NCBI RefSeq assembly: GCF_009707865.1
Contig: NZ_WMBA01000002.1
Location: forward strand, 186,001-250,000
Direction: 5' to 3'
Length of the DNA stretch: 64,000 nt
Source: Amycolatopsis pithecellobii
GTDB lineage: Bacteria; Actinomycetota; Actinomycetes; Mycobacteriales; Pseudonocardiaceae
Positions 1 through 64,000 of the stretch are shown piece after piece. Positions within the stretch are counted from its first letter, which is position 1. Each line of letters begins with the position of its first letter. The translations under genes were made by a program, and so were the position numbers. The notes below the pieces were generated by a model. The model was not told the DNA's origin and ran no database searches. It was given only the letters and a program-made list of their open reading frames with translations.

Positions 1-286
1 TGAGCAGCACGCCGTAGCCGGGGGCCACGGCCGAGACCAGGTTGCCGGCGATGAACAGGAGCATCAGGCCGAGGAGGGCGTTCTTGCGGTCGAACCGGGC
101 GAGTGCCGCGGTGAACAGCAGCGCCCCGATGGCGACGCTCAGCGCGTAGCCCGAGACGAGAAGACCGGCCGTGGATTCCGAGGTCTGGAAGTCACGGGCG
201 ATCTCCGGGAGCAGGCCCACGATCCCGAACTCTGTGAGCCCGATCCCGAACCCGCCCAGTGCTAGGGCGATGAGCCCGATAGGCAT
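1..286 (-). CDS. MFS transporter, N-terminal part (runs off window)
   Basis: The reverse strand opens at ATG 286, preceded by a strong GGAGGGG ribosome site, and reads MPIGLIALALGGFGIGLTEF, then a hydrophobic protein with the repeated membrane segments of a major facilitator. Only the first 95 codons are in the window. The opening and the later LLVSGYALSVAIGALLF segment fit the AraJ/Cmx-like drug:H+ antiporter group (12 membrane helices). It is divergent from the ArsR gene at 427 and the gap holds a perfect palindrome, so this exporter is the probable target of that regulator. The substrate cannot be read from the sequence. Confidence 0.8.
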   Translation of the reverse strand, partial: MPIGLIALALGGFGIGLTEFGIVGLLPEIARDFQTSESTAGLLVSGYALSVAIGALLFTAALARFDRKNALLGLMLLFIAGNLVSAVAPGYGVLL

Positions 287-320
287 GTGCTTACCCCTCC
301 GTTACCCTACGACGCGAGAA

Positions 321-350
321 CGCATCGTAGTATCGCAGAATTACGATGCG
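321..350. promoter_or_regulatory. Palindromic operator between exporter and ArsR gene
   Basis: CGCATCGTA at 321-329 and TACGATGCG at 342-350 are perfect inverted copies separated by 12 bp. They lie in the 140-bp gap between the divergent MFS and ArsR genes. Position and symmetry fit an operator bound by the ArsR dimer to control both genes. That the ArsR protein binds here is inferred. Confidence 0.6.
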
Positions 351-426
351 AGTTGTCAAGCGTGTCACCCGGCTGCGGACGGCGGCTATCCTTGACGGCG
401 GCAGTGAAGGGGGTGGCTACGTCGTG

Positions 427-780
427 ATGAGCGTGGTCGCAACGAACACGTCCGAGGACTCGTCCACCGTGGTGGAGGCGCTCAAGGCGCTGGCGAACCC
501 GGTGCGGTGGCAGATCCTGCGCTGGTTGCGTGAGCCGGAGCGGAACTTCCCGGTGCAGCCGGAAATCACCGATCCGTACACGGTCGGCGTCTGCGTCAGC
601 CACATCCAGGAGCGGACCGGGCTGGCCCAGTCCACCGTGTCCGCCTACATGGCCACGCTGGAGCGAGCCGGTCTGGTGCGCTCGACGAGAGTCGGCAAGT
701 GGACGCACTACCGTCGCGACGAGGAACGCATCAGCGAGTTGCTCGATCTCATGGCCAGTGAGGTCGGCGACCGGACCTGA
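427..780 (+). CDS. ArsR-family winged-helix regulator
   Basis: A 117-residue protein. Residues 10-110 form an ArsR/SmtB winged helix: ALKALANPVRWQILRWL (helices 1-2), then the recognition region ERTGLAQSTVSAYMATLERAGLV and the wing RVGKWTHYRR. The ATG at 427 is preferred over the upstream in-frame ATG at 346 because a GAAGGGGG ribosome site lies just upstream of 427 and the shorter protein has normal ArsR length. The only cysteine is in VGVCVSHIQE, so a metal sensor with several Cys ligands is unlikely; a redox or organic effector is more plausible. It probably represses the divergent exporter. Confidence 0.85.
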   Translation: MSVVATNTSEDSSTVVEALKALANPVRWQILRWLREPERNFPVQPEITDPYTVGVCVSHIQERTGLAQSTVSAYMATLERAGLVRSTRVGKWTHYRRDEERISELLDLMASEVGDRT

Positions 781-813
781 CCCGCAGGCGCCGCTGGCTG
801 CGGGCGGTTCTCG

Positions 814-2226
814 CTACGACATCCCCGCGCATGGGCGAGCCGGTGCCACCCGGGTCGCGCGGCGGTTCATCAGGCCGGCCGCGAACAACGCGGCCACCGC
901 GAAAGTCGCCGCCTCGTAGGTCATCGCGTGCCACAGTGCCGTTTCGGCGTTCCCGGCGGGCGCCGCATAAGCGATGCCGGCGAACGTGACGCCCAGCGTC
1001 CCGCCGAGTTGTTGTGCGGTCGGGAGCAGACCCGAGACCGAGGTTGCCGCCTCCGGGCGGAGCCGCTCGATGATCTGGGTGAACGCCGACGCGGTGAACA
1101 CCCCGAAGGCGACGCCACCGGCGCACAGCGCGAGCCAGTACACCCACAGCAGGTGGTGATCGCCGATGGTCACCGGCACGACGAGCGACACGAGGCCCAA
1201 GGTGAGCGAGGACGCGGCGAGTGCCCAGGGACCGAACCGGCGGCCCAGGCTGTTCGCGACCCCACTACCGGCCAGCGCACCGAGGGCATACGGGGTGACG
1301 CTCAGTCCAGTCTCAAGTGGACTCCAGCCCCGCGCGCCTTGCAGGTGCATCGACAGCAGCAGTGTGAAAGACGGCACGGCGGCGTTGAAGACCAGCACGA
1401 TGCCCAGACCCCACCTCGTCGCCGGTTCGGCCAATGTGGACGGATGCACGAGCGGATCGGCCACCCTGCGCTGGGAAATCGCGAACCCGGCCAGCAGCAC
1501 TACGGCCAGTCCGAGGCTCACCCATGTCCACAGTGGCCAGCCCGCGTCCCGTCCCATCGTCAGCGGGAACACCAGCAGCGCGAAGCCCAGCAGGCTCAGA
1601 CTTGCCCCGACCGGATCGACGCGCCTCCTCTCTCGTCCACTGTGGACGGATGGAATGGTGGGCGAAAGTGCGAGCGCCGCGATCCCGATGGGCACCGTCA
1701 GCAATATCGCCGCTCGCCAGCCGAGGCCGAGCGGGTTGAGCTGGAGCAGCACGCCGCCGAGCACCGGGCCCGCAAGCGAGGCCGCCGCCATGGTCGCCCC
1801 GAACGCGCCGAGTGCGGCAGGCCTGCGGTGCGGCGGCACCGCGGACTGGATGATCGACAGGATCTGCGGCGCCATCAGCCCGCTGCCGAAACCCTGTAGC
1901 AGGCGGCCGACGATCAGCACCCAGGCGTCGGGTGCCGCGGCCGCGCCGATCGAGGCGGCGGTGAACAACGCCATCCCGGTGATGAACATGCGCCGGTAGC
2001 CGTATCGGTCGCCCAGCCGCGCCGACACGATCAGCGAGCAGGCGTAGGTGAGCGTGTAGCCGGCGAGAACCAGCTGGCTCTCGCCGGCTCCGGCGCCCAG
2101 ATCCCGCCGGATGTCGACGACGCCCACCTGCATGACCGTCACGCTGAACAGCTGGACGAACGTACCGGACAAGATGATGGGCAGAAGGAGTTTCGAGGCG
2201 AGCGCCGGTGAACGCAGCACGGTCAC
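814..2226 (-). CDS. DHA2-family (14-TM) MFS multidrug efflux transporter
   Basis: A 470-residue, strongly hydrophobic protein starting at GTG 2226. It has the EmrB/QacA (DHA2) layout: helix 1 with the VVDIRRDLGA motif, the loop motif LGDRYGYRRMFITG (motif A), and GRLLQGFGSGLMAPQ in helix 4, with about 14 membrane segments. The family exports drugs by proton antiport across the inner membrane. Its start overlaps the stop of the upstream alpha/beta hydrolase by four bases (GTGA), so the two genes are co-transcribed and probably translationally coupled. The substrate is unknown; a joint detoxification role with the hydrolase is an inference. Confidence 0.88.
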   Translation of the reverse strand: MTVLRSPALASKLLLPIILSGTFVQLFSVTVMQVGVVDIRRDLGAGAGESQLVLAGYTLTYACSLIVSARLGDRYGYRRMFITGMALFTAASIGAAAAPDAWVLIVGRLLQGFGSGLMAPQILSIIQSAVPPHRRPAALGAFGATMAAASLAGPVLGGVLLQLNPLGLGWRAAILLTVPIGIAALALSPTIPSVHSGRERRRVDPVGASLSLLGFALLVFPLTMGRDAGWPLWTWVSLGLAVVLLAGFAISQRRVADPLVHPSTLAEPATRWGLGIVLVFNAAVPSFTLLLSMHLQGARGWSPLETGLSVTPYALGALAGSGVANSLGRRFGPWALAASSLTLGLVSLVVPVTIGDHHLLWVYWLALCAGGVAFGVFTASAFTQIIERLRPEAATSVSGLLPTAQQLGGTLGVTFAGIAYAAPAGNAETALWHAMTYEAATFAVAALFAAGLMNRRATRVAPARPCAGMS

Positions 2227-3092
2227 CGGGCGCCGCCTTGCAAGGCGATCGTCGCGAAGACTGTCGCCAGTTCGCCGGGGCGCGTCACGAACGGCGAGTG
2301 GCCGCCCGGCAGGGAATGCACGCCGAACGGGTTGTCCGGTGTCAGCTGGTCGGCTTCGGAGATGATCAGGTCCTGGGTCACCGGTGGCAGCGCGAGGTCG
2401 TCGGTCAACCTGACGTAGGAGCGCGGGAGCCGTCCCCAGCGCTCGGGGGTGACGGGGACCGGAGTGCTCACGGTCGACAACGGGAGATCCGGGTGCAGGA
2501 ACTGGCGCCAGGATTCCGGGCTGTCCGCGGGCAGATCGTTGAGGAAGGCCTTGCGGATCACGCCGGTCACAGCCGGGTCGGGGGAAAGCGGGTTGATCCG
2601 GACCGCGCCGATTTTCTCCGGATCACCGATCGGCGGCACCCGGACGGCGTCGGCGTTTTCCCCGGCCTCGATGTAGTCGGCGAACCGGGGCCTCCCAGCC
2701 GGCACGAACGCGGAGAGATACACGAGCCGGTCGACGAGTTCGGGCGCCTGCTCCGCGGCGGCCGAAACCGCGGCACCCCCGGCGCTGTGCCCCACCACGA
2801 CCACATTGCGGTACCGCGTGCGGGCGCTGACCAGCGCGTCGAGCACGACCTCGGCGGTGTCCCGCATCGTGACGTCGTGCAGGGCCGACTTCTCGCCGTC
2901 GAGCCCAGGCTGGCCGGGCTGGAAGTACCCGGTCGGGGCCGGGGCGTCCAGCCCCGCTCCCGGCAGGTCGATGGCCACGCTGGCCAGGCCGTGGCGGGCG
3001 AGGAACCGCTGCGTTGACGCCCAGTGCTGCGCGGCATGCCAGGCCCCGTGCACCAGCAGGATGACGGTCTCGGATGACGAGGGACGGTTCAC
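2223..3092 (-). CDS. Alpha/beta hydrolase
   Basis: A 289-residue alpha/beta-hydrolase. The oxyanion region LLVHGAWHAAQHW lies near residues 12-24, the nucleophile elbow GHSAGG gives the catalytic serine, and the C-terminal PGGHSPFVTRPGEL supplies the histidine. The GTG at 3092 is chosen because GAAGGGG lies five bases upstream; the open frame continues to 3155 without a better site. Sequence style (HGAWH start, GGHSPF end) is that of esterase/lactonase-type hydrolases often found beside efflux pumps. Coupled to the downstream MFS gene by a GTGA overlap and divergent from the LysR gene. Confidence 0.83.
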   Translation of the reverse strand: MNRPSSSETVILLVHGAWHAAQHWASTQRFLARHGLASVAIDLPGAGLDAPAPTGYFQPGQPGLDGEKSALHDVTMRDTAEVVLDALVSARTRYRNVVVVGHSAGGAAVSAAAEQAPELVDRLVYLSAFVPAGRPRFADYIEAGENADAVRVPPIGDPEKIGAVRINPLSPDPAVTGVIRKAFLNDLPADSPESWRQFLHPDLPLSTVSTPVPVTPERWGRLPRSYVRLTDDLALPPVTQDLIISEADQLTPDNPFGVHSLPGGHSPFVTRPGELATVFATIALQGGAR

Positions 3093-3185
3093 GTGGACCC
3101 CTTCGGAAAGCGTGTTCGTTGACGTCACCATGGCACAGCACCAGCCACCCATCATCTACCGCTTTATCTGACGAGTGCCTTCGCA

Positions 3186-3200
3186 ATACTTTGGACGTAT
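3186..3200. promoter_or_regulatory. LysR-type T-N11-A box
   Basis: ATAC-N7-GTAT sits in the 109-bp divergent region just upstream of the LysR start. It has the T-N11-A dyad typical of LysR binding sites, and its position fits autoregulation and control of the divergent hydrolase-MFS pair. The motif is short and could be chance. Confidence 0.3.
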
Positions 3201-3201
3201 C

Positions 3202-4161
3202 ATGGCCTGTGTGGAAGCTCGTCATCTTCGTTACGCACTGGCCCTTGCCGAGCACCAGCATTTCGGTCGCGCCGCCAAGTCACTCGGTATCGCCCAGCCG
3301 CCGCTGTCCACCCAGATCGCCGCGCTCGAACGGGAAATCGGCGAGCGGCTTTTCGACCGCACACCCCATGGCGTTTTCCCCACCGCCGCCGGGCAGGCGT
3401 TCCTCACCAGGGCACGCAGCGCGCTCGCCGAGATGAACCTCGCCCGCGTCGATGCGGGCCGGGCGGCACGCGGCGAGACCGGACGGCTGCGGCTCGGCTT
3501 CATCGGCTCCGCGTTGCTCGCCCCGCTGCCGGGCGTGATCGGCCGGTTCCGCCGCACCCATCCGAAGGTCCGGCTCACGCTCCAGGAACTGGAGAGCTCG
3601 GCTGCGTCGGCCGCGCTGCTCGCCGGTGAGCTGGACGTGGCGGTGGGGCGGGGCGCCCCGCGCGGCGCCGGCGCCGAGGATCTGGTCACCGTGCCCATCG
3701 GCGCGGACCACCTGGTGGCGGTGGTGTCCACGGTGCATCCCTTCGCCGGGCGCCCGTCCGTCGAGATCGAGCAGCTGGCCCGTGAACCGCTCGTGGTCAG
3801 TGCTGACGCGGCGGGTTCCTATCTGAGGTCGCTTTTCGAACCGGACCCCCTCGACGGTGCCGCGATAGCGCGGGACATCCACACGATCGCCGGGCTCGCC
3901 GCGTGTTGTGCCGGCGTGGGGCTCGGGCCCGACCGGATGCGGCTCATCGCCCGCAACGACATCTGGTTCTGTGACGTCGAACCCCGCTTCCGGTTGCCGG
4001 ATCTGCAGATGTCGTTCCGGGTGACCGATTCCTCACCGGTGCTCGCCGCGTTTCTTTCGGTGGTGCGGCAGAACTGCCCGGATGTCGGCGGCAGGCTCGA
4101 CGACCTGCTCGCCCGGCACCCGGCTGCCACTGGGCGGCAACCGGCGCTTGGCGTGTCCTGA
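3202..4161 (+). CDS. LysR-family transcriptional regulator
   Basis: A 319-residue protein. The N-terminal helix-turn-helix is clear: HFGRAAKSLGIAQPPLSTQIAALEREIGERLFDR, the classic LysR signature, at residues 18-52. The rest is the periplasmic-binding-like effector domain, beginning at GRLRLGFIGSALLAPLPGVI. Start ATG 3202 (MACVEARHLRYALAL) puts the HTH at the normal distance; GTG 3211 is an alternative and the earlier in-frame ATG 3175 would add nine unlikely residues. It is divergent from the hydrolase-exporter pair and also just upstream of the hydrolase-nitroreductase pair, so either may be its target. The effector is unknown. Confidence 0.88.
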   Translation: MACVEARHLRYALALAEHQHFGRAAKSLGIAQPPLSTQIAALEREIGERLFDRTPHGVFPTAAGQAFLTRARSALAEMNLARVDAGRAARGETGRLRLGFIGSALLAPLPGVIGRFRRTHPKVRLTLQELESSAASAALLAGELDVAVGRGAPRGAGAEDLVTVPIGADHLVAVVSTVHPFAGRPSVEIEQLAREPLVVSADAAGSYLRSLFEPDPLDGAAIARDIHTIAGLAACCAGVGLGPDRMRLIARNDIWFCDVEPRFRLPDLQMSFRVTDSSPVLAAFLSVVRQNCPDVGGRLDDLLARHPAATGRQPALGVS

Positions 4162-4214
4162 CCGGTGCGTCCACTGTGGTCACTGAAAACACCCATGATC
4201 GCAAGGGGAGAACC

Positions 4215-5099
4215 ATGCCTTGGGACACGCTCGAGTCGGTGAACCTCGGCGACGTCGAGCTGGCTTACCGCGTCGTCGGGGACGGGCCGGAGCCTGCTGT
4301 GCTGGTGCACGGATGGCCGCAGACGCACGCGTGCTGGCGTCACGTGGTGGAGCCGCTGAGCCGTGGCCGCACCCTGATCGTGCCGGACCTGCGCGGGTAC
4401 GGAGACTCGGGCCTGGCCCGCTCCGGCGCGTATGACAAGCGCGCCACCGCCGCCGATCTGAGCGGCCTGATCCGGCATGCGGGTTTCGACTCGGCGGTGG
4501 TGATCGGGCACGACCGCGGCGCTCGCGTCGCGCACCGCTGGGCGCTGGACCGTCCTTCGGACATCGAGGCACTGGTACTGCTGGACATCCTGCCGACGAG
4601 GGTCGTCATGGACACCTTCGACCGTGACTCGGCGAGTGCGATGTGGCATTGGTTCTTTCACCGGAATTCGGAGCTGGCGGCGAAACTGGTTGCGGGGAAC
4701 GTCGAGGCGTATCTCGGCCATTTCTTCGCCGGCGTGCTCGAATCCGGTGCCGTGGACCCGGAAACCTTCAAGCACTACGTCGCCGCGTTCAGCGATCCGG
4801 CGAAGCTGAAGGCGTCCTTTGAGGACTATCGGACCGGTTTTTCCTCTGATCTCGAACGTGATCAGGCGGACCACGCCGAGGGGATCCGGGTGCAGGCGCC
4901 GCTGCTCGTCCTGTGGGGCGCCGCGGGCGGACTCGGTGGACGCGATGTCGTGCGTATCTGGCAGGAACATCACGCCGATCCCACCGCGGTGTGCGGTCAT
5001 GCGGTTCCCGGTGGACATTACGTTCCGGAGGAAGCACCCGAGGAACTGGTGCTGGCTGTCGAAACGTTCCTGCGCAAGGCAAAGGAAGGAACCCGATGA
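4215..5099 (+). CDS. Alpha/beta hydrolase, haloacetate dehalogenase/epoxide hydrolase type
   Basis: A 294-residue alpha/beta-hydrolase. It shows HGWPQTHACWR near the oxyanion hole, GHDRGARVAHRWALD at the nucleophile elbow (aspartate nucleophile instead of serine), and PGGHYVPEEAP for the catalytic histidine. An Asp nucleophile with HGWPQT is typical of fluoroacetate dehalogenases and soluble epoxide hydrolases, which form an ester intermediate. The ATG at 4215 is chosen for the AAGGGGAGA upstream. The stop overlaps the start of the nitroreductase gene (ATGA), so the two form an operon. Exact substrate unknown. Confidence 0.85.
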   Translation: MPWDTLESVNLGDVELAYRVVGDGPEPAVLVHGWPQTHACWRHVVEPLSRGRTLIVPDLRGYGDSGLARSGAYDKRATAADLSGLIRHAGFDSAVVIGHDRGARVAHRWALDRPSDIEALVLLDILPTRVVMDTFDRDSASAMWHWFFHRNSELAAKLVAGNVEAYLGHFFAGVLESGAVDPETFKHYVAAFSDPAKLKASFEDYRTGFSSDLERDQADHAEGIRVQAPLLVLWGAAGGLGGRDVVRIWQEHHADPTAVCGHAVPGGHYVPEEAPEELVLAVETFLRKAKEGTR

Positions 5100-5749
5100 C
5101 CTTTCCCATGCTCGACCTCACGCCCGAGGAGCTGCTGACCACCACCCGGTCGGTCCGCTACCGGCTCGACCTGAACCGGCCCGTCGATCCCGCGTTGCTG
5201 CGGCGCTGCGTGGAGCTTGCCACCCAGGCCCCGACCGGGCGTCACGAGCAGGGCTGGAGCTTCGTCGTCGTGACCGACCCGGAGCGACGCGCGGCACTGG
5301 CCCGCTTGTGGCGCAAGGGACTCGGCCAGGGTGATCGTCCTATGTCGACAGACGCGATGGAACGCGCCTACGTCCGGCCCGGGTCGATGGAGCGGGTGTG
5401 GAGCGGTCTGCGTCATCTCGCCGAGAACCTGCACCGGGTGCCCGCGCTGGTGGTCCCGTGCATCGAGGGCCGGACCGATGGGCTCGGGGCCGACCGGCAG
5501 GCGGGCAAGTGGGGGTCGCTGTTCCCCGCCGTGTGGAGCTTCATGCTCGCCGCCCGGCTGCACGGCCTCGGCACGGTCCTGACCACCGGCAACATGCCGG
5601 TCGAACGGGAAGTCGCCGAACTGCTCGGCATCCCGTACGACACCGTGATGCAGGCGGCCGTGATCCCGGTTGCGCACACGGTCGGCACCGATTTCCGGGC
5701 GGCACCGAGGATCCCGGTCGACGACGTCCTGCACTGGGACAAGTGGTGA
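5096..5749 (+). CDS. Nitroreductase family protein
   Basis: A 217-residue FMN-dependent nitroreductase-like protein. It begins MTFPMLDLTPEELLTTTRSVR; TTTRSVRYRLD carries the usual FMN-phosphate-binding arginine region, VELATQAPTGRHEQGWSFVVV the second FMN site, and GLGTVLTTGN and LLGIPYDTVMQAAVIPVA the C-terminal part. The family transfers hydride from NAD(P)H to nitro groups, quinones or enones. The ATG at 5096 overlaps the hydrolase stop (ATGA). Convergent with the SDR gene with one base between the two stop codons. Confidence 0.85.
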   Translation: MTFPMLDLTPEELLTTTRSVRYRLDLNRPVDPALLRRCVELATQAPTGRHEQGWSFVVVTDPERRAALARLWRKGLGQGDRPMSTDAMERAYVRPGSMERVWSGLRHLAENLHRVPALVVPCIEGRTDGLGADRQAGKWGSLFPAVWSFMLAARLHGLGTVLTTGNMPVEREVAELLGIPYDTVMQAAVIPVAHTVGTDFRAAPRIPVDDVLHWDKW

Positions 5750-5750
5750 A

Positions 5751-6503
5751 TCAGACCGCGGTCAGCCCGCCGTCCACCAGGATTTCCACCCCGGTCACAT
5801 AAGAAGCTTCTTCGCTGGCAAGGAAAAGGATCACGTCGGCGACCTCCCGCACCTCGCCGGCTCGTTTCATCGGCACCCCGTCGATCTGCTTGGCCCGCCA
5901 CACCGGGTCGGCCGAGCCGCGGGAGGTCCGCATCGGCGGCAGCATGCCCGGTGCGACCGCGTTGACCCGGATCCCGTCATCGGCGTAATGCACCGAGGCC
6001 GTCCTGGTCATCGACTTCACGGCGGCTTTGGACGCGCCGTAACCCAGATGCACGCCGAGCTGGCCGACGGAGGCCGAGATCGAGGACAGGTTGACGATCG
6101 AGCCGCCGCCGGATCGGGCCATCGCGGCGGCACCGTGCTTGATGCCGAGGAAGACGCCCTTCGCGTTGACCAGCATGAGCTGATCGAAGAACTGCGTGCT
6201 GGTCAGATCCGGGTCGAACGTGCCGCTGATCCCGGCATTGTTGACCAGCACGTCGAGCCGTCCGAACCGGGTGAGGACCTCGTCGATCACGGCGGTCCAC
6301 GCACTCTCGTCCGTGACGTCCAGGTGCAGGTAGTGTCCCCGGCCGCCGGTGGCCTGGATCTTCTCGACCACGGCGGCACCGTCCTCGTCGACGATGTCGG
6401 CGACGACCACGGTCGCGCCCTCGCGGGCGAACCGTTCTGCGGTGGCACGTCCCATTCCGCTGGATGCACCGGTGATCAGGGCGATTTTTTCTTGCAGGCG
6501 CAT
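5751..6503 (-). CDS. Short-chain dehydrogenase/reductase (last gene of catabolic operon)
   Basis: A 250-residue classical SDR. TGASSGMG near residues 12-19 is the nucleotide-binding loop, NNAG the structural motif, the catalytic serine lies in NLSSISAS, and YGASKAAVK gives the Tyr-x3-Lys pair. It ends GVEILVDGGLTAV. The acidic residue at the end of strand 2 (VVVADIVDED) favours NAD(H). It is the last gene of the nine-gene operon that starts at 14015, 13 bp after the MFS gene, so it probably oxidises or reduces an intermediate of that pathway. Confidence 0.87.
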   Translation of the reverse strand: MRLQEKIALITGASSGMGRATAERFAREGATVVVADIVDEDGAAVVEKIQATGGRGHYLHLDVTDESAWTAVIDEVLTRFGRLDVLVNNAGISGTFDPDLTSTQFFDQLMLVNAKGVFLGIKHGAAAMARSGGGSIVNLSSISASVGQLGVHLGYGASKAAVKSMTRTASVHYADDGIRVNAVAPGMLPPMRTSRGSADPVWRAKQIDGVPMKRAGEVREVADVILFLASEEASYVTGVEILVDGGLTAV

Positions 6504-6516
6504 GGGAATCCCTTTC

Positions 6517-7866
6517 TCAGCTGGCGCGGGTCAGTTCTTGTGCCGTCGGCACCGCTTCCTTGGCCGCATACCGTGCCTTGACGGTCAGCGCGATGATGCA
6601 GACGGCGGCCGGGATGAGCAGGGCGAGAAAGACCTGCCGGTAGTTGAAGCCCAGTGCGACGAGCACGGTGCCCGCGGCCGCACCGCCGATGGCGCCGAAC
6701 CGGGCGATGCCGGTGGCCCAGCTGGTGCCGGTGGCGCGGATCGAGGTGGGGTAGAAGGCGGCCGACAGAATGGGGAACCCGGTGCCGACGGTGTTGGTGA
6801 ACATGCCCAGGACGAACACCAACGTGCCGAGCACCAGGCCCTGCTTGGGTGCGAGGGCGATGAGGACGAGCAGGGCAGCGGCGCAGGCCATCGCGATGCC
6901 GACCGTGCGGTGCAGCCCGAAACGGTCCATCAGCCAGCCGATACCGAGGTTTCCGAGCGTGCCACCGGCCTGTAACAGCAGCCCCATCGTCGCGGCGGCG
7001 GTCAGCGAGAAACCGACGTCGGTCATCAGGATCGGCATCCAGCTGTTCATCAGGTACACGATGAAGAAGGCGCAGACGAAGCCGACCCAGATGGTGAGCG
7101 TCCCGATCCGGTAGCGGCTGGTGACCAGCCCGGCGACGCGGACCTTGGCGGCGACCGCCGGTTCGTCGAGCGTGAACAGAGTGTCCGAAGTGAACTGTTC
7201 TGGCACCACGCGGTTCATCAGCGTGACCAGCTCGCTCCGCCGTTCTTCTTGGCGGGCAAGGAACTTCGGCGACTCGGGCAGCGCGACGGCGACGAGCACG
7301 GCACACACGAGCGGGAGGATACCACCGGCGACCATGGCCCAATGCCAGCTCGCGACCTGCACGAACAGGTTGGTGAGGTAGCCGGCGACGGCGCCGCCGA
7401 GCGTCATCCCGCAGTAGGTCAGCGCCATCATCTGGCTGCGCCGCTGCGAAGGGGCGTATTCGGAGACCAGTGTCGTCGCGTTGGGCAGTGCGGCACCGAG
7501 ACCGAAACCGGTGAGCACCCGCAGGATCGAGAACCACAGGATGTCCGAGGTCAGCGCGGTGGCCGCGCTCATCAGCCCGAAGAAGATCAGCGACGCGAGG
7601 ATCACCTTGCGCCGGCCGAGCCGGTCCGCGAGCGGGCCGGCGAACAGGGAACCGAGCGCCAGGCCGAGCAGCCCGCTCGTGACGACCGGGCCGAGCTGCG
7701 CTTTCGTGATGTGCCAGTCGCTGATGAGCGACGGGCCGATATAGCTGACCATCGCGACGTCGATCCCGTCGAGGGTCACGACCGCAAGGCACAGCAACAG
7801 GATCCGGCGTTGCAGGCGGCCGACCTTGTGCCGGTCGATGACACTCTGCAGATCGAAGGTGGGCAT
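6517..7866 (-). CDS. MFS importer, aromatic acid:H+ symporter type
   Basis: A 449-residue MFS protein with a 34-residue cytoplasmic N-terminus (MPTFDLQSVIDRHKVGRLQR) followed by DGIDVAMVSYIGPSLISDW in helix 1. Asp in helix 1 (LDGIDVAMV) and the loop GPLADRLGRRKVILASL are hallmarks of the AAHS group (PcaK, BenK), which imports aromatic acids with protons. It lies 35 bp downstream of maleylacetate reductase, inside the hydroxyquinol operon. Uptake of the operon's aromatic substrate is the likely role. Start ATG 7866 is chosen over a long upstream open frame that has no family match. Confidence 0.87.
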   Translation of the reverse strand: MPTFDLQSVIDRHKVGRLQRRILLLCLAVVTLDGIDVAMVSYIGPSLISDWHITKAQLGPVVTSGLLGLALGSLFAGPLADRLGRRKVILASLIFFGLMSAATALTSDILWFSILRVLTGFGLGAALPNATTLVSEYAPSQRRSQMMALTYCGMTLGGAVAGYLTNLFVQVASWHWAMVAGGILPLVCAVLVAVALPESPKFLARQEERRSELVTLMNRVVPEQFTSDTLFTLDEPAVAAKVRVAGLVTSRYRIGTLTIWVGFVCAFFIVYLMNSWMPILMTDVGFSLTAAATMGLLLQAGGTLGNLGIGWLMDRFGLHRTVGIAMACAAALLVLIALAPKQGLVLGTLVFVLGMFTNTVGTGFPILSAAFYPTSIRATGTSWATGIARFGAIGGAAAGTVLVALGFNYRQVFLALLIPAAVCIIALTVKARYAAKEAVPTAQELTRAS

Positions 7867-7901
7867 GTGTCCTCCATTGGACAGGGTAAAGCGCGGCGGC
7901 G

Positions 7902-8960
7902 CTATACGGGTGCTACGCCCGCGAGGGCGTTGCCCAGGATGTGCTCGAGATCGGCACCGGTGACAGGCCGTGGGTTGGCATACGGTGCGGAAAGTGCTTG
8001 CGCGACAACGGTTTTCACGCCGTCCTCCGGCATGCCGAGTGCCTTGAGCGACATTTCGGCACCGAGGCTTCCGGCGAGGTGGAACAGGTGCCCGGCCGGC
8101 TCGGCGCCGAACGCGCTCTCCAGTGCGGCCCGCGCTTGTGGCGCGGCCGGGAGATTGAAGGCGAGCACCTGCGGGAGTACCGCGGTGTGGGTTTCGGCGT
8201 GCGGCAGGTCGAACGTGCCACCGAGGATGTGACAAAGCTTGTGGTGCAAGGACATCGTGGTGGCGCCCAGCACGCTACCGGCGAGCCAGGCCCCGTAGAG
8301 GGCGTCCGATCGGGCATCGATATCCCGTGGATCGGCGACCACCCGGGGCAGCGCATCGGCCAGGGCGCGGGCCGATTCCGCCGCCATCAACGCGACGATC
8401 GGTGAGCCGTCGGGAGCATAGAGCGCTTCGGCGGAATGTGCGAGGGCGTTCATGCCGCTGGTCACCGAAAGCTTGCCGGGCAGGGTGAGGGTCAGCTCCG
8501 GGTCATAGACCACAGTGGACGGAAGTACGCGGGGATCCCGGCCGGTGGTCTTGCGCTCGGCGTCGGTCAGGCCCCAGATCGGCGTCATCTCCGAACCAGC
8601 ATAGGTCGTCGGCACCGCGATAATGGGCAGCCCGGTATCTTTCGCGATGGCCTTGGCCAGCCCTATCGCCGAGCCACCACCGATGGCGATACAACCATCG
8701 GCGCCGATTTCCCGGCTTCGGGTGACGGCTTTCTCCGCCACCGGAACCGGTACGTGCCGGGCGGCGTGCGCATGGAGGTCCGCGATCCGGTCGCCGAGCG
8801 GGGATGTGAGCTCGGCGGCGTGGTTCGCTTGGTCCGGTGTGGACACCACCATCACCCGGCGCAGGCCGAGACGGTCGATCTCTTCGGGCAGCCGGGTTCT
8901 GGCCCCCACCGCGAAGACGACCCGGCCGGGCCGGCTCTCGTGGACGAAATCGTGCGTCAT
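7902..8960 (-). CDS. Maleylacetate reductase
   Basis: A 352-residue protein of the iron-alcohol-dehydrogenase superfamily. GADGCIAIGGGSAIGLAKAIA is the nucleotide site, PIIAVPTTYAGSEMTPIWGLT is characteristic of maleylacetate reductases, and SLHHKLCHILGGTFDLPHAETH is the usual conserved block. The enzyme reduces maleylacetate to 3-oxoadipate with NAD(P)H in hydroxyquinol and chlorocatechol pathways. It overlaps the stop of the dioxygenase by ATGA at 8957-8960. Pairing with an intradiol dioxygenase is the standard arrangement and supports the assignment. Confidence 0.92.
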   Translation of the reverse strand: MTHDFVHESRPGRVVFAVGARTRLPEEIDRLGLRRVMVVSTPDQANHAAELTSPLGDRIADLHAHAARHVPVPVAEKAVTRSREIGADGCIAIGGGSAIGLAKAIAKDTGLPIIAVPTTYAGSEMTPIWGLTDAERKTTGRDPRVLPSTVVYDPELTLTLPGKLSVTSGMNALAHSAEALYAPDGSPIVALMAAESARALADALPRVVADPRDIDARSDALYGAWLAGSVLGATTMSLHHKLCHILGGTFDLPHAETHTAVLPQVLAFNLPAAPQARAALESAFGAEPAGHLFHLAGSLGAEMSLKALGMPEDGVKTVVAQALSAPYANPRPVTGADLEHILGNALAGVAPV

Positions 8961-9832
8961 GGCCGCACCGGGTCCAGGATGATGTCGAACTCGATGAGCC
9001 GGAACGGGTTCGCGATGCCGTAGTGCTCGGCGCGAGCCGGATCGTCGACATTCGTCACCGGCCGGATCAGCGACTCCTTTACCCCGAATACCGTGTCCGA
9101 ATCCAGATACGGGCTGCCTTCGACGAAAACGTGAGTGGTCAGCGAGGCGTGGCCGGGAGCTTCGGCGATGACGTGGATGTGCGCGGGACGGTTGGGATGC
9201 CGCTTGGTGGCGGTGAGCAGCCGGCCGACCGGTCCGTCGTCCGGGATCGGGTAGTAGCGGGGAACCACCGTGCGCAGCCAGAAACGGCCGCGCTCGTCGG
9301 TCTCGAACAGCCCGCGGAGGTTGCGCTCGGGCTGCACATCGGGTTGCTGAACGTCGTAGTATCCGGCACCGTTGGCCTGCCACACATCGACCCGCGCACC
9401 GGCCAGCGGAGTCCCGTCCGAGGAGCGGACCTGCCCGGCGAACACACACGGTTCACCATTGCCGTCCAGCGAGATGTTCGCGCCCAGGTCCCGTGGCGGG
9501 GACTCGACCATGTGGAACGGCCCGAGCACGGTGGTGTCGGTGGCGGCCACGGATTTCCGGTTGTTGATCGCGTCGACCAGCATGGACACCCCGAGCACAT
9601 CGGAGAGCAGCACGAACTCCTGCCGGGTGTCGTCGCACAGGTGACCGGTGGCGGTGAGGAAGCCGATCGCCTGTTCCCATTCCGCTTCGGTGGGCTCGAT
9701 ATCCTTCACGAAGGCGTGCAGATGCTCGACCAGACTGGTGAGGATGTGTTTGAGGCGCGGATCCGGTGTGTCGGCGAAGCTTTCGGTGACGACCTCAACC
9801 GAGGCTTCCTCCGAAAAGGACACCTTGCTCAT
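8957..9832 (-). CDS. Intradiol ring-cleavage dioxygenase, probably hydroxyquinol 1,2-dioxygenase
   Basis: A 291-residue intradiol dioxygenase. An alpha-helical N-terminal linker (1-100) precedes the beta-sandwich catalytic domain. The four iron ligands are visible as Tyr158 (GAGYYDVQ), Tyr194 (VPRYYPIP), His218 and His220 (RPAHIHV), with the spacing 36-24-2 expected for catechol 1,2-dioxygenases. The block GYYDVQQPDVQPERNLRGLF is typical of hydroxyquinol enzymes, and the partner maleylacetate reductase acts on that product. Reaction: hydroxyquinol plus O2 to maleylacetate. A chlorocatechol or other catechol substrate remains possible. Overlaps both neighbours by ATGA. Confidence 0.9.
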   Translation of the reverse strand: MSKVSFSEEASVEVVTESFADTPDPRLKHILTSLVEHLHAFVKDIEPTEAEWEQAIGFLTATGHLCDDTRQEFVLLSDVLGVSMLVDAINNRKSVAATDTTVLGPFHMVESPPRDLGANISLDGNGEPCVFAGQVRSSDGTPLAGARVDVWQANGAGYYDVQQPDVQPERNLRGLFETDERGRFWLRTVVPRYYPIPDDGPVGRLLTATKRHPNRPAHIHVIAEAPGHASLTTHVFVEGSPYLDSDTVFGVKESLIRPVTNVDDPARAEHYGIANPFRLIEFDIILDPVRP

Positions 9833-10671
9833 CGGGCCTCCTCGCGGGTCGTCGTCCACGACGGCGCGGTGTATCCGGCGCGCTCGAGGACCGCGACGCC
9901 CGCGTCGAACGCGCGCCGGGCCGTTTCCGCCGGGGGGCGTACGTCGAGTTCGTCGGAGAAGACCTCCACCGACACCGGCGCGGTCATGCCGTTGTCCCGC
10001 AAGGCACGGAGCACGCCGAGCGTGTCCCCGGCGCCGTGGCCGGGAAGCTGCCGGTGGTGGCGGGCCTCGTCGGTCATATCGGGACGCGGTTCGGGTAGCA
10101 CGTCGCACAGCTGCACCGTCGTGATAATCGACGCCGGAATATCGGCGAGTTCTTCGGGCCTGGCGCCGGAACGGAACCAGTGCCACAGATCGATGGTGAT
10201 CCCGCCGTTCGGCCGGTCCGCGGCGGAGACGATCTCCCACACCTCGCGCAGGGTGCGAACCTGGCTGTAGGGAAGGAATTCAAAGCCGACCAGCACGCCG
10301 TGCCCGGCCGCCCGGTCACACAATGCACCGAACGATTCCACCAGATCCGCCAGTGGATGCGCGGCGAACATCGGGACGTTGAGGTGGCGTGCCCCGATCC
10401 GGTCGGCGAAGGTCAACATCGCTTCCTCCGCCGGGTCCTCGCCCAGTGCCCAGTCCCAGTTGTGCTCCAGTTCGAGCACCCGCAGACCGTGCTGGTCGAG
10501 CAGATCCCGGATCTGCCCGTCGGCCATATTCGCGTCGAGGTAATCGGTCACCCGCAGCCCGATACCGCCGAATCCGGCATCGGCCGCGACGGCGATCCGG
10601 GTCGGCAGGTCGGCGAAACGCAATGTGCTCGCGCTGCAGTTCAGTGTTTTCGTCGTCATCTCGTTGCTCAT
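9829..10671 (-). CDS. Sugar phosphate isomerase/epimerase-like TIM-barrel protein
   Basis: A 280-residue AP-endonuclease-2/xylose-isomerase-like TIM barrel. Recognisable segments are CSASTLRFADLPTRIAVAADAGFGGIGLR, GARHLNVPMF, VGFEFLPYSQV (Glu metal ligand), GGITIDLWHWFRSG, VQLCDV and VSVEVF (second Glu). These provide the Glu-Asp-His-Glu metal site of the family. Members are isomerases, epimerases or dehydratases/lyases of sugar-like or ketoacid substrates. In this operon it probably acts on an oxygenated intermediate upstream of hydroxyquinol; the reaction cannot be named from sequence. ATGA overlaps on both sides. Confidence 0.82.
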   Translation of the reverse strand: MSNEMTTKTLNCSASTLRFADLPTRIAVAADAGFGGIGLRVTDYLDANMADGQIRDLLDQHGLRVLELEHNWDWALGEDPAEEAMLTFADRIGARHLNVPMFAAHPLADLVESFGALCDRAAGHGVLVGFEFLPYSQVRTLREVWEIVSAADRPNGGITIDLWHWFRSGARPEELADIPASIITTVQLCDVLPEPRPDMTDEARHHRQLPGHGAGDTLGVLRALRDNGMTAPVSVEVFSDELDVRPPAETARRAFDAGVAVLERAGYTAPSWTTTREEAR

Positions 10672-11285
10672 TCGGTGTCGCCGGGGTTTGCCGAGCCGGC
10701 CAGCCATTTCGCGCCCTCGTCGTAAAGGCGCCGCACCGCGGCACCGGTCAGCCCCGGCAGCCCGGATTTGACGCTGAACCCGGCTTTGGTCTGCAGGTAG
10801 GCGAGGTGGCGATAACCGGCGGGGAACCGGTGCAGCAGCTCGGGATCGAGCGCCAGCCGCGCGGACGGGTCGACGAGATCGAGCCGGTCCTTCTCGTAGA
10901 TCGGTTGCCTGCGCACGATTTTCCACTCGCCGTCGTACCGGGCACAGAAATCGTAGAACCGGCCGGTGCACAGCACGTCGACGTCGACCCCGTCGATGCT
11001 CGCGCGTTGATTGATCGTCATCTTCGTCTGGGCAATGGCCCGGTCGCCGTTCACGTCGGCGCTGTGTCCGCCCAGGAAATGCAGGATGCTCACGCCACGG
11101 TCGAAACCCTCGCGGCTGACCGTGATGAACTCCGCCGCGGGCCCCTGGAACCAGGTGGCGGTCATCCACCCGTCGGTCGGATGCCAGACCGTGGCGAAGC
11201 GGTCCCAGTCACCGGCGTCGCGCCAGACGGCCCAGTTGTCGACCAGTTCGCGGAGTGCCAGCCTGTCTTCGAGACTTGTCGACAC
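10668..11285 (-). CDS. SnoaL/NTF2-like protein
   Basis: A 205-residue protein with a cone-shaped NTF2/SnoaL-like domain: DRLALRELVDNWAVWRDAGDWDRFATVWHPTDGWMTATW, then VSILHFLGGHSADVNGDRAIAQTKMTI and DVLCTGRFYDFCARYDGEWKIVRRQPIYEKDR. The fold is used by dehydratases, isomerases and small ligand binders, including ring-hydroxylating dioxygenase small subunits. Start: AGGAGG lies nine bases upstream of GTG 11285; the ATG at 11306, which overlaps the previous stop as ATGA, lacks an upstream ribosome site. A dehydratase or isomerase step in the operon is the best guess. Confidence 0.78.
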   Translation of the reverse strand: MSTSLEDRLALRELVDNWAVWRDAGDWDRFATVWHPTDGWMTATWFQGPAAEFITVSREGFDRGVSILHFLGGHSADVNGDRAIAQTKMTINQRASIDGVDVDVLCTGRFYDFCARYDGEWKIVRRQPIYEKDRLDLVDPSARLALDPELLHRFPAGYRHLAYLQTKAGFSVKSGLPGLTGAAVRRLYDEGAKWLAGSANPGDTE

Positions 11286-11302
11286 GTTCTCCACCCTCCT
11301 TG

Positions 11303-12049
11303 TCATTGAATCGCCGGCGCCAGTTGGGTGCCGGCGGCCACGTGAATGACCTCACCCGTGATGTTCCGGGCCCGATCGGATACCAGGAATGCCACCGCAT
11401 TCGCGACGTCCACCGGCTCCACCAGCCTGCCAAGGGGTGAGGCTGCGGCGAACCGGACGGCGAATTCCTCGAGGAATTCGGGATCAGCCTTCTGCGCGTT
11501 GAACTGCGTGTGCGCGAAACTCGGCGCGACGACGTTGACGGTGACCCCGAGCCGGCCCAGTTCGTGCGTCGCGGCCCGGGTCAGGCCGACGAGCCCCGCT
11601 TTCGACGCCGAATATGCGGGCGTCGACCCGCCACCGAGCCACACGCGCGAGCCGATCGAGACCACCCGGCCGCCGCCCTGACGCCGCCACAACGGAATAC
11701 AGTGCTTGATCATCAGCGCCGGTCCGGTCAGGTTGACCTCCAACGTCGCCTGCCACGTCGCCGGCTCCAGGGTTTCCACCGTATGCGGCGGTTCGATCCC
11801 GGCGTTGTTGACGAGCGCGTCGACCCTGCCCCACGTGACGTCCACCTGCTCGATGGCGGCCTGGATCGACTCCTCGTCCGTGACATCTGCCGCGATGCCG
11901 ATGACCTCACCGGTGAGCCGGCCGGCGGCTTCCTTGGCATCACGGCGATCCAGCAGCGCGACCCGGAACCCGTCGCCGAGCAGGACGGTGGCGATGGCCA
12001 TGCCCATCCCGCCGGCACCGCCGGTCACGATCGCGACAGGTGCGTTCAT
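11303..12049 (-). CDS. Short-chain dehydrogenase/reductase
   Basis: A 248-residue classical SDR: TGGAGGMGMAIA nucleotide loop, NNAGIEPP, catalytic Ser in SIGSRVWLGG, YSASKAGLVG with Tyr and Lys, and the usual C-terminal GEVIHVAAGTQL. ALLDRRD at the end of strand 2 indicates NAD(H). The ATG at 12049 has AAGGAG upstream and overlaps the hydrolase stop (ATGA). The open frame extends far upstream without support. Likely oxidises an alcohol intermediate in the pathway. Confidence 0.87.
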   Translation of the reverse strand: MNAPVAIVTGGAGGMGMAIATVLLGDGFRVALLDRRDAKEAAGRLTGEVIGIAADVTDEESIQAAIEQVDVTWGRVDALVNNAGIEPPHTVETLEPATWQATLEVNLTGPALMIKHCIPLWRRQGGGRVVSIGSRVWLGGGSTPAYSASKAGLVGLTRAATHELGRLGVTVNVVAPSFAHTQFNAQKADPEFLEEFAVRFAAASPLGRLVEPVDVANAVAFLVSDRARNITGEVIHVAAGTQLAPAIQ

Positions 12050-12759
12050 GACATGTGCTCCTTTGTGAACTTGATAATGGTCTGGACCAGGGCGTCCGGC
12101 ATCGACAGCATCGGGGAGTGGCCCGATTCGAGCTCGCTCGACGAGCCGACGCGGGCCGCCATCATGCGCTGGACCTCCGGTGTGCAGGCGCGGTCCAGCG
12201 TGCAGACGACGAAATGCGATGCCACCGTCCGCCATGCCGCACGGGAGATGACGGCGACCCGTGCGCCGGCATGTTCCGGCGTGAGGCGTCCGGACGCGCT
12301 CGTCGCGTCGGCGGGCGTGCAGTCGTGGTAGAACGCGTGCCGGGCGGTCTCCGGGTCGATGACCAGATAGTCGCCCACCTGCCGGATATCGTCCTTGCCG
12401 GCTTGCGATCCGGCCTCGGCGTCGTTGACCGACGCCACGGATTCCCCGGGTTCGAGGCAAAACGCGCTCACGTAGATCATGGCGCGCACCTGGGGCGCGT
12501 CGCCGACCTCGGTCAGCAGGGCCCCGGAATACGAGTGCCCGGCCAGCACGACGTCACCGGGAATGCGGGCGAGGACTTCGACGAGATGGTCGCAGTGGCC
12601 GCGGAACGTGGGGTCACCGGGCGCGCGTTCCTTGCCCGGCAACGTGACCCGGACGCAGGGATATCCGGCGTCCTCGAGGCGCGTCGCGACACGTTCCCAT
12701 GCCCAGCCGCCGTGCCACATTCCGTGCACGAGAACGATGGTGGGGAAGGTGCTCATCAT
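12046..12759 (-). CDS. Alpha/beta hydrolase (esterase-like)
   Basis: A 237-residue compact alpha/beta hydrolase of the salicylate-esterase/MES type: LVHGMWHGGWAWERVA at the oxyanion loop, VLAGHSYSGALLTEV with the nucleophilic serine, AMIYVSAFCLEPGESV, and SGHSPMLSMPDALVQTI with the catalytic histidine. These enzymes hydrolyse small aromatic or vinylogous esters. As second gene of the catabolic operon, overlapping both neighbours, it is a candidate for the first hydrolytic step on the imported substrate. Confidence 0.85.
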   Translation of the reverse strand: MMSTFPTIVLVHGMWHGGWAWERVATRLEDAGYPCVRVTLPGKERAPGDPTFRGHCDHLVEVLARIPGDVVLAGHSYSGALLTEVGDAPQVRAMIYVSAFCLEPGESVASVNDAEAGSQAGKDDIRQVGDYLVIDPETARHAFYHDCTPADATSASGRLTPEHAGARVAVISRAAWRTVASHFVVCTLDRACTPEVQRMMAARVGSSSELESGHSPMLSMPDALVQTIIKFTKEHMS

Positions 12760-14015
12760 GCGCTCCTCTCGACCATGTCATGGTCTACTGTGGACGCATT
12801 GTCCACAGTAGACACTCGTTCGCGCAGGCCGTAGGTGAGTGCGATGCCGACGACGTAGATACCGGCGATCGTCCACAGTGTTCCGGCGACCCCGATCGGT
12901 GCCACCAGCCCGGCCACGGCCGGTCCCAGGAACTGGCTCACCCCCGCGCCGAGGTTGAGGATGGCCACGGCGCCGCCGACCCGATGCGGGGCCAGCGCGG
13001 GCATGATCGCCGACAACGGGACGAAACCCGACAGCGCGGCGCCGTACACGATGCCGACCACCAGAATGACCCAGAAGTTCGGGCCGAGCAGTTTCGGCAC
13101 ATAGTAGAAGGCGGGAACACTGATGGCACAAAGGAATCCGCCGAACCACGCCACCGTCCGAACGCGACCGACCTTGTCGGCGAGGTAGCCGAACACGATG
13201 TTGGCGAGGATATTCGTCAGCGTCAGTGTTCCCCAAACCGTCTGCCATTGCGGCGTGGACAGCCCGACGTCCTGGATCATGAAGGTGCCCAGGAACACCA
13301 CGAAGGCGTAGAAACCCAGGGTGTTGATCACCCGGACGATGCCGCCGATACCGACCTTCGGTCGTTCGACGACGATCGTGAACGCGCTGAGGATCGACCG
13401 CATGCTGGTGCCGAGGCTGACCGGTTTTTGCTTGCGTGCCTTGACCAAGAACGCCAGCAGGAGCCCGCCGACGGCGATGAAGACCAGCGAGGACGCCAGT
13501 GTCGCGAACTCGCCGATGAGCGGGATGACCGCGCCCGCATAGTAGGAGCTGACCACGCCGAGGCCGAGCACGAAGAAGAACCAGTACCAGCCCACGGCCT
13601 TGCCCATCACCGACTGCGGGGTGTCCATGGCGACCCAGACGAGGAAACCGTAGGAGAACAGCGGATATCCGAGGCCACGGATGCCGAAGCTGATCAGCAT
13701 GAACGTGAAGTTCCCCGGTGCCAGCGCGATCAGGAACGCGATCTCGAAAACGACCCAGATCGCGAAGCCGGCGAGCATCACGCGGCGGGGACCGAATGCT
13801 TCGGCGAGTGCGCCCGAGAGCCAGGCCGCGATGGCGACGACGAAGCCGTAGCTGCCCCACAGGAGCGATGTCTGACCCGAGCCGAACCCGTGCTCGGCCA
13901 GGTAAGGGGACAGGAAGCCGGACTCGATTCCGTCGCCGATCATGAACAGGGTGAGGGCCACGAACCCCCAGCGGAGGTTCGGGACGATGCCCTGTCGTGT
14001 CCAGAATCCGGTCAT
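12756..14015 (-). CDS. MFS transporter, RbtT/DalT/CsbX-like
   Basis: A 419-residue 12-helix MFS protein. The N-terminus (QGIVPNLRWGFVALTLFMIGDGIESGFLSPYLAEHGFG) resembles the polyol-transporter group RbtT/DalT/CsbX. The ATG at 14015 is preferred because GGGAG lies six bases upstream; the frame also opens at GTG 14027. First gene of the operon and divergent from the IclR gene. Together with the AAHS-type importer at 6517 the operon has two uptake systems, suggesting two substrates or two forms of one. Confidence 0.83.
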   Translation of the reverse strand: MTGFWTRQGIVPNLRWGFVALTLFMIGDGIESGFLSPYLAEHGFGSGQTSLLWGSYGFVVAIAAWLSGALAEAFGPRRVMLAGFAIWVVFEIAFLIALAPGNFTFMLISFGIRGLGYPLFSYGFLVWVAMDTPQSVMGKAVGWYWFFFVLGLGVVSSYYAGAVIPLIGEFATLASSLVFIAVGGLLLAFLVKARKQKPVSLGTSMRSILSAFTIVVERPKVGIGGIVRVINTLGFYAFVVFLGTFMIQDVGLSTPQWQTVWGTLTLTNILANIVFGYLADKVGRVRTVAWFGGFLCAISVPAFYYVPKLLGPNFWVILVVGIVYGAALSGFVPLSAIMPALAPHRVGGAVAILNLGAGVSQFLGPAVAGLVAPIGVAGTLWTIAGIYVVGIALTYGLRERVSTVDNASTVDHDMVERSA

Positions 14016-14023
14016 CACATCTC

Positions 14024-14034
14024 CCACTCAGTGG
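14024..14034. promoter_or_regulatory. Short palindrome in IclR-operon intergenic region
   Basis: CCACT-C-AGTGG, an 11-bp perfect dyad, lies just before the first operon gene; a related CCAGTGGCACT occurs near 14163 by the IclR start. They could be half sites for the IclR protein. Weak evidence: short, and at or inside the leader. Confidence 0.25.
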
Positions 14035-14190
14035 CGCTGCGATTCCGGGCTGTGCCAGTGTTTTTCGGCATCCTCAGAACCTCCTTGTCCTGCGGTGGAG
14101 TTGCGGTGACTCAGGCGATCCTGAGCTGTGACCCGTATCCGGCACCAGCACTCGTTGCCATCCAGTGGCACTCGGCCGTAGGTTGGAGAT

Positions 14191-14940
14191 ATGGCAGGCC
14201 GAACCAGCACGCCCGGTCAGACGGTCTCCCGGCGGCTGCTGGCCGTCCTGGACGTCTTCGACGTGGCTCATCCCGCGTTGACACTCACCGAAGTGGCCGC
14301 GCGCAGCGGCCTGCCGGTCTCGACCGCGCGCCGGCTGATCACCGAACTACGCAACTGGGGTGGTCTGGAGCGGCTCGACGACGGCCGCTATCGCATCGGG
14401 ATCCGGCTGTGGACGATCGGCACGCTCGCGCCGCAGCAGCGTGGGTTACGGGAGGCGGCGTTGCCGTATATGCACGACCTGTTCCAGGCGACCCAGGAGA
14501 ACATCCAGCTGACCGTCCTGGAAGGCACGCAGGCGCTGTGCATCGAGAAGATTTCCAGCAACAAGGCCGTGCCGACGCAAACCCAGATCGGTGGCCGACT
14601 TCCGTTGCACGCCACCGGGGTCGGCAAGGCCCTGCTGGCTTTCTCGGGCAAGGAGCTGCTCGGTTCACTCGCGGCGGCGGGCTTGACCAGGATGACCCCG
14701 CACACCATCACCCAGCCGGGTCGGCTCGCCGCCGCGCTGGCCGAGGTCCGCAAGTCCGGGGTCGCTTATTCGTACGAGGAAATGACCTTGGGCGCGGCGT
14801 CCGTCGCCGCCCCGATCCTCGGCCTGGACGGCGGGGTCCGCGCCGCACTCGGCATCGTGGCGCACTCCCGGTCCGCCGTGGACCGGCTCGCCCCCGCGGT
14901 CCGCACCGCCGCACTCGGGATCGCACGCTGGGCCGGCTAG
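14191..14940 (+). CDS. IclR-family transcriptional regulator
   Basis: A 249-residue IclR protein. An N-terminal winged helix (residues 10-70: ALTLTEVAARSGLPVSTARRLITELRNWGGLERL) precedes the GAF-like effector domain (RGLREAALPYMHDLFQATQENIQL ... RLPLHATGVGKALLAF). IclR proteins commonly control aromatic catabolic genes (PcaR, PcaU, CatR). It is divergent from the hydroxyquinol operon across 175 bp, so it is the obvious pathway regulator, with the aromatic substrate or 3-oxoadipate as possible effector (inferred). Confidence 0.9.
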   Translation: MAGRTSTPGQTVSRRLLAVLDVFDVAHPALTLTEVAARSGLPVSTARRLITELRNWGGLERLDDGRYRIGIRLWTIGTLAPQQRGLREAALPYMHDLFQATQENIQLTVLEGTQALCIEKISSNKAVPTQTQIGGRLPLHATGVGKALLAFSGKELLGSLAAAGLTRMTPHTITQPGRLAAALAEVRKSGVAYSYEEMTLGAASVAAPILGLDGGVRAALGIVAHSRSAVDRLAPAVRTAALGIARWAG

Positions 14941-15602
14941 CCGAGCACCTGCCCGCCCAGCCACAACCCAGGCGGAGAACCGCAGCATGATCTCCGATGG
15001 CTTGCCCATCGCCCGTCCCTGCCGCACGCGGATCGGCCGGGTTTCGCTGGGCGAGACGAGGCCGTCGGCGAGCAGGCCGAACGCGAGTGACGCGGCGGCG
15101 ATGCCGGTGGCCGCGTCTTCGGGATAACCCGAGGAGCGGGGGAATTGCCGCGCGTCGAAGACTCCGGCGGCGGGGTCGGACGGGACGTAGGGGTACAGCC
15201 CGGTCGAGTCCAGCCGGGTGCAGAGTTGTTCCACCCGCCCGAAATCCGGACTCATGCTGTCCAAAATGGACTGACCGGCGAGCGGGATCAGCGTCTTGAC
15301 CCGGCTGGTACGGGCATTGCGGACCGGTCGCGGCGCGAGGTCGGCGGCGTTGATGCCGAGGACGTCCAGGATTTCCGGGATCGCCGCCGGGTCCACTTCC
15401 TCCACCACACCCGCGGGCTGGGTGATCTCGACGAGCCCGTCGGAGATCCGGGCACGCACCGTGCTGCTGAGCGTGTCCACGGTGAGCTCGTCCGTTGCGA
15501 CATCTCGTGATCCGACATGCCGTCGGCGTCGACGACGATCGGGGCCGGATTTCCACCGCCAGGTCCGGCGGGGAAGACGTGGACGAGGTGAACCTCAGGC
15601 AT
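14937..15602 (-). pseudogene. Broken PhzF-family isomerase gene
   Basis: The N-terminal piece, read from ATG 15602, is MPEVHLVHVFPAGPGGGNPAPIVVDADGMSDHEM, the start of a PhzF-like epimerase/isomerase. From about 15500 the homologous reading continues in another frame (DELTVDTLSSTVRARISDGLVEITQPAG ... FPRSSGYPEDAATGIAAASLAFGLL). Some 50 residues, including the usual GHATLA-type block, are missing at the junction. A second frame change near 14975 is needed to reach the natural end LWLGGQVLG with TAG at 14937-14939. Two lesions make it non-functional. The stop shares the palindrome CTAG with the IclR stop. Confidence 0.75.
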
Positions 15603-15674
15603 GGGAATCATGGTAGGCAGCGAGTGACCTTGCGCACGCTCGACGCGTCACCGCACGACCCCGACAATGGTCTG

Positions 15675-16550
15675 ATGCAGGAACCGTTGTTCGGATCGGT
15701 GGACGAGGTCGTCGAGCGGCTTGCCGGTGCCGGCTACCTGGCGTCCGTCCCGGTCGCGACCACGGTCTACCTCGCGGACCGGCTCGGCAAGCCGTTGCTG
15801 GTGGAGGGCCCGGCCGGGGTCGGCAAGACCGAACTGGCGCGGGCACTCGCCGAGGCGACCGGCAGCGAGCTGGTCCGGCTCCAGTGCTACGAGGGTATCG
15901 ACGAGGCCCGCGCGCTGTATGAGTGGAACCACGCCAAACAGCTGCTGCGGATCACCGCGGGCCGTGACGAGGGCTGGGCGGAAACCCGGGACGAGGTGTT
16001 CAGCGAGGAGTTCCTGCTGCCCCGCCCGCTGCTCAAGGCGATCCGCAACGTTGACCCGACCGTCCTGCTGATTGACGAGACCGACAAGTCCGACGTCGAG
16101 ATGGAGGGCCTGCTGCTGGAGGTCCTCGGCGATTTCCAGGTCACCGTGCCGGAGCTGGGCACCATCACCGCGACCCGCCGCCCGTTCGTGCTACTGACCT
16201 CGAACGCGACGCGCGAGCTGTCGGAGGCCCTCAAGCGGCGCTGTTTGTTCCTGCACTTGGACTTCCCGTCACCGGAGCTCGAGCGGGACATCGTGACGCT
16301 CAAGGTGCCGGGCCTCGACGCGCGGCTGACCGAATCGGTCGTTCGCGTGGCGGGCGCGCTGCGGGCACTGGAACTGCGGAAGGCACCGTCCATTGCGGAG
16401 ACCGTGGACTGGGCGCGCACGTTGCTCGCGCTCGGCGCGGACACCATCGACGAGCAGATCGTCGAATCGACCCTGGGTGTGCTCCTCAAGTACCAGAGCG
16501 ACCACCAGAAGGCCGCCGCCGAGCTGAGGCTGGACCGGCTGCTGACATGA
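15675..16550 (+). CDS. MoxR-type AAA+ ATPase
   Basis: A 291-residue AAA+ ATPase. Walker A is GPAGVGKTELARALA (residues 39-53), Walker B LLIDETDKSD, sensor 1 LLTSNATRELSEAL. The short MoxR/CoxD layout with an adjacent VWA protein is typical of chaperone-like pairs that insert metals or remodel enzymes (CoxD/CoxE of CO dehydrogenase). ATG 15675 is chosen from the start of homology; no strong ribosome site is visible and GTG 15624 is possible. Coupled to the next gene by ATGA. Confidence 0.88.
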   Translation: MQEPLFGSVDEVVERLAGAGYLASVPVATTVYLADRLGKPLLVEGPAGVGKTELARALAEATGSELVRLQCYEGIDEARALYEWNHAKQLLRITAGRDEGWAETRDEVFSEEFLLPRPLLKAIRNVDPTVLLIDETDKSDVEMEGLLLEVLGDFQVTVPELGTITATRRPFVLLTSNATRELSEALKRRCLFLHLDFPSPELERDIVTLKVPGLDARLTESVVRVAGALRALELRKAPSIAETVDWARTLLALGADTIDEQIVESTLGVLLKYQSDHQKAAAELRLDRLLT

Positions 16551-17914
16551 GCGGGTTGCCGGACCGGCTGGTCGAGTTCGTCGGCGCACTGCGGGAACAC
16601 GGGATTCCGGTGGGCCCGGGGGAGACGATCGACGCCGCGGCTGCGGTCGGCGTGCTCGGGCTCGACGATCGGGAACAGCTGCGGGCCGCGCTGGCGGCCA
16701 CCGTGCTCCGGCGTACGGGTCAGCGGGCCGCGTTCGACGCGTTGTTCGACCTGTATTTCCCGGCCGCGACCGGATCGGCGGAAATCGCCGCGGAGACGCC
16801 GGATCTGGCGCAGCTGCGGAACGAACTCGTCACCGCCCTCGCCCAGGGTGACGCCGCGCGGATGCGGGCGCTGGCCGCCGCCGGGGTCGAAGTGTTCGGC
16901 CAGTACGGCTCGTTCGGCGATGGCGGGTCCGGCGGCGGTGGGATGAGCGGCTGGTCGGCGTACCAGACGCTGGACCGGGTCCGGCCGGAAGCCTTGCTGA
17001 ACCGGGTGCTCGCGGCGCTGCGGGGCGAGCGGGGAGACGGGCTCGAGGAAGCGCTTTCCCGGCAGGAAGCCCAGTCGCGGATCTCGTCGTTCCGCGAGCA
17101 GGTGCAGGCCGAAGCGCGCCGCCGGACGGCGGAATACCGTGGCCGGGAACGGGTCGCGCGTTACGCCGTGGCGCCGCAGCCGGATCTCGTCAGTTTTTCC
17201 AACGCGACCAGCGAACAGCTGGCCGAGCTGCGGCGGACGATCCAGCCGTTGTCGCGCAAGCTCGCGACCCGCCTCGCGTCGCGGCGGCGACGGGCCCGGC
17301 GCGGGCAGATCGACCTGCGCCGCACCCTGCGCCGTTCGCTGGCCACCGGCGGGGTGCCGATGCGCCCGGCCCTGCGCGACCGCCGTCCCGGCCGCCCGGA
17401 ACTGGTGCTGCTGTGCGACATGTCCGGTTCCGTCGCCGGGTTCGCCCAGTTCACCCTCCTGCTCGTGCAGGCGCTGGCCGACCAGTTCAGCAAGGTCCGC
17501 ACGTTCGCGTTCGTGGAGCTGACCGACGAGATCACCGGGCTGGTCACCGCGGCCGATCCCGAGGGGCTCGCGCGCCGGATCCTGACCGGGGCCCGGCTCA
17601 CCCGCTGGGGGATGAGCAGCGACTACGGCGGCTCGCTCGGCAGCTTCGTCGACGGGTGGGCCGACGCGGTCGGTCCGCGCACGTCCGTGCTGGTCCTCGG
17701 GGACGGCCGGACCAACGGCGGTGACCCGAATCTGGCCGCGCTGCGGGAAATCGCGGATCGCGCGAAGCATGTGTACTGGCTCAACCCCGAGCCACGATCC
17801 TCTTGGGGCACAGGGGATTCCGCGGCGCTGGAGTACGCCCGCGAAGTGCCGATGCACGAATGCCGCAACCTGCGGCAGCTGAGCCGGTTGGTCACCGAGC
17901 TGCTGCCCGGATAG
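16547..17914 (+). CDS. VWA-domain (CoxE-like) protein
   Basis: A 455-residue protein, cytoplasmic (no signal or membrane segment). The N-terminal half resembles CoxE-type proteins (LPDRLVEFVGALREHGIPVGPGETIDAA); a Gly/Ser-rich stretch occurs near 123-132; the C-terminal von Willebrand A domain has the metal-site motif DMSGSVAGF with LGDGRTNGGDPN later. With the upstream MoxR ATPase it forms the usual ATPase-VWA chaperone pair; no molybdenum hydroxylase genes are in the window, so the client is unknown. Start overlaps the MoxR stop. Confidence 0.85.
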   Translation: MSGLPDRLVEFVGALREHGIPVGPGETIDAAAAVGVLGLDDREQLRAALAATVLRRTGQRAAFDALFDLYFPAATGSAEIAAETPDLAQLRNELVTALAQGDAARMRALAAAGVEVFGQYGSFGDGGSGGGGMSGWSAYQTLDRVRPEALLNRVLAALRGERGDGLEEALSRQEAQSRISSFREQVQAEARRRTAEYRGRERVARYAVAPQPDLVSFSNATSEQLAELRRTIQPLSRKLATRLASRRRRARRGQIDLRRTLRRSLATGGVPMRPALRDRRPGRPELVLLCDMSGSVAGFAQFTLLLVQALADQFSKVRTFAFVELTDEITGLVTAADPEGLARRILTGARLTRWGMSSDYGGSLGSFVDGWADAVGPRTSVLVLGDGRTNGGDPNLAALREIADRAKHVYWLNPEPRSSWGTGDSAALEYAREVPMHECRNLRQLSRLVTELLPG

Positions 17915-17923
17915 CCTCGGGCC

Positions 17924-18379
17924 GTGCTCACCACCGAGGAGTACCTGTACTTCACCGACCGGGCCTTCGACGGGATGGCGGCCGTGCTGACCGAGCTCGG
18001 CGACGAGCTGGCGAACCGGCGGCCCGAGCTGCCCGGCGCGAACACGCCGTACGCGATCGTGACGCACTGCATCGGCGTCGTGGACCACTGGGCCGGCCGG
18101 CTGGTGGCGGGCCGGCCGCTGGAGCGTGATCGGGACGCGGAGTTCCGTGCCTCCGGCAAGGTCGCCGACCTCCTCGCGCGGATCGAGGAGGCGAAGGGAC
18201 GGCTGCGCGAGTACGTCGCGGTGGCCGAGCCGAGGGCGCCACTGCACGAGGAGGCCATGCCGCGCTACCGCGACACCCTGATCGGACGGACCCAGGGTGC
18301 GGCGCTGCAACACGTCTACGAGGAGCTGGCACAGCACCACGGCCAGCTCGAGCTGACCCGCGACGTCCTCCTCGGTTAA
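17924..18379 (+). CDS. DinB/DUF664-like four-helix protein
   Basis: A 151-residue protein starting at GTG 17924. The pattern LTTEEYLYFTDRAFDGMAAVLTELGDELANRRP, IVTHCIGVVDHWAG and ALQHVYEELAQHHGQLELTRD is that of the DinB/MDMPI superfamily: a four-helix bundle with three histidines (here HCIG, HVYEE, HHGQ) for a metal. Actinobacterial members are often mycothiol-dependent thiol transferases. Ten bases after the VWA gene, probably co-transcribed. Confidence 0.75.
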   Translation: MLTTEEYLYFTDRAFDGMAAVLTELGDELANRRPELPGANTPYAIVTHCIGVVDHWAGRLVAGRPLERDRDAEFRASGKVADLLARIEEAKGRLREYVAVAEPRAPLHEEAMPRYRDTLIGRTQGAALQHVYEELAQHHGQLELTRDVLLG

Positions 18380-18453
18380 CTAGTCGCATCGTGGATCGCC
18401 GCGTACGGTGTGACCAGGGGTTACGTCCGCAAAACGGCGGGAGGGCACCGGCG

Positions 18454-19323
18454 ATGCGCTCGATGTGGAAGGGATCCGTCTCGTTCGGGCTGGTCACCAT
18501 TCCGATCCACCTGTACGCGGCGACGGAGAACAAGAACGTCTCGTTGCGGCAGGTCCACGAGTCGGACGGCGGCCGGATCCAGTACAAGCGGTTCTGCTCG
18601 ATCGAGGGCGTCGAAGTGCCGTACGCGGAGATCGCCAAGGGGTACGAGCTCGACGACGGCGAGATGGTCGTGATCACCGACGCCGACCTCGAAGGGCTGC
18701 CGCTGGCCAGCTCGAACGTCATCGATGTGCTGGAGTTCGTGCCGCTGGAGGCGATCGACCCGCTGCACTACGACCGGCACTACTACCTCGAACCGCAGAA
18801 GGCCGCCCTCAAGCCGTACGTGCTGCTCCGGGACGCGCTGCAGAAATCGCAGCAGGTGGCGATCGCGAAGGTCGCGTTACGGCAGCGGGAAACGCTTGCG
18901 CTGCTGCGGGTGCACGCGGATGTGCTGGTGATGACCACGATGTTGTGGCCCGACGAGGTGCGCTCGCCCGACTTCGGGTTCCTCCGGGAGGACGCGCCGC
19001 AGGTGCGTTCGCAGGAGCTGGCCATGGCCGGTTCACTGATCGACTCGCTCACCGAGCCGGTATTCGACCCGGACAAGTACACGGACAGCTACCGTGAGGC
19101 GCTCGAAGCGCTGATCCAGGCCAAAGTCGAGGGCCAGGACACCACGAAACCGCAGAAGAAGGCCGCGAAGTCCGACGTCGTGGACCTGATGGCGGCGCTG
19201 GAGGCGAGCGTCTCGGAAGCCAAGAAGGCACGCAAACCCGCGGCGCGCAAGACACCCGCGAAGAAGCCCGCGGCGGAGAAGTCCACGACGGGCCGGAGCA
19301 GGCGCTCGCCGAAAAGTGCGTGA
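18454..19323 (+). CDS. ku: Ku DNA end-binding protein
   Basis: A 289-residue bacterial Ku: MRSMWKGSVSFGLVTIPIHLYAATE is the diagnostic N-terminus, followed by KRFCSIEGVEVPYAEIAKGYE and the central bridge SSNVIDVLEFVPLEAIDPLHYDRHYYLEP. After the core, from about residue 230, comes a Lys/Ala-rich tail (KKARKPAARKTPAKKPAAEK) that in other bacteria slides on or condenses DNA. Ku homodimers bind double-strand ends and recruit LigD for non-homologous end joining. No ligD is present in the window. ATG 18454 has GGGAGG upstream. Confidence 0.95.
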   Translation: MRSMWKGSVSFGLVTIPIHLYAATENKNVSLRQVHESDGGRIQYKRFCSIEGVEVPYAEIAKGYELDDGEMVVITDADLEGLPLASSNVIDVLEFVPLEAIDPLHYDRHYYLEPQKAALKPYVLLRDALQKSQQVAIAKVALRQRETLALLRVHADVLVMTTMLWPDEVRSPDFGFLREDAPQVRSQELAMAGSLIDSLTEPVFDPDKYTDSYREALEALIQAKVEGQDTTKPQKKAAKSDVVDLMAALEASVSEAKKARKPAARKTPAKKPAAEKSTTGRSRRSPKSA

Positions 19324-19376
19324 CACGCCGCTCGCTCGTCCCCGAGTCGATCATGCCGCGGTGTTACCAAGAGGGC

Positions 19377-19580
19377 ATGGAGTGCGCTAGCTGCGTCAGC
19401 GAATTGGACCACTGCCACGGCACGCTGGTCATTCACGAGGACGACTTCGTGGAGTGCACCGACCCGCAGTGCGGCGATTTCGACCTCGTGCGGCACTTCC
19501 TGACCGTCACCTGCGCCGAGATCGATGGTGAGTGCCACTGCACGGCCGTGCTGGTCGAAGAGTACGCAAAAGCATCCTGA
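19377..19580 (+). CDS. Small Cys-rich protein
   Basis: A 67-residue acidic protein with eight cysteines: CASC, CHG, CTDPQC, and CAEIDGECHC. Paired cysteines suggest a zinc ribbon or other small metal-binding fold. ATG 19377 (MECASCVSELDHCHG) is preferred over the frame opening at 19320, which overlaps the Ku stop, because the cysteine pattern begins here and AAGAGG precedes it. No function can be given. It lies just after ku. Confidence 0.7.
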   Translation: MECASCVSELDHCHGTLVIHEDDFVECTDPQCGDFDLVRHFLTVTCAEIDGECHCTAVLVEEYAKAS

Positions 19581-19661
19581 CCGCCGCGGTCAGCGGACGG
19601 TCAGTGCCTGGTCAGCTCCTTCGTCGAAGCTCGGGACACCGAGACGACGAAGGAGCTGGCA

Positions 19662-20855
19662 ATGCGCAACATCCTGATTTCCGGTGCGAGCATCGCGGGC
19701 CCGGCGCTGGCGCTGTGGCTGAACCGGTACGGCTTCACCACCACCGTGGTGGAGAAGGCGCCCGCCCTGCGTGACGGCGGCCAGGCGGTCGATTTCCGCG
19801 GCAACCAGCTGGACGTGCTGCGCCGGTCCGGCCTGCTCGACGAGGTGCGCCGGCACCAGACGAACATGGGGCCGCAGGCGGTGCTCGACGAGCGGGGCCG
19901 GCAGGTCGCGAGCATTCCCGCCGAGTTCATGAGCGGTGAGGTCGAGATCCTGCGTGGCGACCTGAGCCGCATCCTGTTCGACGCGACGAAAGACCGGACC
20001 GAGTACGTCTTCGGCGACCGGATCACGTCGCTGACCGAGGTCGCCGACGGCGTCGAGGTCCGCTTCGCCCACGGTGGGCCGCGCAAGTTCGACCTGGTCA
20101 TCGGTGCCGACGGGTTGCACTCGGGGGTGCGGGCGCTGGCGTTCGGGCCGGAATCGCGCTTCCGTACGGACACCGGCGTGCATTTCGCCGGGTTCACCGC
20201 CCCGAACCATTTGGGGCTGGACCGCAGTGGGCTGCTGTACAACGTGCCGGGCCGCGGTGTGATGCTGCAGAGCAAACACGGTGGCGCGCAAGCGAATGTC
20301 GGGTTGTGGTTCCGCGCCGAGCGGCTTCCGGCTGCCCGCCGCGATGTTCGCGAGATCCTGCACGAGCAGTTCCGTGACGTCGGCTGGGAAATGCCCGCGC
20401 TGCTGGCGGCGCTGGACGAGGCGGATGATCTGTTCGCCGACTCGTTGTGCCAGGTGCATCTCGACCACTACACCCGGGGACGGATCGCGCTGGTCGGTGA
20501 CGCCGCCTGGGGCGCGGGCCCCGGTGGCGGCGGCACCGGCCTGGCGATGATGACGGCGTACGTGCTGGCCGGTGAGCTTGCCGCCGCCGAGGGTGATCAC
20601 CGCATCGCTTTCCCGGCTTATGAGCGTGAGGTCCGGGGCGCCGCCGAGGCGGGTTTGAAACAGGCCCGTGGCGCCGGCGGTTTCCTGGTCCCCGCGACCT
20701 CCGCCGCGATCAGGCGGCGCATTCTCACCTACCGCCTGCTCTGTGCCCGGCCGCTGTTCCGGCTGTTCCTGAAACTGGCCGTGAAGGCGGCGAATGTGTT
20801 GACGCTCAAGGATTATCCAGCCGCTACGAGCGGAGGCCTCCGGACGCGAAGATGA
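19662..20855 (+). CDS. FAD-dependent monooxygenase (TetX/PHBH type)
   Basis: A 397-residue class A flavoprotein monooxygenase. ILISGASIAGPALALWLNRYGFTTTVVEKAP is the GxGxxG-like dinucleotide fold, FDLVIGADGLHSGVR the DG motif, and IALVGDAAWGAGPGGGGTGLAMMTAYVLAGEL the second FAD motif. AAGGAG precedes ATG 19662. The family hydroxylates aromatic or polyketide substrates and includes TetX-like tetracycline-inactivating enzymes. Its 3' end overlaps the convergent SDR gene by 32 bp. Confidence 0.88.
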   Translation: MRNILISGASIAGPALALWLNRYGFTTTVVEKAPALRDGGQAVDFRGNQLDVLRRSGLLDEVRRHQTNMGPQAVLDERGRQVASIPAEFMSGEVEILRGDLSRILFDATKDRTEYVFGDRITSLTEVADGVEVRFAHGGPRKFDLVIGADGLHSGVRALAFGPESRFRTDTGVHFAGFTAPNHLGLDRSGLLYNVPGRGVMLQSKHGGAQANVGLWFRAERLPAARRDVREILHEQFRDVGWEMPALLAALDEADDLFADSLCQVHLDHYTRGRIALVGDAAWGAGPGGGGTGLAMMTAYVLAGELAAAEGDHRIAFPAYEREVRGAAEAGLKQARGAGGFLVPATSAAIRRRILTYRLLCARPLFRLFLKLAVKAANVLTLKDYPAATSGGLRTRR

Positions 20856-21564
20856 CATCGCCGGTCACCCAGCGGGCGTCGTCGGAGGCGAGGAAGGTGG
20901 CGACCGGGCCGATGTCGTCCGGATGTCCGATGCGGCCGAGCGGGGTCCGGCTGACAACCGCGTCGGTCAGGTCCTTCTCGAACAACCCTTGCGCGCGGGA
21001 GCCCTCGGTGTCGGTGGCACCGGGGGCGATCGCGTTGACCCGGATCCCGCGTGGCGCGAGCTCGTTGGCGAGAACCCTGGTCAGGTTCGTGAGGGCGCCT
21101 TTGGTGGAGGTGTACAGGGCTTGGCCGGGCAGGTTCGCGGTGATGCCTGCGGTGAGGATGTTGATGATCGCGCCGCCGCGGTCACCGGCCTGCCCGCTGA
21201 AGGCCTGGCTGGTCAGGATGGTGCCGAGGACGTTGACCTCGTACTGGCGATGGAACTCGGCGACGGTGATGTCCTCGAAAGGCTGCAACGAGTACGCGGC
21301 CGCGTTGTTGACCAGGATGTCGACCGGCCCGGCTTCCTCGAACAGCCGGGTGACGTCGCCGGGCTGGGACACGTCGGCCTGGATGGCGATTGCTTTCCCG
21401 TTCGCGTCGGTGATGGCGGAAACGGTGGCCGCGGCGCCCTGCTCGTCACTGCTGTAGTCGACGACAACGGTTGCACCGGCGGCGCCGAGCGCACGGGCGA
21501 TGCCCGCTCCGATGCCTTTGGAGGCGCCCGTGACGATCGCGACCTTTCCGGTCAGCGTGCTCAT
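20824..21564 (-). CDS. Short-chain dehydrogenase/reductase (3-oxoacyl-ACP reductase-like)
   Basis: A 246-residue classical SDR: VAIVTGASKGIGAGIARALGAAGA, VVDYSSDEQGA (Ser after the Tyr favours NADP), NNAAAYSL, catalytic Ser near ILTAGITAN region and YTSTKGALTN with Tyr and Lys. It ends SGGLRS. ATG 21564 opens after AGAGGAACC. Divergent from the ArsR gene with a perfect palindrome 25-45 bp upstream of the start, so it is very probably repressed by that regulator. Confidence 0.87.
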   Translation of the reverse strand: MSTLTGKVAIVTGASKGIGAGIARALGAAGATVVVDYSSDEQGAAATVSAITDANGKAIAIQADVSQPGDVTRLFEEAGPVDILVNNAAAYSLQPFEDITVAEFHRQYEVNVLGTILTSQAFSGQAGDRGGAIINILTAGITANLPGQALYTSTKGALTNLTRVLANELAPRGIRVNAIAPGATDTEGSRAQGLFEKDLTDAVVSRTPLGRIGHPDDIGPVATFLASDDARWVTGDVIFASGGLRS

Positions 21565-21588
21565 GGAGTGGTTCCTCTCGAGAGTCCT

Positions 21589-21609
21589 TCGATGTTCGAC
21601 GAACATCGA
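21589..21609. promoter_or_regulatory. Perfect palindromic operator (SDR/ArsR)
   Basis: TCGATGTTCG (21589-21598) and CGAACATCGA (21600-21609) are perfect inverted arms around a single base. A related shorter dyad TCGATAATCGA lies at 21632-21642. Both are in the 109-bp divergent region between the SDR and ArsR genes, a typical arrangement for ArsR-family autoregulation plus control of the partner gene. Confidence 0.65.
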
Positions 21610-21673
21610 TGATTGGACCTTAGCAGGAAGTTCGATAATCGACGATGGTCGATCTGGGTGATAGAATCGAGAC

Positions 21674-21982
21674 ATGCGTCAGTTGCCTCATCCCGATCTT
21701 CAGGATGTCTCCGTGCCCCGAGTGTTGTCCGCTCTGGGCGACCCGGTGCGTCTCGGGATGGTGCGCACGCTCTCTGATGGCGAGGAACATTTGCGCGGCG
21801 AGTTCGAATACGAGCTGGCGCAGTCCACCATCAGCCATCACGTCAAGACCCTTGTCGACGCGGGCATCGCGCTCGCCCGGCGCGAGGGGACGCGGTGCTT
21901 CGTGTCACTGCGTCCCCAACTCGAGGACCGTTTCCCCGGGCTGCTCACAGCCGTCCTGGCTCAACAGGATTCGCCGCGGTAA
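21674..21982 (+). CDS. ArsR-family regulator
   Basis: A 102-residue winged-helix protein: VPRVLSALGDPVRLGMVRTLSDGEEHLRGEF, then FEYELAQSTISHHVKTLVDAGIALARREGTRCFVSLR (recognition helix and wing). It lacks cysteines and the usual metal-binding motif, so it is likely a non-metal sensor. Divergent from the SDR at 21564 with the palindrome between. Its 3' end overlaps the convergent AfsR-like gene by 22 bp. Confidence 0.87.
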   Translation: MRQLPHPDLQDVSVPRVLSALGDPVRLGMVRTLSDGEEHLRGEFEYELAQSTISHHVKTLVDAGIALARREGTRCFVSLRPQLEDRFPGLLTAVLAQQDSPR

Positions 21983-24933
21983 GTCCGCAGACAGTCACGC
22001 GCCGCGGCGGCGGACTTTGCTTTCCCGCGGGCGAAATCCGGGCTGTCGCCGAGCTGCTCCCGCAGCCGGGTCAGGGCCGGGTCGCCGGTTCGAGGCCGGC
22101 CGCGGAGCGCCTCGGCCAGGCCGAGCAGGTAGGCCGCCTGGCCCGGGTCTCCGCGCGCCACGAATTCGGCAAGGCCTTCCGTCGCCTCGGCGACGTCGAT
22201 GTCGAACTGCTGCCCCAGCGCGCTGCGCACCGCCGCATCATGCCGCGACCCGTCACCCGTCACCCGGCCCAGCGCGGTGAGCACCCGCGAACGTGTTCCT
22301 GCGCTCAGCCAGTCCGTGCCGCAGGTTTCGAGCGCGCTTTCGTGCCACCGGCGCGCCTCGGCGACCTCGCCGCGTCGCATCGCGAGAGTGCCGCGGCCCA
22401 AGTACGTCGCCGCGAGAATCGCCGGAACACCACTCCGTCGCGCCAGTTCCACCGCATGGTCATAGGCGACTTCGGCATCGGTCAGCTTTCCGCCATGACA
22501 CAACCGATCGCCACGGCGTGCCCACAGTTCCGCCAGGTCCTCGAGCGCGCCCAGTTCTTCCAGCAGCACGATCGCCTCGTCGGTCAGCTCCACCGCGCGG
22601 GCCCAGTCTCCGGTCAGATCCGCGTGTGTGGCCAGCCCGTCGAGCGTCTGGGAAATGCCCCAGCGGTCACCTACCTGCCGGAAACCCGCCAGCGCGGCCC
22701 GCAGGTCCGGCCCCGCTTCGTCGATCTGGCCGTTGAACAGCCGCAGATAGCTTTGCGAGAAATGCCAAAGCGCCCGGAGCCACGGATCGTCGACGGTCCC
22801 CAGCCGCCGCTGCATCGGGGTCGGCGGCTCGTCAGGGCGGGGCGGGCCGGCGAACATCGCCCACCCGATCAGCAGCTGCGGCTGCCGCAACGGCCAGTCC
22901 AGGGTGTGCATGATCGTCTCCGCCCGCTGACGGTCCACTTCGGACGGTCCCGCGCTCAGCACCGTCAGCACATACTCCTCTTCCAGACCGGGTGGCGTCC
23001 TCGGGCCGAGCTCGTCCAGCAGCCGTGCGGCCAGTGGGATGTTCTCGCTGAGCACGCCGCGCAGCCGCCAGTACGCGGTCTGCGCGCCGACCAGCCGCAG
23101 CGCCAGTTCCACGTCCGCAGACACCGCCCAGCGCAGCGCCGCGTGCAGGTTCGCGTGCTCGGCCGTCAACCGGGCCAGCCAGGTCAGCTGCTCCGTCCGC
23201 CGCAGATGCGGGTCTGCGGTGCGGGCGAGGTCGAGAAAGAATTCGGCGTGTGCGCGGGAAATCGCGTCCCGCTCCCCGGCTTCGGCGAGCCGCTCGGCCG
23301 CGTAGGCGCGGATGGTGTCGAGCATCCGGAACCGGTCGCCGTGCACCTCCACCAGTGACTTGTCGGCGAGGCCGGTGAGCAGCTCATCGGCGGCCACTTC
23401 GGACAGTCCACAAACGACAGACGCGCTGGTGACCGTGGCGCCACCCGGGAAAACCGACAGGCGCCGCAACAGTTGCTGTTCCTCCAGGGTGAGGAGGTCC
23501 CAGCTCCACGTGACGACAGCACCCAACGTCTGGTGCCGTGGCGCGGCCGTGCGGCTGCCTCGCGACAGCAACCGGAACCGGTCGGCGAGCCGGGTTTCCA
23601 GCTGTGGCAAGGGAAGCGTGCGCAGCCGGGCGGCGGCGAGCTCGATCGCGAGCGGCAACCGGTCAACCGCCGCGCAGATCCGGCGCACGACATCGGTGTC
23701 CATAGTGAACTCGGGCGACACCGCGACGGCACGATCGGCGAACAACCGCAACGCCGTTTCCTCCGCCAGCGGCGGCACGGGGCACAACGCCTCGCCGGTG
23801 ATGCCGAGCGGCTCACGGCTCGTGGCCAGTACGCGCAGCCCGGGACAGCCGGCGAGCAGCCGGTGCACCAGCGCGGCCGCCTCGTCGATCACATGCTCGC
23901 AGTTGTCCAGTACCAGCAGCAGCTCCCGGTCGGCGAGCGCGGACACGATACGTCGCACCGGATCGGCCTCAGCAGCCATCCCGAACAGCCGCTTTTCCCG
24001 CAGCCCCAACGCATCCAGCACCACCTGTGGCACCGCGCCGCCGTCCGCCGGTGCGAGATCGGCGAAGCACGCACCGGGGCCGGTCACCTCGATCGCGAGC
24101 CGGGTCTTTCCCGCGCCGCCAGTGCCGGTCAGCGTGACCAGCCGCGATCCGGTCAGCAGGTGCGCGACCCGGTTCAGTTCGTCCTCACGGCCCACGAAAC
24201 TGGTGAGTTGCGCGGGCGCCGCGGTGGTGCGCAACGGTTCGGCGCGCAGCGCGACGAGATGCGCCTCGGCCAGCTCGGCGGACGGGTCGGCGCCCAGTTC
24301 GTCGGCGAGCCGGCGGCGAGTGCCTTCGAACACCGCGAGCGCCTCCGCCTGCCGACCGGACTTGCTCAGCGCGCGCACGAGCAGGCTCTGCGTCCGCTCC
24401 CGCAGCGGCTGCGCCGTGGCCAGTTCCCGGAGTTCGGGGGCCACCTCGGCCTCGCCGAGCGCCAACTCCGCCTCCGCCAGATCCTCGATCGCCGTGGCAC
24501 GTTCCTCGGCCAGCCGCACGGCTTGCCCCTCGGCGAACGGCGCCTCGACGTCGGCCAGCGCGGGGCCGCGCCACAACAGGAGCGCCTCCCGCAACAGCCT
24601 CGCCGCCTCAGCGTGCTCACCCGTGTGCAGCGCCTGCCGTCCCGCACCGGCGAGCCGGGCGAACCGGTGCACGTCGACGTCGTCGGGATCGACCACGAGC
24701 CGGTACCCCGCCGGCTGCCGCTCGATCGGCACGCCGAGGCGCCGCCGGAGCCGGGATACCTGTGCCTGCAAGGCATTCGCCCCAGGTGGTTCGTCGCCGT
24801 ACAACGCCTCGGACAACCGGCCGGTGCTGACCACTCGCCCGGCTTCGAGCAGCAGGAGGGCCAGTAGCGCGCGTGGTCGCGGCCCGCCGACCTCGCCGTC
24901 CGCGAGGACCGGCCCCAGGATGCCGAACCGCAT
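21961..24933 (-). CDS. AfsR/SARP-type regulator with NTPase and TPR domains
   Basis: A 990-residue protein. Residues 1-90 are an OmpR-like winged helix (MRFGILGPVLADGE ... RLSEALYGDEPPGANALQAQVSRLRRRLG), 95-240 the BTAD all-helical domain, about 260-560 an NB-ARC/AP-ATPase (Walker A LTGTGGAGKTRLAIE, Walker B LLLVLDNCEHV), and the C-terminal 400 residues helical TPR-like repeats. AfsR-type proteins activate antibiotic or developmental genes on ATP-dependent signals. ATG 24933 is taken over 24939 because GGGA lies eight bases upstream. No biosynthetic gene cluster is in the window, so its target is unknown. Confidence 0.9.
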   Translation of the reverse strand: MRFGILGPVLADGEVGGPRPRALLALLLLEAGRVVSTGRLSEALYGDEPPGANALQAQVSRLRRRLGVPIERQPAGYRLVVDPDDVDVHRFARLAGAGRQALHTGEHAEAARLLREALLLWRGPALADVEAPFAEGQAVRLAEERATAIEDLAEAELALGEAEVAPELRELATAQPLRERTQSLLVRALSKSGRQAEALAVFEGTRRRLADELGADPSAELAEAHLVALRAEPLRTTAAPAQLTSFVGREDELNRVAHLLTGSRLVTLTGTGGAGKTRLAIEVTGPGACFADLAPADGGAVPQVVLDALGLREKRLFGMAAEADPVRRIVSALADRELLLVLDNCEHVIDEAAALVHRLLAGCPGLRVLATSREPLGITGEALCPVPPLAEETALRLFADRAVAVSPEFTMDTDVVRRICAAVDRLPLAIELAAARLRTLPLPQLETRLADRFRLLSRGSRTAAPRHQTLGAVVTWSWDLLTLEEQQLLRRLSVFPGGATVTSASVVCGLSEVAADELLTGLADKSLVEVHGDRFRMLDTIRAYAAERLAEAGERDAISRAHAEFFLDLARTADPHLRRTEQLTWLARLTAEHANLHAALRWAVSADVELALRLVGAQTAYWRLRGVLSENIPLAARLLDELGPRTPPGLEEEYVLTVLSAGPSEVDRQRAETIMHTLDWPLRQPQLLIGWAMFAGPPRPDEPPTPMQRRLGTVDDPWLRALWHFSQSYLRLFNGQIDEAGPDLRAALAGFRQVGDRWGISQTLDGLATHADLTGDWARAVELTDEAIVLLEELGALEDLAELWARRGDRLCHGGKLTDAEVAYDHAVELARRSGVPAILAATYLGRGTLAMRRGEVAEARRWHESALETCGTDWLSAGTRSRVLTALGRVTGDGSRHDAAVRSALGQQFDIDVAEATEGLAEFVARGDPGQAAYLLGLAEALRGRPRTGDPALTRLREQLGDSPDFARGKAKSAAAARDCLRTYRGESC

Positions 24934-25049
24934 CAGCATGGTCCCATCATGCCGTGCCGCGATAACCGGTTGGAGTCACCGGCGCGGGGTTGACTACGCT
25001 GGGCTGGTCGTTTATCGGCGCCCCGCGCGCTACCCCGAGGAGTACCCCT

Positions 25050-26801
25050 GTGATCACCAGGATGTCGTCGTTGTTCCTTCGCACCCTGCGTGAGGACCCG
25101 GCGGACGCCGAAGTGCCCAGCCACCGGCTGCTGGTGCGCGCCGGCTACGTCCGCCGCGTGGCCCCGGGCGGGTTCTCCTGGCTGCCGCTGGGCCTGCGGG
25201 TGCTGCGCAACATCGAGAACGTGGTGCGCGAGGAAATGGACGCGATGGGCGCGCAGGAGATCCAGTTCCCCGCGCTGCTGCCGCGCGAACCGTACGAGCG
25301 CACCGGCCGCTGGACCGAGTATGGCGACGGCATCTTCCGGCTCAAGGACCGCAAGGGCGCCGACTACCTGCTCGGCCCGACGCACGAGGAGCTGTTCGCA
25401 CTCACCGTGAAGGGCGAGTACAGCTCCTACAAGGACTACCCGGTCACGCTGTACCAGATCCAGACCAAGTACCGGGACGAGGCACGCCCGCGCGCCGGCA
25501 TCCTGCGGGGCCGCGAGTTCGTCATGAAGGACTCGTACTCCTTCGACCTCGACGACGAGGGTTTGGCCCGCTCTTACCAGGCGCACCGCGACGCCTACAT
25601 CCGGATCTTCGACCGGCTCGGCATCGAGTACGTCATCGTGGCCGCCACGTCCGGCGCGATGGGCGGCTCGGCCTCGGAAGAGTTCCTGGCCGTCGCCGAG
25701 ACCGGTGAGGACACCTACGTCCGCAGTACCGAGTCGGGCTACGCCGCGAACGTCGAGGCCGTCGTGACGCCCGCGCCGCCTGCCCGCCCGGTCGACGGGC
25801 TGCCCGCCGCGCAGGTGCACCACACTCCCGGCACCCCGACCATCGCGACGCTGGTCGAGTACCTGAACAACCAGGCCGGTCTCGGCCGCACGTTCACCGC
25901 GGCGGACACGCTCAAGAACGTCATCGTGAAGACCCGCCAACCCGGCGCGAAGGACTGGGAGATCATCGGAATCGGTCTCCCCGGGGACCGCGAGGTCGAC
26001 CAGAAGCGACTGGAAGTCGCGCTCGAACCGGCCGAGGTCGCGCTGCTCGAAGAGGCCGACTTCACCGCCAACCCGTTCCTCGTCAAGGGCTACATCGGTC
26101 CGAAAGCTTTGCAGGACAACGGAATCCGCTATCTGGTCGACCCGCGGGTGGTCACCGGCACCGCGTGGGTGACCGGTGCGGACAAGGCCGACCACCACGT
26201 CGTGGACCTGGTGGCAGGCCGCGACTTCACGCCCGACGGAACGATCGAGGCGGCCGAGGTCCGAGAGGGCGACACGTCACCCGACGGGAAGGGCACGCTC
26301 GTCGCGGCACGCGGGATCGAGATCGGGCACATCTTCCAGCTCGGCCGCAAGTACACCAACGCGTTCGAGGTGGACGCGCTCGGCGCCGACTCGAAGCCGA
26401 TCCGCATCACGATGGGTTCCTACGGCGTCGGGGTGTCACGGCTGGTCGGCGTGCTCGCCGAGCAGTACCACGACGAACTCGGGCTGGTGTGGCCGCGCGC
26501 GGTGGCGCCGGCGGACGTGCACGTCGTGATCGCGGGCAAGGACGAGGCGGTCATCTCCGGCGCCGAGAAGCTCGCCGCCGAACTGGACGAGGCCGGGGTG
26601 CGGGTGCTGCTCGACGACCGCAAGGCCACCCCGGGCGTCAAGTTCGCCGACGCCGAACTGATCGGGGTGCCGTCGATCCTGGTGGTCGGCCGCGGCCTGG
26701 CGAAGGGCGTGGTCGAGGTCAAGGACCGCGCGTCCGGTGACCGTCAGGACGTCCCGGTCGACGAGGTGGTCACGCACCTGGTGAAGCTCATCCGCCGCTG
26801 A
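25050..26801 (+). CDS. proS: Prolyl-tRNA synthetase
   Basis: A 583-residue class II synthetase of the bacterial type: motif 1 region [45 protein letters not shown], motif 2 [27 protein letters not shown], a central INS editing domain (about 225-400), motif 3 [17 protein letters not shown], and the anticodon domain ending [11 protein letters not shown]. It charges tRNA-Pro. GTG 25050 is chosen because GAGGAG lies seven bases upstream. Confidence 0.97.
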
Positions 26802-26810
26802 CCGGCCGCA

Positions 26811-27812
26811 TCAGCCGGATGCGGCAACGGGCCGCCGCCGGTAGGCGCCGGGTGGTTGGCCGGTCCATCGGCGGAAGGCGCGCCGGAACGAGCTGGCTTC
26901 GGAAAAGCCCAGCCGGCGGGCCAGCTCTTCCACGGATTCCTCGCCACGGGTGAGGCTGGCGATGGCGGCGTCGCGGACCAGATCCTCCTTGATCTGCCCG
27001 ATCGACGTGTGCTCGGCCCGTAGCAGGCGGCGCAGGTGCTGCGGGCTCACACTGAGCCGGGAGCCGATCTCGTCCGGGGTCGGCCACTGCCCTCGCAGCC
27101 CGTGCTCGAGAATGCGGCGCACCCGGTCCGCCGCCGAGGACCCGTAGTCACGCGTGACGAACCAGACGTTGGGCTGGTCGGCGAGATAGTCGTCGAGCTC
27201 CTTTTCGTCCCGGATCACCGGTGCGTCCAGCAGCGCCTGGTCGAAGGCCAGCACCAGCCGCGCCCCGCCGAACCTCGGCTGGCGGCCGAAGACCGTCCCG
27301 TACGCCGCGGCCGAGGGCGGCGCCGGCCACGGCAATTCCAGCCTCCGCAGCCCGATCCGCCGCCCGGCGAGCCAGCCCAGTACCCGGTGGATCAGCATGG
27401 CCACCAGTTCGGCTGCGAGGTGCTCCGGGTCGTTCAGCCTGCTGACGTCCAGCTCGACCTCCACCTCGGTCTCCTCGGCCGACACCCGTACCCGCGGCAG
27501 GGTGGACAGGACCTGGCAGGCCTCGACCACCCGATGCAGCGCCGCCCGCAGATCGGGGGCGTGCAGCACCGAACGCATGACGAGCCGGAACGAATGCAAC
27601 GGAACGGGAGGGCCGAGCCCGAACAGTTCGTCCCCGGTGAGGCACCAGAGTTCCTGGGTCAGCTCCGCGGCCTGCGCGACCGTGACCTCGCCGGGACGGG
27701 TTCCGGCGGAAATTCCGGTGCGTCGCAACAAAGAAGCCACGTCGAGGCCCTGCCGTTCGCCGATCAGCACCAGCCGCCGGGCCACGTCGGGCGGCAGGAT
27801 CGAGCCGCTCAC
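26811..27812 (-). CDS. AraC-family transcriptional regulator
   Basis: A 333-residue protein from GTG 27812. The N-terminal half is the Arabinose_bd/OruR-like domain (LIGERQGLDVASLLRRTGI ... LWCLTGDELFGLGPPVPLHSFRLVMRSVLHAPDLRAAL), the C-terminal 100 residues a double HTH (IGSRLSVSPQHLRRLLRAEHTSIGQIKEDLVRDAAI ... ELARRLGFSEASSFRRAFRRWTGQPPGAYRR). Such regulators respond to small fatty or amino-acid-derived effectors. Convergent with proS, divergent from the acyltransferase gene. Confidence 0.9.
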   Translation of the reverse strand: MSGSILPPDVARRLVLIGERQGLDVASLLRRTGISAGTRPGEVTVAQAAELTQELWCLTGDELFGLGPPVPLHSFRLVMRSVLHAPDLRAALHRVVEACQVLSTLPRVRVSAEETEVEVELDVSRLNDPEHLAAELVAMLIHRVLGWLAGRRIGLRRLELPWPAPPSAAAYGTVFGRQPRFGGARLVLAFDQALLDAPVIRDEKELDDYLADQPNVWFVTRDYGSSAADRVRRILEHGLRGQWPTPDEIGSRLSVSPQHLRRLLRAEHTSIGQIKEDLVRDAAIASLTRGEESVEELARRLGFSEASSFRRAFRRWTGQPPGAYRRRPVAASG

Positions 27813-27910
27813 GTTCGCACGATATCCCACGGTCGGATGCGCGCCGCGGTCATGAGATGTGCTCGCCACGGTGCTCGGCAGCACTCGTGAAGATCCTTAG
27901 CGTGCTGACC

Positions 27911-29461
27911 ATGGCAATCGACACCACGCGGCGCCGGTATCTGTGGCTCACACTCGGCCTGCTCCTGCAGCTGTTCGCGGTCGGCGGGCGGTGGGACATT
28001 TCCCTTGCCGCATGGGGTTTTCAGATCTTCCTGATCAGATTTCTGCGGACCGGCGGGGCGGGGCACGGCCTGCCGCTGGTGGGGCTCGTCGGTACCGTCG
28101 GCGAGCTGTGGTGGGCCTGGCAGCTCGCGGTGCCGATGACCTGGCCGGCGGCTGCCGGGGCGTTCGTGCTCGCGTTGGCCGCCGTGGTGCCTTATGCGGT
28201 GGACCGGCTGCTGTATCCGAGGCTCGGGTGGCTGGGCCGGCTGCTCGCCTTCCCGGCCGCACTGACCACGGTGGCGTTCCTCGTTGGCAGCTACAACCCC
28301 TTCGGCACCGCCTACGGACTGCTCGCGGTCACCCAGCACGACAATCTCGCGTTGCTCCAAGTGCTCTCCGTCGCCGGCCCGTACCCGATCACGTTCCTCA
28401 TCGGGCTCGTCGCGACCGCGGCCAACCAGCTGTGGGAGCACGGCGGGGTCCGGCCGGCGGTCGCCGTGGCGGCACTGGTGGCCGCGATACTCGTAGGCGG
28501 GCAGGCGAGTCTGGCCTTCGCGTCGAGCGCGCCGACTGTGCGCGTTGCCGGGATCAACCCGGCCAAGGCGACGCTGGAGCAGGCAGAACGGTTGCTGGGC
28601 ACGTCTCCGGTCGATCTCGAAGCCGTGTCCCGCGTCGACCCCGCCGCGGTACGCGCCGCCTCGGCCGTGCTCACCGACCAGTTGTTCGCCGACACCCGGC
28701 AGGCGGCCCGGTCGGGCGCGAAGATCGTGTTCTGGTCGGAAAACGCGGCGCGGGTGCGCTCCGCCGACGAGCCCGGATTTCTCGCCGGAGCAGCGGCACT
28801 CGCCAGGCAGGAAGGGATCTACCTCAGCGTCGCCGCGAATGTCCTGCTGCCCAGCGCGCCCTACGGACGGGACGAGACCGTCCTCTTCGGTCCCGACGGC
28901 GCGACGCTGTGGACGTATCAGAAGCGCCATCCCATCCCCGGCCTGGAGCCGTACGTGCCCGGCGAGGGCGCGGCACCCGTGGTGGACACACCGTACGGCC
29001 GGCTTTCCAACGTCATCTGCTATGACGCCGACTTCCCAGCGATGATGCACATTCCCGCGGACATCGTGCTCGTGCCCGGCGGCGACTGGCCGGAGATCGG
29101 CTACCTGCACACCAAAATGGCGAGCCTTCGCGCGATGGAGAACGGTTACGCGCTGGTGCGGCAAGACTTCAACGGTTCGTCTCAGGCCTTCGATCGCCAG
29201 GGGCGCGTGCTTTCGTGGCAGGACACCGTTCCCGGCGACAACCAGCCGTGGCTGGTAGACGTGCCCACCCGCGGTTCCACGACCCTGTACCGCCTTACCG
29301 GCGACGTCTTCGCCTGGCTCTGCGTCGCGCTCACGCTCGGCGTCATCGGCTTCGCCGTGTGGCGACGTCAGGCCAGCACGGCGCCGAGTACGGCTTGGGT
29401 GTCCGACAGGTCGGGCAGGATCACGTGCGCGCCCGCGTCGCGCAAGGCTGATTCGTCGTAG
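27911..29461 (+). CDS. Membrane carbon-nitrogen hydrolase (apolipoprotein N-acyltransferase-like)
   Basis: A 516-residue protein. The first 200 residues are hydrophobic with several membrane helices; the rest is a nitrilase-fold domain with the Glu-Lys-Cys triad visible as WSENAA (Glu), YQKRHPIPGLE (Lys) and NVICYDADFP (Cys). A final helix FAWLCVALTLGVIGFAVW follows. This is the layout of Lnt, which acylates the N-terminal cysteine of lipoproteins, but it is divergent and may use another substrate. The last 94 bp overlap the convergent HAD gene. ATG 27911 has no clear ribosome site. Confidence 0.75.
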   Translation: MAIDTTRRRYLWLTLGLLLQLFAVGGRWDISLAAWGFQIFLIRFLRTGGAGHGLPLVGLVGTVGELWWAWQLAVPMTWPAAAGAFVLALAAVVPYAVDRLLYPRLGWLGRLLAFPAALTTVAFLVGSYNPFGTAYGLLAVTQHDNLALLQVLSVAGPYPITFLIGLVATAANQLWEHGGVRPAVAVAALVAAILVGGQASLAFASSAPTVRVAGINPAKATLEQAERLLGTSPVDLEAVSRVDPAAVRAASAVLTDQLFADTRQAARSGAKIVFWSENAARVRSADEPGFLAGAAALARQEGIYLSVAANVLLPSAPYGRDETVLFGPDGATLWTYQKRHPIPGLEPYVPGEGAAPVVDTPYGRLSNVICYDADFPAMMHIPADIVLVPGGDWPEIGYLHTKMASLRAMENGYALVRQDFNGSSQAFDRQGRVLSWQDTVPGDNQPWLVDVPTRGSTTLYRLTGDVFAWLCVALTLGVIGFAVWRRQASTAPSTAWVSDRSGRITCAPASRKADSS

Positions 29462-30051
29462 CGGCCCGTCGTCACGCCGATGGCCAGCGCACCGTGGGCG
29501 AGGGCGGCGTCGATGTCATGCGGCGTGTCGCCGATGACCACGACGGCATCGGCGGCGAACGGGCTGTGCCGGTTCCCCGCCAGCGACACGGCGTGCGCCA
29601 CCAGGTCCGGGCGGTGCGCCGAGAGCGAGCCGTAGCCGCCGATCTCGAAGTCGAGGTGCTCATGCAGGCCGAACGCCGCCAGCTTGTGCCACGAGACCTC
29701 CCGCAGGTTCCCGGTCACCAGGGTCTGCACGGTGGTCTCGGCCAGCGCGGACAGCGCCGCTGCGGCACCGGGCAGTGCGATGCCGCGGGTGGTCATCGTC
29801 GGGACCGCCTGCTCGGCCGCGGTCACCAGTGCGGCCCACATCTTCCGCACGGTCTCGTCGTCGGGCTCGATGCCGTGCAGGGTGAGCACCTGAGACGTGA
29901 TCGCCAGCTCGGTATGCCCGAAAAGCGGCGGCATCCCGGTGAACGCGACCCCGGTGACCTGCGGTAACACCTGCGCGTACCACTCGCGGCCGGCACCACG
30001 AAGGTCGATGAGCGTCTGGTCGATATCCCACAGCACGAGTCGCTTGTTCAC
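29368..30051 (-). CDS. HAD-superfamily phosphatase
   Basis: A 227-residue HAD hydrolase: motif I LVLWDIDQTLID (nucleophile Asp and acid Asp), motif II LVTGN, the conserved lysine before DFEIGGYGS (HKLAAFGL), and motif IV VVVIGDTPHDIDAAL. The cap is inserted between motifs I and II, as in phosphoglycolate phosphatase-like enzymes. GTG 30051 gives MNKRLVLWD as N-terminus. Substrate unknown. Its 3' end runs 94 bp into the convergent acyltransferase gene. Confidence 0.85.
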   Translation of the reverse strand: MNKRLVLWDIDQTLIDLRGAGREWYAQVLPQVTGVAFTGMPPLFGHTELAITSQVLTLHGIEPDDETVRKMWAALVTAAEQAVPTMTTRGIALPGAAAALSALAETTVQTLVTGNLREVSWHKLAAFGLHEHLDFEIGGYGSLSAHRPDLVAHAVSLAGNRHSPFAADAVVVIGDTPHDIDAALAHGALAIGVTTGRYDESALRDAGAHVILPDLSDTQAVLGAVLA

Positions 30052-30144
30052 GCCCACGACGGTACCGGGCGGGCTTTTCAACACGCATTGACTTTTTCTC
30101 AGGCATGGAGCTACCGTGGCGAAGAATTCAACGTGTGGAGAATA

Positions 30145-30163
30145 CTGTGCCGCGGATTGGTAA
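30145..30163. repeat. Possible solitary MITE end
   Basis: The sequence TACTGTGCCGCGGATTGGTAA just before the interrupted gene resembles the right end of copy 1 (ACTGTGGTCGGATTGGTAA), but no left end can be found. It may be a degenerate element or coincidence. Confidence 0.25.
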
Positions 30164-30175
30164 CCAGAGGCAGTC

Positions 30176-31234
30176 ATGAAACCGGCTTCGCTCGCCGCAC
30201 TCGCCGGTGCCGTCGTCGCCATCGTGCTGGGCCTGGTCACGGTCGGCGTCCAGGCCACCGTGAGCCCGCACGACCTCCCAGTCGCGGTCGCCGCGCCGCC
30301 GCAGCTTCGCCCCGCCGCCGAACATGTCGCCACCCAGGGCGCCGGCACGCTCGCCTGGCGGGTCTCCGCCCCCGCCGAAGCGCGGAAACTGTTGGCGGAC
30401 AAGGAGGTCTACGGGATTCTCGAACTCGGTCAGCCGAACAACGTGATCGTCTCCGGCGCGATCAACCCCGCCGGAACCCAGGTCGTGCAGCAGATCCTCA
30501 CGACGGCCGCGGCGCCCGCGCAGGTCGAAACCCTGCACCCGGCGAGCGCGGCCGGGCGGGTCGTGCCGCTGGCCGTGAGCATCCTCGCCTGGCTCGGTTC
30601 GCTCGCCGCCGGCGCCGTGTTGCTCGTGCTGGCTCGCCGCGGCGATCACCCGCTCACGCTCGGCGCCCGGCTGGCACGCGTCCTTCTGAGCGGGGTGCTG
30701 ATGACCGCTGTGCTCGCCGGGTTCGTCAAGCTGTGGGATGCGAGCCTGCCGCTGGGCTGGGATGTGCTGGGCTTTACCAATCCGACCAAAAGCAGGCCGA
30801 CCCTGAGCTGCGGGTAACCGTTGCTACGCAAGCCGTATGGCCGTGACTGTGGTCGGATTGGTAACGACTGGCGCAGTATGTTCCTGGTCTCGACCGCGTT
30901 CGCGGCGATCCAGGGTGCGCTGCTGCGGCTGCTGGGGTTCGCCGCGCTGGCCATCCTCGCCCCGCTCTACCTGCTCGCGCCCGCCGTCGCCGGGCAGGTA
31001 CCAGAGCTGCTGAACCCGGTTTACCGGATCGCGTTGTGGTCGTGGACGCCGTTCCGGTTCTCGACCGAGGGCATGCGCAGCATCCTGCAGGGCACCCCCG
31101 GCGCGCACGATGTCACGACGGCGCTGTGGGTGCTCGGCGTGCTGCTCGTGGCCGGGCTCGTCGTGCTCGTCTGGCCGGGCCGGACACTGCGGCCGGCAAT
31201 TCCGGCGCCTGTGCTCAGCCGGTCAGGAAGCTGA
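30176..31234 (+). pseudogene. YhgE/Pip-like (ABC-2 permease-like) membrane protein gene, interrupted by a small insertion
   Basis: Two open frames in the same register, 30176-30817 and 30821-31234, are halves of one protein. The first has an N-terminal helix, an extracytoplasmic region and two more membrane helices ending GWDVLGF; the second continues STAFAAIQGALLRLLGFAALAILAPLYLLAP and ends with a last helix. They are separated by an 85-bp inverted-repeat insertion plus a duplicated TA. Removing 87 bp restores one 323-codon reading frame through GGC TTT AAC GAC TGG. The TAA at 30815-30817 inside the insert stops translation. The intact form resembles YhgE/Pip-type membrane proteins. Confidence 0.72.
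30777..30861. mobile_element. MITE-like element, copy 1
   Basis: An 85-bp element with perfect terminal inverted repeats CCAATCCGACCA and TGGTCGGATTGG, flanked on each side by TA, as expected for Tc1/mariner- or IS630-type insertion with TA duplication. Including flanks the dyad is 15 bp. It has no coding capacity. It lies inside the membrane protein gene and brings an in-frame TAA. The related copy at 31654-31737 supports a mobile family. Confidence 0.7.
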
Positions 31235-31625
31235 ACCGGACCTTCCGTGCCGCGTTGTCGACGTTCGTGTCGACCAGGCAGATCGACTGCCAGGTGCCGA
31301 GCGCGAGCGCGCCGCCGAGGACGGGCACGCTCGCATACGGCGGGAGGAAGGCGGGCAAAATGTGGTCCCGGCCGTGGCCGCGGCTGCCGTGCTGATGGCG
31401 CCACCGGTTGTCGCGGGGCAGCAGTTCGTCAAGCGCGGCAAGCAGATCGTCGTCACTGCCCGCGCCGGTTTCCAGCACCGCGAGACCGGCTGTGGCGTGC
31501 GGGACCCACATGTGCAGCAGCCCGTCACCCGCACCGGCTTCGGCGAGGAAGGATTCGGCCTGCTTGGTCAGGTCGTGCACGACGGGCGTGCTGCCGGTGC
31601 GGACCTCGATCTCTTCCGAATACAT
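31215..31625 (-). CDS. YjbQ family (UPF0047) protein
   Basis: A 136-residue protein of the YjbQ/UPF0047 family: LLHMWVPHATAGLAVLETG, WRHQHGSRGHGRDHILPAFLPPYASVPVLGGALALGTWQSICLVD, with the conserved His-x-x-x and Gly-rich blocks. Members adopt a jelly-roll fold and some show thiamin phosphate synthase activity; the physiological role is unsettled. ATG 31625 starts MYSEEIEVRTGS; the frame extends upstream into the second MITE copy and is not used. Confidence 0.88.
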   Translation of the reverse strand: MYSEEIEVRTGSTPVVHDLTKQAESFLAEAGAGDGLLHMWVPHATAGLAVLETGAGSDDDLLAALDELLPRDNRWRHQHGSRGHGRDHILPAFLPPYASVPVLGGALALGTWQSICLVDTNVDNAARKVRFSFLTG

Positions 31626-31653
31626 GCAACCAACCGTACTGCGCCGATCGATA

Positions 31654-31737
31654 CCAATCCGGCCGGCAGCCACGGCGATCGTCTCAACGTAGGCCGGCCG
31701 CCGGTTGATCAGCTTGGCCTACTTTCGGCCGGATTGG
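31654..31737. mobile_element. MITE-like element, copy 2
   Basis: An 84-bp element with perfect terminal inverted repeats CCAATCCGGCCG and CGGCCGGATTGG, flanked by TA on both sides (15-bp dyad including flanks). Its reverse complement aligns with copy 1 over both ends (CCAATCCGRCCRAAAGYAGGCC and GCCGTGRCTG before the right end). It lies between yjbQ and the response regulator and ends directly at the latter's TAA stop codon. Confidence 0.65.
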
Positions 31738-31739
31738 TA

Positions 31740-32384
31740 TTACGACCCGAGGTACCGCAGCACGGCCAGCACCCTGCGATTGTCCTCTTCGGACGGTGGC
31801 AGGCCGAGCTTGTCGAACAGCCTCGTGACGTACTTCTCCACGGAACCCGACGACAGGAACAGTTTCGCCGCGATCGCGCCGTTCGACCGGCCTTCGGCCA
31901 TCAGCGCGAGCACCTCGCGTTCGCGGCCGGTGAGCCGGTCCAGCGCCGCGGCTTTCCTGGTGGCGCCGAACAGCTGGCTGACCACCTCCGGGTCCAGCAC
32001 GGTCTCTCCGGCGGCGACCCGGCGCAGCGCGTCGAGGAAATCCGACACGTCGGCCACCCTGTCCTTGAGCAGGTAGCCGACGCCGCCCGCCCGATCGGCC
32101 AGTAGTTCGGCGGCGTAGGAGGTTTCCACGTATTGGGAGAACAGCAGGACGGCCCGCGACGGGTCCTGCCGGCGCAGGTCGATCGTCGCGCGCAGTCCCT
32201 CGTCGGTGAACGCCGGCGGCATTCTGATGTCCACAATGGACACATCGGGGGCGTGCTCGATCACCGCACGACGCAAGGATTCCCCGTCCTTCACCTCGGC
32301 GACCACCTCGTTGCCCCGCAACGTCAGCAGTTCCACGAGCCCGGCCCGCAGAACCGCGGAATCCTCGGCCACCACGATCCGCAT
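31740..32384 (-). CDS. LuxR/NarL-type response regulator
   Basis: A 214-residue protein: receiver domain with the acidic pair VAEDSAVLRAG, phospho-Asp in VSIVDIRMPP, and Lys in YLLKDRVAD; then a LuxR HTH (LTGREREVLALMAEGRSNGAIAAKLFLSSGSVEKYVTRLFDKLGL). It pairs with the histidine kinase 27 bp upstream. Its stop codon touches the right end of MITE copy 2. Confidence 0.93.
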   Translation of the reverse strand: MRIVVAEDSAVLRAGLVELLTLRGNEVVAEVKDGESLRRAVIEHAPDVSIVDIRMPPAFTDEGLRATIDLRRQDPSRAVLLFSQYVETSYAAELLADRAGGVGYLLKDRVADVSDFLDALRRVAAGETVLDPEVVSQLFGATRKAAALDRLTGREREVLALMAEGRSNGAIAAKLFLSSGSVEKYVTRLFDKLGLPPSEEDNRRVLAVLRYLGS

Positions 32385-32411
32385 CAGCCACCCCCAGAGA
32401 CAGTCTCGATG

Positions 32412-33644
32412 TTAGCTTCGGCTGGGCAACTGCGCGGTGATCACCGTCGGACCACCCGGCGGACTGTCGATGTCCAGCCGCCCGTCCACGGTCCCCACGC
32501 GTTCGGCGACACCGGCCAGCCCGCCGCCCGGCACGATCCGGGCGCCACCCCTGCCCTCGTCGGACACTCGCAGCCGGGTCGGGGTCACGTCGACGTGCAC
32601 GACCGGCGCGCCGGCATGCTTCACGGCGTTGGTCAGCAGCTCGGCCGCGGTGAAGTACAGCAGGGTTTCCATCGCCGGTGACGGGCGGCGCGGCAGGTCC
32701 ACCCGCACCCGCACGTCGACGGTGCTGCGTGCGGCGAGCGTCGTCAGCGCGACCTCGAGACCCGCGTCCAACGCCGGCGGCCGGATCCCGCGGGCGAGGT
32801 CACGCAGTTCCGCAAGCGCTTGCTTGGCATCACCGTGCGCGGCGTCGACCAGTTTTCCGCTCAGTTCCACGTTTCCCGCCTTGAGCTCGTCCCGCACGAG
32901 CCCGAGTTTCATGGCCAGCGCCACGAGCTGGGCCTGCGCGCCGTCGTGCAGATCCCGCTCGATCCGGCGCAGCCGGACGGTGGCGTCCTCGATCGCGTTC
33001 GCGCGGCTCTCCTCCAGGTCACGAACGCGTTCGGTCAGCGTCGTGGGCCCGAGCAGGCCGAACACGAGCACCCGGTCGACCGCCGTCAGCGCGTGCAGCA
33101 CCCGCGGCGCGACCAGCACGATCGCCGCCCCCAGCACCGCGATCGGCAGCGTCACGGGCCACGGCACCTGGACATCGGTGATCGGCACCAGGCGGCCGTC
33201 GGTGCCGGACCAGTAGAGCGGATAGGTCAGCGCGCCGAGGCCGTAGAGCACGAGGGCCGCCGCGACACCGAGGTTCAGCAACGACAGCGGCAGCCGGACG
33301 AGCAGGTAACCGAATGCTCGCCACGCCGCCGCGTCACCGATGCGGGCGCGCAGCCAGTTCCACAGACCCGGCCGGACCCGCGGTGGTGGCGGGTCGGCGA
33401 CCTGGGCGTCCAGCAGGGCGCGGGCGAGCCGCCGGTGCAGCCGGCCGAGTTCCCGCATCGCCATCAGCGCGCCGGCCGCGAGCAGCACACCGAGGAACAG
33501 CGGCGACAGCGCCGCGCTCAGGACGAGCCAGACGCCGAGCACGATCACGAACACCAGCGTCGGCGGGAAGCCGACCAGCGCCCACACCAGTTCGCCGTAG
33601 AACTGGCGGCTCTCGAGCCCGGCGAGGTGGCGGGTGCTGGTCAC
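32412..33644 (-). CDS. Sensor histidine kinase (NarL-type partner)
   Basis: A 410-residue kinase. The N-terminal half has about four membrane helices and a 'sensor' domain (FYGELVWALVGFPPTLVFVIVLGVWLVLSAALSPLFLG). The dimerisation/phosphoacceptor block is RIERDLHDGAQAQLVALAMKLG (His in LHDG), and the ATPase lobe has ELLTNAVKHA and DEGRGG...GGGLAGVAERV. This is a HisKA_3-type kinase. GTG 33644 is chosen. Forms a two-component pair with the downstream regulator. Confidence 0.9.
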   Translation of the reverse strand: MTSTRHLAGLESRQFYGELVWALVGFPPTLVFVIVLGVWLVLSAALSPLFLGVLLAAGALMAMRELGRLHRRLARALLDAQVADPPPPRVRPGLWNWLRARIGDAAAWRAFGYLLVRLPLSLLNLGVAAALVLYGLGALTYPLYWSGTDGRLVPITDVQVPWPVTLPIAVLGAAIVLVAPRVLHALTAVDRVLVFGLLGPTTLTERVRDLEESRANAIEDATVRLRRIERDLHDGAQAQLVALAMKLGLVRDELKAGNVELSGKLVDAAHGDAKQALAELRDLARGIRPPALDAGLEVALTTLAARSTVDVRVRVDLPRRPSPAMETLLYFTAAELLTNAVKHAGAPVVHVDVTPTRLRVSDEGRGGARIVPGGGLAGVAERVGTVDGRLDIDSPPGGPTVITAQLPSRS

Positions 33645-33771
33645 CGCCTCAGCTTGCCGTGCCGGGACCCGGTCCGGCCATCGGGTTTTTCCCACTCTTT
33701 GGTACGGAAAATATCCGGGCCGCCGGGCGACTTGAATCAGGGAAGGACCGCTCGGGCGAAAGGATCAGGGC

Positions 33772-34833
33772 ATGTCACGAAGTCTTCGTCTTGCCGCCGC
33801 ACTCGACGGGGCCGGCTGGCACCCGGCCGCGTGGCGCGAACCGGACGCACAGCCGGATGCGTTGTTCACCGCCGGCTACTGGGCCGGGCTCGCCGCCGAG
33901 GCCGAGCGCGGCTTGCTGGACTTCGTCACCATCGAGGACTCGCTCGGGCCGCAGACCGACCGCACCGACCGCGTGCAGGGGCGGCTCGACGCGGTGCTGA
34001 TCGCGTCCCGTATCGCACCGTTGACCCGGAATATCGGTTTCCTCCCGACCGTCATCGCGACCCACACCGAGCCGTTCCACATCTCGAAGGCCATCGCGAC
34101 CCTCGACTACGTCAGCCAGGGCCGCGGCGGGGTGCGGCCGCGGATTTCCGTCGCACAGAGCGAAGCCGATCACTTCGGCCGCCGCGAGGTGCGGCCCGAG
34201 GAACTCCTGGACGAGGTCGCGGACTACGTCGAGGTGCTGCGGCGGCTGTGGGACAGCTGGGAGGACGACGCCGAGATCCGCGACGTCGCCACCGGCCGGT
34301 TCGTCGACCGCGGCAAGCTGCACTACATCGATTTCGAGGGCCGTTTCTTCAAGGTCAAGGGCCCGTCCATCACGCCGCGCCCGCCGCAGGGACAGCCGCC
34401 GGTCGCGGTGCTCGCGCACGCGGATCCGGTGTACCGGCTCGCCGAGCGCAGCGCCGACGTCGTGTTCGTCACCGAAAGGGACGCGGCGGTGAAGGGCCCG
34501 CTGGTGTTCACGGATCTGGTGGTGTTCCTGGACGAAAGCGAGCGGGCGGCGGAAGACCGTAAGGCACGGCTGGACGAGGTGGCCGGTGAGGACTACACCT
34601 CCGACGCCGAGATCTTCGTCGGCACCCCGGCTCAGCTGGCGGACCGGCTACTGGCACAGGACGTGTTCGGCTACCGGCTGCGCCCCGCCGCGATCCCGCA
34701 CGACCTGACCGCGATCACCCGCGGACTGGTGCCCGAACTGCAGCGGCGCGGGGTGTTCCGGCGCGAGTACGAAGCGAACACGCTGCGGGGCCTGCTCGGC
34801 CTCGACCGTCCGGCAAACCGTTACGCCGCCTAG
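33772..34833 (+). CDS. LLM-class flavin-dependent oxidoreductase
   Basis: A 353-residue luciferase-like TIM-barrel protein: LRLAAALDGAGWHPAAWREPDAQPDALFTAGYWAGLAAEAERGLLDFVTIEDSLG, later RTKHIGFLPTV-like LTRNIGFLPTVIATHTEPFHISKAIATLDYVSQGRGGVRPRIS. Uses FMN or F420. With the next gene (9-bp gap, AGGAGG) it forms a two-gene operon of related monooxygenases; such pairs often desulfonate or open organosulfur or N-alkyl substrates. Substrate unknown. Confidence 0.85.
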   Translation: MSRSLRLAAALDGAGWHPAAWREPDAQPDALFTAGYWAGLAAEAERGLLDFVTIEDSLGPQTDRTDRVQGRLDAVLIASRIAPLTRNIGFLPTVIATHTEPFHISKAIATLDYVSQGRGGVRPRISVAQSEADHFGRREVRPEELLDEVADYVEVLRRLWDSWEDDAEIRDVATGRFVDRGKLHYIDFEGRFFKVKGPSITPRPPQGQPPVAVLAHADPVYRLAERSADVVFVTERDAAVKGPLVFTDLVVFLDESERAAEDRKARLDEVAGEDYTSDAEIFVGTPAQLADRLLAQDVFGYRLRPAAIPHDLTAITRGLVPELQRRGVFRREYEANTLRGLLGLDRPANRYAA

Positions 34834-34842
34834 GAGGTTCCG

Positions 34843-36177
34843 ATGACGAAGCAGGTTCATCTGGCCGCGCACTTTCCCGGCGTCAACAACACCACGGTGT
34901 GGAGCGACCCGGCAGCAGGCAGCCACATCGAGTTCAGCTCGTTCGTGCACCTCGCGCAGACCGCGGAGCGGGCCAAGTTCGACTTCTTCTTCCTCGCCGA
35001 GGGGTTGCGGCTGCGCGAGCAGGGCGGCGAGATCTACGACCTCGACGTGGTCGGCCGGCCCGACACGTTCACCGTGCTCGCCGCGCTGGCGGCGGTGACC
35101 GAGCGGCTGGGCCTGACCGGCACGATCAACTCGACGTTCAACGAGCCGTATGAGGTCGCGCGTCAGTTCGCGAGCCTCGACCACCTTTCCGCCGGGCGCG
35201 CGGGCTGGAACGTTGTCACGTCATGGGATGCCTTCACCGGGGAGAACTTCCGTCGCGGCGGATATCTGCCGCAGGACCAGCGATATGTGCGCGCGAAGCT
35301 TTTCCTGGAGACGGCCACAGAGCTGTTCGACTCCTGGCGTGACGGGGATGTGTTGGCGGACAAGGCATCCGGGCAGTTCGTCGGCCGCGGCGACGTCGGT
35401 GCGTTCGAGCGGCACGACGCGCAGTTCGACATCTCCGGCCGGTTCACCGTGCCGCGCAGCCCGCAGGGCCGCCCGGTGATCCTGCAGGCGGGCGACTCCG
35501 ACGAGGGCCGTGAGTTCGCCGCCGCTTCGGCGGACGCGATCTTCACCCGGCACGGTACCAAGGAAGCGGGCCAGGAGTTCTACACCGACGTCAAGCGCAG
35601 GCTCGCGAAGTACGGGCGCCGCCATTCGGACCTGGTCGTCATGCCCGCGGCGACGTTCGTTCTCGGCGACACCGACGCCGAAGCACAGGAACTCGCCGAG
35701 ATCGTGCGGCACCAGCAGGTCAGCGGCCAGACCGCGATCAAGTTTCTGGAGCAGGTGTGGAACCGGGATCTGTCGGCATACGACCCGGACGGCCCGCTGC
35801 CCGAGGCGGACCCGGTGGTCGGGGAGAACACGATCGCCCGCGGCCGGGCGAGTGTGCGGATGTACCGGGACCCGCTGGAGACCGCGAAGCAATGGCGTGC
35901 GCTGGCGGCGGAAAAGAATCTGTCGATCCGGGAATTGATGATTCAGGTTCAGGCGCGCCAGTCATTCATCGGCTCACCCACGACGGTCGCCGAATCGATC
36001 AACGATCTCGTGCAGTCGGACGCATGCGACGGATTCATTCTGGTTCCCCATGTCACGCCGGGCGGGCTCGACCCGTTCGCCGAAAAAGTGGTGCCGCTGT
36101 TGCAGGAACGCGGTGTTTTCCGCACGGATTACACCGGTGCCACCCTGCGCGACCACCTGGGCATCACCCGCCCTTGA
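34843..36177 (+). CDS. NtaA/SnaA/DszA-type FMN-dependent monooxygenase
   Basis: A 444-residue member of the long LLM subfamily: HLAAHFPGVNNTTVWSDPAAGSHIEFSSFVHLAQTAERAKFDFFFLAEGL, TERLGLTGTINSTFNEPYEVARQFASLDHLSAGRAGWNVVTSW, and FRRGGYLPQDQRYVRAKLFLETATELFDSW. The family includes nitrilotriacetate monooxygenase and dibenzothiophene-sulfone monooxygenase, which need a separate NADH:FMN reductase; none is adjacent here. AGGAGG precedes ATG 34843. Confidence 0.88.
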   Translation: MTKQVHLAAHFPGVNNTTVWSDPAAGSHIEFSSFVHLAQTAERAKFDFFFLAEGLRLREQGGEIYDLDVVGRPDTFTVLAALAAVTERLGLTGTINSTFNEPYEVARQFASLDHLSAGRAGWNVVTSWDAFTGENFRRGGYLPQDQRYVRAKLFLETATELFDSWRDGDVLADKASGQFVGRGDVGAFERHDAQFDISGRFTVPRSPQGRPVILQAGDSDEGREFAAASADAIFTRHGTKEAGQEFYTDVKRRLAKYGRRHSDLVVMPAATFVLGDTDAEAQELAEIVRHQQVSGQTAIKFLEQVWNRDLSAYDPDGPLPEADPVVGENTIARGRASVRMYRDPLETAKQWRALAAEKNLSIRELMIQVQARQSFIGSPTTVAESINDLVQSDACDGFILVPHVTPGGLDPFAEKVVPLLQERGVFRTDYTGATLRDHLGITRP

Positions 36178-36188
36178 CGGGCGAAAAA

Positions 36189-36230
36189 ACGGGTGCGGAC
36201 GGCGCGTCGAATCGCGCCGTCCGCACCCGT
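36189..36230. terminator. Rho-independent terminator (for the minus-strand Lsr2-like gene)
   Basis: A perfect 18-bp stem (36189-36206 with 36213-36230) around a 6-base loop. On the minus strand the stem is followed by a run of T residues (AAAAAA at 36184-36189 on +), so it terminates the Lsr2-like gene and also separates it from the convergent monooxygenase. Confidence 0.85.
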
Positions 36231-36244
36231 TCGTCAGCGGTGTA

Positions 36245-36886
36245 TCAGTCGGCGTTCGAGAACAGGACCGGCGGGGCCTTGCGGGTGCTCCGGCGCGGTG
36301 CCTTCTCGGTGGTGGTCGCCTTCTTCGCCGCGGCGGGCTTTTTCGCGGTGGTCTTCGCGCCGGACGACTTCGCGGCGGGCGTCGATTTCGAAGCCGGCTT
36401 CGTCGTGCGCGATTTCGCGGTGCTCGTCTTGGCGGGTGTTTTCGCGGTGGTGGCCGCCGATTTCGCGGGGGCCGCCTTTTTTGTTGTCGTGGTTTTCTTC
36501 GCCGTCGACTTCGCCGCGGTCGACTTCGCCGCGGTCGTCTTCGCCGGAGCCGCCTTCGTGGTGGCGGACTTCGCCGCGGTCGTCGTCTTCGTGCTTGCCT
36601 GCTTGCGGCTCGCCGGTGCTTCTGCGGTTTTCTTTGCCGCCGTACGGGAATTCGCCGCCTTCTTGCGCCCGCGAGTCGGCGGGGCCAGTCGGCGCGGCTG
36701 GCGCTTGCGGCCACCGGTGCGGCGGCCGTGCTGAACATACGGCGCCAGAAGCGCCCGGAGGCTATCCGCGTTGTCGTCGGAGAGATCGATGTCGTAGTCG
36801 ACACCGTCCAGGCCGAACCGGACCTGCTCCTGGGCCGGCTCGCCGTTCAGGTCGTCCAGTAACTGCACCGCGGTGTTCTTGGCCAC
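36245..36886 (-). CDS. Lsr2-type nucleoid protein with a histone H1-like Lys/Ala tail
   Basis: A 213-residue protein from GTG 36886 (GGGAGG upstream). Residues 1-60 match the Lsr2 dimerisation domain: MAKNTAVQLLDDLNGEPAQE, VRFGLDGVDYDIDLSDDNADSLRALLAPYVQHGRRTGGRKR. The usual Lsr2 C-terminal DNA-binding domain (the IR-WA-x-G ... RGRIP block) is absent. Instead about 140 residues of Lys, Ala, Thr and Pro repeats follow, like mycobacterial HupB or eukaryotic H1, ending KAPPVLFSNAD. A RGRKK and KR motif occur at the junction. It should still bridge DNA by dimerisation but bind it non-specifically through the tail. Terminated by the strong hairpin just downstream. Confidence 0.85.
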   Translation of the reverse strand: MAKNTAVQLLDDLNGEPAQEQVRFGLDGVDYDIDLSDDNADSLRALLAPYVQHGRRTGGRKRQPRRLAPPTRGRKKAANSRTAAKKTAEAPASRKQASTKTTTAAKSATTKAAPAKTTAAKSTAAKSTAKKTTTTKKAAPAKSAATTAKTPAKTSTAKSRTTKPASKSTPAAKSSGAKTTAKKPAAAKKATTTEKAPRRSTRKAPPVLFSNAD

Positions 36887-36969
36887 CGAAACCTCCCGTG
36901 CTCGAATTGCTTCGGTGAGAATACCTCCCCCCGCTTGCGTGCCGCGCTTGCCTGGTGTGCGCTGAGCAG

Positions 36970-38364
36970 ATGACCGAGGAGACTTTCGACGTGGTGGTGA
37001 TCGGCGGCGGTCCCGTGGGGGAGAACGCCGCCGAGCGAGCCGCGCGTGGCGGGCTGAAAACGGTGCTGGTGGACCATGAACGGTTCGGCGGCGAATGCTC
37101 GTACTGGGCCTGCATCCCGAGCAAAGCCTTGTTGCGCCCGGGAAACGCGCTCGCCGCCGCGCGGCGCCTGCCCGGTGTCCCCGTGCACGGCGCGCTCGAT
37201 GCGAGCAAGGTTTTCCAGCGGCGGGACGAGTTCACTGCGAAAGGGGACGACTCGGGTCAGGTCGAGTGGGCACACGGCGCGAACATCGAGACCCGCCGCG
37301 GGCACGCCAGGATCACCGGCGAACGAGAGGTCACAGTGGACGGTGACCACGTGCTGCGTGCGGTGCACGCCGTGGTCGTGTGCACCGGCAGTTCGCCGAA
37401 ACTGCCGGACATCCCCGGTCTCGACCAGATCCCCGTGTGGGGTTCACGTGATGCCACGTCGGCGAGTGAGGTACCCGGCCGGCTCGGGATCCTCGGTGGC
37501 GGGGTCGTCGGGGTCGAGATGGCGCAGGCGTGGGCGCGGCTCGGGGCACAGGTGGATCTCGTCATCACCGGCCCGCGCCCGCTGCCGAGGTACCCGGATT
37601 TCGCGGGCGATCTCGTTGTCGAGGGCCTGACCGAGGACGGCGTGCGGGTGCACGCGAACTCGGGGCTCGTCGCGGCCTCCGAAGTGGACGGAGCGGCCCG
37701 GCTCGAACTCACCGGCGGGCAGACCCTCATCGTGGACAAGCTGCTCGTCGCGACGGGCCGCCGTCCGGCCACCGACGAGCTGGGGTTGGAGGCGGTCGGG
37801 CTCAAGCCGGGCTCGACGCTGACCACCCGCGACTCCGGGTTGGTGTCTGATGTGGACGGTGGTTGGCTGTATGCGGCCGGTGACGTGACCGGGCGGGCGC
37901 CGCTGACCCACCAGGGTAAGTACGCGGCGCGGATCGCGGGCGACGTGATCGTCGCGAGTGCGGCGGGCGAGCCGGTCGGTGAAGCGGCGTGGAGCCGGTA
38001 CGCGAGCACCGCCGACCACCATGCCGTACCGCAGGTCGTGTTCACCGACCCCGAGGTGGCCTCCGTCGGCGTGGCGTCACCTCAGGACGGGAAACCGCAC
38101 CGTGCGGTCGATATCGACATCGCGGTCGCCGGTTCGTCGCTGCACGCGGACGGCTATCACGGCAAGGCGCGGATGGTGGTGGACACCGAACGCGACGTGC
38201 TCGTCGGCGTCACGTTCGTCGGACAGGACGTGGCGGATCTGCTGCACGCGGCGACGATCGCCATCGTCGGTGAGGTGCCGTTGCATCGCCTCTGGCATGC
38301 CGTGCCCGCGTTCCCGACGATCAGTGAAGTCTGGCTGCGGCTGCTGGAAACCTACGGGCTCTAG
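36970..38364 (+). CDS. Disulfide-type flavoprotein oxidoreductase (mycothione/mercuric reductase family)
   Basis: A 464-residue pyridine nucleotide-disulfide oxidoreductase. FAD loop VVVIGGGPVGENAA, redox motif GGECSYWACIPSKALL (Cys-x4-Cys), NAD loop LGILGGGVVGVEMAQAWARLG, second FAD motif YAAGDVTG, and the C-terminal His-Glu-like end (HAVPAFPTISE). Sequence around the disulfide differs from the common GGTCLNVGC, so the substrate disulfide is uncertain; mycothione, lipoamide or NAD(P) transhydrogenase-like activity are possible. ATG 36970 (MTEETFDVVVIGG). Stop shares CTAG with the convergent gene. Confidence 0.86.
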   Translation: MTEETFDVVVIGGGPVGENAAERAARGGLKTVLVDHERFGGECSYWACIPSKALLRPGNALAAARRLPGVPVHGALDASKVFQRRDEFTAKGDDSGQVEWAHGANIETRRGHARITGEREVTVDGDHVLRAVHAVVVCTGSSPKLPDIPGLDQIPVWGSRDATSASEVPGRLGILGGGVVGVEMAQAWARLGAQVDLVITGPRPLPRYPDFAGDLVVEGLTEDGVRVHANSGLVAASEVDGAARLELTGGQTLIVDKLLVATGRRPATDELGLEAVGLKPGSTLTTRDSGLVSDVDGGWLYAAGDVTGRAPLTHQGKYAARIAGDVIVASAAGEPVGEAAWSRYASTADHHAVPQVVFTDPEVASVGVASPQDGKPHRAVDIDIAVAGSSLHADGYHGKARMVVDTERDVLVGVTFVGQDVADLLHAATIAIVGEVPLHRLWHAVPAFPTISEVWLRLLETYGL

Positions 38365-39716
38365 GAAATCTTCGCCGTCACCCCGGCCCGTGCGGCGCGG
38401 AGCAGGGCCGGGTCTTCGGCGCTCGACGGTTGGTCGAACCATGCCGCCAGCGCCAGCCGCACCTCGGCCCCGTCCGCCGCGCTCAGGTACGCGCCGGTGC
38501 CGTCGAAATGCGGCGTGCGGGACCATTTCCGGGTTTCCCCGGCGAGATCGGTGACGGTTCCGCCGCCCGGGGTGTCGGCGGCCTTCTTGAACGCGGCCGC
38601 CGCCGCGGCGTCGCCGAATGTCACCACCGCCACCGAAACCGCGACCGGTTTCCCGTCCACCGTCGCCTCGAAACTCGCGCGCCGCATACTGACGCATCCC
38701 GTCTTCTGCAAGCTCGCCTGCAGATCGCCGACCGCATGCGCCGCGCATTTGCCATCGCTCGCGGCCGCACGCTGAGTCAGCGAGATGCCATTGGCAACTT
38801 GAACCGGTGGCGCCGCGCTTTCCCCTGTGGTGCCACCGATCGCGAACACGATGGCCGTCACCAGCAATACGGCCAGGAGCCCGATCGCCGCGAACGGCAG
38901 CCAGCGCACCGTCCGGGGTTTCGTCGTGACCGGCACGCGGACCGGGGCCGCCGCCGCGATGCGCGGAACCGGGGTGGTGACCTCGACGGGCGCCGGTGGC
39001 GGCGGGGCCACGACCGGCGGTCTCAGCGGCGGAGGAGGCGGCGGCGGAGACGCAATCTTGTCTGTCTTTTCCGGTGACGGCGGCAGGATTTTCTCGGTCG
39101 TTTCGGGTGCTTCCCCGGCGAAGCCTTCCGCCGCGAGCATTTCGTCCGACAGCGGTTGTGCTTCCGGCGCAAGCGTTTTCAGCAGGGTGCGGGCCTCCTC
39201 GACCGAACAAGCCCGCGATGCGGCGGCGAGCGACACGGTCGCCGCGAGCATGTGCGTCGCGGTCGGATGCAGCACCCGCACCTGCCCGCTGACGTCCGTG
39301 GGCGGCTGGTCGACCTCGTTGACGAACGGGCCCACCGCGAGGATCGTGCCGATCGGCAGCGCGGCAGGCACGTTGGGCCGCAGCTGCCTGGTGATCAGTT
39401 CGGCGAGCGCGAGTTTGGGTGCGGCCGGGTTCATCGCCTTGTCCGGCACGGGCAACGGCCACCCGTCCGCTTTCCACGGTCCGGTGAGCGGCGCCTCGAG
39501 TTTCATCGCCGGGTCAGGCAGATCGACGCCGAGCACGATCAGCACCCCGCGCGGCATCACCACCATCGCGTCGACGCTGCGGACCGAGGGGATCGGCCGC
39601 GCCCCGATCAGCGCGACCCCGCCGACGACGGTCTCGCCCCGGCCGAGTGAGGCCAGCGCGGCGCGGATGTCGTCGGCGACACGAGACGGCTGGTGCCCGA
39701 GGCGGACGAGCCGCAC
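38361..39716 (-). CDS. Membrane protein with NERD-like N-terminal domain and Pro-rich linker
   Basis: A 451-residue protein. GTG 39716 is chosen because AGGGGAGG precedes it. Residues 1-170 contain VGGVALIGARPIPSVRSVDAMVVMPRGVLIVLGVDLPD, which resembles a NERD-type domain though catalytic residues cannot be confirmed. A Pro-rich linker (SPPPPPPPLRPP) and basic stretch follow, then one membrane helix (LPFAAIGLLAVLLVTAIVFAIG) and an extracytoplasmic region of 150 residues. No function is assignable. Convergent with the flavoprotein gene, sharing CTAG at the stops. Confidence 0.7.
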   Translation of the reverse strand: MRLVRLGHQPSRVADDIRAALASLGRGETVVGGVALIGARPIPSVRSVDAMVVMPRGVLIVLGVDLPDPAMKLEAPLTGPWKADGWPLPVPDKAMNPAAPKLALAELITRQLRPNVPAALPIGTILAVGPFVNEVDQPPTDVSGQVRVLHPTATHMLAATVSLAAASRACSVEEARTLLKTLAPEAQPLSDEMLAAEGFAGEAPETTEKILPPSPEKTDKIASPPPPPPPLRPPVVAPPPPAPVEVTTPVPRIAAAAPVRVPVTTKPRTVRWLPFAAIGLLAVLLVTAIVFAIGGTTGESAAPPVQVANGISLTQRAAASDGKCAAHAVGDLQASLQKTGCVSMRRASFEATVDGKPVAVSVAVVTFGDAAAAAAFKKAADTPGGGTVTDLAGETRKWSRTPHFDGTGAYLSAADGAEVRLALAAWFDQPSSAEDPALLRAARAGVTAKIS

Positions 39717-39903
39717 CTGATCCTCCCCTAACGGTCGCTGCTGAGTGCACACGGTAGCGTGCGGTTACTGGCCGATGGGCCGGCAGTGTGAAAATCTCAC
39801 GCCCTTCTGCCCAAGCGTCATCCTTCGTTATCGACATCACTCTTTGGGATGTAACTCGTTAGTAGGTTTCGCCTGCTGACCGTTTCAACCGAGGAGATGC
39901 CGA

Positions 39904-41373
39904 ATGCGCTGGAGCTCCACCTGGTGGAAACGATCGTCCGCGATCGCCGCCGTCCTCGTCCTGCCCATGAGCACGGCGGCCCCGGCGGACGCCGCGGGAT
40001 CGCTTGCCCCGGTTTCCCGCACCCTGAGTACGTTGCTGGGCAAGGGTTCCGCGGCCGGCGAGCTGACGACGCTGGTGCATGCCAAGAACGTCACCACCGC
40101 CGAACGCGCGGTGCGCCAAGCCGGCCTGACGGAGCTCGCCAGATTCACGAAAATCGGTGTGGTCGCCGCGAAGGGCACCGTCGCGCAGGTCCGCGCGGCC
40201 CGCCGGGTCGCGGGAGTGACCTACGTCGAGAACAACGATCGGCTTGCCACGCACGGGAGTTCCGGCACGACGGCCACCCGCAGCGCCGAAGCACAGGCGA
40301 CGTTGACGGGCGCGAACGGCAAGGCACTGGACGGCAGCGGGGTTTCCGTCGCGATCATCGACACCGGTGTGGACCCGACCCACCCGGCTTTCCAGACAGG
40401 CGGCAAGACCCGCGTCGTGCGCAGCCTCAAGAGCTTGTGTACCAGCGGAACCGCCACATCCTGCATCGTCGACGTGCCCACGTCGGTCGACACGGACACC
40501 ACGTCGCTGGGCGGGCACGGCACGCATGTCACCGGAATCGCCGCCGGCAACGCCTACACGCTGCCCGACGGGACGAAGGTCGGCGGCTCCGCCCCAGGCG
40601 CGAAGATCGTCTCGCTCTCGACCGGGCTCGCGATCCTCGTCCTGGGCACCGACGCCGCGCTGAACTGGGTGCTGGAAAACCACAATGCGCCGTGCGGACC
40701 GGGTGTCCCGGCCTCGACCTGCCCGCCGATCAAGGTGATCAACAACTCCTACGGTCCCAGTGGTGGCGGGAGCTTCGACCCGAACTCCGCGACCGTCCAG
40801 TTACAGCGTGCGCTCGCCGCGGAGGGCGTGGTCACGGTGTGGGCCAACGGAAACGACGGCGGCGACGGTTCGGCCGACCTGTCGAACCCGCCGGGCCAGG
40901 ACCCGACACCGGGCATCATTTCCGTGGCCTCCTACAACGACCAGGGCACGGGCACCCGGGACGGCACGGTGTCGGCCTACTCCTCGCGTGGCCTGGCAAG
41001 CAACCCGGCGAGCTGGCCCGACGTGTCGGCGCCGGGCGAGAACATCGTGTCTTCGTGCCGGCCGTATCTGGCCATCTGCGCGCAGGGACTGCAGCCGGAA
41101 AACGGCCCCGGTGCACTGGATCTCGGGACCTATAACGTGATCAGCGGAACGTCGATGGCGGCCCCGCAGATCACCGGGATCGTCGCGCAGTTGTTCCAGG
41201 CCGATCCCGGTGCGACGCCGGGACAGGTCGAGAACGCCATCAAAGCAACCGCGTACAAGTACTCGAACGGCGCGCCGTACCAGGCGGCCGGGTCCTACAC
41301 TTCCAGCTACGACAAGGGAACCGGGCTTGTGGACGCCGTGGCGGCCGCCCGGTCTCTCGGCGCAGCCGGATAA
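39904..41373 (+). CDS. Secreted S8 subtilisin-like serine protease
   Basis: A 489-residue preproprotein: signal peptide (to about residue 30, ending ADA), a propeptide (about 55-115), and a subtilase domain with Asp in VAIIDTGVDPTHP, His in GGHGTHVTGIAAGN, the oxyanion Asn in INNSYGPSGGG, and Ser in ISGTSMAAPQITG. GAGGAG lies upstream of ATG 39904. Likely exported by Sec and autoprocessed. Confidence 0.93.
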   Translation: MRWSSTWWKRSSAIAAVLVLPMSTAAPADAAGSLAPVSRTLSTLLGKGSAAGELTTLVHAKNVTTAERAVRQAGLTELARFTKIGVVAAKGTVAQVRAARRVAGVTYVENNDRLATHGSSGTTATRSAEAQATLTGANGKALDGSGVSVAIIDTGVDPTHPAFQTGGKTRVVRSLKSLCTSGTATSCIVDVPTSVDTDTTSLGGHGTHVTGIAAGNAYTLPDGTKVGGSAPGAKIVSLSTGLAILVLGTDAALNWVLENHNAPCGPGVPASTCPPIKVINNSYGPSGGGSFDPNSATVQLQRALAAEGVVTVWANGNDGGDGSADLSNPPGQDPTPGIISVASYNDQGTGTRDGTVSAYSSRGLASNPASWPDVSAPGENIVSSCRPYLAICAQGLQPENGPGALDLGTYNVISGTSMAAPQITGIVAQLFQADPGATPGQVENAIKATAYKYSNGAPYQAAGSYTSSYDKGTGLVDAVAAARSLGAAG

Positions 41374-41379
41374 CTACGG

Positions 41380-41411
41380 TGAGGGACCTCTTCGGGTGAA
41401 GGGGTCCCTCA
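41380..41411 (+). terminator. Hairpin terminator after the subtilase
   Basis: TGAGGGACCTCTT and AAGGGGTCCCTCA form a 13-bp stem (one G-T) with a 6-base loop, followed by TTTCCTT. This TGAGGGACC hairpin resembles interspersed hairpins seen in Amycolatopsis-like genomes; the family link is from memory, the stem is seen directly. Confidence 0.7.
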
Positions 41412-41563
41412 TTTCCTTGAGATACCTGCGACTCCTGAGGTTCATGTGGCCAAACAGGTGATCGCAGTGCACAATGTGGAAGGCCACGCCACGAGTTACC
41501 AGGCCGTCGAAGCTCGCGAGGTCGTAGGGGAAGACGCCCCTCGTCGAGTAGCGGAGGTCAGCA

Positions 41564-42067
41564 GTGAGCACCCGTGGAAACACCCGTGGTGTGGTGTACG
41601 TCCACTCGTCGCCGTCTGCGGTATGCCCGCACGTCGAGTGGGCTATCTCGGGCACGTTGGGTACCCGAGTGGATCTGAAGTGGACGGCGCAGCCCGCCGC
41701 ACCGGGGCAGCTCCGTGCGGAGTGTGGCTGGAGTGCGCCGGCCGGCACGGCAGGGAAGCTGGTCGCCGGGTTGAAAGCGTGGCCGATGCTGCGCTTCGAG
41801 GTCACCGAGGACCCCAGCCCCGGGGTCGATGGCGAGCGGTACTGCTACGCGCCCGGGCTCGGCCTGTGGCACGGGCGGACGAGCGCCAACGGCGACATCG
41901 TGGTCGGGGAGGACCAGTTGCGTGCCCTGGTGAGTCAGGCCCGCGCGGGCGAGGCGTTCGCGCACCGGCTCGACGAGCTGCTGGCCGCCAACTGGGACGA
42001 AGCCCTCGAACCGTTCCGGCACGCCGGTGACGGCGCCCCCGTCACCTGGCTGCACCGCGTGGGCTGA
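41564..42067 (+). CDS. DUF3145 family protein
   Basis: A 167-residue protein: RGVVYVHSSPSAVCPHVEWAISGTLG, WTAQPAAPGQLRAECGWSAPAGTAGKLVAGLKAWPMLRFEVTEDPSPGVDGERYCYAPGLGLWHG, LLAANWDEALEPFRHAGDGAPVTWLHRVG. These blocks are typical of DUF3145, a conserved actinobacterial protein of unknown function. No signal peptide or membrane segment. Confidence 0.88.
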   Translation: MSTRGNTRGVVYVHSSPSAVCPHVEWAISGTLGTRVDLKWTAQPAAPGQLRAECGWSAPAGTAGKLVAGLKAWPMLRFEVTEDPSPGVDGERYCYAPGLGLWHGRTSANGDIVVGEDQLRALVSQARAGEAFAHRLDELLAANWDEALEPFRHAGDGAPVTWLHRVG

Positions 42068-42152
42068 CGTTCGGGACAGGTGTCCGATGCATTCGTGCAG
42101 CGGACGGCCGGTTGGCGAACGGGAGTTGATCGGGAAGCACTAGGCTGCCGAT

Positions 42153-42749
42153 GTGTCAGCCGTGCCGGCCTCGTCGAGCCCTCACCGCTGGTTGCTGCCC
42201 ACGATCATCGTGGTCGTGTCGCTGATGGTGGGCGGCGGGCTGCTGGCCAGAGAGTTCTACCGGGTGCCCGATCAGCAGCCGGACGCGATCCTCGCCCTGC
42301 CCAGCTCCACGGCGCGCCCGCTCGGGCAGCAGCCCGGCCCGTCGACGGTGGAACTGACCCCCGACGCGGCGGCGCATCCGCAGCACGAGGTGATCCGGCT
42401 GCTGCTGCAGACGTATTTCGACTCGATCAACAACCGCAACTACAACCAGTGGCAGACCACGGTGACCCAGGCGCGGATCCAGACGAAATCGCGCGCGGCC
42501 TGGCTGCAGGATTTCGAGTCCACCAAGGACGGCAGCATCCTCGTCTACCGGATCGACGCAGTGTCCAGCCAGGACCTGCGGGTCCTGCTGGGGTTCACCA
42601 GCGTCCAGGACCCGCGCTCGGCCCCGCAGGAGCTGCCGGGCGCGTCCTGCGTGCAGTGGAAGCTGACGCTGCCGGTGACACTGGAATCCGGCCACTGGAA
42701 GGTCGACACCGTGGCCGGTTACACCACTCCCGAAGCCATCAAATGCTGA
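42153..42749 (+). CDS. Membrane-anchored protein with NTF2-like domain
   Basis: A 198-residue protein from GTG 42153: one N-terminal helix (LLPTIIVVVSLMVGGGLLAREFY), a Pro-rich linker, then a small alpha/beta domain (HEVIRLLLQTYFDSINNRNYNQWQTTVTQARI) that fits an NTF2/SnoaL-like fold. It probably faces outward. Function unknown. Confidence 0.75.
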   Translation: MSAVPASSSPHRWLLPTIIVVVSLMVGGGLLAREFYRVPDQQPDAILALPSSTARPLGQQPGPSTVELTPDAAAHPQHEVIRLLLQTYFDSINNRNYNQWQTTVTQARIQTKSRAAWLQDFESTKDGSILVYRIDAVSSQDLRVLLGFTSVQDPRSAPQELPGASCVQWKLTLPVTLESGHWKVDTVAGYTTPEAIKC

Positions 42750-42781
42750 TCCGGCCGGTCCCCGCGGGGACCGGCCGGATT
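42750..42781. terminator. Bidirectional hairpin between convergent genes
   Basis: A 32-bp perfect palindrome: the left arm ATCCGGCCGGTCCCCG mirrors the right arm. It lies 1 bp after one gene and 8 bp before the end of the convergent fabF, so it can terminate both. No T tract is present, so this is a structure-based call. Confidence 0.6.
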
Positions 42782-42789
42782 CGCGTGTC

Positions 42790-44037
42790 TCAGGCGGCGG
42801 TGAACAGCAGCGCCGTGTTGTGGCCGCCGAAGCCGAACGAGTTGCTCAGGGCCGCGGTGTAGTCGCCCTTGCGTGGCTCACCGGACACGACGTCCAGTTC
42901 GACCTTCGGGTCGAGGTTGTCCAGGTTCAGCGTCGCCGGCACGATGCCGTGGTAGAGCGACAGCAGCGTCGCGATGCCTTCGACCGCGCCCGCGCCGCCG
43001 ACGAGGTGTCCCAGCGCGCCCTTCGGTGCGGTCACCACCGCATGTGAGCCGATCGCCTTGCGGATCGCGTTCGCCTCGCCGATGTCGCCGACCACGGTGG
43101 CGGTCGCGTGTGCGTTGACGTGCTGGACGTCCGCGCTGGTCAGCCCGGCCATCTGGATCGCGTGCGTCATCGCGGCGATCTGCCCGATGCCCTCGGGGTG
43201 GTTACCGGTGATGTGGTAAGCGTCCGAGGTGATCCCGTACCCGGCGAGCCGGCCGTAGATCTTGGCGCCGCGCGCCTTCGCCCGGTCCGCGCGCTCGAGG
43301 ACCACCACGCCCGACCCCTCGCCGAGGACGAACCCGTCGCGCGCGGTGTCGAAGGGCCGCGACGCGTGCGCCGGGTCGCCGTTGTTCGTCGACACCGTCC
43401 TGGCCTGGGCGAACCCGGCGATGGTGATGGGGTGGATGCAGGACTCCGCACCACCGGCGACCACCACGTCGGCCCGGCCGTTCTGGATCATCTGGTAGCC
43501 GTTGGCGATGCCCTCCGCACCGGAGGCACACGCCGACGCCGGCGAGTGCACTCCGGCGCGGGCCTTGAGCTCGATGCTCACCTGCGCGGCGGGACCGTTG
43601 GGCATCAGCATGGGCACGGTCAGCGGCGACACCTTGCGGATGCCGTGCTCTTCCAGCAGATCGTCCTGGGCCAGCAGGGTGAGCGGGCCGCCGATCCCGG
43701 TGCCGATGGACACGCCGAGCCGCTCGGGCTCGACGTCGCTGTGCTCGTCCGTCGGCGCCGTGAAACCGGCGTCCGCCCATGCCTGCCGCGCTGCGATGAT
43801 CGCGATCTGCTCACACCGGTCCAGCCTGCGAGCCTGCACACGCGGGAGTTTCTCCGTGGGCTCCTCGGCGAGTGTCGCACCGATCTTCACCGGCAGGTCG
43901 AACTTCTCGACCCAGTCGGCTTCGATCCGGCGGATACCGCTGCGGCCGGCGAGCAGTCCGTCCCACGTGGACGCGACGTCCCCGCCGAGCGGCGTGGTCG
44001 CACCCAGCCCGGTGATCACGACGTCGATGTTGCTCAT
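42790..44037 (-). CDS. fabF: 3-oxoacyl-ACP synthase II (KAS II)
   Basis: A 415-residue thiolase-fold condensing enzyme: ITGLGATTPLGGDV, active Cys in VHSPASACASGAEGIANGYQMI, His in NAHATATVVGDIGEANAIR and in GALGHLVGGAGAVEG, and GFGGHNTALLF. It extends acyl-ACP with malonyl-ACP in type II fatty acid synthesis. Last gene of the fasR-fabD-fabH-acpP-fabF cluster. Confidence 0.96.
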   Translation of the reverse strand: MSNIDVVITGLGATTPLGGDVASTWDGLLAGRSGIRRIEADWVEKFDLPVKIGATLAEEPTEKLPRVQARRLDRCEQIAIIAARQAWADAGFTAPTDEHSDVEPERLGVSIGTGIGGPLTLLAQDDLLEEHGIRKVSPLTVPMLMPNGPAAQVSIELKARAGVHSPASACASGAEGIANGYQMIQNGRADVVVAGGAESCIHPITIAGFAQARTVSTNNGDPAHASRPFDTARDGFVLGEGSGVVVLERADRAKARGAKIYGRLAGYGITSDAYHITGNHPEGIGQIAAMTHAIQMAGLTSADVQHVNAHATATVVGDIGEANAIRKAIGSHAVVTAPKGALGHLVGGAGAVEGIATLLSLYHGIVPATLNLDNLDPKVELDVVSGEPRKGDYTAALSNSFGFGGHNTALLFTAA

Positions 44038-44075
44038 GTGGAGTCTCCTGAGGAATCGTGTGCAGAGAAGGGGCT

Positions 44076-44321
44076 TTACTTCGAGTTGGCCGCGACGTAG
44101 TCGACGGCGTCACCCACGGTCTTGAGGTTGGCGAGCTCGTCGTCCGGGATCTTGACCCCGAACTTGTCCTCGGCCTGCACGGCGATCTCGACCATGGACA
44201 GCGAGTCGATGTCCAGGTCGTCCACGAAGGACTTCTCCGAGCTCACGTCGTCCTGCGCGACACCGGCGACCTCTTCCACGATCTCCGCGAGGCCGGCGAG
44301 GATTTCTTCTTTGTCCGCCAC
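44076..44321 (-). CDS. acpP: Acyl carrier protein
   Basis: An 81-residue acidic ACP: the phosphopantetheine serine is in DDLDIDSLSMVEIAVQAEDKFGVKIPDDEL. GTG 44321 gives a standard N-terminus (ADKEEILAGLAEIVEEVAGV); AAGGAA lies upstream. Carries acyl chains in the type II synthase encoded around it. Confidence 0.96.
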   Translation of the reverse strand: MADKEEILAGLAEIVEEVAGVAQDDVSSEKSFVDDLDIDSLSMVEIAVQAEDKFGVKIPDDELANLKTVGDAVDYVAANSK

Positions 44322-44371
44322 TGTAGGTTGTTCCTTTCTGGATTTTCCTGGTCTTGCCGGGGTAAGTGGTA

Positions 44372-45346
44372 TCACGGGCAGATGACGACCTGCCCGGCGT
44401 AGGACAGTCCCGCGCCGAAGCCGACCATCAGGACGACATCGCCGCTGTTCACCGTCCCCGCCTTGCGCATGTGATCCAGCGCCATCGGAATCGACGCCGA
44501 CGACGTGTTGCCGGAGAACTTGATGTCGTCGGCGACGATCATGTCCGCACGGGCGCCGCCCGCGCGCAGCTTCTTCGCGATCGCCTCGACGATACGCAGG
44601 TTGGCCTGGTGCGGGATCAGAACGTCCACTTCGGACGGTTGAACGCCCGCCAGCTCCAGCGCCTTGAACGCGATCGGCGCGATCTGGGTGGTCGCCCACC
44701 GGAAGACGGCCTGGCCTTCCTGGAACAGGAACCGGTGCTCCCGCATGTGGATCGTCTCGACGAGGTCACCCGCGCTGCCCCAGGCCACCGGGCCGATCCC
44801 CGGCTCGTCGGACGGCCCGACCACGGCGGCGCCCGCACCGTCGGCGAAGATGATCGCCGTCGAGCGGTCGCCCGGGTCCACCACGTCGGTGAGCTTCTCC
44901 GCCCCGATCACCAGCACTTTGCCCGCGGAGCCGGACCGGATGAGGTCCGAGGCAACGCCGAGGCCGTAGCAGAACCCGGCGCACGCGGCGTTGAGGTCGA
45001 ACGCACCGGCGGCCTTGATCCCGATCCGGTCGGCCACCTGCGCTGCGGCGTTCGGGATGGGCGAGGGCATCGTGCAGTTCGGCACGATCACGGTGTCCAC
45101 TTCGGACGGTTCGACCCCGGCGTCGGCGAGCGCGTTGATGCCCGCCGCGACGGCCATGTCGACCAGCAGCTCGTCCTTTTCGGCGAACCGGCGCTCCACG
45201 ATTCCCACGCGGTCGCGGATCCACTGGTCGTTGGTGTCCATGACTTCGGACAGTTCGTCATTGGTGACGATCCGCTCGGGCTGGTAGCTGCCCACCCCGA
45301 GGACGCGGGTCGCGGCGGGGCCCTGGTTCAGGCGCAGTGTTGTCAC
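44372..45346 (-). CDS. fabH: 3-oxoacyl-ACP synthase III (KAS III)
   Basis: A 324-residue enzyme: catalytic Cys in DLNAACAGFCYGLGVA, His in PHQANLRIVEAIAKKL, Asn in FSGNTSSASIPMAL. It starts chains by condensing an acyl-CoA with malonyl-ACP. GTG 45346 overlaps the fabD stop by four bases (GTGA). Confidence 0.96.
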   Translation of the reverse strand: MTTLRLNQGPAATRVLGVGSYQPERIVTNDELSEVMDTNDQWIRDRVGIVERRFAEKDELLVDMAVAAGINALADAGVEPSEVDTVIVPNCTMPSPIPNAAAQVADRIGIKAAGAFDLNAACAGFCYGLGVASDLIRSGSAGKVLVIGAEKLTDVVDPGDRSTAIIFADGAGAAVVGPSDEPGIGPVAWGSAGDLVETIHMREHRFLFQEGQAVFRWATTQIAPIAFKALELAGVQPSEVDVLIPHQANLRIVEAIAKKLRAGGARADMIVADDIKFSGNTSSASIPMALDHMRKAGTVNSGDVVLMVGFGAGLSYAGQVVICP

Positions 45347-46248
45347 AGGACCTCCTCGGCAGCCGGCAGCTCCGCCGGGGTTTTCAATGCGACGGTCTTG
45401 GTGACGATGCCCTTGAGCTGGCGCTTGACCAGCCCGGTGAGCGTGCCGGCCGGGGGCAGCTCGACCGTCTCCGTGACGCCGAGGCCTGCCAGCCCGTCCA
45501 TGGTCAGATCCCAGCGCACGGGGCGCGTGACCTGCTTGACGAGGCGGTCGAGGTACTCCGCACCACTGGTGACGACCGCGCCGTCGGCATTGGACAGTAG
45601 GGGGCGCACCGGGTCCCGCGGGATGATCGACGCGGCGTGTGTGCGCAGCGCCTCCTCCGCCGGGGCCATGTACGGCGTGTGGAAGGCCCCCGCGACTTTG
45701 AGCGCGCGCACCTTCGTGCCCTCGAGCGGTTCGGCGACGATGCGTTCGATCGCGGCCGCGGCACCGGAGGCCACGATCTGCCCGGCACCGTTGCGGTTCG
45801 CGGCGGTCAGCCCGTTGTCCTCGAGCCACGCGACGACTTGGTCCGGCTCGCCGAGCATGACGGCGGCCATGCTGGTCGGCTCCGCGGCGCAGGCCTTGGC
45901 CATCTCGGCGCCGCGGACGGCGGCGAGCGCGACGGCGTCGGAGGCCGACAGCACCCCGGCGATAGCTGCGGCGGCGAGCTCACCGACCGAGTGCCCGGCC
46001 ACGGGCGTGTCGGTGGGAACGTCGTCCAGTTCCTCGAAGGCCAGCAGTGACAGCGCGACGATCAGTGGCTGCGTGATCGCGGTGTCCTGGATCGTCTCGG
46101 CGTCCGCCTCGGTGCCGAGGTGCACGAGGTCGAGCCCGGTGCGCTCGGACCAGCTTCGCAGCTTCTCGCGGGTACCGTCGCGGTCGAGCCAGGGCGTGAA
46201 CATGCCGGGGGCCTGGGACCCCTGTCCGGGAGCGAGGAGAGCTGTCAC
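45343..46248 (-). CDS. fabD: Malonyl-CoA:ACP transacylase
   Basis: A 301-residue transacylase: LAPGQGSQAPGM, nucleophile Ser in VAGHSVGELAAAAIAGV, His in VAGAFHTPYM, and RPVRWDLTM. It loads malonate on ACP. GTG 46248 (MTALLAPGQGSQ) is favoured over GTG 46263. The 157-bp gap to the upstream fasR holds its promoter region. Confidence 0.95.
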   Translation of the reverse strand: MTALLAPGQGSQAPGMFTPWLDRDGTREKLRSWSERTGLDLVHLGTEADAETIQDTAITQPLIVALSLLAFEELDDVPTDTPVAGHSVGELAAAAIAGVLSASDAVALAAVRGAEMAKACAAEPTSMAAVMLGEPDQVVAWLEDNGLTAANRNGAGQIVASGAAAAIERIVAEPLEGTKVRALKVAGAFHTPYMAPAEEALRTHAASIIPRDPVRPLLSNADGAVVTSGAEYLDRLVKQVTRPVRWDLTMDGLAGLGVTETVELPPAGTLTGLVKRQLKGIVTKTVALKTPAELPAAEEVL

Positions 46249-46405
46249 TGCTCCAGGGAACACGGTCCGTGGCTATGACCGGGATGTCGCCACTCACCAA
46301 GTCCGCGCGGCGAATTTGTGGGGACCCTCTAAATATGACAGCCAGATCACCGTGGACGACGGGAAGCTCTTGTATGGTTCGGGCAGTGCGGGGGAGTGAG
46401 TTCGC

Positions 46406-47593
46406 TCACCAGAGGCCGCGGGCGCGGGCGAGTCTGCCGATCATCAGCGCCACGCGCAGTACAAGCGCGTCACGGGGGTCGGTGGGGTTGCGGCCGGTGA
46501 GTTCGGTGGCCCGGCGCAGCCGGTAGCGCACGGTGTTGGGGTGCACGAACAGTTTTTTGGCGCAGGTTTCCAGCACGCCGCCGGATTCCAGGTACGCCTC
46601 GACGGTGCGCAGCACGGTTTCCCCGGCGTTTTCCAGTGGCTGGGCGATTTCCTCGATGAGCAGGCGTTCGGCTTCGGCGTCGCCGGACAGGGCGCGCTCG
46701 GGCAGCAGGTCGGCGGAGCGGACCGGCCGTGGCGCGCCGGGCCAGCCGACGACGGCGCGGAGCCCGGACAGCGCCTCGGCCGCGCTGCGGTGGGCGTCGC
46801 CGAGGTTCGCGACGGTGGGCCCGGCGACGACGGGTCCTTCTCCGAAGGCGACGGCAAGTTTGCCGATGTCCTCTTCCGGCCCGCCCGCCACGATGATCAG
46901 CCGGGACCCTTGCACGCTCAGCAGGACAGGACGGCCGAGGCGCGCGGCGAGCCGGCGTACGTCGAACACGACGCTGGGCGGGTCGTCCGAGGAGGGGCTT
47001 CCGGCAACGACGGTGGCCATGGCGGCGGGGTCCCAGCCGAGTGCGGCGGCGCGGGAGAGGACGGATTCCTCGGCGTCGCCACGGACGATGCCGTCGACGA
47101 CGAGTGCTTCGAGGCGGGCATCCCAGGCGCCGCGGGCTTCGGCCGCGGCGGCGTAGGAGTTGGCGGTGGCGAAGGCGATTTCGCGCCCGTAGCGGAGGAT
47201 GCCTTCGATGAGGGCGGCGCGTTCGGCGTCGTCGGCGGCGAAGGCGGGCAGTTCCTCCTCGAAGACCTCGATGGCCATCCGCACCAGTCCGACGGCTTGG
47301 CGGAGGCTGATCCAGCGGGACAGTTCCTGGGGTGCGCTGCGGAACGCTTCGCTGGTGAGTTTGAGCGCTTCCTGGGAGTCACGTAGCCAGTCGACGAACC
47401 CGGCGGCGCCGGTCTGGGTGATCATCAGCACGCTGGCCCGCTGGTCGGCGGGCAGGCGCTTGAACCAGGGCAACCGCTGTTCCATCGCCGCCACGCTGGC
47501 GGACGCCAACCGCCCGGACGCCCGCTCCAACCCCCGCAACGTCCCCACCGAAAGCCCATGATGCTTCCCCACCCGGGGACCACGACCACCCAT
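46406..47593 (-). CDS. fasR: PucR-family regulator, FasR-type
   Basis: A 395-residue protein ending in the PucR-type HTH: VEAYLESGGVLETCAKKLFVHPNTVRYRLRRATELTGRNPTDPRDALVLRVALM. The preceding region is the CdaR/PucR GGDEF-like fold. Directly upstream of fabD and co-oriented, it matches the position of FasR, the activator of the fab operon in Streptomyces. ATG 47593 is used; the frame opens at TTG 47602. Confidence 0.9.
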   Translation of the reverse strand: MGGRGPRVGKHHGLSVGTLRGLERASGRLASASVAAMEQRLPWFKRLPADQRASVLMITQTGAAGFVDWLRDSQEALKLTSEAFRSAPQELSRWISLRQAVGLVRMAIEVFEEELPAFAADDAERAALIEGILRYGREIAFATANSYAAAAEARGAWDARLEALVVDGIVRGDAEESVLSRAAALGWDPAAMATVVAGSPSSDDPPSVVFDVRRLAARLGRPVLLSVQGSRLIIVAGGPEEDIGKLAVAFGEGPVVAGPTVANLGDAHRSAAEALSGLRAVVGWPGAPRPVRSADLLPERALSGDAEAERLLIEEIAQPLENAGETVLRTVEAYLESGGVLETCAKKLFVHPNTVRYRLRRATELTGRNPTDPRDALVLRVALMIGRLARARGLW

Positions 47594-47616
47594 AATCCCC
47601 AAATCCTACGGCGCGG

Positions 47617-47647
47617 CTTTACAACCCAGCAGTTGCTGGTTGTAAAG
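47617..47647. promoter_or_regulatory. Palindrome upstream of fasR
   Basis: CTTTACAACC (47617-47626) and GGTTGTAAAG (47638-47647) are perfect inverted arms with an 11-bp spacer that is itself nearly symmetric (AGCA-GT-TGCT). It lies 24 bp upstream of the fasR start and could be an autoregulatory site or promoter hairpin. Confidence 0.45.
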
Positions 47648-47695
47648 CGGATGAAGAGGGCTGGTTGCTACGGACGGGCCCACGCTGGGCCGGAA

Positions 47696-47735
47696 GGAGC
47701 TCGCACCGCGGGGGTTTGGGGGGCTCGGCCCCCAA
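47696..47735. repeat. GC-rich interspersed repeat, copy 1
   Basis: GGAGCTCGCACCGCGGGGG followed by TTTGGGGGGCTCGGCCCCC recurs, reverse-complemented with few changes, at 56444-56481. Both have a G-run/C-run hairpin. Could be a transcription terminator-like repeat. Confidence 0.55.
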
Positions 47736-48002
47736 GAATTACGCGGACTCGCCCACCGGCGAGCGCGCCAGCGCGAGCAGGTGGGGGTAAATGCGAGGCC
47801 GCCCGGCTCTTCGGTTTCTCGAAGCTCCGAGCGGCCTCATCTCCCCGGTCCCCACCGGTAAGTCCACTATGGACCTTGTGGATCTTCGCCGCCACCCGCC
47901 GGCTTGATACTCACCCAAAAGTGCAACGCCGGTGGACGGCCGCAGATCGACAGCTACCCACGGTGCGGGAATCGTGGACCGTACGGTCGAGTTGTCAGTG
48001 CT

Positions 48003-48551
48003 GTGAACTGCTTTCTGCAGCACGGTGTAACCGTTTTGGGGCAGTGGATTTCGATCGCGGAATTGGTGGGGCAGGTGTGCGCGCTCACGGTGGTTTTCCT
48101 TGCGCAGCGCCGCACCTTGTGGACGTGGCCGGTCCAGGTGGGTGCGACCGTGTTGCTGTTCGCGGTCTATACCTCTGCGCAACTGGGTGGGCTCGCCGCG
48201 CGGCAGATCGCGATTCTGCTGATTTCGTTGTACGGCTGGTGGGCGTGGACGCGCCGGAAGGATCCGGTTTATGGCGTCGTGGTACGGCATGGGCGCCCCA
48301 TCGAGCGGCTGGTGATGGCGGCGGTTTTCGGTGCCGGCACGGTGGCGATGGCGTTGCTGCTGACCGCGCTGGACGCGTCGTGGGCGCCGTGGCCCGACGC
48401 GGCGATTTTCGTCGCGCTGCAGATCGCTTCGGGCTTGTATTTCTCCGCGGCCGTTTACGTCGTGTTCGCGGCGTTGGTGATTTACGGCTGGTGGAGCTGG
48501 AACCGTTCGGCGCAAACGGTGCGGGCGAACATCAGTGCCGCCGCTCGGTGA
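48003..48551 (+). CDS. pnuC: PnuC-like nicotinamide riboside transporter
   Basis: A 182-residue membrane protein with about seven helices: WISIAELVGQVCALTVVFLAQRRTLWTWPVQVGATVLLFAVYTSAQLGGLAARQIAILLISLYGWWAWTRRKDP and a C-terminal IYGWWSWNR. The repeated YGWW(A/S)W motif is the PnuC signature. It imports the NAD precursor nicotinamide riboside. GTG 48003 is the best start; its last 20 bp overlap the convergent gene. Confidence 0.87.
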   Translation: MNCFLQHGVTVLGQWISIAELVGQVCALTVVFLAQRRTLWTWPVQVGATVLLFAVYTSAQLGGLAARQIAILLISLYGWWAWTRRKDPVYGVVVRHGRPIERLVMAAVFGAGTVAMALLLTALDASWAPWPDAAIFVALQIASGLYFSAAVYVVFAALVIYGWWSWNRSAQTVRANISAAAR

Positions 48552-49275
48552 GTGTCGCGGGGGACCCGGCCACCCGGTCGACGAGGTGCGTCCAGCGGGC
48601 ACGGCCGCCCTCGGGGAACCGGGCCGTGGCGCGTTCCCATTTTCGCGAATCGACGGGATAACGCTTGCGTGCCCACGGCGACGACGGTTTGGCCAGCCGG
48701 ATGGCGGCAACCAGCGCGACGAGCGGCACTACCAGGCCCACCACACCCGAGGCGGTCTTGCCCTTGAGTAGTGCGACGAGGGCGAACACCAGGTTCACCG
48801 CGATCGTCACCGCGAACGAGATCCGGCCATCGCCCGCGGTGTCCTCGAACGGCCGTGCGCCCAGCACGAGCAGCAGGCCCACCAGCGCGGCCCCGAAGAC
48901 CAGGTCGACGGACTTGCGGCCCTGTTCGGTCCAATAGACGTCGTCCAGGTAGAGCCACAGCGCGAACTCGTCCAGCGTGAGCGCGGCCCCGGCGCCGAAC
49001 ACCGCGGCGAAGATCTGCACCCACGGGGTGCCCGGGGTGTAGACGAACTCGGCGACCCCGGCGGCCAGCATCAGGAAAATCCCGTACACGTGGTGATGCA
49101 CGTGAACTCCGCCGACTGTGGTGTCACGGAACGGGCCGCGGCCCGACCGGATCAGCCGGACGACCGTCCTGGTCACCACGAAGGTCACGACGAACGCCGC
49201 GAACAGCCAGAGCACCGCGCCATGGGTCACGGTCGGGTCGAACGTCAGCCGCGTCCCGTCGTCCTCAGCCGACAT
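48532..49275 (-). CDS. Integral membrane protein with HVHHHVYG motif
   Basis: A 247-residue protein with about six membrane helices. A conserved-looking His-rich motif GGVHVHHHVYGIFLMLAAGVAEFVY and LDEFALWLYLDDVYWTEQGRKSVD suggest a metal site inside the membrane domain. Function unknown. It ends with a soluble tail (SRKWERATARFPEGG). Confidence 0.75.
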   Translation of the reverse strand: MSAEDDGTRLTFDPTVTHGAVLWLFAAFVVTFVVTRTVVRLIRSGRGPFRDTTVGGVHVHHHVYGIFLMLAAGVAEFVYTPGTPWVQIFAAVFGAGAALTLDEFALWLYLDDVYWTEQGRKSVDLVFGAALVGLLLVLGARPFEDTAGDGRISFAVTIAVNLVFALVALLKGKTASGVVGLVVPLVALVAAIRLAKPSSPWARKRYPVDSRKWERATARFPEGGRARWTHLVDRVAGSPATLTERRH

Positions 49276-49403
49276 CGGGTAACTCCCTCGGAGATCGGAC
49301 AATCCCCGGAGCGTCCCTCGCGGCAACGGCAGCCCGATAGGGGCGAAAGGCCTATGTGGACTATCGTGCGGGGCGCCCCGCGGAAGGGCGCCCCGCACGC
49401 CGG

Positions 49404-52214
<2,811 letters not shown>

Positions 52215-52594
52215 GGGATCTCCTCGCCAGTTGTCTCTCGCGTGTCGAACACGCCCGAGGGGGCGTGTGCTGCTGCCATCGTCGTCTTTTTCCGGGCCTC
52301 CGTCATCGCTACTCGGCGGTAACGTCTGCCTGTCCCGCGGTTGGATTCGCATACTCCACACGCGCACGCGCGCGCGAGACTCCTCCACCCTAGGTCACGC
52401 TCACTCCACGGGGTCGCCGAGCCGTCCGGAAGGACTGCCCGCTGGGCTGAACGGCTCCTACCGTGGAAAACGAGTTGGCACAGATCCGGTGTGGACGGTT
52501 GCGTCGCGAGCCGCGGGCGTGTTCGCTAGCTCCATCCGTGTATTCGAGTGATCGGCCAGTCCGGTCACCCGTCGTAGTTGGAGGAGTGAAAGCA
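52215..52594. other. Divergent intergenic region aceE/DUF3052
   Basis: 380 bp without a gene; it holds the divergent promoters. An alternating purine-pyrimidine stretch (CACACGCGCACGCGCGCGCG) occurs at about 52359-52378. No operator dyad is obvious. Confidence 0.5.
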
Positions 52595-53023
52595 GTGGTC
52601 GCCGCTGGAGACGCTGACTACAACAGCGTCGCCGAGAGGCTTGGCATCAAGCCGGACATGGTGGTTCAGGAGATTGGCTGGGACTCCGACGTCGACGACG
52701 AGCTGCGTGCGGCGATCGAGGAGCACATCGGCGGCGAGCTCCTCGACGAAGACGCCGACGAGGTCATCGACGTGGTGCTGCTGTGGTGGCGGGAGGACGA
52801 CGGTGACCTGGTGGACGCGATCATGGACGCCCGCGCGCCGCTCGACGAGAGCGGTGTGATCTGGGTCCTGACGCCCAAGACCGGGCAGCCGGGTCACGTC
52901 GAGCCGAGTGACATCGCCGAAGCGGTACCGACGGTCGGGCTCGCGCAGACGTCCAACATCAGCGTCGGGGCGAACTGGGCCGGCACGAAACTGGTCTCAC
53001 CCAAGTCCAAGTCCAAGCGCTGA
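52595..53023 (+). CDS. DUF3052 family protein
   Basis: A 142-residue acidic protein: YNSVAERLGIKPDMVVQEIGWDSDVDDELRAAIEEHIGGELLDEDADEVIDVVLLWWREDDGDLVDAIMDARAPLDESGVIWVLTPKTGQPGHVEPSDIAEAVPTVGLAQTSNISVGANWAGTKLV. This is DUF3052, a conserved actinobacterial protein of unknown function. GTG 52595 has GAGGAG eight bases upstream. It lies 52 bp upstream of ahpE. Confidence 0.9.
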   Translation: MVAAGDADYNSVAERLGIKPDMVVQEIGWDSDVDDELRAAIEEHIGGELLDEDADEVIDVVLLWWREDDGDLVDAIMDARAPLDESGVIWVLTPKTGQPGHVEPSDIAEAVPTVGLAQTSNISVGANWAGTKLVSPKSKSKR

Positions 53024-53075
53024 CCGGTAAGGTTGGGGCTCGCAGAGACATGGCGAGACGCGAGAGGTGACCAGG

Positions 53076-53540
53076 ATGGCGGTCGAGGTCGGTTCGAAGG
53101 CCCCGGATTTCACGCTCAACGACTACAACAGGCAGGCTGTCACGTTGTCGTCCTTCCAGGGCGACAAGCCGGTGCTGCTGGTGTTCTACCCGTTCGCGTT
53201 CAGTGGTATCTGCACCGGTGAGCTGTGCCAGCTGCGGGACGAGTTCGCCGAATACGAAGGCAGCGGCGTACAGGTGCTCGGGGTGTCGGTCGACACGCCG
53301 TTCTCGCTCAAGGCATGGGCCGAGCAGCAGGGGTACCAGTTCCCGCTGCTGTCGGACTTCTGGCCGCACGGCGATGTCGCCCGCAAGTACGGCGTGTTCA
53401 ACGAGGACGCCGGGCTCGCGGTGCGTGGCACCTTCCTGATCGACAAGGATGGCGTCGTGCGCTTCGCGGAGGTCAACGCGCCCGGTGAGGCGCGTGACCA
53501 GCAGGCGTGGAAGAAGGCCGTCGCCGAACTGCCCGCGTGA
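53076..53540 (+). CDS. ahpE: 1-Cys peroxiredoxin AhpE
   Basis: A 154-residue peroxiredoxin: PDFTLNDYNRQAVTLSSFQGDKPVLLVFYPFAFSGICTGELCQLRDEFAEYEGSGVQVLGVS; the peroxidatic Cys is in SGICTGELC with the Pro-x3-Thr/Ser-x2-Cys pattern. Followed by FLIDKDGVVRFAEV. Detoxifies peroxides using mycothiol/mycoredoxin. ATG 53076 (AVEVGSKAPDF) is chosen. A hairpin follows the stop. Confidence 0.93.
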   Translation: MAVEVGSKAPDFTLNDYNRQAVTLSSFQGDKPVLLVFYPFAFSGICTGELCQLRDEFAEYEGSGVQVLGVSVDTPFSLKAWAEQQGYQFPLLSDFWPHGDVARKYGVFNEDAGLAVRGTFLIDKDGVVRFAEVNAPGEARDQQAWKKAVAELPA

Positions 53541-53548
53541 TTTCCCTG

Positions 53549-53580
53549 CCTCCGGCGGCGTTTCCGGGTGCCGCCGGAGG
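53549..53580 (+). terminator. Hairpin after ahpE
   Basis: CCTCCGGCGGC and GCCGCCGGAGG form a perfect 11-bp stem with a 10-base loop, between ahpE and tRNA-Val. No T tract follows. Confidence 0.6.
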
Positions 53581-53583
53581 TAA

Positions 53584-53655
53584 GGGCGCATAGCTCAGCG
53601 GAAGAGCACTTGCCTTACAAGCAAGGGGTCGCAGGTTCGAACCCTGCTGCGCCCA
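53584..53655 (+). tRNA. tRNA-Val (UAC)
   Basis: A complete cloverleaf: acceptor GGGCGCA/TGCGCCC, D arm GCTC...GAGC, anticodon stem CTTGC/GCAAG with loop CTTACAA (anticodon TAC, valine), T arm GCAGG-TTCGAAC-CCTGC, discriminator A. CCA is not encoded. Its 3' part is duplicated at 56354-56405 as an attachment site. Confidence 0.97.
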
Positions 53656-53662
53656 CCCTGTT
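53611..53662. repeat. attL-like core in tRNA-Val
   Basis: 52 bp from the anticodon stem to CTGTT just after the tRNA, repeated in direct orientation at 56354-56405 with one mismatch (GGGGT versus GGGGC). Identity ends sharply on both sides, as for site-specific integration into a tRNA 3' end. Confidence 0.88.
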
Positions 53663-53769
53663 TTCGCACGTCAAAGAGGGTGCCTCCTAAGTGGGAGACA
53701 CCCTCTTGGTCCCTGAGTGACCAACTAAGTGACTACGGTTCGCCGGAGCCGTCTGCGTTGGGGGATGCG

Positions 53770-54504
53770 ATGTCGTGGTTGGAATTCGGCGTTGGGATCG
53801 CCAGTGCCCTCGCGTGGCCCGTCGGAGTGGTTGTCCTGGTTTTCCTGCTCCGCGAGCAGGTCCGACGGATCCTCGACTCACGGGTGATCAAGTCAGTGAA
53901 GGCAGGTCCGTTCGAGATGCAGTTCGAACAGGGCCTGCAACAGGCCAGCCAAGAGATTGGGAAAGCTGCTGCGGAATCTATTCAGAGTGGCGTTAAGCCT
54001 GAGCCGTCGCCTCGCGACCAGGAATCAATTGAAGGTACTGCGAGTGGGGAAGTTCCACCTCGTGAAGGTACGGCACCGGGGAAGGTGCAACACGATGACG
54101 ATGTCGATCGGCAGGGTGTTGCCGGAGTATTCGAGCCCGCGCAGGTTCTTGATGACTTCTGGGACGAAGTGGTCGACGCTTTGGAAGCATCCCCTTGGGC
54201 TGGGGCTATGTTAAGTTTTTCTCGCCTCGAACAGTATTTGCAATTTCGACTGGGATGCATTGTGCAAGATAAGAAAAAGAATTACGTTCCTCTGGGGTAT
54301 ATGATCAAGCTCGCTGGTGACCGGGGTCTGTTTGAGCCTGGAGAGTTGAATGCGCTCCGCGAGGTTGTCAACCTTCGCAATTCTCTAGTCCACCCGAAGC
54401 CTGGTGACGGCATCACACTTGCACAAGCTCTGCGGTATTCCAAACTGGTGAAGCAGCTCATTGTCGCGGCTGAGACAAACTTGGGTCGTACCAATTTTAG
54501 TTAA
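53770..54504 (+). CDS. Membrane protein with C-terminal HEPN-like RX4H motif
   Basis: A 244-residue protein: one N-terminal helix (residues 8-27: GIASALAWPVGVVVLVFLL), a variable charged linker (60-120), and a helical C-terminal domain with LREVVNLRNSLVHPKPGDG, i.e. Arg203-x4-His208, the HEPN catalytic pattern. The DNA of this gene is less GC-rich than its neighbours. HEPN proteins are often RNases in defence or toxin systems. It lies just after attL. ATG 53770 has GGGGGA upstream. Confidence 0.7.
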   Translation: MSWLEFGVGIASALAWPVGVVVLVFLLREQVRRILDSRVIKSVKAGPFEMQFEQGLQQASQEIGKAAAESIQSGVKPEPSPRDQESIEGTASGEVPPREGTAPGKVQHDDDVDRQGVAGVFEPAQVLDDFWDEVVDALEASPWAGAMLSFSRLEQYLQFRLGCIVQDKKKNYVPLGYMIKLAGDRGLFEPGELNALREVVNLRNSLVHPKPGDGITLAQALRYSKLVKQLIVAAETNLGRTNFS

Positions 54505-54986
54505 CGTGCTCGTTTGGGAAAGATTCGGTCCATAGCCGTTGCGCCTTCGTCCATCACCGGCCGGATCTGCAAGCGGTACACGGTCTCGGTCACCGTTGTT
54601 CCGTTGTGGCCGACCAGGCGCGCGATATGTTCGAGCGGCACCCCGGAGTCCGACATCAGCGAGACGAAGCTGTGCCGCATCTCCCGCGGAGTCCAGTCCT
54701 CCGGCACCAATTCAGCACCCTTGACAACTTTCCGGAAGGACCGGCGGACGTTGTGCGAGTCGAGCGGTGTCCTGACCGCGGAGGCGAATACAAGCCCGTT
54801 CTCCTGCCAGCGCTCGCCTGCCACCTTCTTCGCCGCAGCCTGTCGGATCCGGTGAAGGCGAAGCGCCACAACGCATCTCGTCGGCATCGCGAGCGTGCGG
54901 CGAGACTTGCGCGTCTTCGTGTCGCCAGACGCGCGCACCGAGCGCCACACGCTGATCGAGCGCAGCACGGGCGGTTCAGCCGCCAC
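54501..54986 (-). pseudogene. Tyrosine integrase, C-terminal remnant
   Basis: The 161-residue frame holds the catalytic end of a phage/ICE-type tyrosine recombinase: DTKTRKSRRTLAMP, NVRRSFRKVVKGAELVPEDWTPREMRHSFVSLMSDSGVPLEHIARLVGHNG (HxxR-type box) and Tyr in TVTETVYRLQIRP. The first 200 or so residues (SAM-like domain and first Arg) are absent. A truncated integrase next to the duplicated tRNA end is the relic of the element's integration module. Stop overlaps the HEPN gene stop. Confidence 0.8.
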
Positions 54987-55300
54987 GTTGCGATTCCCGC
55001 TTCCAGTAAGGACCAGGCGCTGGGTACGTTGACATTTACCGCGCAGCTCCTAAGTCTCGTTTACGAAATGGACCACAAGGTCCGGCAGTTCCTTCCTGCG
55101 CCTGACGCTGCTGGCGACGGCACAGGTTGAGGTTGAACATTTGGTGCGAGGCAAAGGCGTAGGGAGCGACTCTTCAGCCTGTCGGCTCAGCGCACAACGA
55201 TGTTGGCGCTGTGCTCGCCGTGGTCCGGGTCGTGTAGGGATACGGTTGGGGGCCGCCGGCAGTTGAGCGACCCGGTTCGTCGGCGCGGAGGCGCTAAACG
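54987..55300. other. Intergenic/relic sequence in the element
   Basis: 314 bp between the truncated integrase and the toxin gene. I find no convincing gene; the missing integrase N-terminus is not present here in any frame. Confidence 0.5.
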
Positions 55301-55579
55301 TCAGTGCGGTCGGTATGCGTCCCGGCGGTGCGCGACCGCGAGGACGGTGATCGTGCGTTCGTGGTCGTCGATCGAGTACAAAGCTCGGTAGTCGCCGCGG
55401 CGGGTTGTCCAGACCTCGTTGAATGGTTCGTCGAGCGGTTTACCCAGGCGATACGGGTTTCCGGCGACGGGACCGATCAGGTGCTCGTACAGCGCTGTGG
55501 CGGCGGATAGGGGCAGCTTGGCCAGCCTTCGACGTGCGGCGGGCGAGAACTCGACAGCGTAGAGCGCAGCCTGGCTCAT
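55301..55579 (-). CDS. RelE/ParE-family toxin
   Basis: A 92-residue basic protein: YAVEFSPAARRRLAKLPLSAATALYEHLIGPVAGNPYRLGKPLDEPFNEVWTTRRGDYRALYSIDDHERTITVLAVAHRRDAYR. This is the RelE/ParE fold, with GDYRALYSID and VLAVAHRRDAYR as diagnostic strands. Acts as an mRNA interferase or gyrase poison. ATG 55579 overlaps the antitoxin stop (ATGA). Confidence 0.88.
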   Translation of the reverse strand: MSQAALYAVEFSPAARRRLAKLPLSAATALYEHLIGPVAGNPYRLGKPLDEPFNEVWTTRRGDYRALYSIDDHERTITVLAVAHRRDAYRPH

Positions 55580-55869
55580 TCGCCGACATCGTGACGGGCG
55601 GCCAGGTCCGCGGCGATGTCCGCGGAGGAGAACACCCGGCCCGCGCGGGCGTCGGCCAAGCCTTCGGCCAGGTCGCGAACGAGGTCGGTGTCGGACAGGA
55701 CATCGATCGTCTCGCGGAGCCTTTCGAGTTCACCCGAGGGCACGAGGTCCGCGACGTGCTTGCCGTGGGCGACCACGGACACGGTCTCGCCGTGCTCAGT
55801 GCGTCGCACCACGTCAACCCAGGAAGGCTGGTCCTCGGCTTGCACCGTCGTGCCTGCTGGTTCGCTCAC
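55576..55869 (-). CDS. Phd/YefM-type antitoxin
   Basis: A 97-residue protein from GTG 55869: SWVDVVRRTEHGETVSVVAHGKHVADLVPSGELERLRETIDVL is the DNA-binding Phd/YefM-like N-terminal part, followed by an acidic tail that would cover the toxin. Partner of the downstream RelE-like gene, probably autoregulated. Confidence 0.85.
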   Translation of the reverse strand: MSEPAGTTVQAEDQPSWVDVVRRTEHGETVSVVAHGKHVADLVPSGELERLRETIDVLSDTDLVRDLAEGLADARAGRVFSSADIAADLAARHDVGE

Positions 55870-56089
55870 AGCATCAACGATACGGGTACGCGCAACACAC
55901 AACGCTGATTGGCGAGGCGGGCCCGCCCTGGTGCGAACCCGCCTCACCTCGAAGCACCAGCGCGGTGGTCATCGTTTCGCCGGCCTTGACAGCATCGTTC
56001 ACCGCGAGTTGGTCAGCCCGGCCGCACGGGCGCACCCTGCCGAGGCACAGCGCGGCGGGCAGGCGCGAGTGACACGTACGCCTCAACGC

Positions 56090-56200
56090 TGTCACACCTG
56101 TCACCCTGTCACTTTATGGCATCTGACCTGCGGAGACAGGTGTGACAAGAGTGTGACGGCGGGGTGTGACAGTTAGTCCCCGCACTAATTTCCTGTCACA
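56090..56200. repeat. Cluster of TGTGAC/TGTCAC motifs with long inverted repeat
   Basis: Seven copies of TGTCAC or TGTGAC lie within 111 bp (56090, 56099, 56107, 56141, 56152, 56165, 56194). The outer pair forms a 13-bp perfect inverted repeat (TGTCACACCTGTC at 56090-56102; GACAGGTGTGACA at 56135-56147). Spacing is irregular. Such iteron-like arrays act as replication or excision protein sites, or as operators. Confidence 0.6.
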
Positions 56201-56353
56201 GGGTCATCAGACTGGAACAGGCGGGGATATTAGCAGCCTGCACGGGGCATGCCCCCTCCTGTTCCAGCGTCTTCGAGCTGGTCGCGGGCAGGGAGGCGAG
56301 TGACGAACTGAGTGACAATCGCCAAGATCACCAGGTCAATCGAGCCCAGCGAG

Positions 56354-56405
56354 TGCCTTACAAGCAAGGGGCCGCAGGTTCGAACCCTGCTGCGCCCACC
56401 CTGTT
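56354..56405. repeat. attR-like copy of the tRNA-Val 3' end
   Basis: Direct repeat of 53611-53662 with one mismatch. It covers the anticodon stem 3' half, T arm and acceptor 3' strand only, so it is not a functional tRNA. It marks the right boundary of the element. Confidence 0.88.
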
Positions 56406-56443
56406 CGGTGGCGTTGCCACCTTCCCGGGTCTTCGTCTCGTTG

Positions 56444-56481
56444 TGGGGGGCGCCCCCCCACACCCCCGCGGTGCGTGCTCC
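56444..56481. repeat. GC-rich interspersed repeat, copy 2
   Basis: Reverse-complement relative of 47696-47735: GCACCGCGGGGGTGTGGGGGGG then CGCCCCCC on the minus strand, with a GGGGGGCG/CGCCCCCC hairpin. Confidence 0.5.
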
Positions 56482-56700
56482 TCGCCTTGGCGGGCGCTGG
56501 GGACGTTGGGCTTGGACCAGCGTCGGGTTTGAATTGCACCGTGTCCTTCGGTATGGGCATGCGGGTGTTAAGGGGCATTGGGGGGTGCTGTTTTGATCGA
56601 TCCCGGCGCGAGTGGTAGCGGGGGTGGTTGCTGCGTGCCCAGGATGTGCGCGCAATTGTCTCCGCCACGCCACGAGCGTGGTCTACGGAACGGGAATGAC

Positions 56701-56907
56701 ATGAAAATTGGGTTCGTAACCGCCGCGGCGGCTGGAGTTCTCATCGCGGCGGTGGCGTCGGTCGCCGCCGCGGCCACTTCCGCGGAGCCCCCGCAGGAGC
56801 ACAGCCACGAGGGCATTCTGGCTGAAGTCCCCCAGGAGCACAGCCACCAGGGGTTCGTTCTGGCGGAGGTTCCGCAGGAGCACAGCCATGAAAACATTCT
56901 GAACTGA
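56701..56907 (+). CDS. Small secreted peptide with three PQEHSH repeats
   Basis: A 68-residue precursor. Residues 1-25 form a signal peptide (MKIGFVTAAAAGVLIAAVASVAAAA). The rest is three tandem 13-14-residue units: AEPPQEHSHEGIL, AEVPQEHSHQGFVL and AEVPQEHSHENIL, then Asn. Each unit carries His-Ser-His. The DNA repeats are diverged at wobble positions. ATG 56701 is used, with GGGAA upstream; the frame extends to 56578 without support. A terminator follows. Could be a metal-binding secreted peptide or a precursor cut into three. No modification enzyme is adjacent. Confidence 0.75.
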   Translation: MKIGFVTAAAAGVLIAAVASVAAAATSAEPPQEHSHEGILAEVPQEHSHQGFVLAEVPQEHSHENILN

Positions 56908-56927
56908 CCAGAAGCGACTGATCCCGG

Positions 56928-56970
56928 CGCCGTCACCTTGCCGCAGACGAAGCGAGGTGACGGCGTTTTT
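56928..56970 (+). terminator. Rho-independent terminator after the repeat peptide
   Basis: CGCCGTCACCT (56928-56938) and AGGTGACGGCG (56955-56965) form a perfect 11-bp stem directly followed by TTTTT. It ends the peptide gene and implies a short monocistronic transcript. Confidence 0.85.
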
Positions 56971-56981
56971 CGCGCCAGGAG

Positions 56982-58166
56982 TCAGAAAAGCCCGTTCACC
57001 GGCGGTTCTTCACCGGTCAGGTGGTAGGCGCCTGCCACCGCGGCCTTCCACTGCCTGGGATTGTGATTCGCGATGGTGCGGGCGTTGCGCCAGTGCCGGT
57101 CGAAGCCGCGGTCCCGGCTGGTCGCGGCACCACCCCCGACATCGAACAGCAACTCGGCCGCCCGCAGCGCCGATTCGACGGCGACCACGCCGGCCTGCGC
57201 CACGACGACAGCAGCCTCCGCGCCTGCCTTCCGCGCCCGTGGACCACTCAGCCCACGCACGCCGTCCAGTGCCTCAGCGGCCAGCAACACCGCCGCCCGC
57301 GCGGCATGCGCTCTCGCGGCGATCTCGCCCACCGTCTCCCGCACGTACGGGTCCTCGACGCTGGTGCCGGCCGTGCTGTGCTTGATGGGCCGCGCCCCGT
57401 CCCGTGCGAAGGCGATCGCGTCGTCGAGCGCCGCGGCGGCGATGCCCGCCTCCACCGCCGCCAAATAGAGCTGTGCGAACGAATCCGGCCACGGGTTGGC
57501 CGGCCGGACCTCGTCCCAGGCCACGATCTCGTCGGCGGAGACGCGCACGTCCACCAGGCGCGTGGTGCCGCTCGCCGTCAGTCGCTGGCCGATCGCGTCG
57601 AAATCGTCGAGTCGGTGCACACCTTCGCGATCGACGGGGACCGTGAAGCCCAGTACCCTCCCGTTTTCGTCCGTGGCGTTACCCGAAAACCAGTGCGCGT
57701 ACAACGCACCCGTCGAGTAATACTTTTCGCCGTTCAGCACATAGCCATCGCCCTCACGTCGCAGTGTGGTGTTGACGGACCCGTTGGCGCCACCGGTGCG
57801 TTCGTTGCTGGTGCCGGCGAAAAGGTCGCCGTCGCACAACCGTCGCAGGGTCAACGTCCGCTGCGGCAGGCTGGGGAAGCCGGCCACCCGGTTGGCGACG
57901 ATGAAGCTCATGCGCAGTGCCTGAGCCACACTGGAATCGGCCCGGGCGATGGCCAGGATCAGATCGGTCACCTCACGCACCGAGCCGCCCGCGCCGCCAT
58001 CCTCTTTCGCCACCCCAACGAGCGTGATCCGCTGTTCGGCCAGCGCGCGGACCTCGGCGAACGGGTGATCGCGGGAGCGTTCGCGTGCCGCGGCGCCGGC
58101 GGCGAGGGTGCCGAGAATGGGGGAAATGGCGGAGCGGATGCCTTCGACCGTGGGGGCGGTGATCAC
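56982..58166 (-). CDS. SfnB/DszC-like flavin-dependent monooxygenase (acyl-CoA dehydrogenase fold)
   Basis: A 394-residue acyl-CoA dehydrogenase-fold protein: HPFAEVRALAEQRITLVGVAKEDGGAGGS, GDLFAGTSNERTGGANGSVNTTLRREGDGYVLNGEKYYSTGALYAHWFSGNATDENGRVLGFTVPVDREGV. The KYYSTGALYAHW block is typical of SfnB/DszC-type sulfur-acquisition monooxygenases, which need FMNH2 from a reductase. Start GTG 58166 is inferred from family length; the ribosome site is weak and the open frame extends upstream. Confidence 0.82.
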   Translation of the reverse strand: MITAPTVEGIRSAISPILGTLAAGAAARERSRDHPFAEVRALAEQRITLVGVAKEDGGAGGSVREVTDLILAIARADSSVAQALRMSFIVANRVAGFPSLPQRTLTLRRLCDGDLFAGTSNERTGGANGSVNTTLRREGDGYVLNGEKYYSTGALYAHWFSGNATDENGRVLGFTVPVDREGVHRLDDFDAIGQRLTASGTTRLVDVRVSADEIVAWDEVRPANPWPDSFAQLYLAAVEAGIAAAALDDAIAFARDGARPIKHSTAGTSVEDPYVRETVGEIAARAHAARAAVLLAAEALDGVRGLSGPRARKAGAEAAVVVAQAGVVAVESALRAAELLFDVGGGAATSRDRGFDRHWRNARTIANHNPRQWKAAVAGAYHLTGEEPPVNGLF

Positions 58167-58215
58167 CGTCGGAATATACGGCGGGGACAGTCGAGGGTGC
58201 CGACCCGGTCGACGT

Positions 58216-58551
58216 CTGTCTACAAAGGACAGCTTGGTTGGCGCTCGGTTCCGCGATGTCCCGTTCACCGCGAAGTTCGTCCCCACCAACCCCCGCTGCC
58301 TTCCTGGCTCGGAATCCGGCGCGGTGCCGCTTTCGGTAAGCGCTTTCACCGGGGTGGCCACGACGGAGAACACCACCACGACCGTCAACGCCGGTGAGTT
58401 GCTGATCAGCGTGGAGAACCAGAACGTCACGCTTCCGTGGCCGGTCATGCTGCCCGACACCTCGATGCTCCAGACCTCCGGCAACCTCAACCCGGTCACC
58501 GTCACCGGCACCCGAGCCGGCAACCCCGGCTGGACCCCCGCCGTGATCGAC
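58216..58551 (+). pseudogene. Fragment of a large secreted protein
   Basis: The frame contains FTAKFVPTNPRCLPGSESGAVPLSV and GELLISVENQNVTLPWPVMLP ... SGNLNPVTVTGTRAGNPGW, which resembles a C-terminal repeat of actinobacterial extracellular proteins encoded beside Pst-type ABC transporters. It lacks a start and runs directly into the next relic. Confidence 0.5.
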
Positions 58552-59577
58552 AAGCTCGTCGCGCAGAGCGCTCCTGCTGGTCCTGCTCGCGCCGACCGCG
58601 CTCGCCCAAACCCCGCCGCCGACGGACGGGTGACCTTCGGGGTCCGGCCCGCCACCGCGCAGGCACCCGACAACCGCAGCGGCTTCACCTACAGCGCGAC
58701 CCCCGGCGCGCGCCTTGTCAACCATCTCGCGGTGTCCAATGTGGGCGAACACCCGCTGAATCTGCGGATCTACCCCAGTGACGCGTTCAACACGCCCGAA
58801 GCCGGGTTCGATCTCCTTGCCACCAACCGGAAATCCGTCGATCTCGGCACATGAGTCGTGCCGGGTCGAGATGTCGTGTCGGTGCCGCCCCGCTCGCCCG
58901 CGATCGTCCCGTTCACCCTCGACATCACCGCCGGTGCGACGCCCGGCGACCACGCAGGTGGCATCGTCGCGTCGCTCAGCACCGAGGAAACCCAGGCTAA
59001 CGGCCAGAAGGTGACCGTCGAACAGCGCGTCGGCGCACGGATCTACCTGCGGGTCAGCGGCGCGCTGCACCCGGAGCTGACGGTCACCGACCTCACCGCC
59101 GACTATCACGGGAGCGTGTTCGGGCGCGGCGAGGTCACTCCGAACTACGTCGTGCGCAACTCCGGCAACGTGCGGCTGTCCGGTACCCAGTGGGCCAAGG
59201 TGTCCACACCCTGGGGATCCACTGTGGACGGACCGCCGCTCGCGGCCATCCCGGAGCTGTTGCCCGGTTCGTCGATGAAGCTGAGCACGAGGATCGGTGG
59301 GCTGCTGCCGGGCGGCTGGCTGACCGGCACGGTCCACGTGGATCCCGTTGCGGTGCCAGGACATCCGGACCAGCCGGGCCCACCGGGCGAAGGGAACGTG
59401 ACGTTCGCCGCCGTGCCCTGGCTGTACCTCGCCGCACTGGTGGTGCTGTTGCTGGCTTTGCTGTTCTGGCTGTTGCGCCGGCGCCGGCGCCGGCCGCGAG
59501 CCCGGGCTCGTTGTGCTGCCGGGCGAAAGTGCCGACACCGCCCCGATGCGGGAGACGAACGGCGGGTGCCTGCCTGA
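58552..59577 (+). pseudogene. WxL/DUF916-like cell-wall protein gene with nonsense and frameshift lesions
   Basis: From the start a signal peptide can be read only in another frame (ALLLVLLAPTALAQTPPPTDG, about 58570-58632), while the mature part continues in frame 1: RVTFGVRPATAQAPDNRSGFTYSATPGARLVNHLAVSNVGEHPLNLRIYPSDAFNTPEAGFDLLATNRKSVDLGT, then TGA at 58852-58854. The same frame continues VVPGRDVVSVPPRSPAIVPFTLDITAGATPGDHAGG to a C-terminal helix and Arg-rich tail. TGA replaces the expected Trp codon TGG. The protein family is the DUF916-type WxL-associated, membrane-anchored wall protein. Confidence 0.68.
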
Positions 59578-59805
59578 CGCCGACGCCTACAACGCCGTGT
59601 TGCGAGGGAACGGCCTGCCTGGGGATGGGGTGGTGATCACCGCGACCACCAGCGCCGGCAGCTCGCACAAGACTGGTTTCGAGGTGCATCCTTCTGAGAC
59701 GTTGCGCGATTTCGCCGCGGACAACCACACCACGTTCGCCGCGACCATCAGCTGTCGGTGTACTGCGTTGAAGGGGCCGGACATCCCGCCGCCGCGGGAA
59801 GGACT
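59513..59805 (+). pseudogene. Fragment of a hypothetical secreted protein
   Basis: The frame reads ADTAPMRETNGGCLPDADAYNAVLRGNGLPGDGVVITATTSAGSSHKTGFEVHPSETLRDFAADNHTTFAA before homology ends. It overlaps the tail of the previous relic in another frame and has no proper start. A piece of the same decayed cluster. Confidence 0.45.
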
Positions 59806-59888
59806 CGACGCGGCACCAGTGGTAAGCGCCCCGGCCGCCGTTCCCCAAGTTGCCTCGGGAAGCACGAAAAGCGCCGGCTGGAGTGGCG

Positions 59889-60045
59889 ATGGCGGGGGAC
59901 ACCGGTGCGCTGGTGCCGCTGGTGGGCTGGGCGCTCGTGCTGGTCGTCGCCGCCGCCGGTGTGGTCTATACCCATCAGCGTCTCGGCCTGTGGCAGAGCT
60001 GGGTGCTCGGCGCGCCGGGTCTCGCCGTTGCCCAGCCGTTGGAGC
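59889..60045 (+). pseudogene. Fragment with membrane helix
   Basis: MAGDTGALVPLVGWALVLVVAAAGVVYTHQRLGLWQSWVLGAP: one membrane helix followed by a short tail, resembling small sortase-adjacent membrane proteins. It is fused directly into the PstB relic. Confidence 0.4.
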
Positions 60046-60054
60046 TGCCCTGCG

Positions 60055-60624
60055 CCCGACTGGACACCGGCACGCTGGAGGCGCGCGCGGTTTCGGCCTG
60101 GTTCGGCGAGCACAAGGTGCTCGACCGGGTTTCGCTCACCATGCCCGCACACGCGGTCACCGCGCTGATCGGGCCATCCGGCTGCGGCAAGTCGACTTTC
60201 CTGCGGATCCTCAACCGCATGCACGAGCTCATCCCCGGTGCCGCCCTGGCCGGCGAGGTACTGCTGGGCGACACCGACATCTACGGCTCGGTGTGGAAGC
60301 TCACCGAAGTCCGCCGCCATATCGGCATGGTGTTCCAGAAACCCAACCCGTTCCCCGCGATGTCTCGCCCGCGCCGGGCTGTGGCGGGAGGTACGCGACC
60401 TTCTCCGGCAACACGGCGGTGCCCTTTCGGGCGGGCAGCAGCAACGTTTGTGCATCGCGCGGGCGCTCGCCGTACGCCCCGCGGTACTGCTGATGGACGA
60501 GCCGTGCTCGGCGCTGGACCCGACCTCGACCCGCCGCATCGAGGAGACGATCGCGGAGCTGACCAGCGAAGTCACCATCGCCGACGAGCGCACCGCCGAC
60601 TATGTGCACGGCCGGTTCGGCTGA
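60055..60624 (+). pseudogene. PstB-like phosphate ABC transporter ATPase, degraded
   Basis: The N-terminal part [72 protein letters not shown] ... [13 protein letters not shown] is PstB with intact Walker A. After it a frame change and loss of about 25-30 residues occur (near 60365). The C-terminal part [67 protein letters not shown] has signature and Walker B, then about 45 residues including the H-loop (VIVTHNMQQA) are missing before [14 protein letters not shown]. Non-functional. Confidence 0.75.
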
Positions 60625-60684
60625 CGCTGCCAAAGGTCACCGCATGGCGCGGGGAACCGGGTAGGCAGATTACAGTCAAAGATC

Positions 60685-61614
60685 GTGAAGAGGTGGACCC
60701 GGGGCTGGATCATCACGACGGTGGTGCTCGTGCTGGCCGCGGGTGTGGCCTCCGTTGCCGGTTACCGGCTTTTGGTCCCGCCGTCACATGATGAGCACGG
60801 TGTGGCGTCGCCGCAGGATTTCGTGTCCAGGCAAGAACTCCAGGCCGGACCGCTGGCGCCCGCGCCGCCGCCGGGATCATGGCGCGTCGACTGTGGCCGC
60901 AACGCCGGCGGCATGCACAACTCGGACAACCTCGTCGCCAGTCCAGGGGAACCGGGCGACGCCCATCACGTGCACGACTACGTCGGGAACCTGTCCGCGA
61001 ATGCCTTCTCCACCAACGAAAGTCTGGCGAGCGCGGGTACCACCTGTGCGGCAGGGGACAAGTCCGTGTACTACTGGCCGGTGCTTCGGGTGGCGGGACA
61101 GATCGTGGTGCCGGACTCGGTGACGATCTCCTATCAGGGCAATCCGGTCAGCAATGTCGTTGCGATGCCACGGTTCCTGCGCGCCAGCTCCGGCAACGCG
61201 CGCGGTTTTTCCAGCGGTGGCAAGCTGACCGAGCATGTCCAGTGGAGCTGTTCCGGTGCGGGCGGGCATGTCGCCCGGCGGTATCCGCACTGCGACGCCG
61301 GGGAACAGGTGTTGCGACTGTTCGATTTTCCGAGTTGCTGGAACGGGCTGACCATCGACAGTCCCGATCATCGGTCACAAATGATCTTTCCCGACAGTGC
61401 CGGAAATTGCCCGATCGGCACGTTTCCGGTACCCCGACTGCACATCCGGCTTGCTTATTCGGTGCCTGCTGGCGTGAACTACGCCATCGACACATTTTCC
61501 GAAGAGAAGAACTCACCGATCGCCGATCACTCCGACTACGTCGATGTCATGCCCGACGCCCTGATGAACGAGGTTGTGACCTGCGTCAACTCGGGACGGC
61601 AGTGTGTGGCCTGA
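60685..61614 (+). CDS. DUF1996 domain protein, membrane-anchored/secreted
   Basis: A 309-residue protein from GTG 60685 with an N-terminal helix (IITTVVLVLAAGVASVAGYRLLV) and then a DUF1996 domain: HHVHDYVGNLSANAFSTNESL, CSVYYWP-like DKSVYYWPVLRVAG, HVQWSCSGAGGHVARRYPHCDAG, FDFPSCWNG, HRSQMIFPDSAGNCPIGTFPVPRLHIRLAY. Several conserved Cys could form disulfides. The family is found in fungi and actinobacteria; function unknown. It ends 4 bp before the in-frame ATG of the sigma gene, suggesting one transcript. Confidence 0.8.
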   Translation: MKRWTRGWIITTVVLVLAAGVASVAGYRLLVPPSHDEHGVASPQDFVSRQELQAGPLAPAPPPGSWRVDCGRNAGGMHNSDNLVASPGEPGDAHHVHDYVGNLSANAFSTNESLASAGTTCAAGDKSVYYWPVLRVAGQIVVPDSVTISYQGNPVSNVVAMPRFLRASSGNARGFSSGGKLTEHVQWSCSGAGGHVARRYPHCDAGEQVLRLFDFPSCWNGLTIDSPDHRSQMIFPDSAGNCPIGTFPVPRLHIRLAYSVPAGVNYAIDTFSEEKNSPIADHSDYVDVMPDALMNEVVTCVNSGRQCVA

Positions 61615-61635
61615 GACATGGGGAGGAAACAGCCG

Positions 61636-62175
61636 ATGGCCGGGTTGAGGACACGTCCTCGCGAGGTCGCAGACGAAGCGCTCGTGCGCACCGTGTTCCA
61701 GGAGCACGGCAATGCCATGCTCGGGTACGCAACCCGGTTGCTGGCGGACAGGCCGGCGGCCGAGGACGTCGTCCAGGAGGCGCTGGTGCGTGCCTGGCGG
61801 AATCCGGAGATCCTGGTCAACGGCAAGGGTTCGACTCGGGCCTGGCTGCTCACGGTCGTGCGGAACCTGGTGATCGACTCGGTGCGGGCACGCAAGGCTC
61901 GCCCGCCTGAGGTGGCGGAAACGCCGACGACTGTTCCCATCGAGCGCGATCACTCGGATAATGTGGTCAACTCGATGACCGTACTGTCCGCGCTGGACAG
62001 CCTCTCGCCGGAGCATCGCGAGGTGCTCGAGCAGACGTACCTGCGCGGCCGGTCGATCGACGAGGCCGCGAGGGAACTGGGCATCCCGCCGGGCACGGTG
62101 AAGTCGCGGTCATACTACGGGCTGCGGGCCTTGCGAGAGATCTTCAAGGCGGACCGGGTGGAGGAAGCCGCATGA
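61636..62175 (+). CDS. ECF sigma factor, SigL-like
   Basis: A 179-residue ECF sigma: region 2 (VFQEHGNAMLGYATRLLADRPAAEDVVQEALVRAWRNPEIL ... ARAWLLTVVRNLVIDSVRARKARP) and region 4 (LSALDSLSPEHREVLEQTYLRGRSIDEAARELGIPPGTVKSRSYYGLRALREIF). It resembles mycobacterial SigL. ATG 61636 has GGGGAGG upstream; ATG 61618 is the alternative. Coupled to the anti-sigma gene by ATGA. Confidence 0.93.
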   Translation: MAGLRTRPREVADEALVRTVFQEHGNAMLGYATRLLADRPAAEDVVQEALVRAWRNPEILVNGKGSTRAWLLTVVRNLVIDSVRARKARPPEVAETPTTVPIERDHSDNVVNSMTVLSALDSLSPEHREVLEQTYLRGRSIDEAARELGIPPGTVKSRSYYGLRALREIFKADRVEEAA

Positions 62176-62876
62176 GTGAGCCGCATGAGCTTCATGTGGA
62201 CCTCGTCGAATACCTCTTCGGTGAGCCGAGTGAGCAGGATCGCCTGACCGTCGAGGCCCACCTTGCCGCGTGCGCGCAGTGCCGCGAGGAGGTCGACTCC
62301 TTGACCGAAATGCAGACCCAGCTTTCCGCGGTGCCGCCGGAGGCCATGCTGGACGGCCCGCCACCGGACGCGGACCTGTTGTTGCAGCGGGCTCTTCGTC
62401 AGGTCCGGAAGGAATCGGCGGGGGTCCGCACTCGTAACCGGACGTTCGCGGCCGCGGCCGCCGTGGTCGTGGCCGCCGCCGCGATCGGGGTCGGCGTGCT
62501 GGTCGGCAGGACGACGGCCGGGACATCTTCGCCGATCGCGGCACCGCCGCCGGCTTCGGTGCGGCCCACGGGTGCCCGGTTCGCCAGCGGCACCGACGCG
62601 GCGACCGGGGCACGGCTGACCGTGGGTGTCACGCCCGCGGCAGGCTGGGTGCGCGTCAACGCTTCGGTCACCGGAATCCCGGCGGGGCAACGTTGCCGGG
62701 TCGTCGTGGTGGGCAAGGACGGCGCCCGCGAGGTAGCCGGAAGTTGGCTTGTTTCGCCGAAAGCGGCGAATGAGGGCGTGAACCTGGACGGTTCGGCGCT
62801 GATCGACCCGGCGAATGTCGCGGCTGTACTGGTCGAGAACACCGACGGGAAGCAGTTCGTGCAGGTCAAGGTTTGA
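62172..62876 (+). CDS. Zinc-binding anti-sigma factor
   Basis: A 234-residue protein. Residues 1-40 hold the ZAS motif HLAACAQCREEVDSL (His-x3-Cys-x2-Cys), which binds the ECF sigma; then a membrane helix (TFAAAAAVVVAAAAIGVGVLVG), and an extracytoplasmic domain of 120 residues that can sense the outer signal. Overlaps the sigma gene stop by ATGA. The architecture matches RslA, the redox-sensitive partner of SigL. Confidence 0.9.
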   Translation: MSEPHELHVDLVEYLFGEPSEQDRLTVEAHLAACAQCREEVDSLTEMQTQLSAVPPEAMLDGPPPDADLLLQRALRQVRKESAGVRTRNRTFAAAAAVVVAAAAIGVGVLVGRTTAGTSSPIAAPPPASVRPTGARFASGTDAATGARLTVGVTPAAGWVRVNASVTGIPAGQRCRVVVVGKDGAREVAGSWLVSPKAANEGVNLDGSALIDPANVAAVLVENTDGKQFVQVKV

Positions 62877-62885
62877 ACCATCTGA

Positions 62886-62901
62886 TGTGAGACAGGTCAC
62901 A
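62886..62901. promoter_or_regulatory. CRP-type site
   Basis: TGTGAGACAGGTCACA matches the CRP/GlxR consensus TGTGA-N6-TCACA exactly, and the dyad extends to 8-bp arms (TGATGTGA ... TCACATCA, 62883-62904). It lies just upstream of the ECF promoter of the lipoprotein gene. Confidence 0.6.
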
Positions 62902-62910
62902 TCAACTGAT

Positions 62911-62937
62911 TGAACGTTACCCGGTCGGGTCGCCGTC
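62911..62937 (+). promoter_or_regulatory. ECF-type promoter
   Basis: TGAACG (-35, 62911-62916) and CGTC (-10, 62934-62937) separated by 17 bp match the SigL-type ECF consensus. It is 50 bp upstream of the lipoprotein gene, just downstream of the sigma/anti-sigma operon, so it is the probable target of that sigma factor. Confidence 0.6.
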
Positions 62938-62987
62938 TACTCCCCAGAGAACGGTCAGATCCGGTCCCTACAAGGGGGTTTTCTGAA

Positions 62988-64000
62988 ATGCTACGCAAAC
63001 GAGCTGCGGTTTTCGCCGCTCTGACCGCGGTGGGAGTCGCTGCGCTGACCGCCTGTGGCGGCGCGGCCGAGACCGCCGCCGGCAAACCGGCCGACGGCGG
63101 CGCAGTGTCCAATGTGGCCTTTGTTACGGGCAGCGCGCAGGACAACAACGCGCCCAAGGACACCGGCGACTTCGCGGCACCCGGCACCGCGGCCGCCCAG
63201 CAGTGGGTGGAGCTCGACGCCGGGACCGCAGGCAAGCTGAACCCGGTGGTGCTCAACGGAAAGGGCTTCACGCTCTACCGTTTCGACAAGGACACCGCGA
63301 ACCCGCCCGCGTCCAATTGCGACGGTGACTGCGCCAAGAAGTGGCCGCCGGTCACGGTCAAGCAGGGTGGGAAGGTTTTCATCAATGGTATAGACCAGAA
63401 TGACGTCGGCTTCCTGCAGCGGCAGGACGGCAGCATGCAGGTCACCATCAAGGGCTGGGCGCTGTACCGGTTCAATGCCGACCAGCAGCCGGGCCAGACG
63501 AAGGGCCAGGGCGTCGACGGCACCTGGTTCGGCGTGACGCCCGACGGGGAGAAGGCGCAGGAAGCCCAGAACGCCACCGACCCGAGCGGCGTCGACTACC
63601 AGAGCGGAACCGCGAAAGACAACAACGCGGACCTGAACGCGGGCGACTTCTACAAGGGTTCCCGCTCGGATGACGCGGCGATGAAGTGGGTGCAGCTGAC
63701 CCGGGCGTCGGCCAACGGGCTCAATCCGATCGTGCGCGACGGCGCCGGATTCACGCTTTACCGTTTCGACAAGGACACCGCGAACCCGTCGCGGTCGAAC
63801 TGCAACGGTGACTGCGCCAAGACGTGGCCGCCGGTGCTGGTGAAGCCCGGCTCGCGGGTCTTCGTCAACGGCGTGCCGGCGAGCAAGGTCGGTGTGGTCG
63901 CCCGCGACGATGGTTCGCGTCAGCTCACGATCGGCGGCTGGCCGATCTACCGCTTCTCCAAGGACACCGCGGCGGGCCAGACCAATGGTCAGGGCGTCGG
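62988..64000 (+). CDS. Lipoprotein with repeated COG4315-type domain (partial)
   Basis: A lipoprotein: signal peptide and lipobox LTACG (Cys about residue 23), then two repeats of a COG4315-like domain: NPVVLNGKGFTLYRFDKDTANPPASNCDGDCAKKWPPV (first) and NPIVRDGAGFTLYRFDKDTANPSRSNCNGDCAKTWPPV (second), each ending in a Y-R-F-containing strand (GWALYRFNADQQPGQTKGQGV and GWPIYRFSKDTAAGQT). The YxFxxD-type motif gives the family its name; function unknown. The window ends inside the second repeat. Behind the ECF promoter and CRP site. Confidence 0.88.
   Translation, partial: MLRKRAAVFAALTAVGVAALTACGGAAETAAGKPADGGAVSNVAFVTGSAQDNNAPKDTGDFAAPGTAAAQQWVELDAGTAGKLNPVVLNGKGFTLYRFDKDTANPPASNCDGDCAKKWPPVTVKQGGKVFINGIDQNDVGFLQRQDGSMQVTIKGWALYRFNADQQPGQTKGQGVDGTWFGVTPDGEKAQEAQNATDPSGVDYQSGTAKDNNADLNAGDFYKGSRSDDAAMKWVQLTRASANGLNPIVRDGAGFTLYRFDKDTANPSRSNCNGDCAKTWPPVLVKPGSRVFVNGVPASKVGVVARDDGSRQLTIGGWPIYRFSKDTAAGQTNGQGV

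Follow-up and report, generated by a model that had tools for sequence, protein, structure and literature searches.

A small gene of unassigned role in Amycolatopsis pithecellobii probably encodes a repeat peptide with a Sec-like signal sequence

Introduction

A short open reading frame (ORF) in a 64,000-nucleotide stretch of Amycolatopsis pithecellobii DNA (the window) raises two questions: is it a gene, and what might its product, a signal-like sequence followed by three histidine-containing units, do? If translated and secreted, the product would be an orphan extracellular repeat peptide, here seen in one species only, and a clean test case for the origin of small secreted peptides in actinomycetes; it would also bear on whether short His-X-His repeats are exported metal binders or multi-copy precursors. 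All of the support comes from one genome. A small gene of unassigned role is fairly well supported, and the interpretation offered by an earlier reading of the letters (the sequence-only reading) is partly supported.

Results and discussion

Three near-identical units follow a signal-like N-terminus

The ORF at 56701-56907 comprises 68 codons on the forward strand, and its product (MKIGFVTAAAAGVLIAAVASVAAAATSAEPPQEHSHEGILAEVPQEHSHQGFVLAEVPQEHSHENILN) opens with MK and continues with a long hydrophobic stretch rich in Ala and Val, after which come three units:

56701..56907, forward strand: ORF of 68 residues, signal-like sequence plus three repeats (translation, copy comparison, shuffle and placement tests)
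56701..56784, forward strand: Sec-like signal sequence with a guessed cleavage site following TSA, residue 28 (sequence reading, helix in a single-sequence model)
56782..56820, forward strand: repeat unit 1, AEPPQEHSHEGIL (repeat search, copy comparison)
56821..56862, forward strand: repeat unit 2, AEVPQEHSHQGFVL (repeat search, copy comparison)
56863..56904, forward strand: repeat unit 3, AEVPQEHSHENILN (repeat search, copy comparison)

The three direct DNA repeats start at 56782, 56821 and 56863, at spacings of 39 and 42 nt, and copies 2 and 3 are 72% and 82% identical to copy 1. Each unit has 13-14 residues and the pattern AE(P/V)PQEHSH...; the P-Q-E-H-S-H block is invariant in all three and is followed by Glu or Gln, with variable residues after it. 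The guessed mature part (cleavage after TSA) has 40 residues, a pI of 4.8, 6 His and 8 Glu, and by composition count it contains no Cys, Lys, Arg or Thr. A structure model from the single sequence places a helix at residues 3-27 (mean pLDDT 63), with nothing confident beyond it and no strands.

The repeat is beyond chance. Its internal score is 20, and 100,000 shuffles of the mature part never exceeded 15. In a survey that covered the window and 21 other stretches of this genome (479,199 bases in all; ORFs of 35-130 aa, crude signal filter), 158 of 4113 ORFs passed the filter and three of these, the peptide ORF among them, had a repeat score of at least 12; the other two look like low-complexity strings, and one of them also scores 20. 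Translation, repeat search and shuffles thus confirm the sequence-only reading in its description of a 68-residue protein with three 13-14-residue units containing His-Ser-His, here after a signal-like N-terminus.

All three units carry hydrophobic residues on the 3' side of the PQEHSH block (GILAEV, GFVLAEV), which would fit a structural or surface-active peptide whose acidic loops and short hydrophobic strands self-assemble at the cell surface, like functional amyloids. We regard this as very unlikely: there are three units only, the last of them shortened, the model has no strands, and the product shows no Pfam or NCBIfam similarity above cut-off.

Differences between the copies bear signs of selection

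Over 13 codons, the proportion of synonymous differences (pS) was 0.61, 0.38 and 0.94 for copy pairs 1-2, 1-3 and 2-3, as against non-synonymous proportions (pN) of 0.13, 0.13 and 0.15; across their first nine codons, five synonymous changes and not a single non-synonymous one separate copy 2 from copy 3. We then kept each pair's nucleotide changes and compared the amino-acid differences with expectation (placement test). Pair 2-3 showed 3 differences where 7.0 were expected (P 0.0019) and pair 1-2 showed 3 against 5.9 (P 0.018), while pair 1-3, with 2 against 3.8 (P 0.11), was not significant; the three pairs are not independent of each other. The synonymous bias is a sign of selection on the amino-acid sequence, and the earlier proposal that wobble changes reflect such selection gains support from pS exceeding pN and from two of the three non-independent pairs. 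Since synonymous sites differ more than amino acids between the copies, the ORF is probably a translated gene, and in our judgement it is very likely a real one. Its GC3 (0.77) lies inside the range of six neighbours (0.77-0.91), giving no evidence of foreign codon usage.

Expression signals around the gene

Two candidate expression signals flank the ORF:

56687..56695, forward strand: possible ribosome-binding site, GGAACGGGA (anti-SD energy -6.2 kcal/mol, ordinary)
56928..56970, forward strand: intrinsic terminator with a 14-position stem (one G-U), a 10-nt loop and TTTTT, oriented for the peptide gene (fold and shuffle test)

The sequence-only reading had given the gene its own ribosome site and a perfect terminator. 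A match to the former is present, but it is ordinary, and because 19% of the 558 ATGs on the forward strand of the window score as well, it is weak evidence. The terminator fared better. Its stem starts 20 bases 3' of the stop codon in the correct orientation, and its fold z of -3.42 was equalled or bettered in one of 200 shuffles; the arms (56928-56941 and 56952-56965) are 93% complementary and the odd position can pair as G-U, so that the terminator is strong and 'perfect' slightly overstates it. A simple terminator scan lists none at this gene because it permits loops of 3-8 nt, which the 10-nt loop exceeds.

A scan for sigma-70-type consensus promoters found none for the peptide gene, and upstream of it four metal-regulator operator consensuses matched no better than shuffles did (198-292 of 300 as good). 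An upstream hairpin, CCACGC-N5-GCGTGG, was set aside as evidence: its shuffle result is circular, the pattern having been derived from the same sequence.

No credible relative in the collections searched

We searched for relatives in genome collections with roughly one genome for each species, whose family, order and phylum sets overlap. With the whole protein, 30 of 41 genomes had a match at E <= 1, with a best non-self E of 0.0145, and with the mature part nine other genomes out of 390 in the family did so at E <= 0.05 (best 0.0038). Of 29 non-self loci that were read, 19 from the 41-genome search (where only matches with a fetched locus were read) and 10 from the family search, all had at most a single E-H-x-H within the stretch that matched, and their repeat scores there reached no higher than 11, against 20 in the query. 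A weak match elsewhere in the same genome was rejected, being a 247-aa frame without tandem units. The mature-part search thus returned no credible homologue among the 389 other family genomes; in an order sample (397 genomes) it returned only itself at E <= 0.005, and in a phylum sample (326 genomes) itself and one other genome, where two overlapping matches fell on a 15-bp simple repeat with internal stops at a contig end and were discarded.

Pattern searches gave the same picture. Scans with the peptide pattern yielded 592 stretches in public genomes and 63 in viral contigs, none of them confirmed, and tblastn against plasmids and phages gave no match to the peptide. EHSH occurs twice in six of the 390 family genomes; in the stretches printed, the other five read as denser His strings. 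A looser pattern of three E-H-x-H motifs was found in at least 120 stretches of public genomes and in 16 of viral contigs; among 216 matches, reading was confined to in-frame ones whose frame did not exceed 400 aa, and those read were His-dense or unrelated, in public genomes largely within His-rich stretches. Some of the public-genome frames look like metallochaperones or metal transporters. At the DNA level, 56521-56981 matched 302 of 390 genomes at E <= 0.01; all non-self matches among those listed were short, and nearly all fell either where unit 1 begins or on the GC-rich DNA that codes for the signal.

Profile matches of the peptide stayed below cut-off in Pfam (best DUF4148, E 0.42, 11.5 bits against 27) and in NCBIfam (MelC1, 15.3 against 120 bits; TIGR02811, 14.6 against 48.45), and a literature search found no publication on PQEHSH and none recognised as being about such a bacterial peptide. 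Looking for the PQEHSH pattern in other actinobacteria, as had been suggested from the letters, was therefore negative in the family, order and phylum samples and in public genomes, and the absence of repeat homologues from related genomes, which the same reading had named as half of what would count against it, is what our searches returned. Judged by these comparisons, the peptide gene is an orphan and lineage-restricted, in the sense that it was not found in the collections searched.

What the peptide might do

We tentatively favour, at less than even confidence, a lineage-restricted, secreted, acidic His-rich peptide that binds divalent metal through repeated E-H-S-H sites. The ORF would be translated and its product exported by the Sec pathway; cleavage of the signal, guessed after TSA, would leave the acidic 40-residue peptide, which may act as a multivalent binder of Zn, Cu or Ni outside the membrane, with one site per unit made of His-X-His and Glu. 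His-X-His together with Glu is a plausible site for these metals in established chemistry. The composition of the mature part fits, as does the signal-like helix with no confident structure after it in the model of this one sequence, and the invariant PQEHSH with its variable spacer suggests a binding unit that recurs to provide valency. Since the triple E-H-x-H matches read from public genomes lie largely in His-rich stretches, some of them in frames resembling metallochaperones or metal transporters, the motif class also fits metal handling, without homology. Repeated E-H-x-H clusters are common to the peptide and to His-rich metal-binding segments of bacterial metallochaperones and cation transporters, but most of the segments that we read have a much higher His density or lie within larger frames, whereas the peptide is small and stand-alone, carries a single H-S-H in each unit and shows no homology. 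Against metal binding, the lack of a homologue leaves the function without support from cross-species conservation, the scanned neighbours include no recognisable metal transporter or metalloregulator, the upstream region has no metal-operator match beyond shuffles, and metal binding alone accounts for neither the conserved Pro-Gln nor the hydrophobic spacer.

The same architecture, a signal-like sequence and three units that are nearly identical, their core constant and their spacer variable, could belong to a multi-copy propeptide, an exported precursor that an extracellular protease cuts between units into three similar peptides of 11-14 residues (signal or antimicrobial). We consider this possible, if doubtful. 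It resembles the architecture of fungal Kex2-processed repeat proteins (KEPs) as one survey (PMC7329392) describes them: there, 2560 of 7878 are stand-alone, without homologues. KEPs, yeast alpha-factor precursors included, have a signal peptide ahead of repeated cores, in the place where sequence reading and a model helix put a Sec-like sequence here. The tandem cores are present in our peptide too, by repeat score and shuffles, but it is bacterial, and the basic cleavage sites that separate fungal cores are absent. With neither Lys nor Arg in the guessed mature part there is no dibasic site, which excludes dibasic Kex2-type or Lys/Arg-specific cutting but not other proteases; as part of the propeptide possibility, and with the same doubt, the cleavage rule would differ from that of fungal repeat precursors and might, for instance, act within L-A-E-V before Pro. 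DUF3328 proteins, which are cyclising in the KEP system, were not seen in Pfam scans of the peptide gene's neighbours. Relatives with varying copy number, which would have favoured a propeptide, were not found in the family genomes.

RiPP precursors with several core peptides form a further class, and they too have repeated cores in one short precursor. They differ in that a Sec-like signal here takes the place of the RiPP leader and that the mature part has no Cys, Thr or Lys; in addition, among the ORFs scanned at 49404-63271 we recognised no modifying enzyme and no dedicated protease or transporter. That scan bears out the earlier remark that no modifying enzyme or transporter sits beside the gene. 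It also yielded no recognisable metal transporter or metalloregulator and no receptor; the lack of a recognised receptor, transporter or modifying enzyme beside the gene speaks against a propeptide as well. What it returned was a pyruvate dehydrogenase E1-type protein, DUF3052, an integrase fragment, a ParE/Phd-like pair, an SfnB-like enzyme, a weak DUF4381 match, DUF1996, an ECF sigma factor and zf-HC2, along with others that matched nothing.

A bolder conjecture is a bacterial alpha-factor-like system in which non-basic extracellular cleavage would free three PQEHSH-peptide variants, acting as a strain-specific signal or a metal-loaded effector, with sequence turnover rapid enough to give every species its own version; we hold this to be improbable.

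The gene adjoins an integrated-element remnant

Two further features frame the peptide gene:

53584-53657: tRNA-Val (tac), intact, upstream of the peptide gene (tRNA search)
56982..58172, reverse strand: SfnB-like flavoenzyme of the acyl-CoA-dehydrogenase type, convergent neighbour, not judged a partner (profile match, congener comparison)

The flavoenzyme scores 288 bits against a profile cut-off of 430.9. Relatives 76-78% identical in DNA occur in three of 18 congeners without common flanks, and around them a script found no such peptide; because blastn with 56001-64000 showed these three to share only the flavoenzyme gene with that region, it was rejected as a partner.

The 3' part of the tRNA-Val gene is duplicated (53611-53662 and 56354-56405, one mismatch in 52 bases), with an integrase match at 54501-54986 on the reverse strand between the two. 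In one congener (G007), which shares both flanks, the tRNA continues directly into sequence matching 56400-56521. As this is an empty site, the intervening stretch of about 2.7 kb is an insertion; on this comparison it is the remnant of an integrated element in tRNA-Val, and the peptide gene adjoins it but lies just outside. The remnant also holds, at 55301-55947 on the reverse strand, a ParE-like toxin match and a Phd/YefM-like antitoxin match below cut-off, and near its right end four exact TGTGACA/TGTCACA motifs (56090, 56141, 56165, 56194) are perhaps protein-binding sites.

The peptide gene itself lies in a variable segment, 56521-58262, which spans 1.7 kb here and 12.4 kb in G007, where the peptide segment has no counterpart. 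Scanned by script, the corresponding sites showed no comparable signal-plus-repeat ORF; they came from 17 of the 18 congeners and were shorter than 5 kb in three cases, the eighteenth being left out because its contig ends there. A 7-residue repeat with a higher score (57) was set aside by eye as low-complexity.

This setting could suit an ORF that is young or without function, in which a short repeat expanded inside a variable, decaying segment without being selected as a gene: the ORF is seen in one genome only, the segment is missing from the flank-sharing congener and adjoins apparently broken genes, the ribosome site is ordinary, and one of the three copy pairs lacks significant constraint. 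We find this unlikely, since neither synonymous-biased copy differences (P 0.0019 and 0.018, the third 0.11) nor a terminator of its own is expected of a chance ORF.

On the far side of the variable segment, 58262-60600 holds pieces of ORFs that are longer in G007 (by eye, an ABC ATPase-like stretch and proteins that look secreted) and that appear decayed here. Beyond them, 60685-62876 encodes a DUF1996 protein with a signal-like start, then an ECF sigma factor and its possible anti-sigma factor, a zf-HC2 protein.
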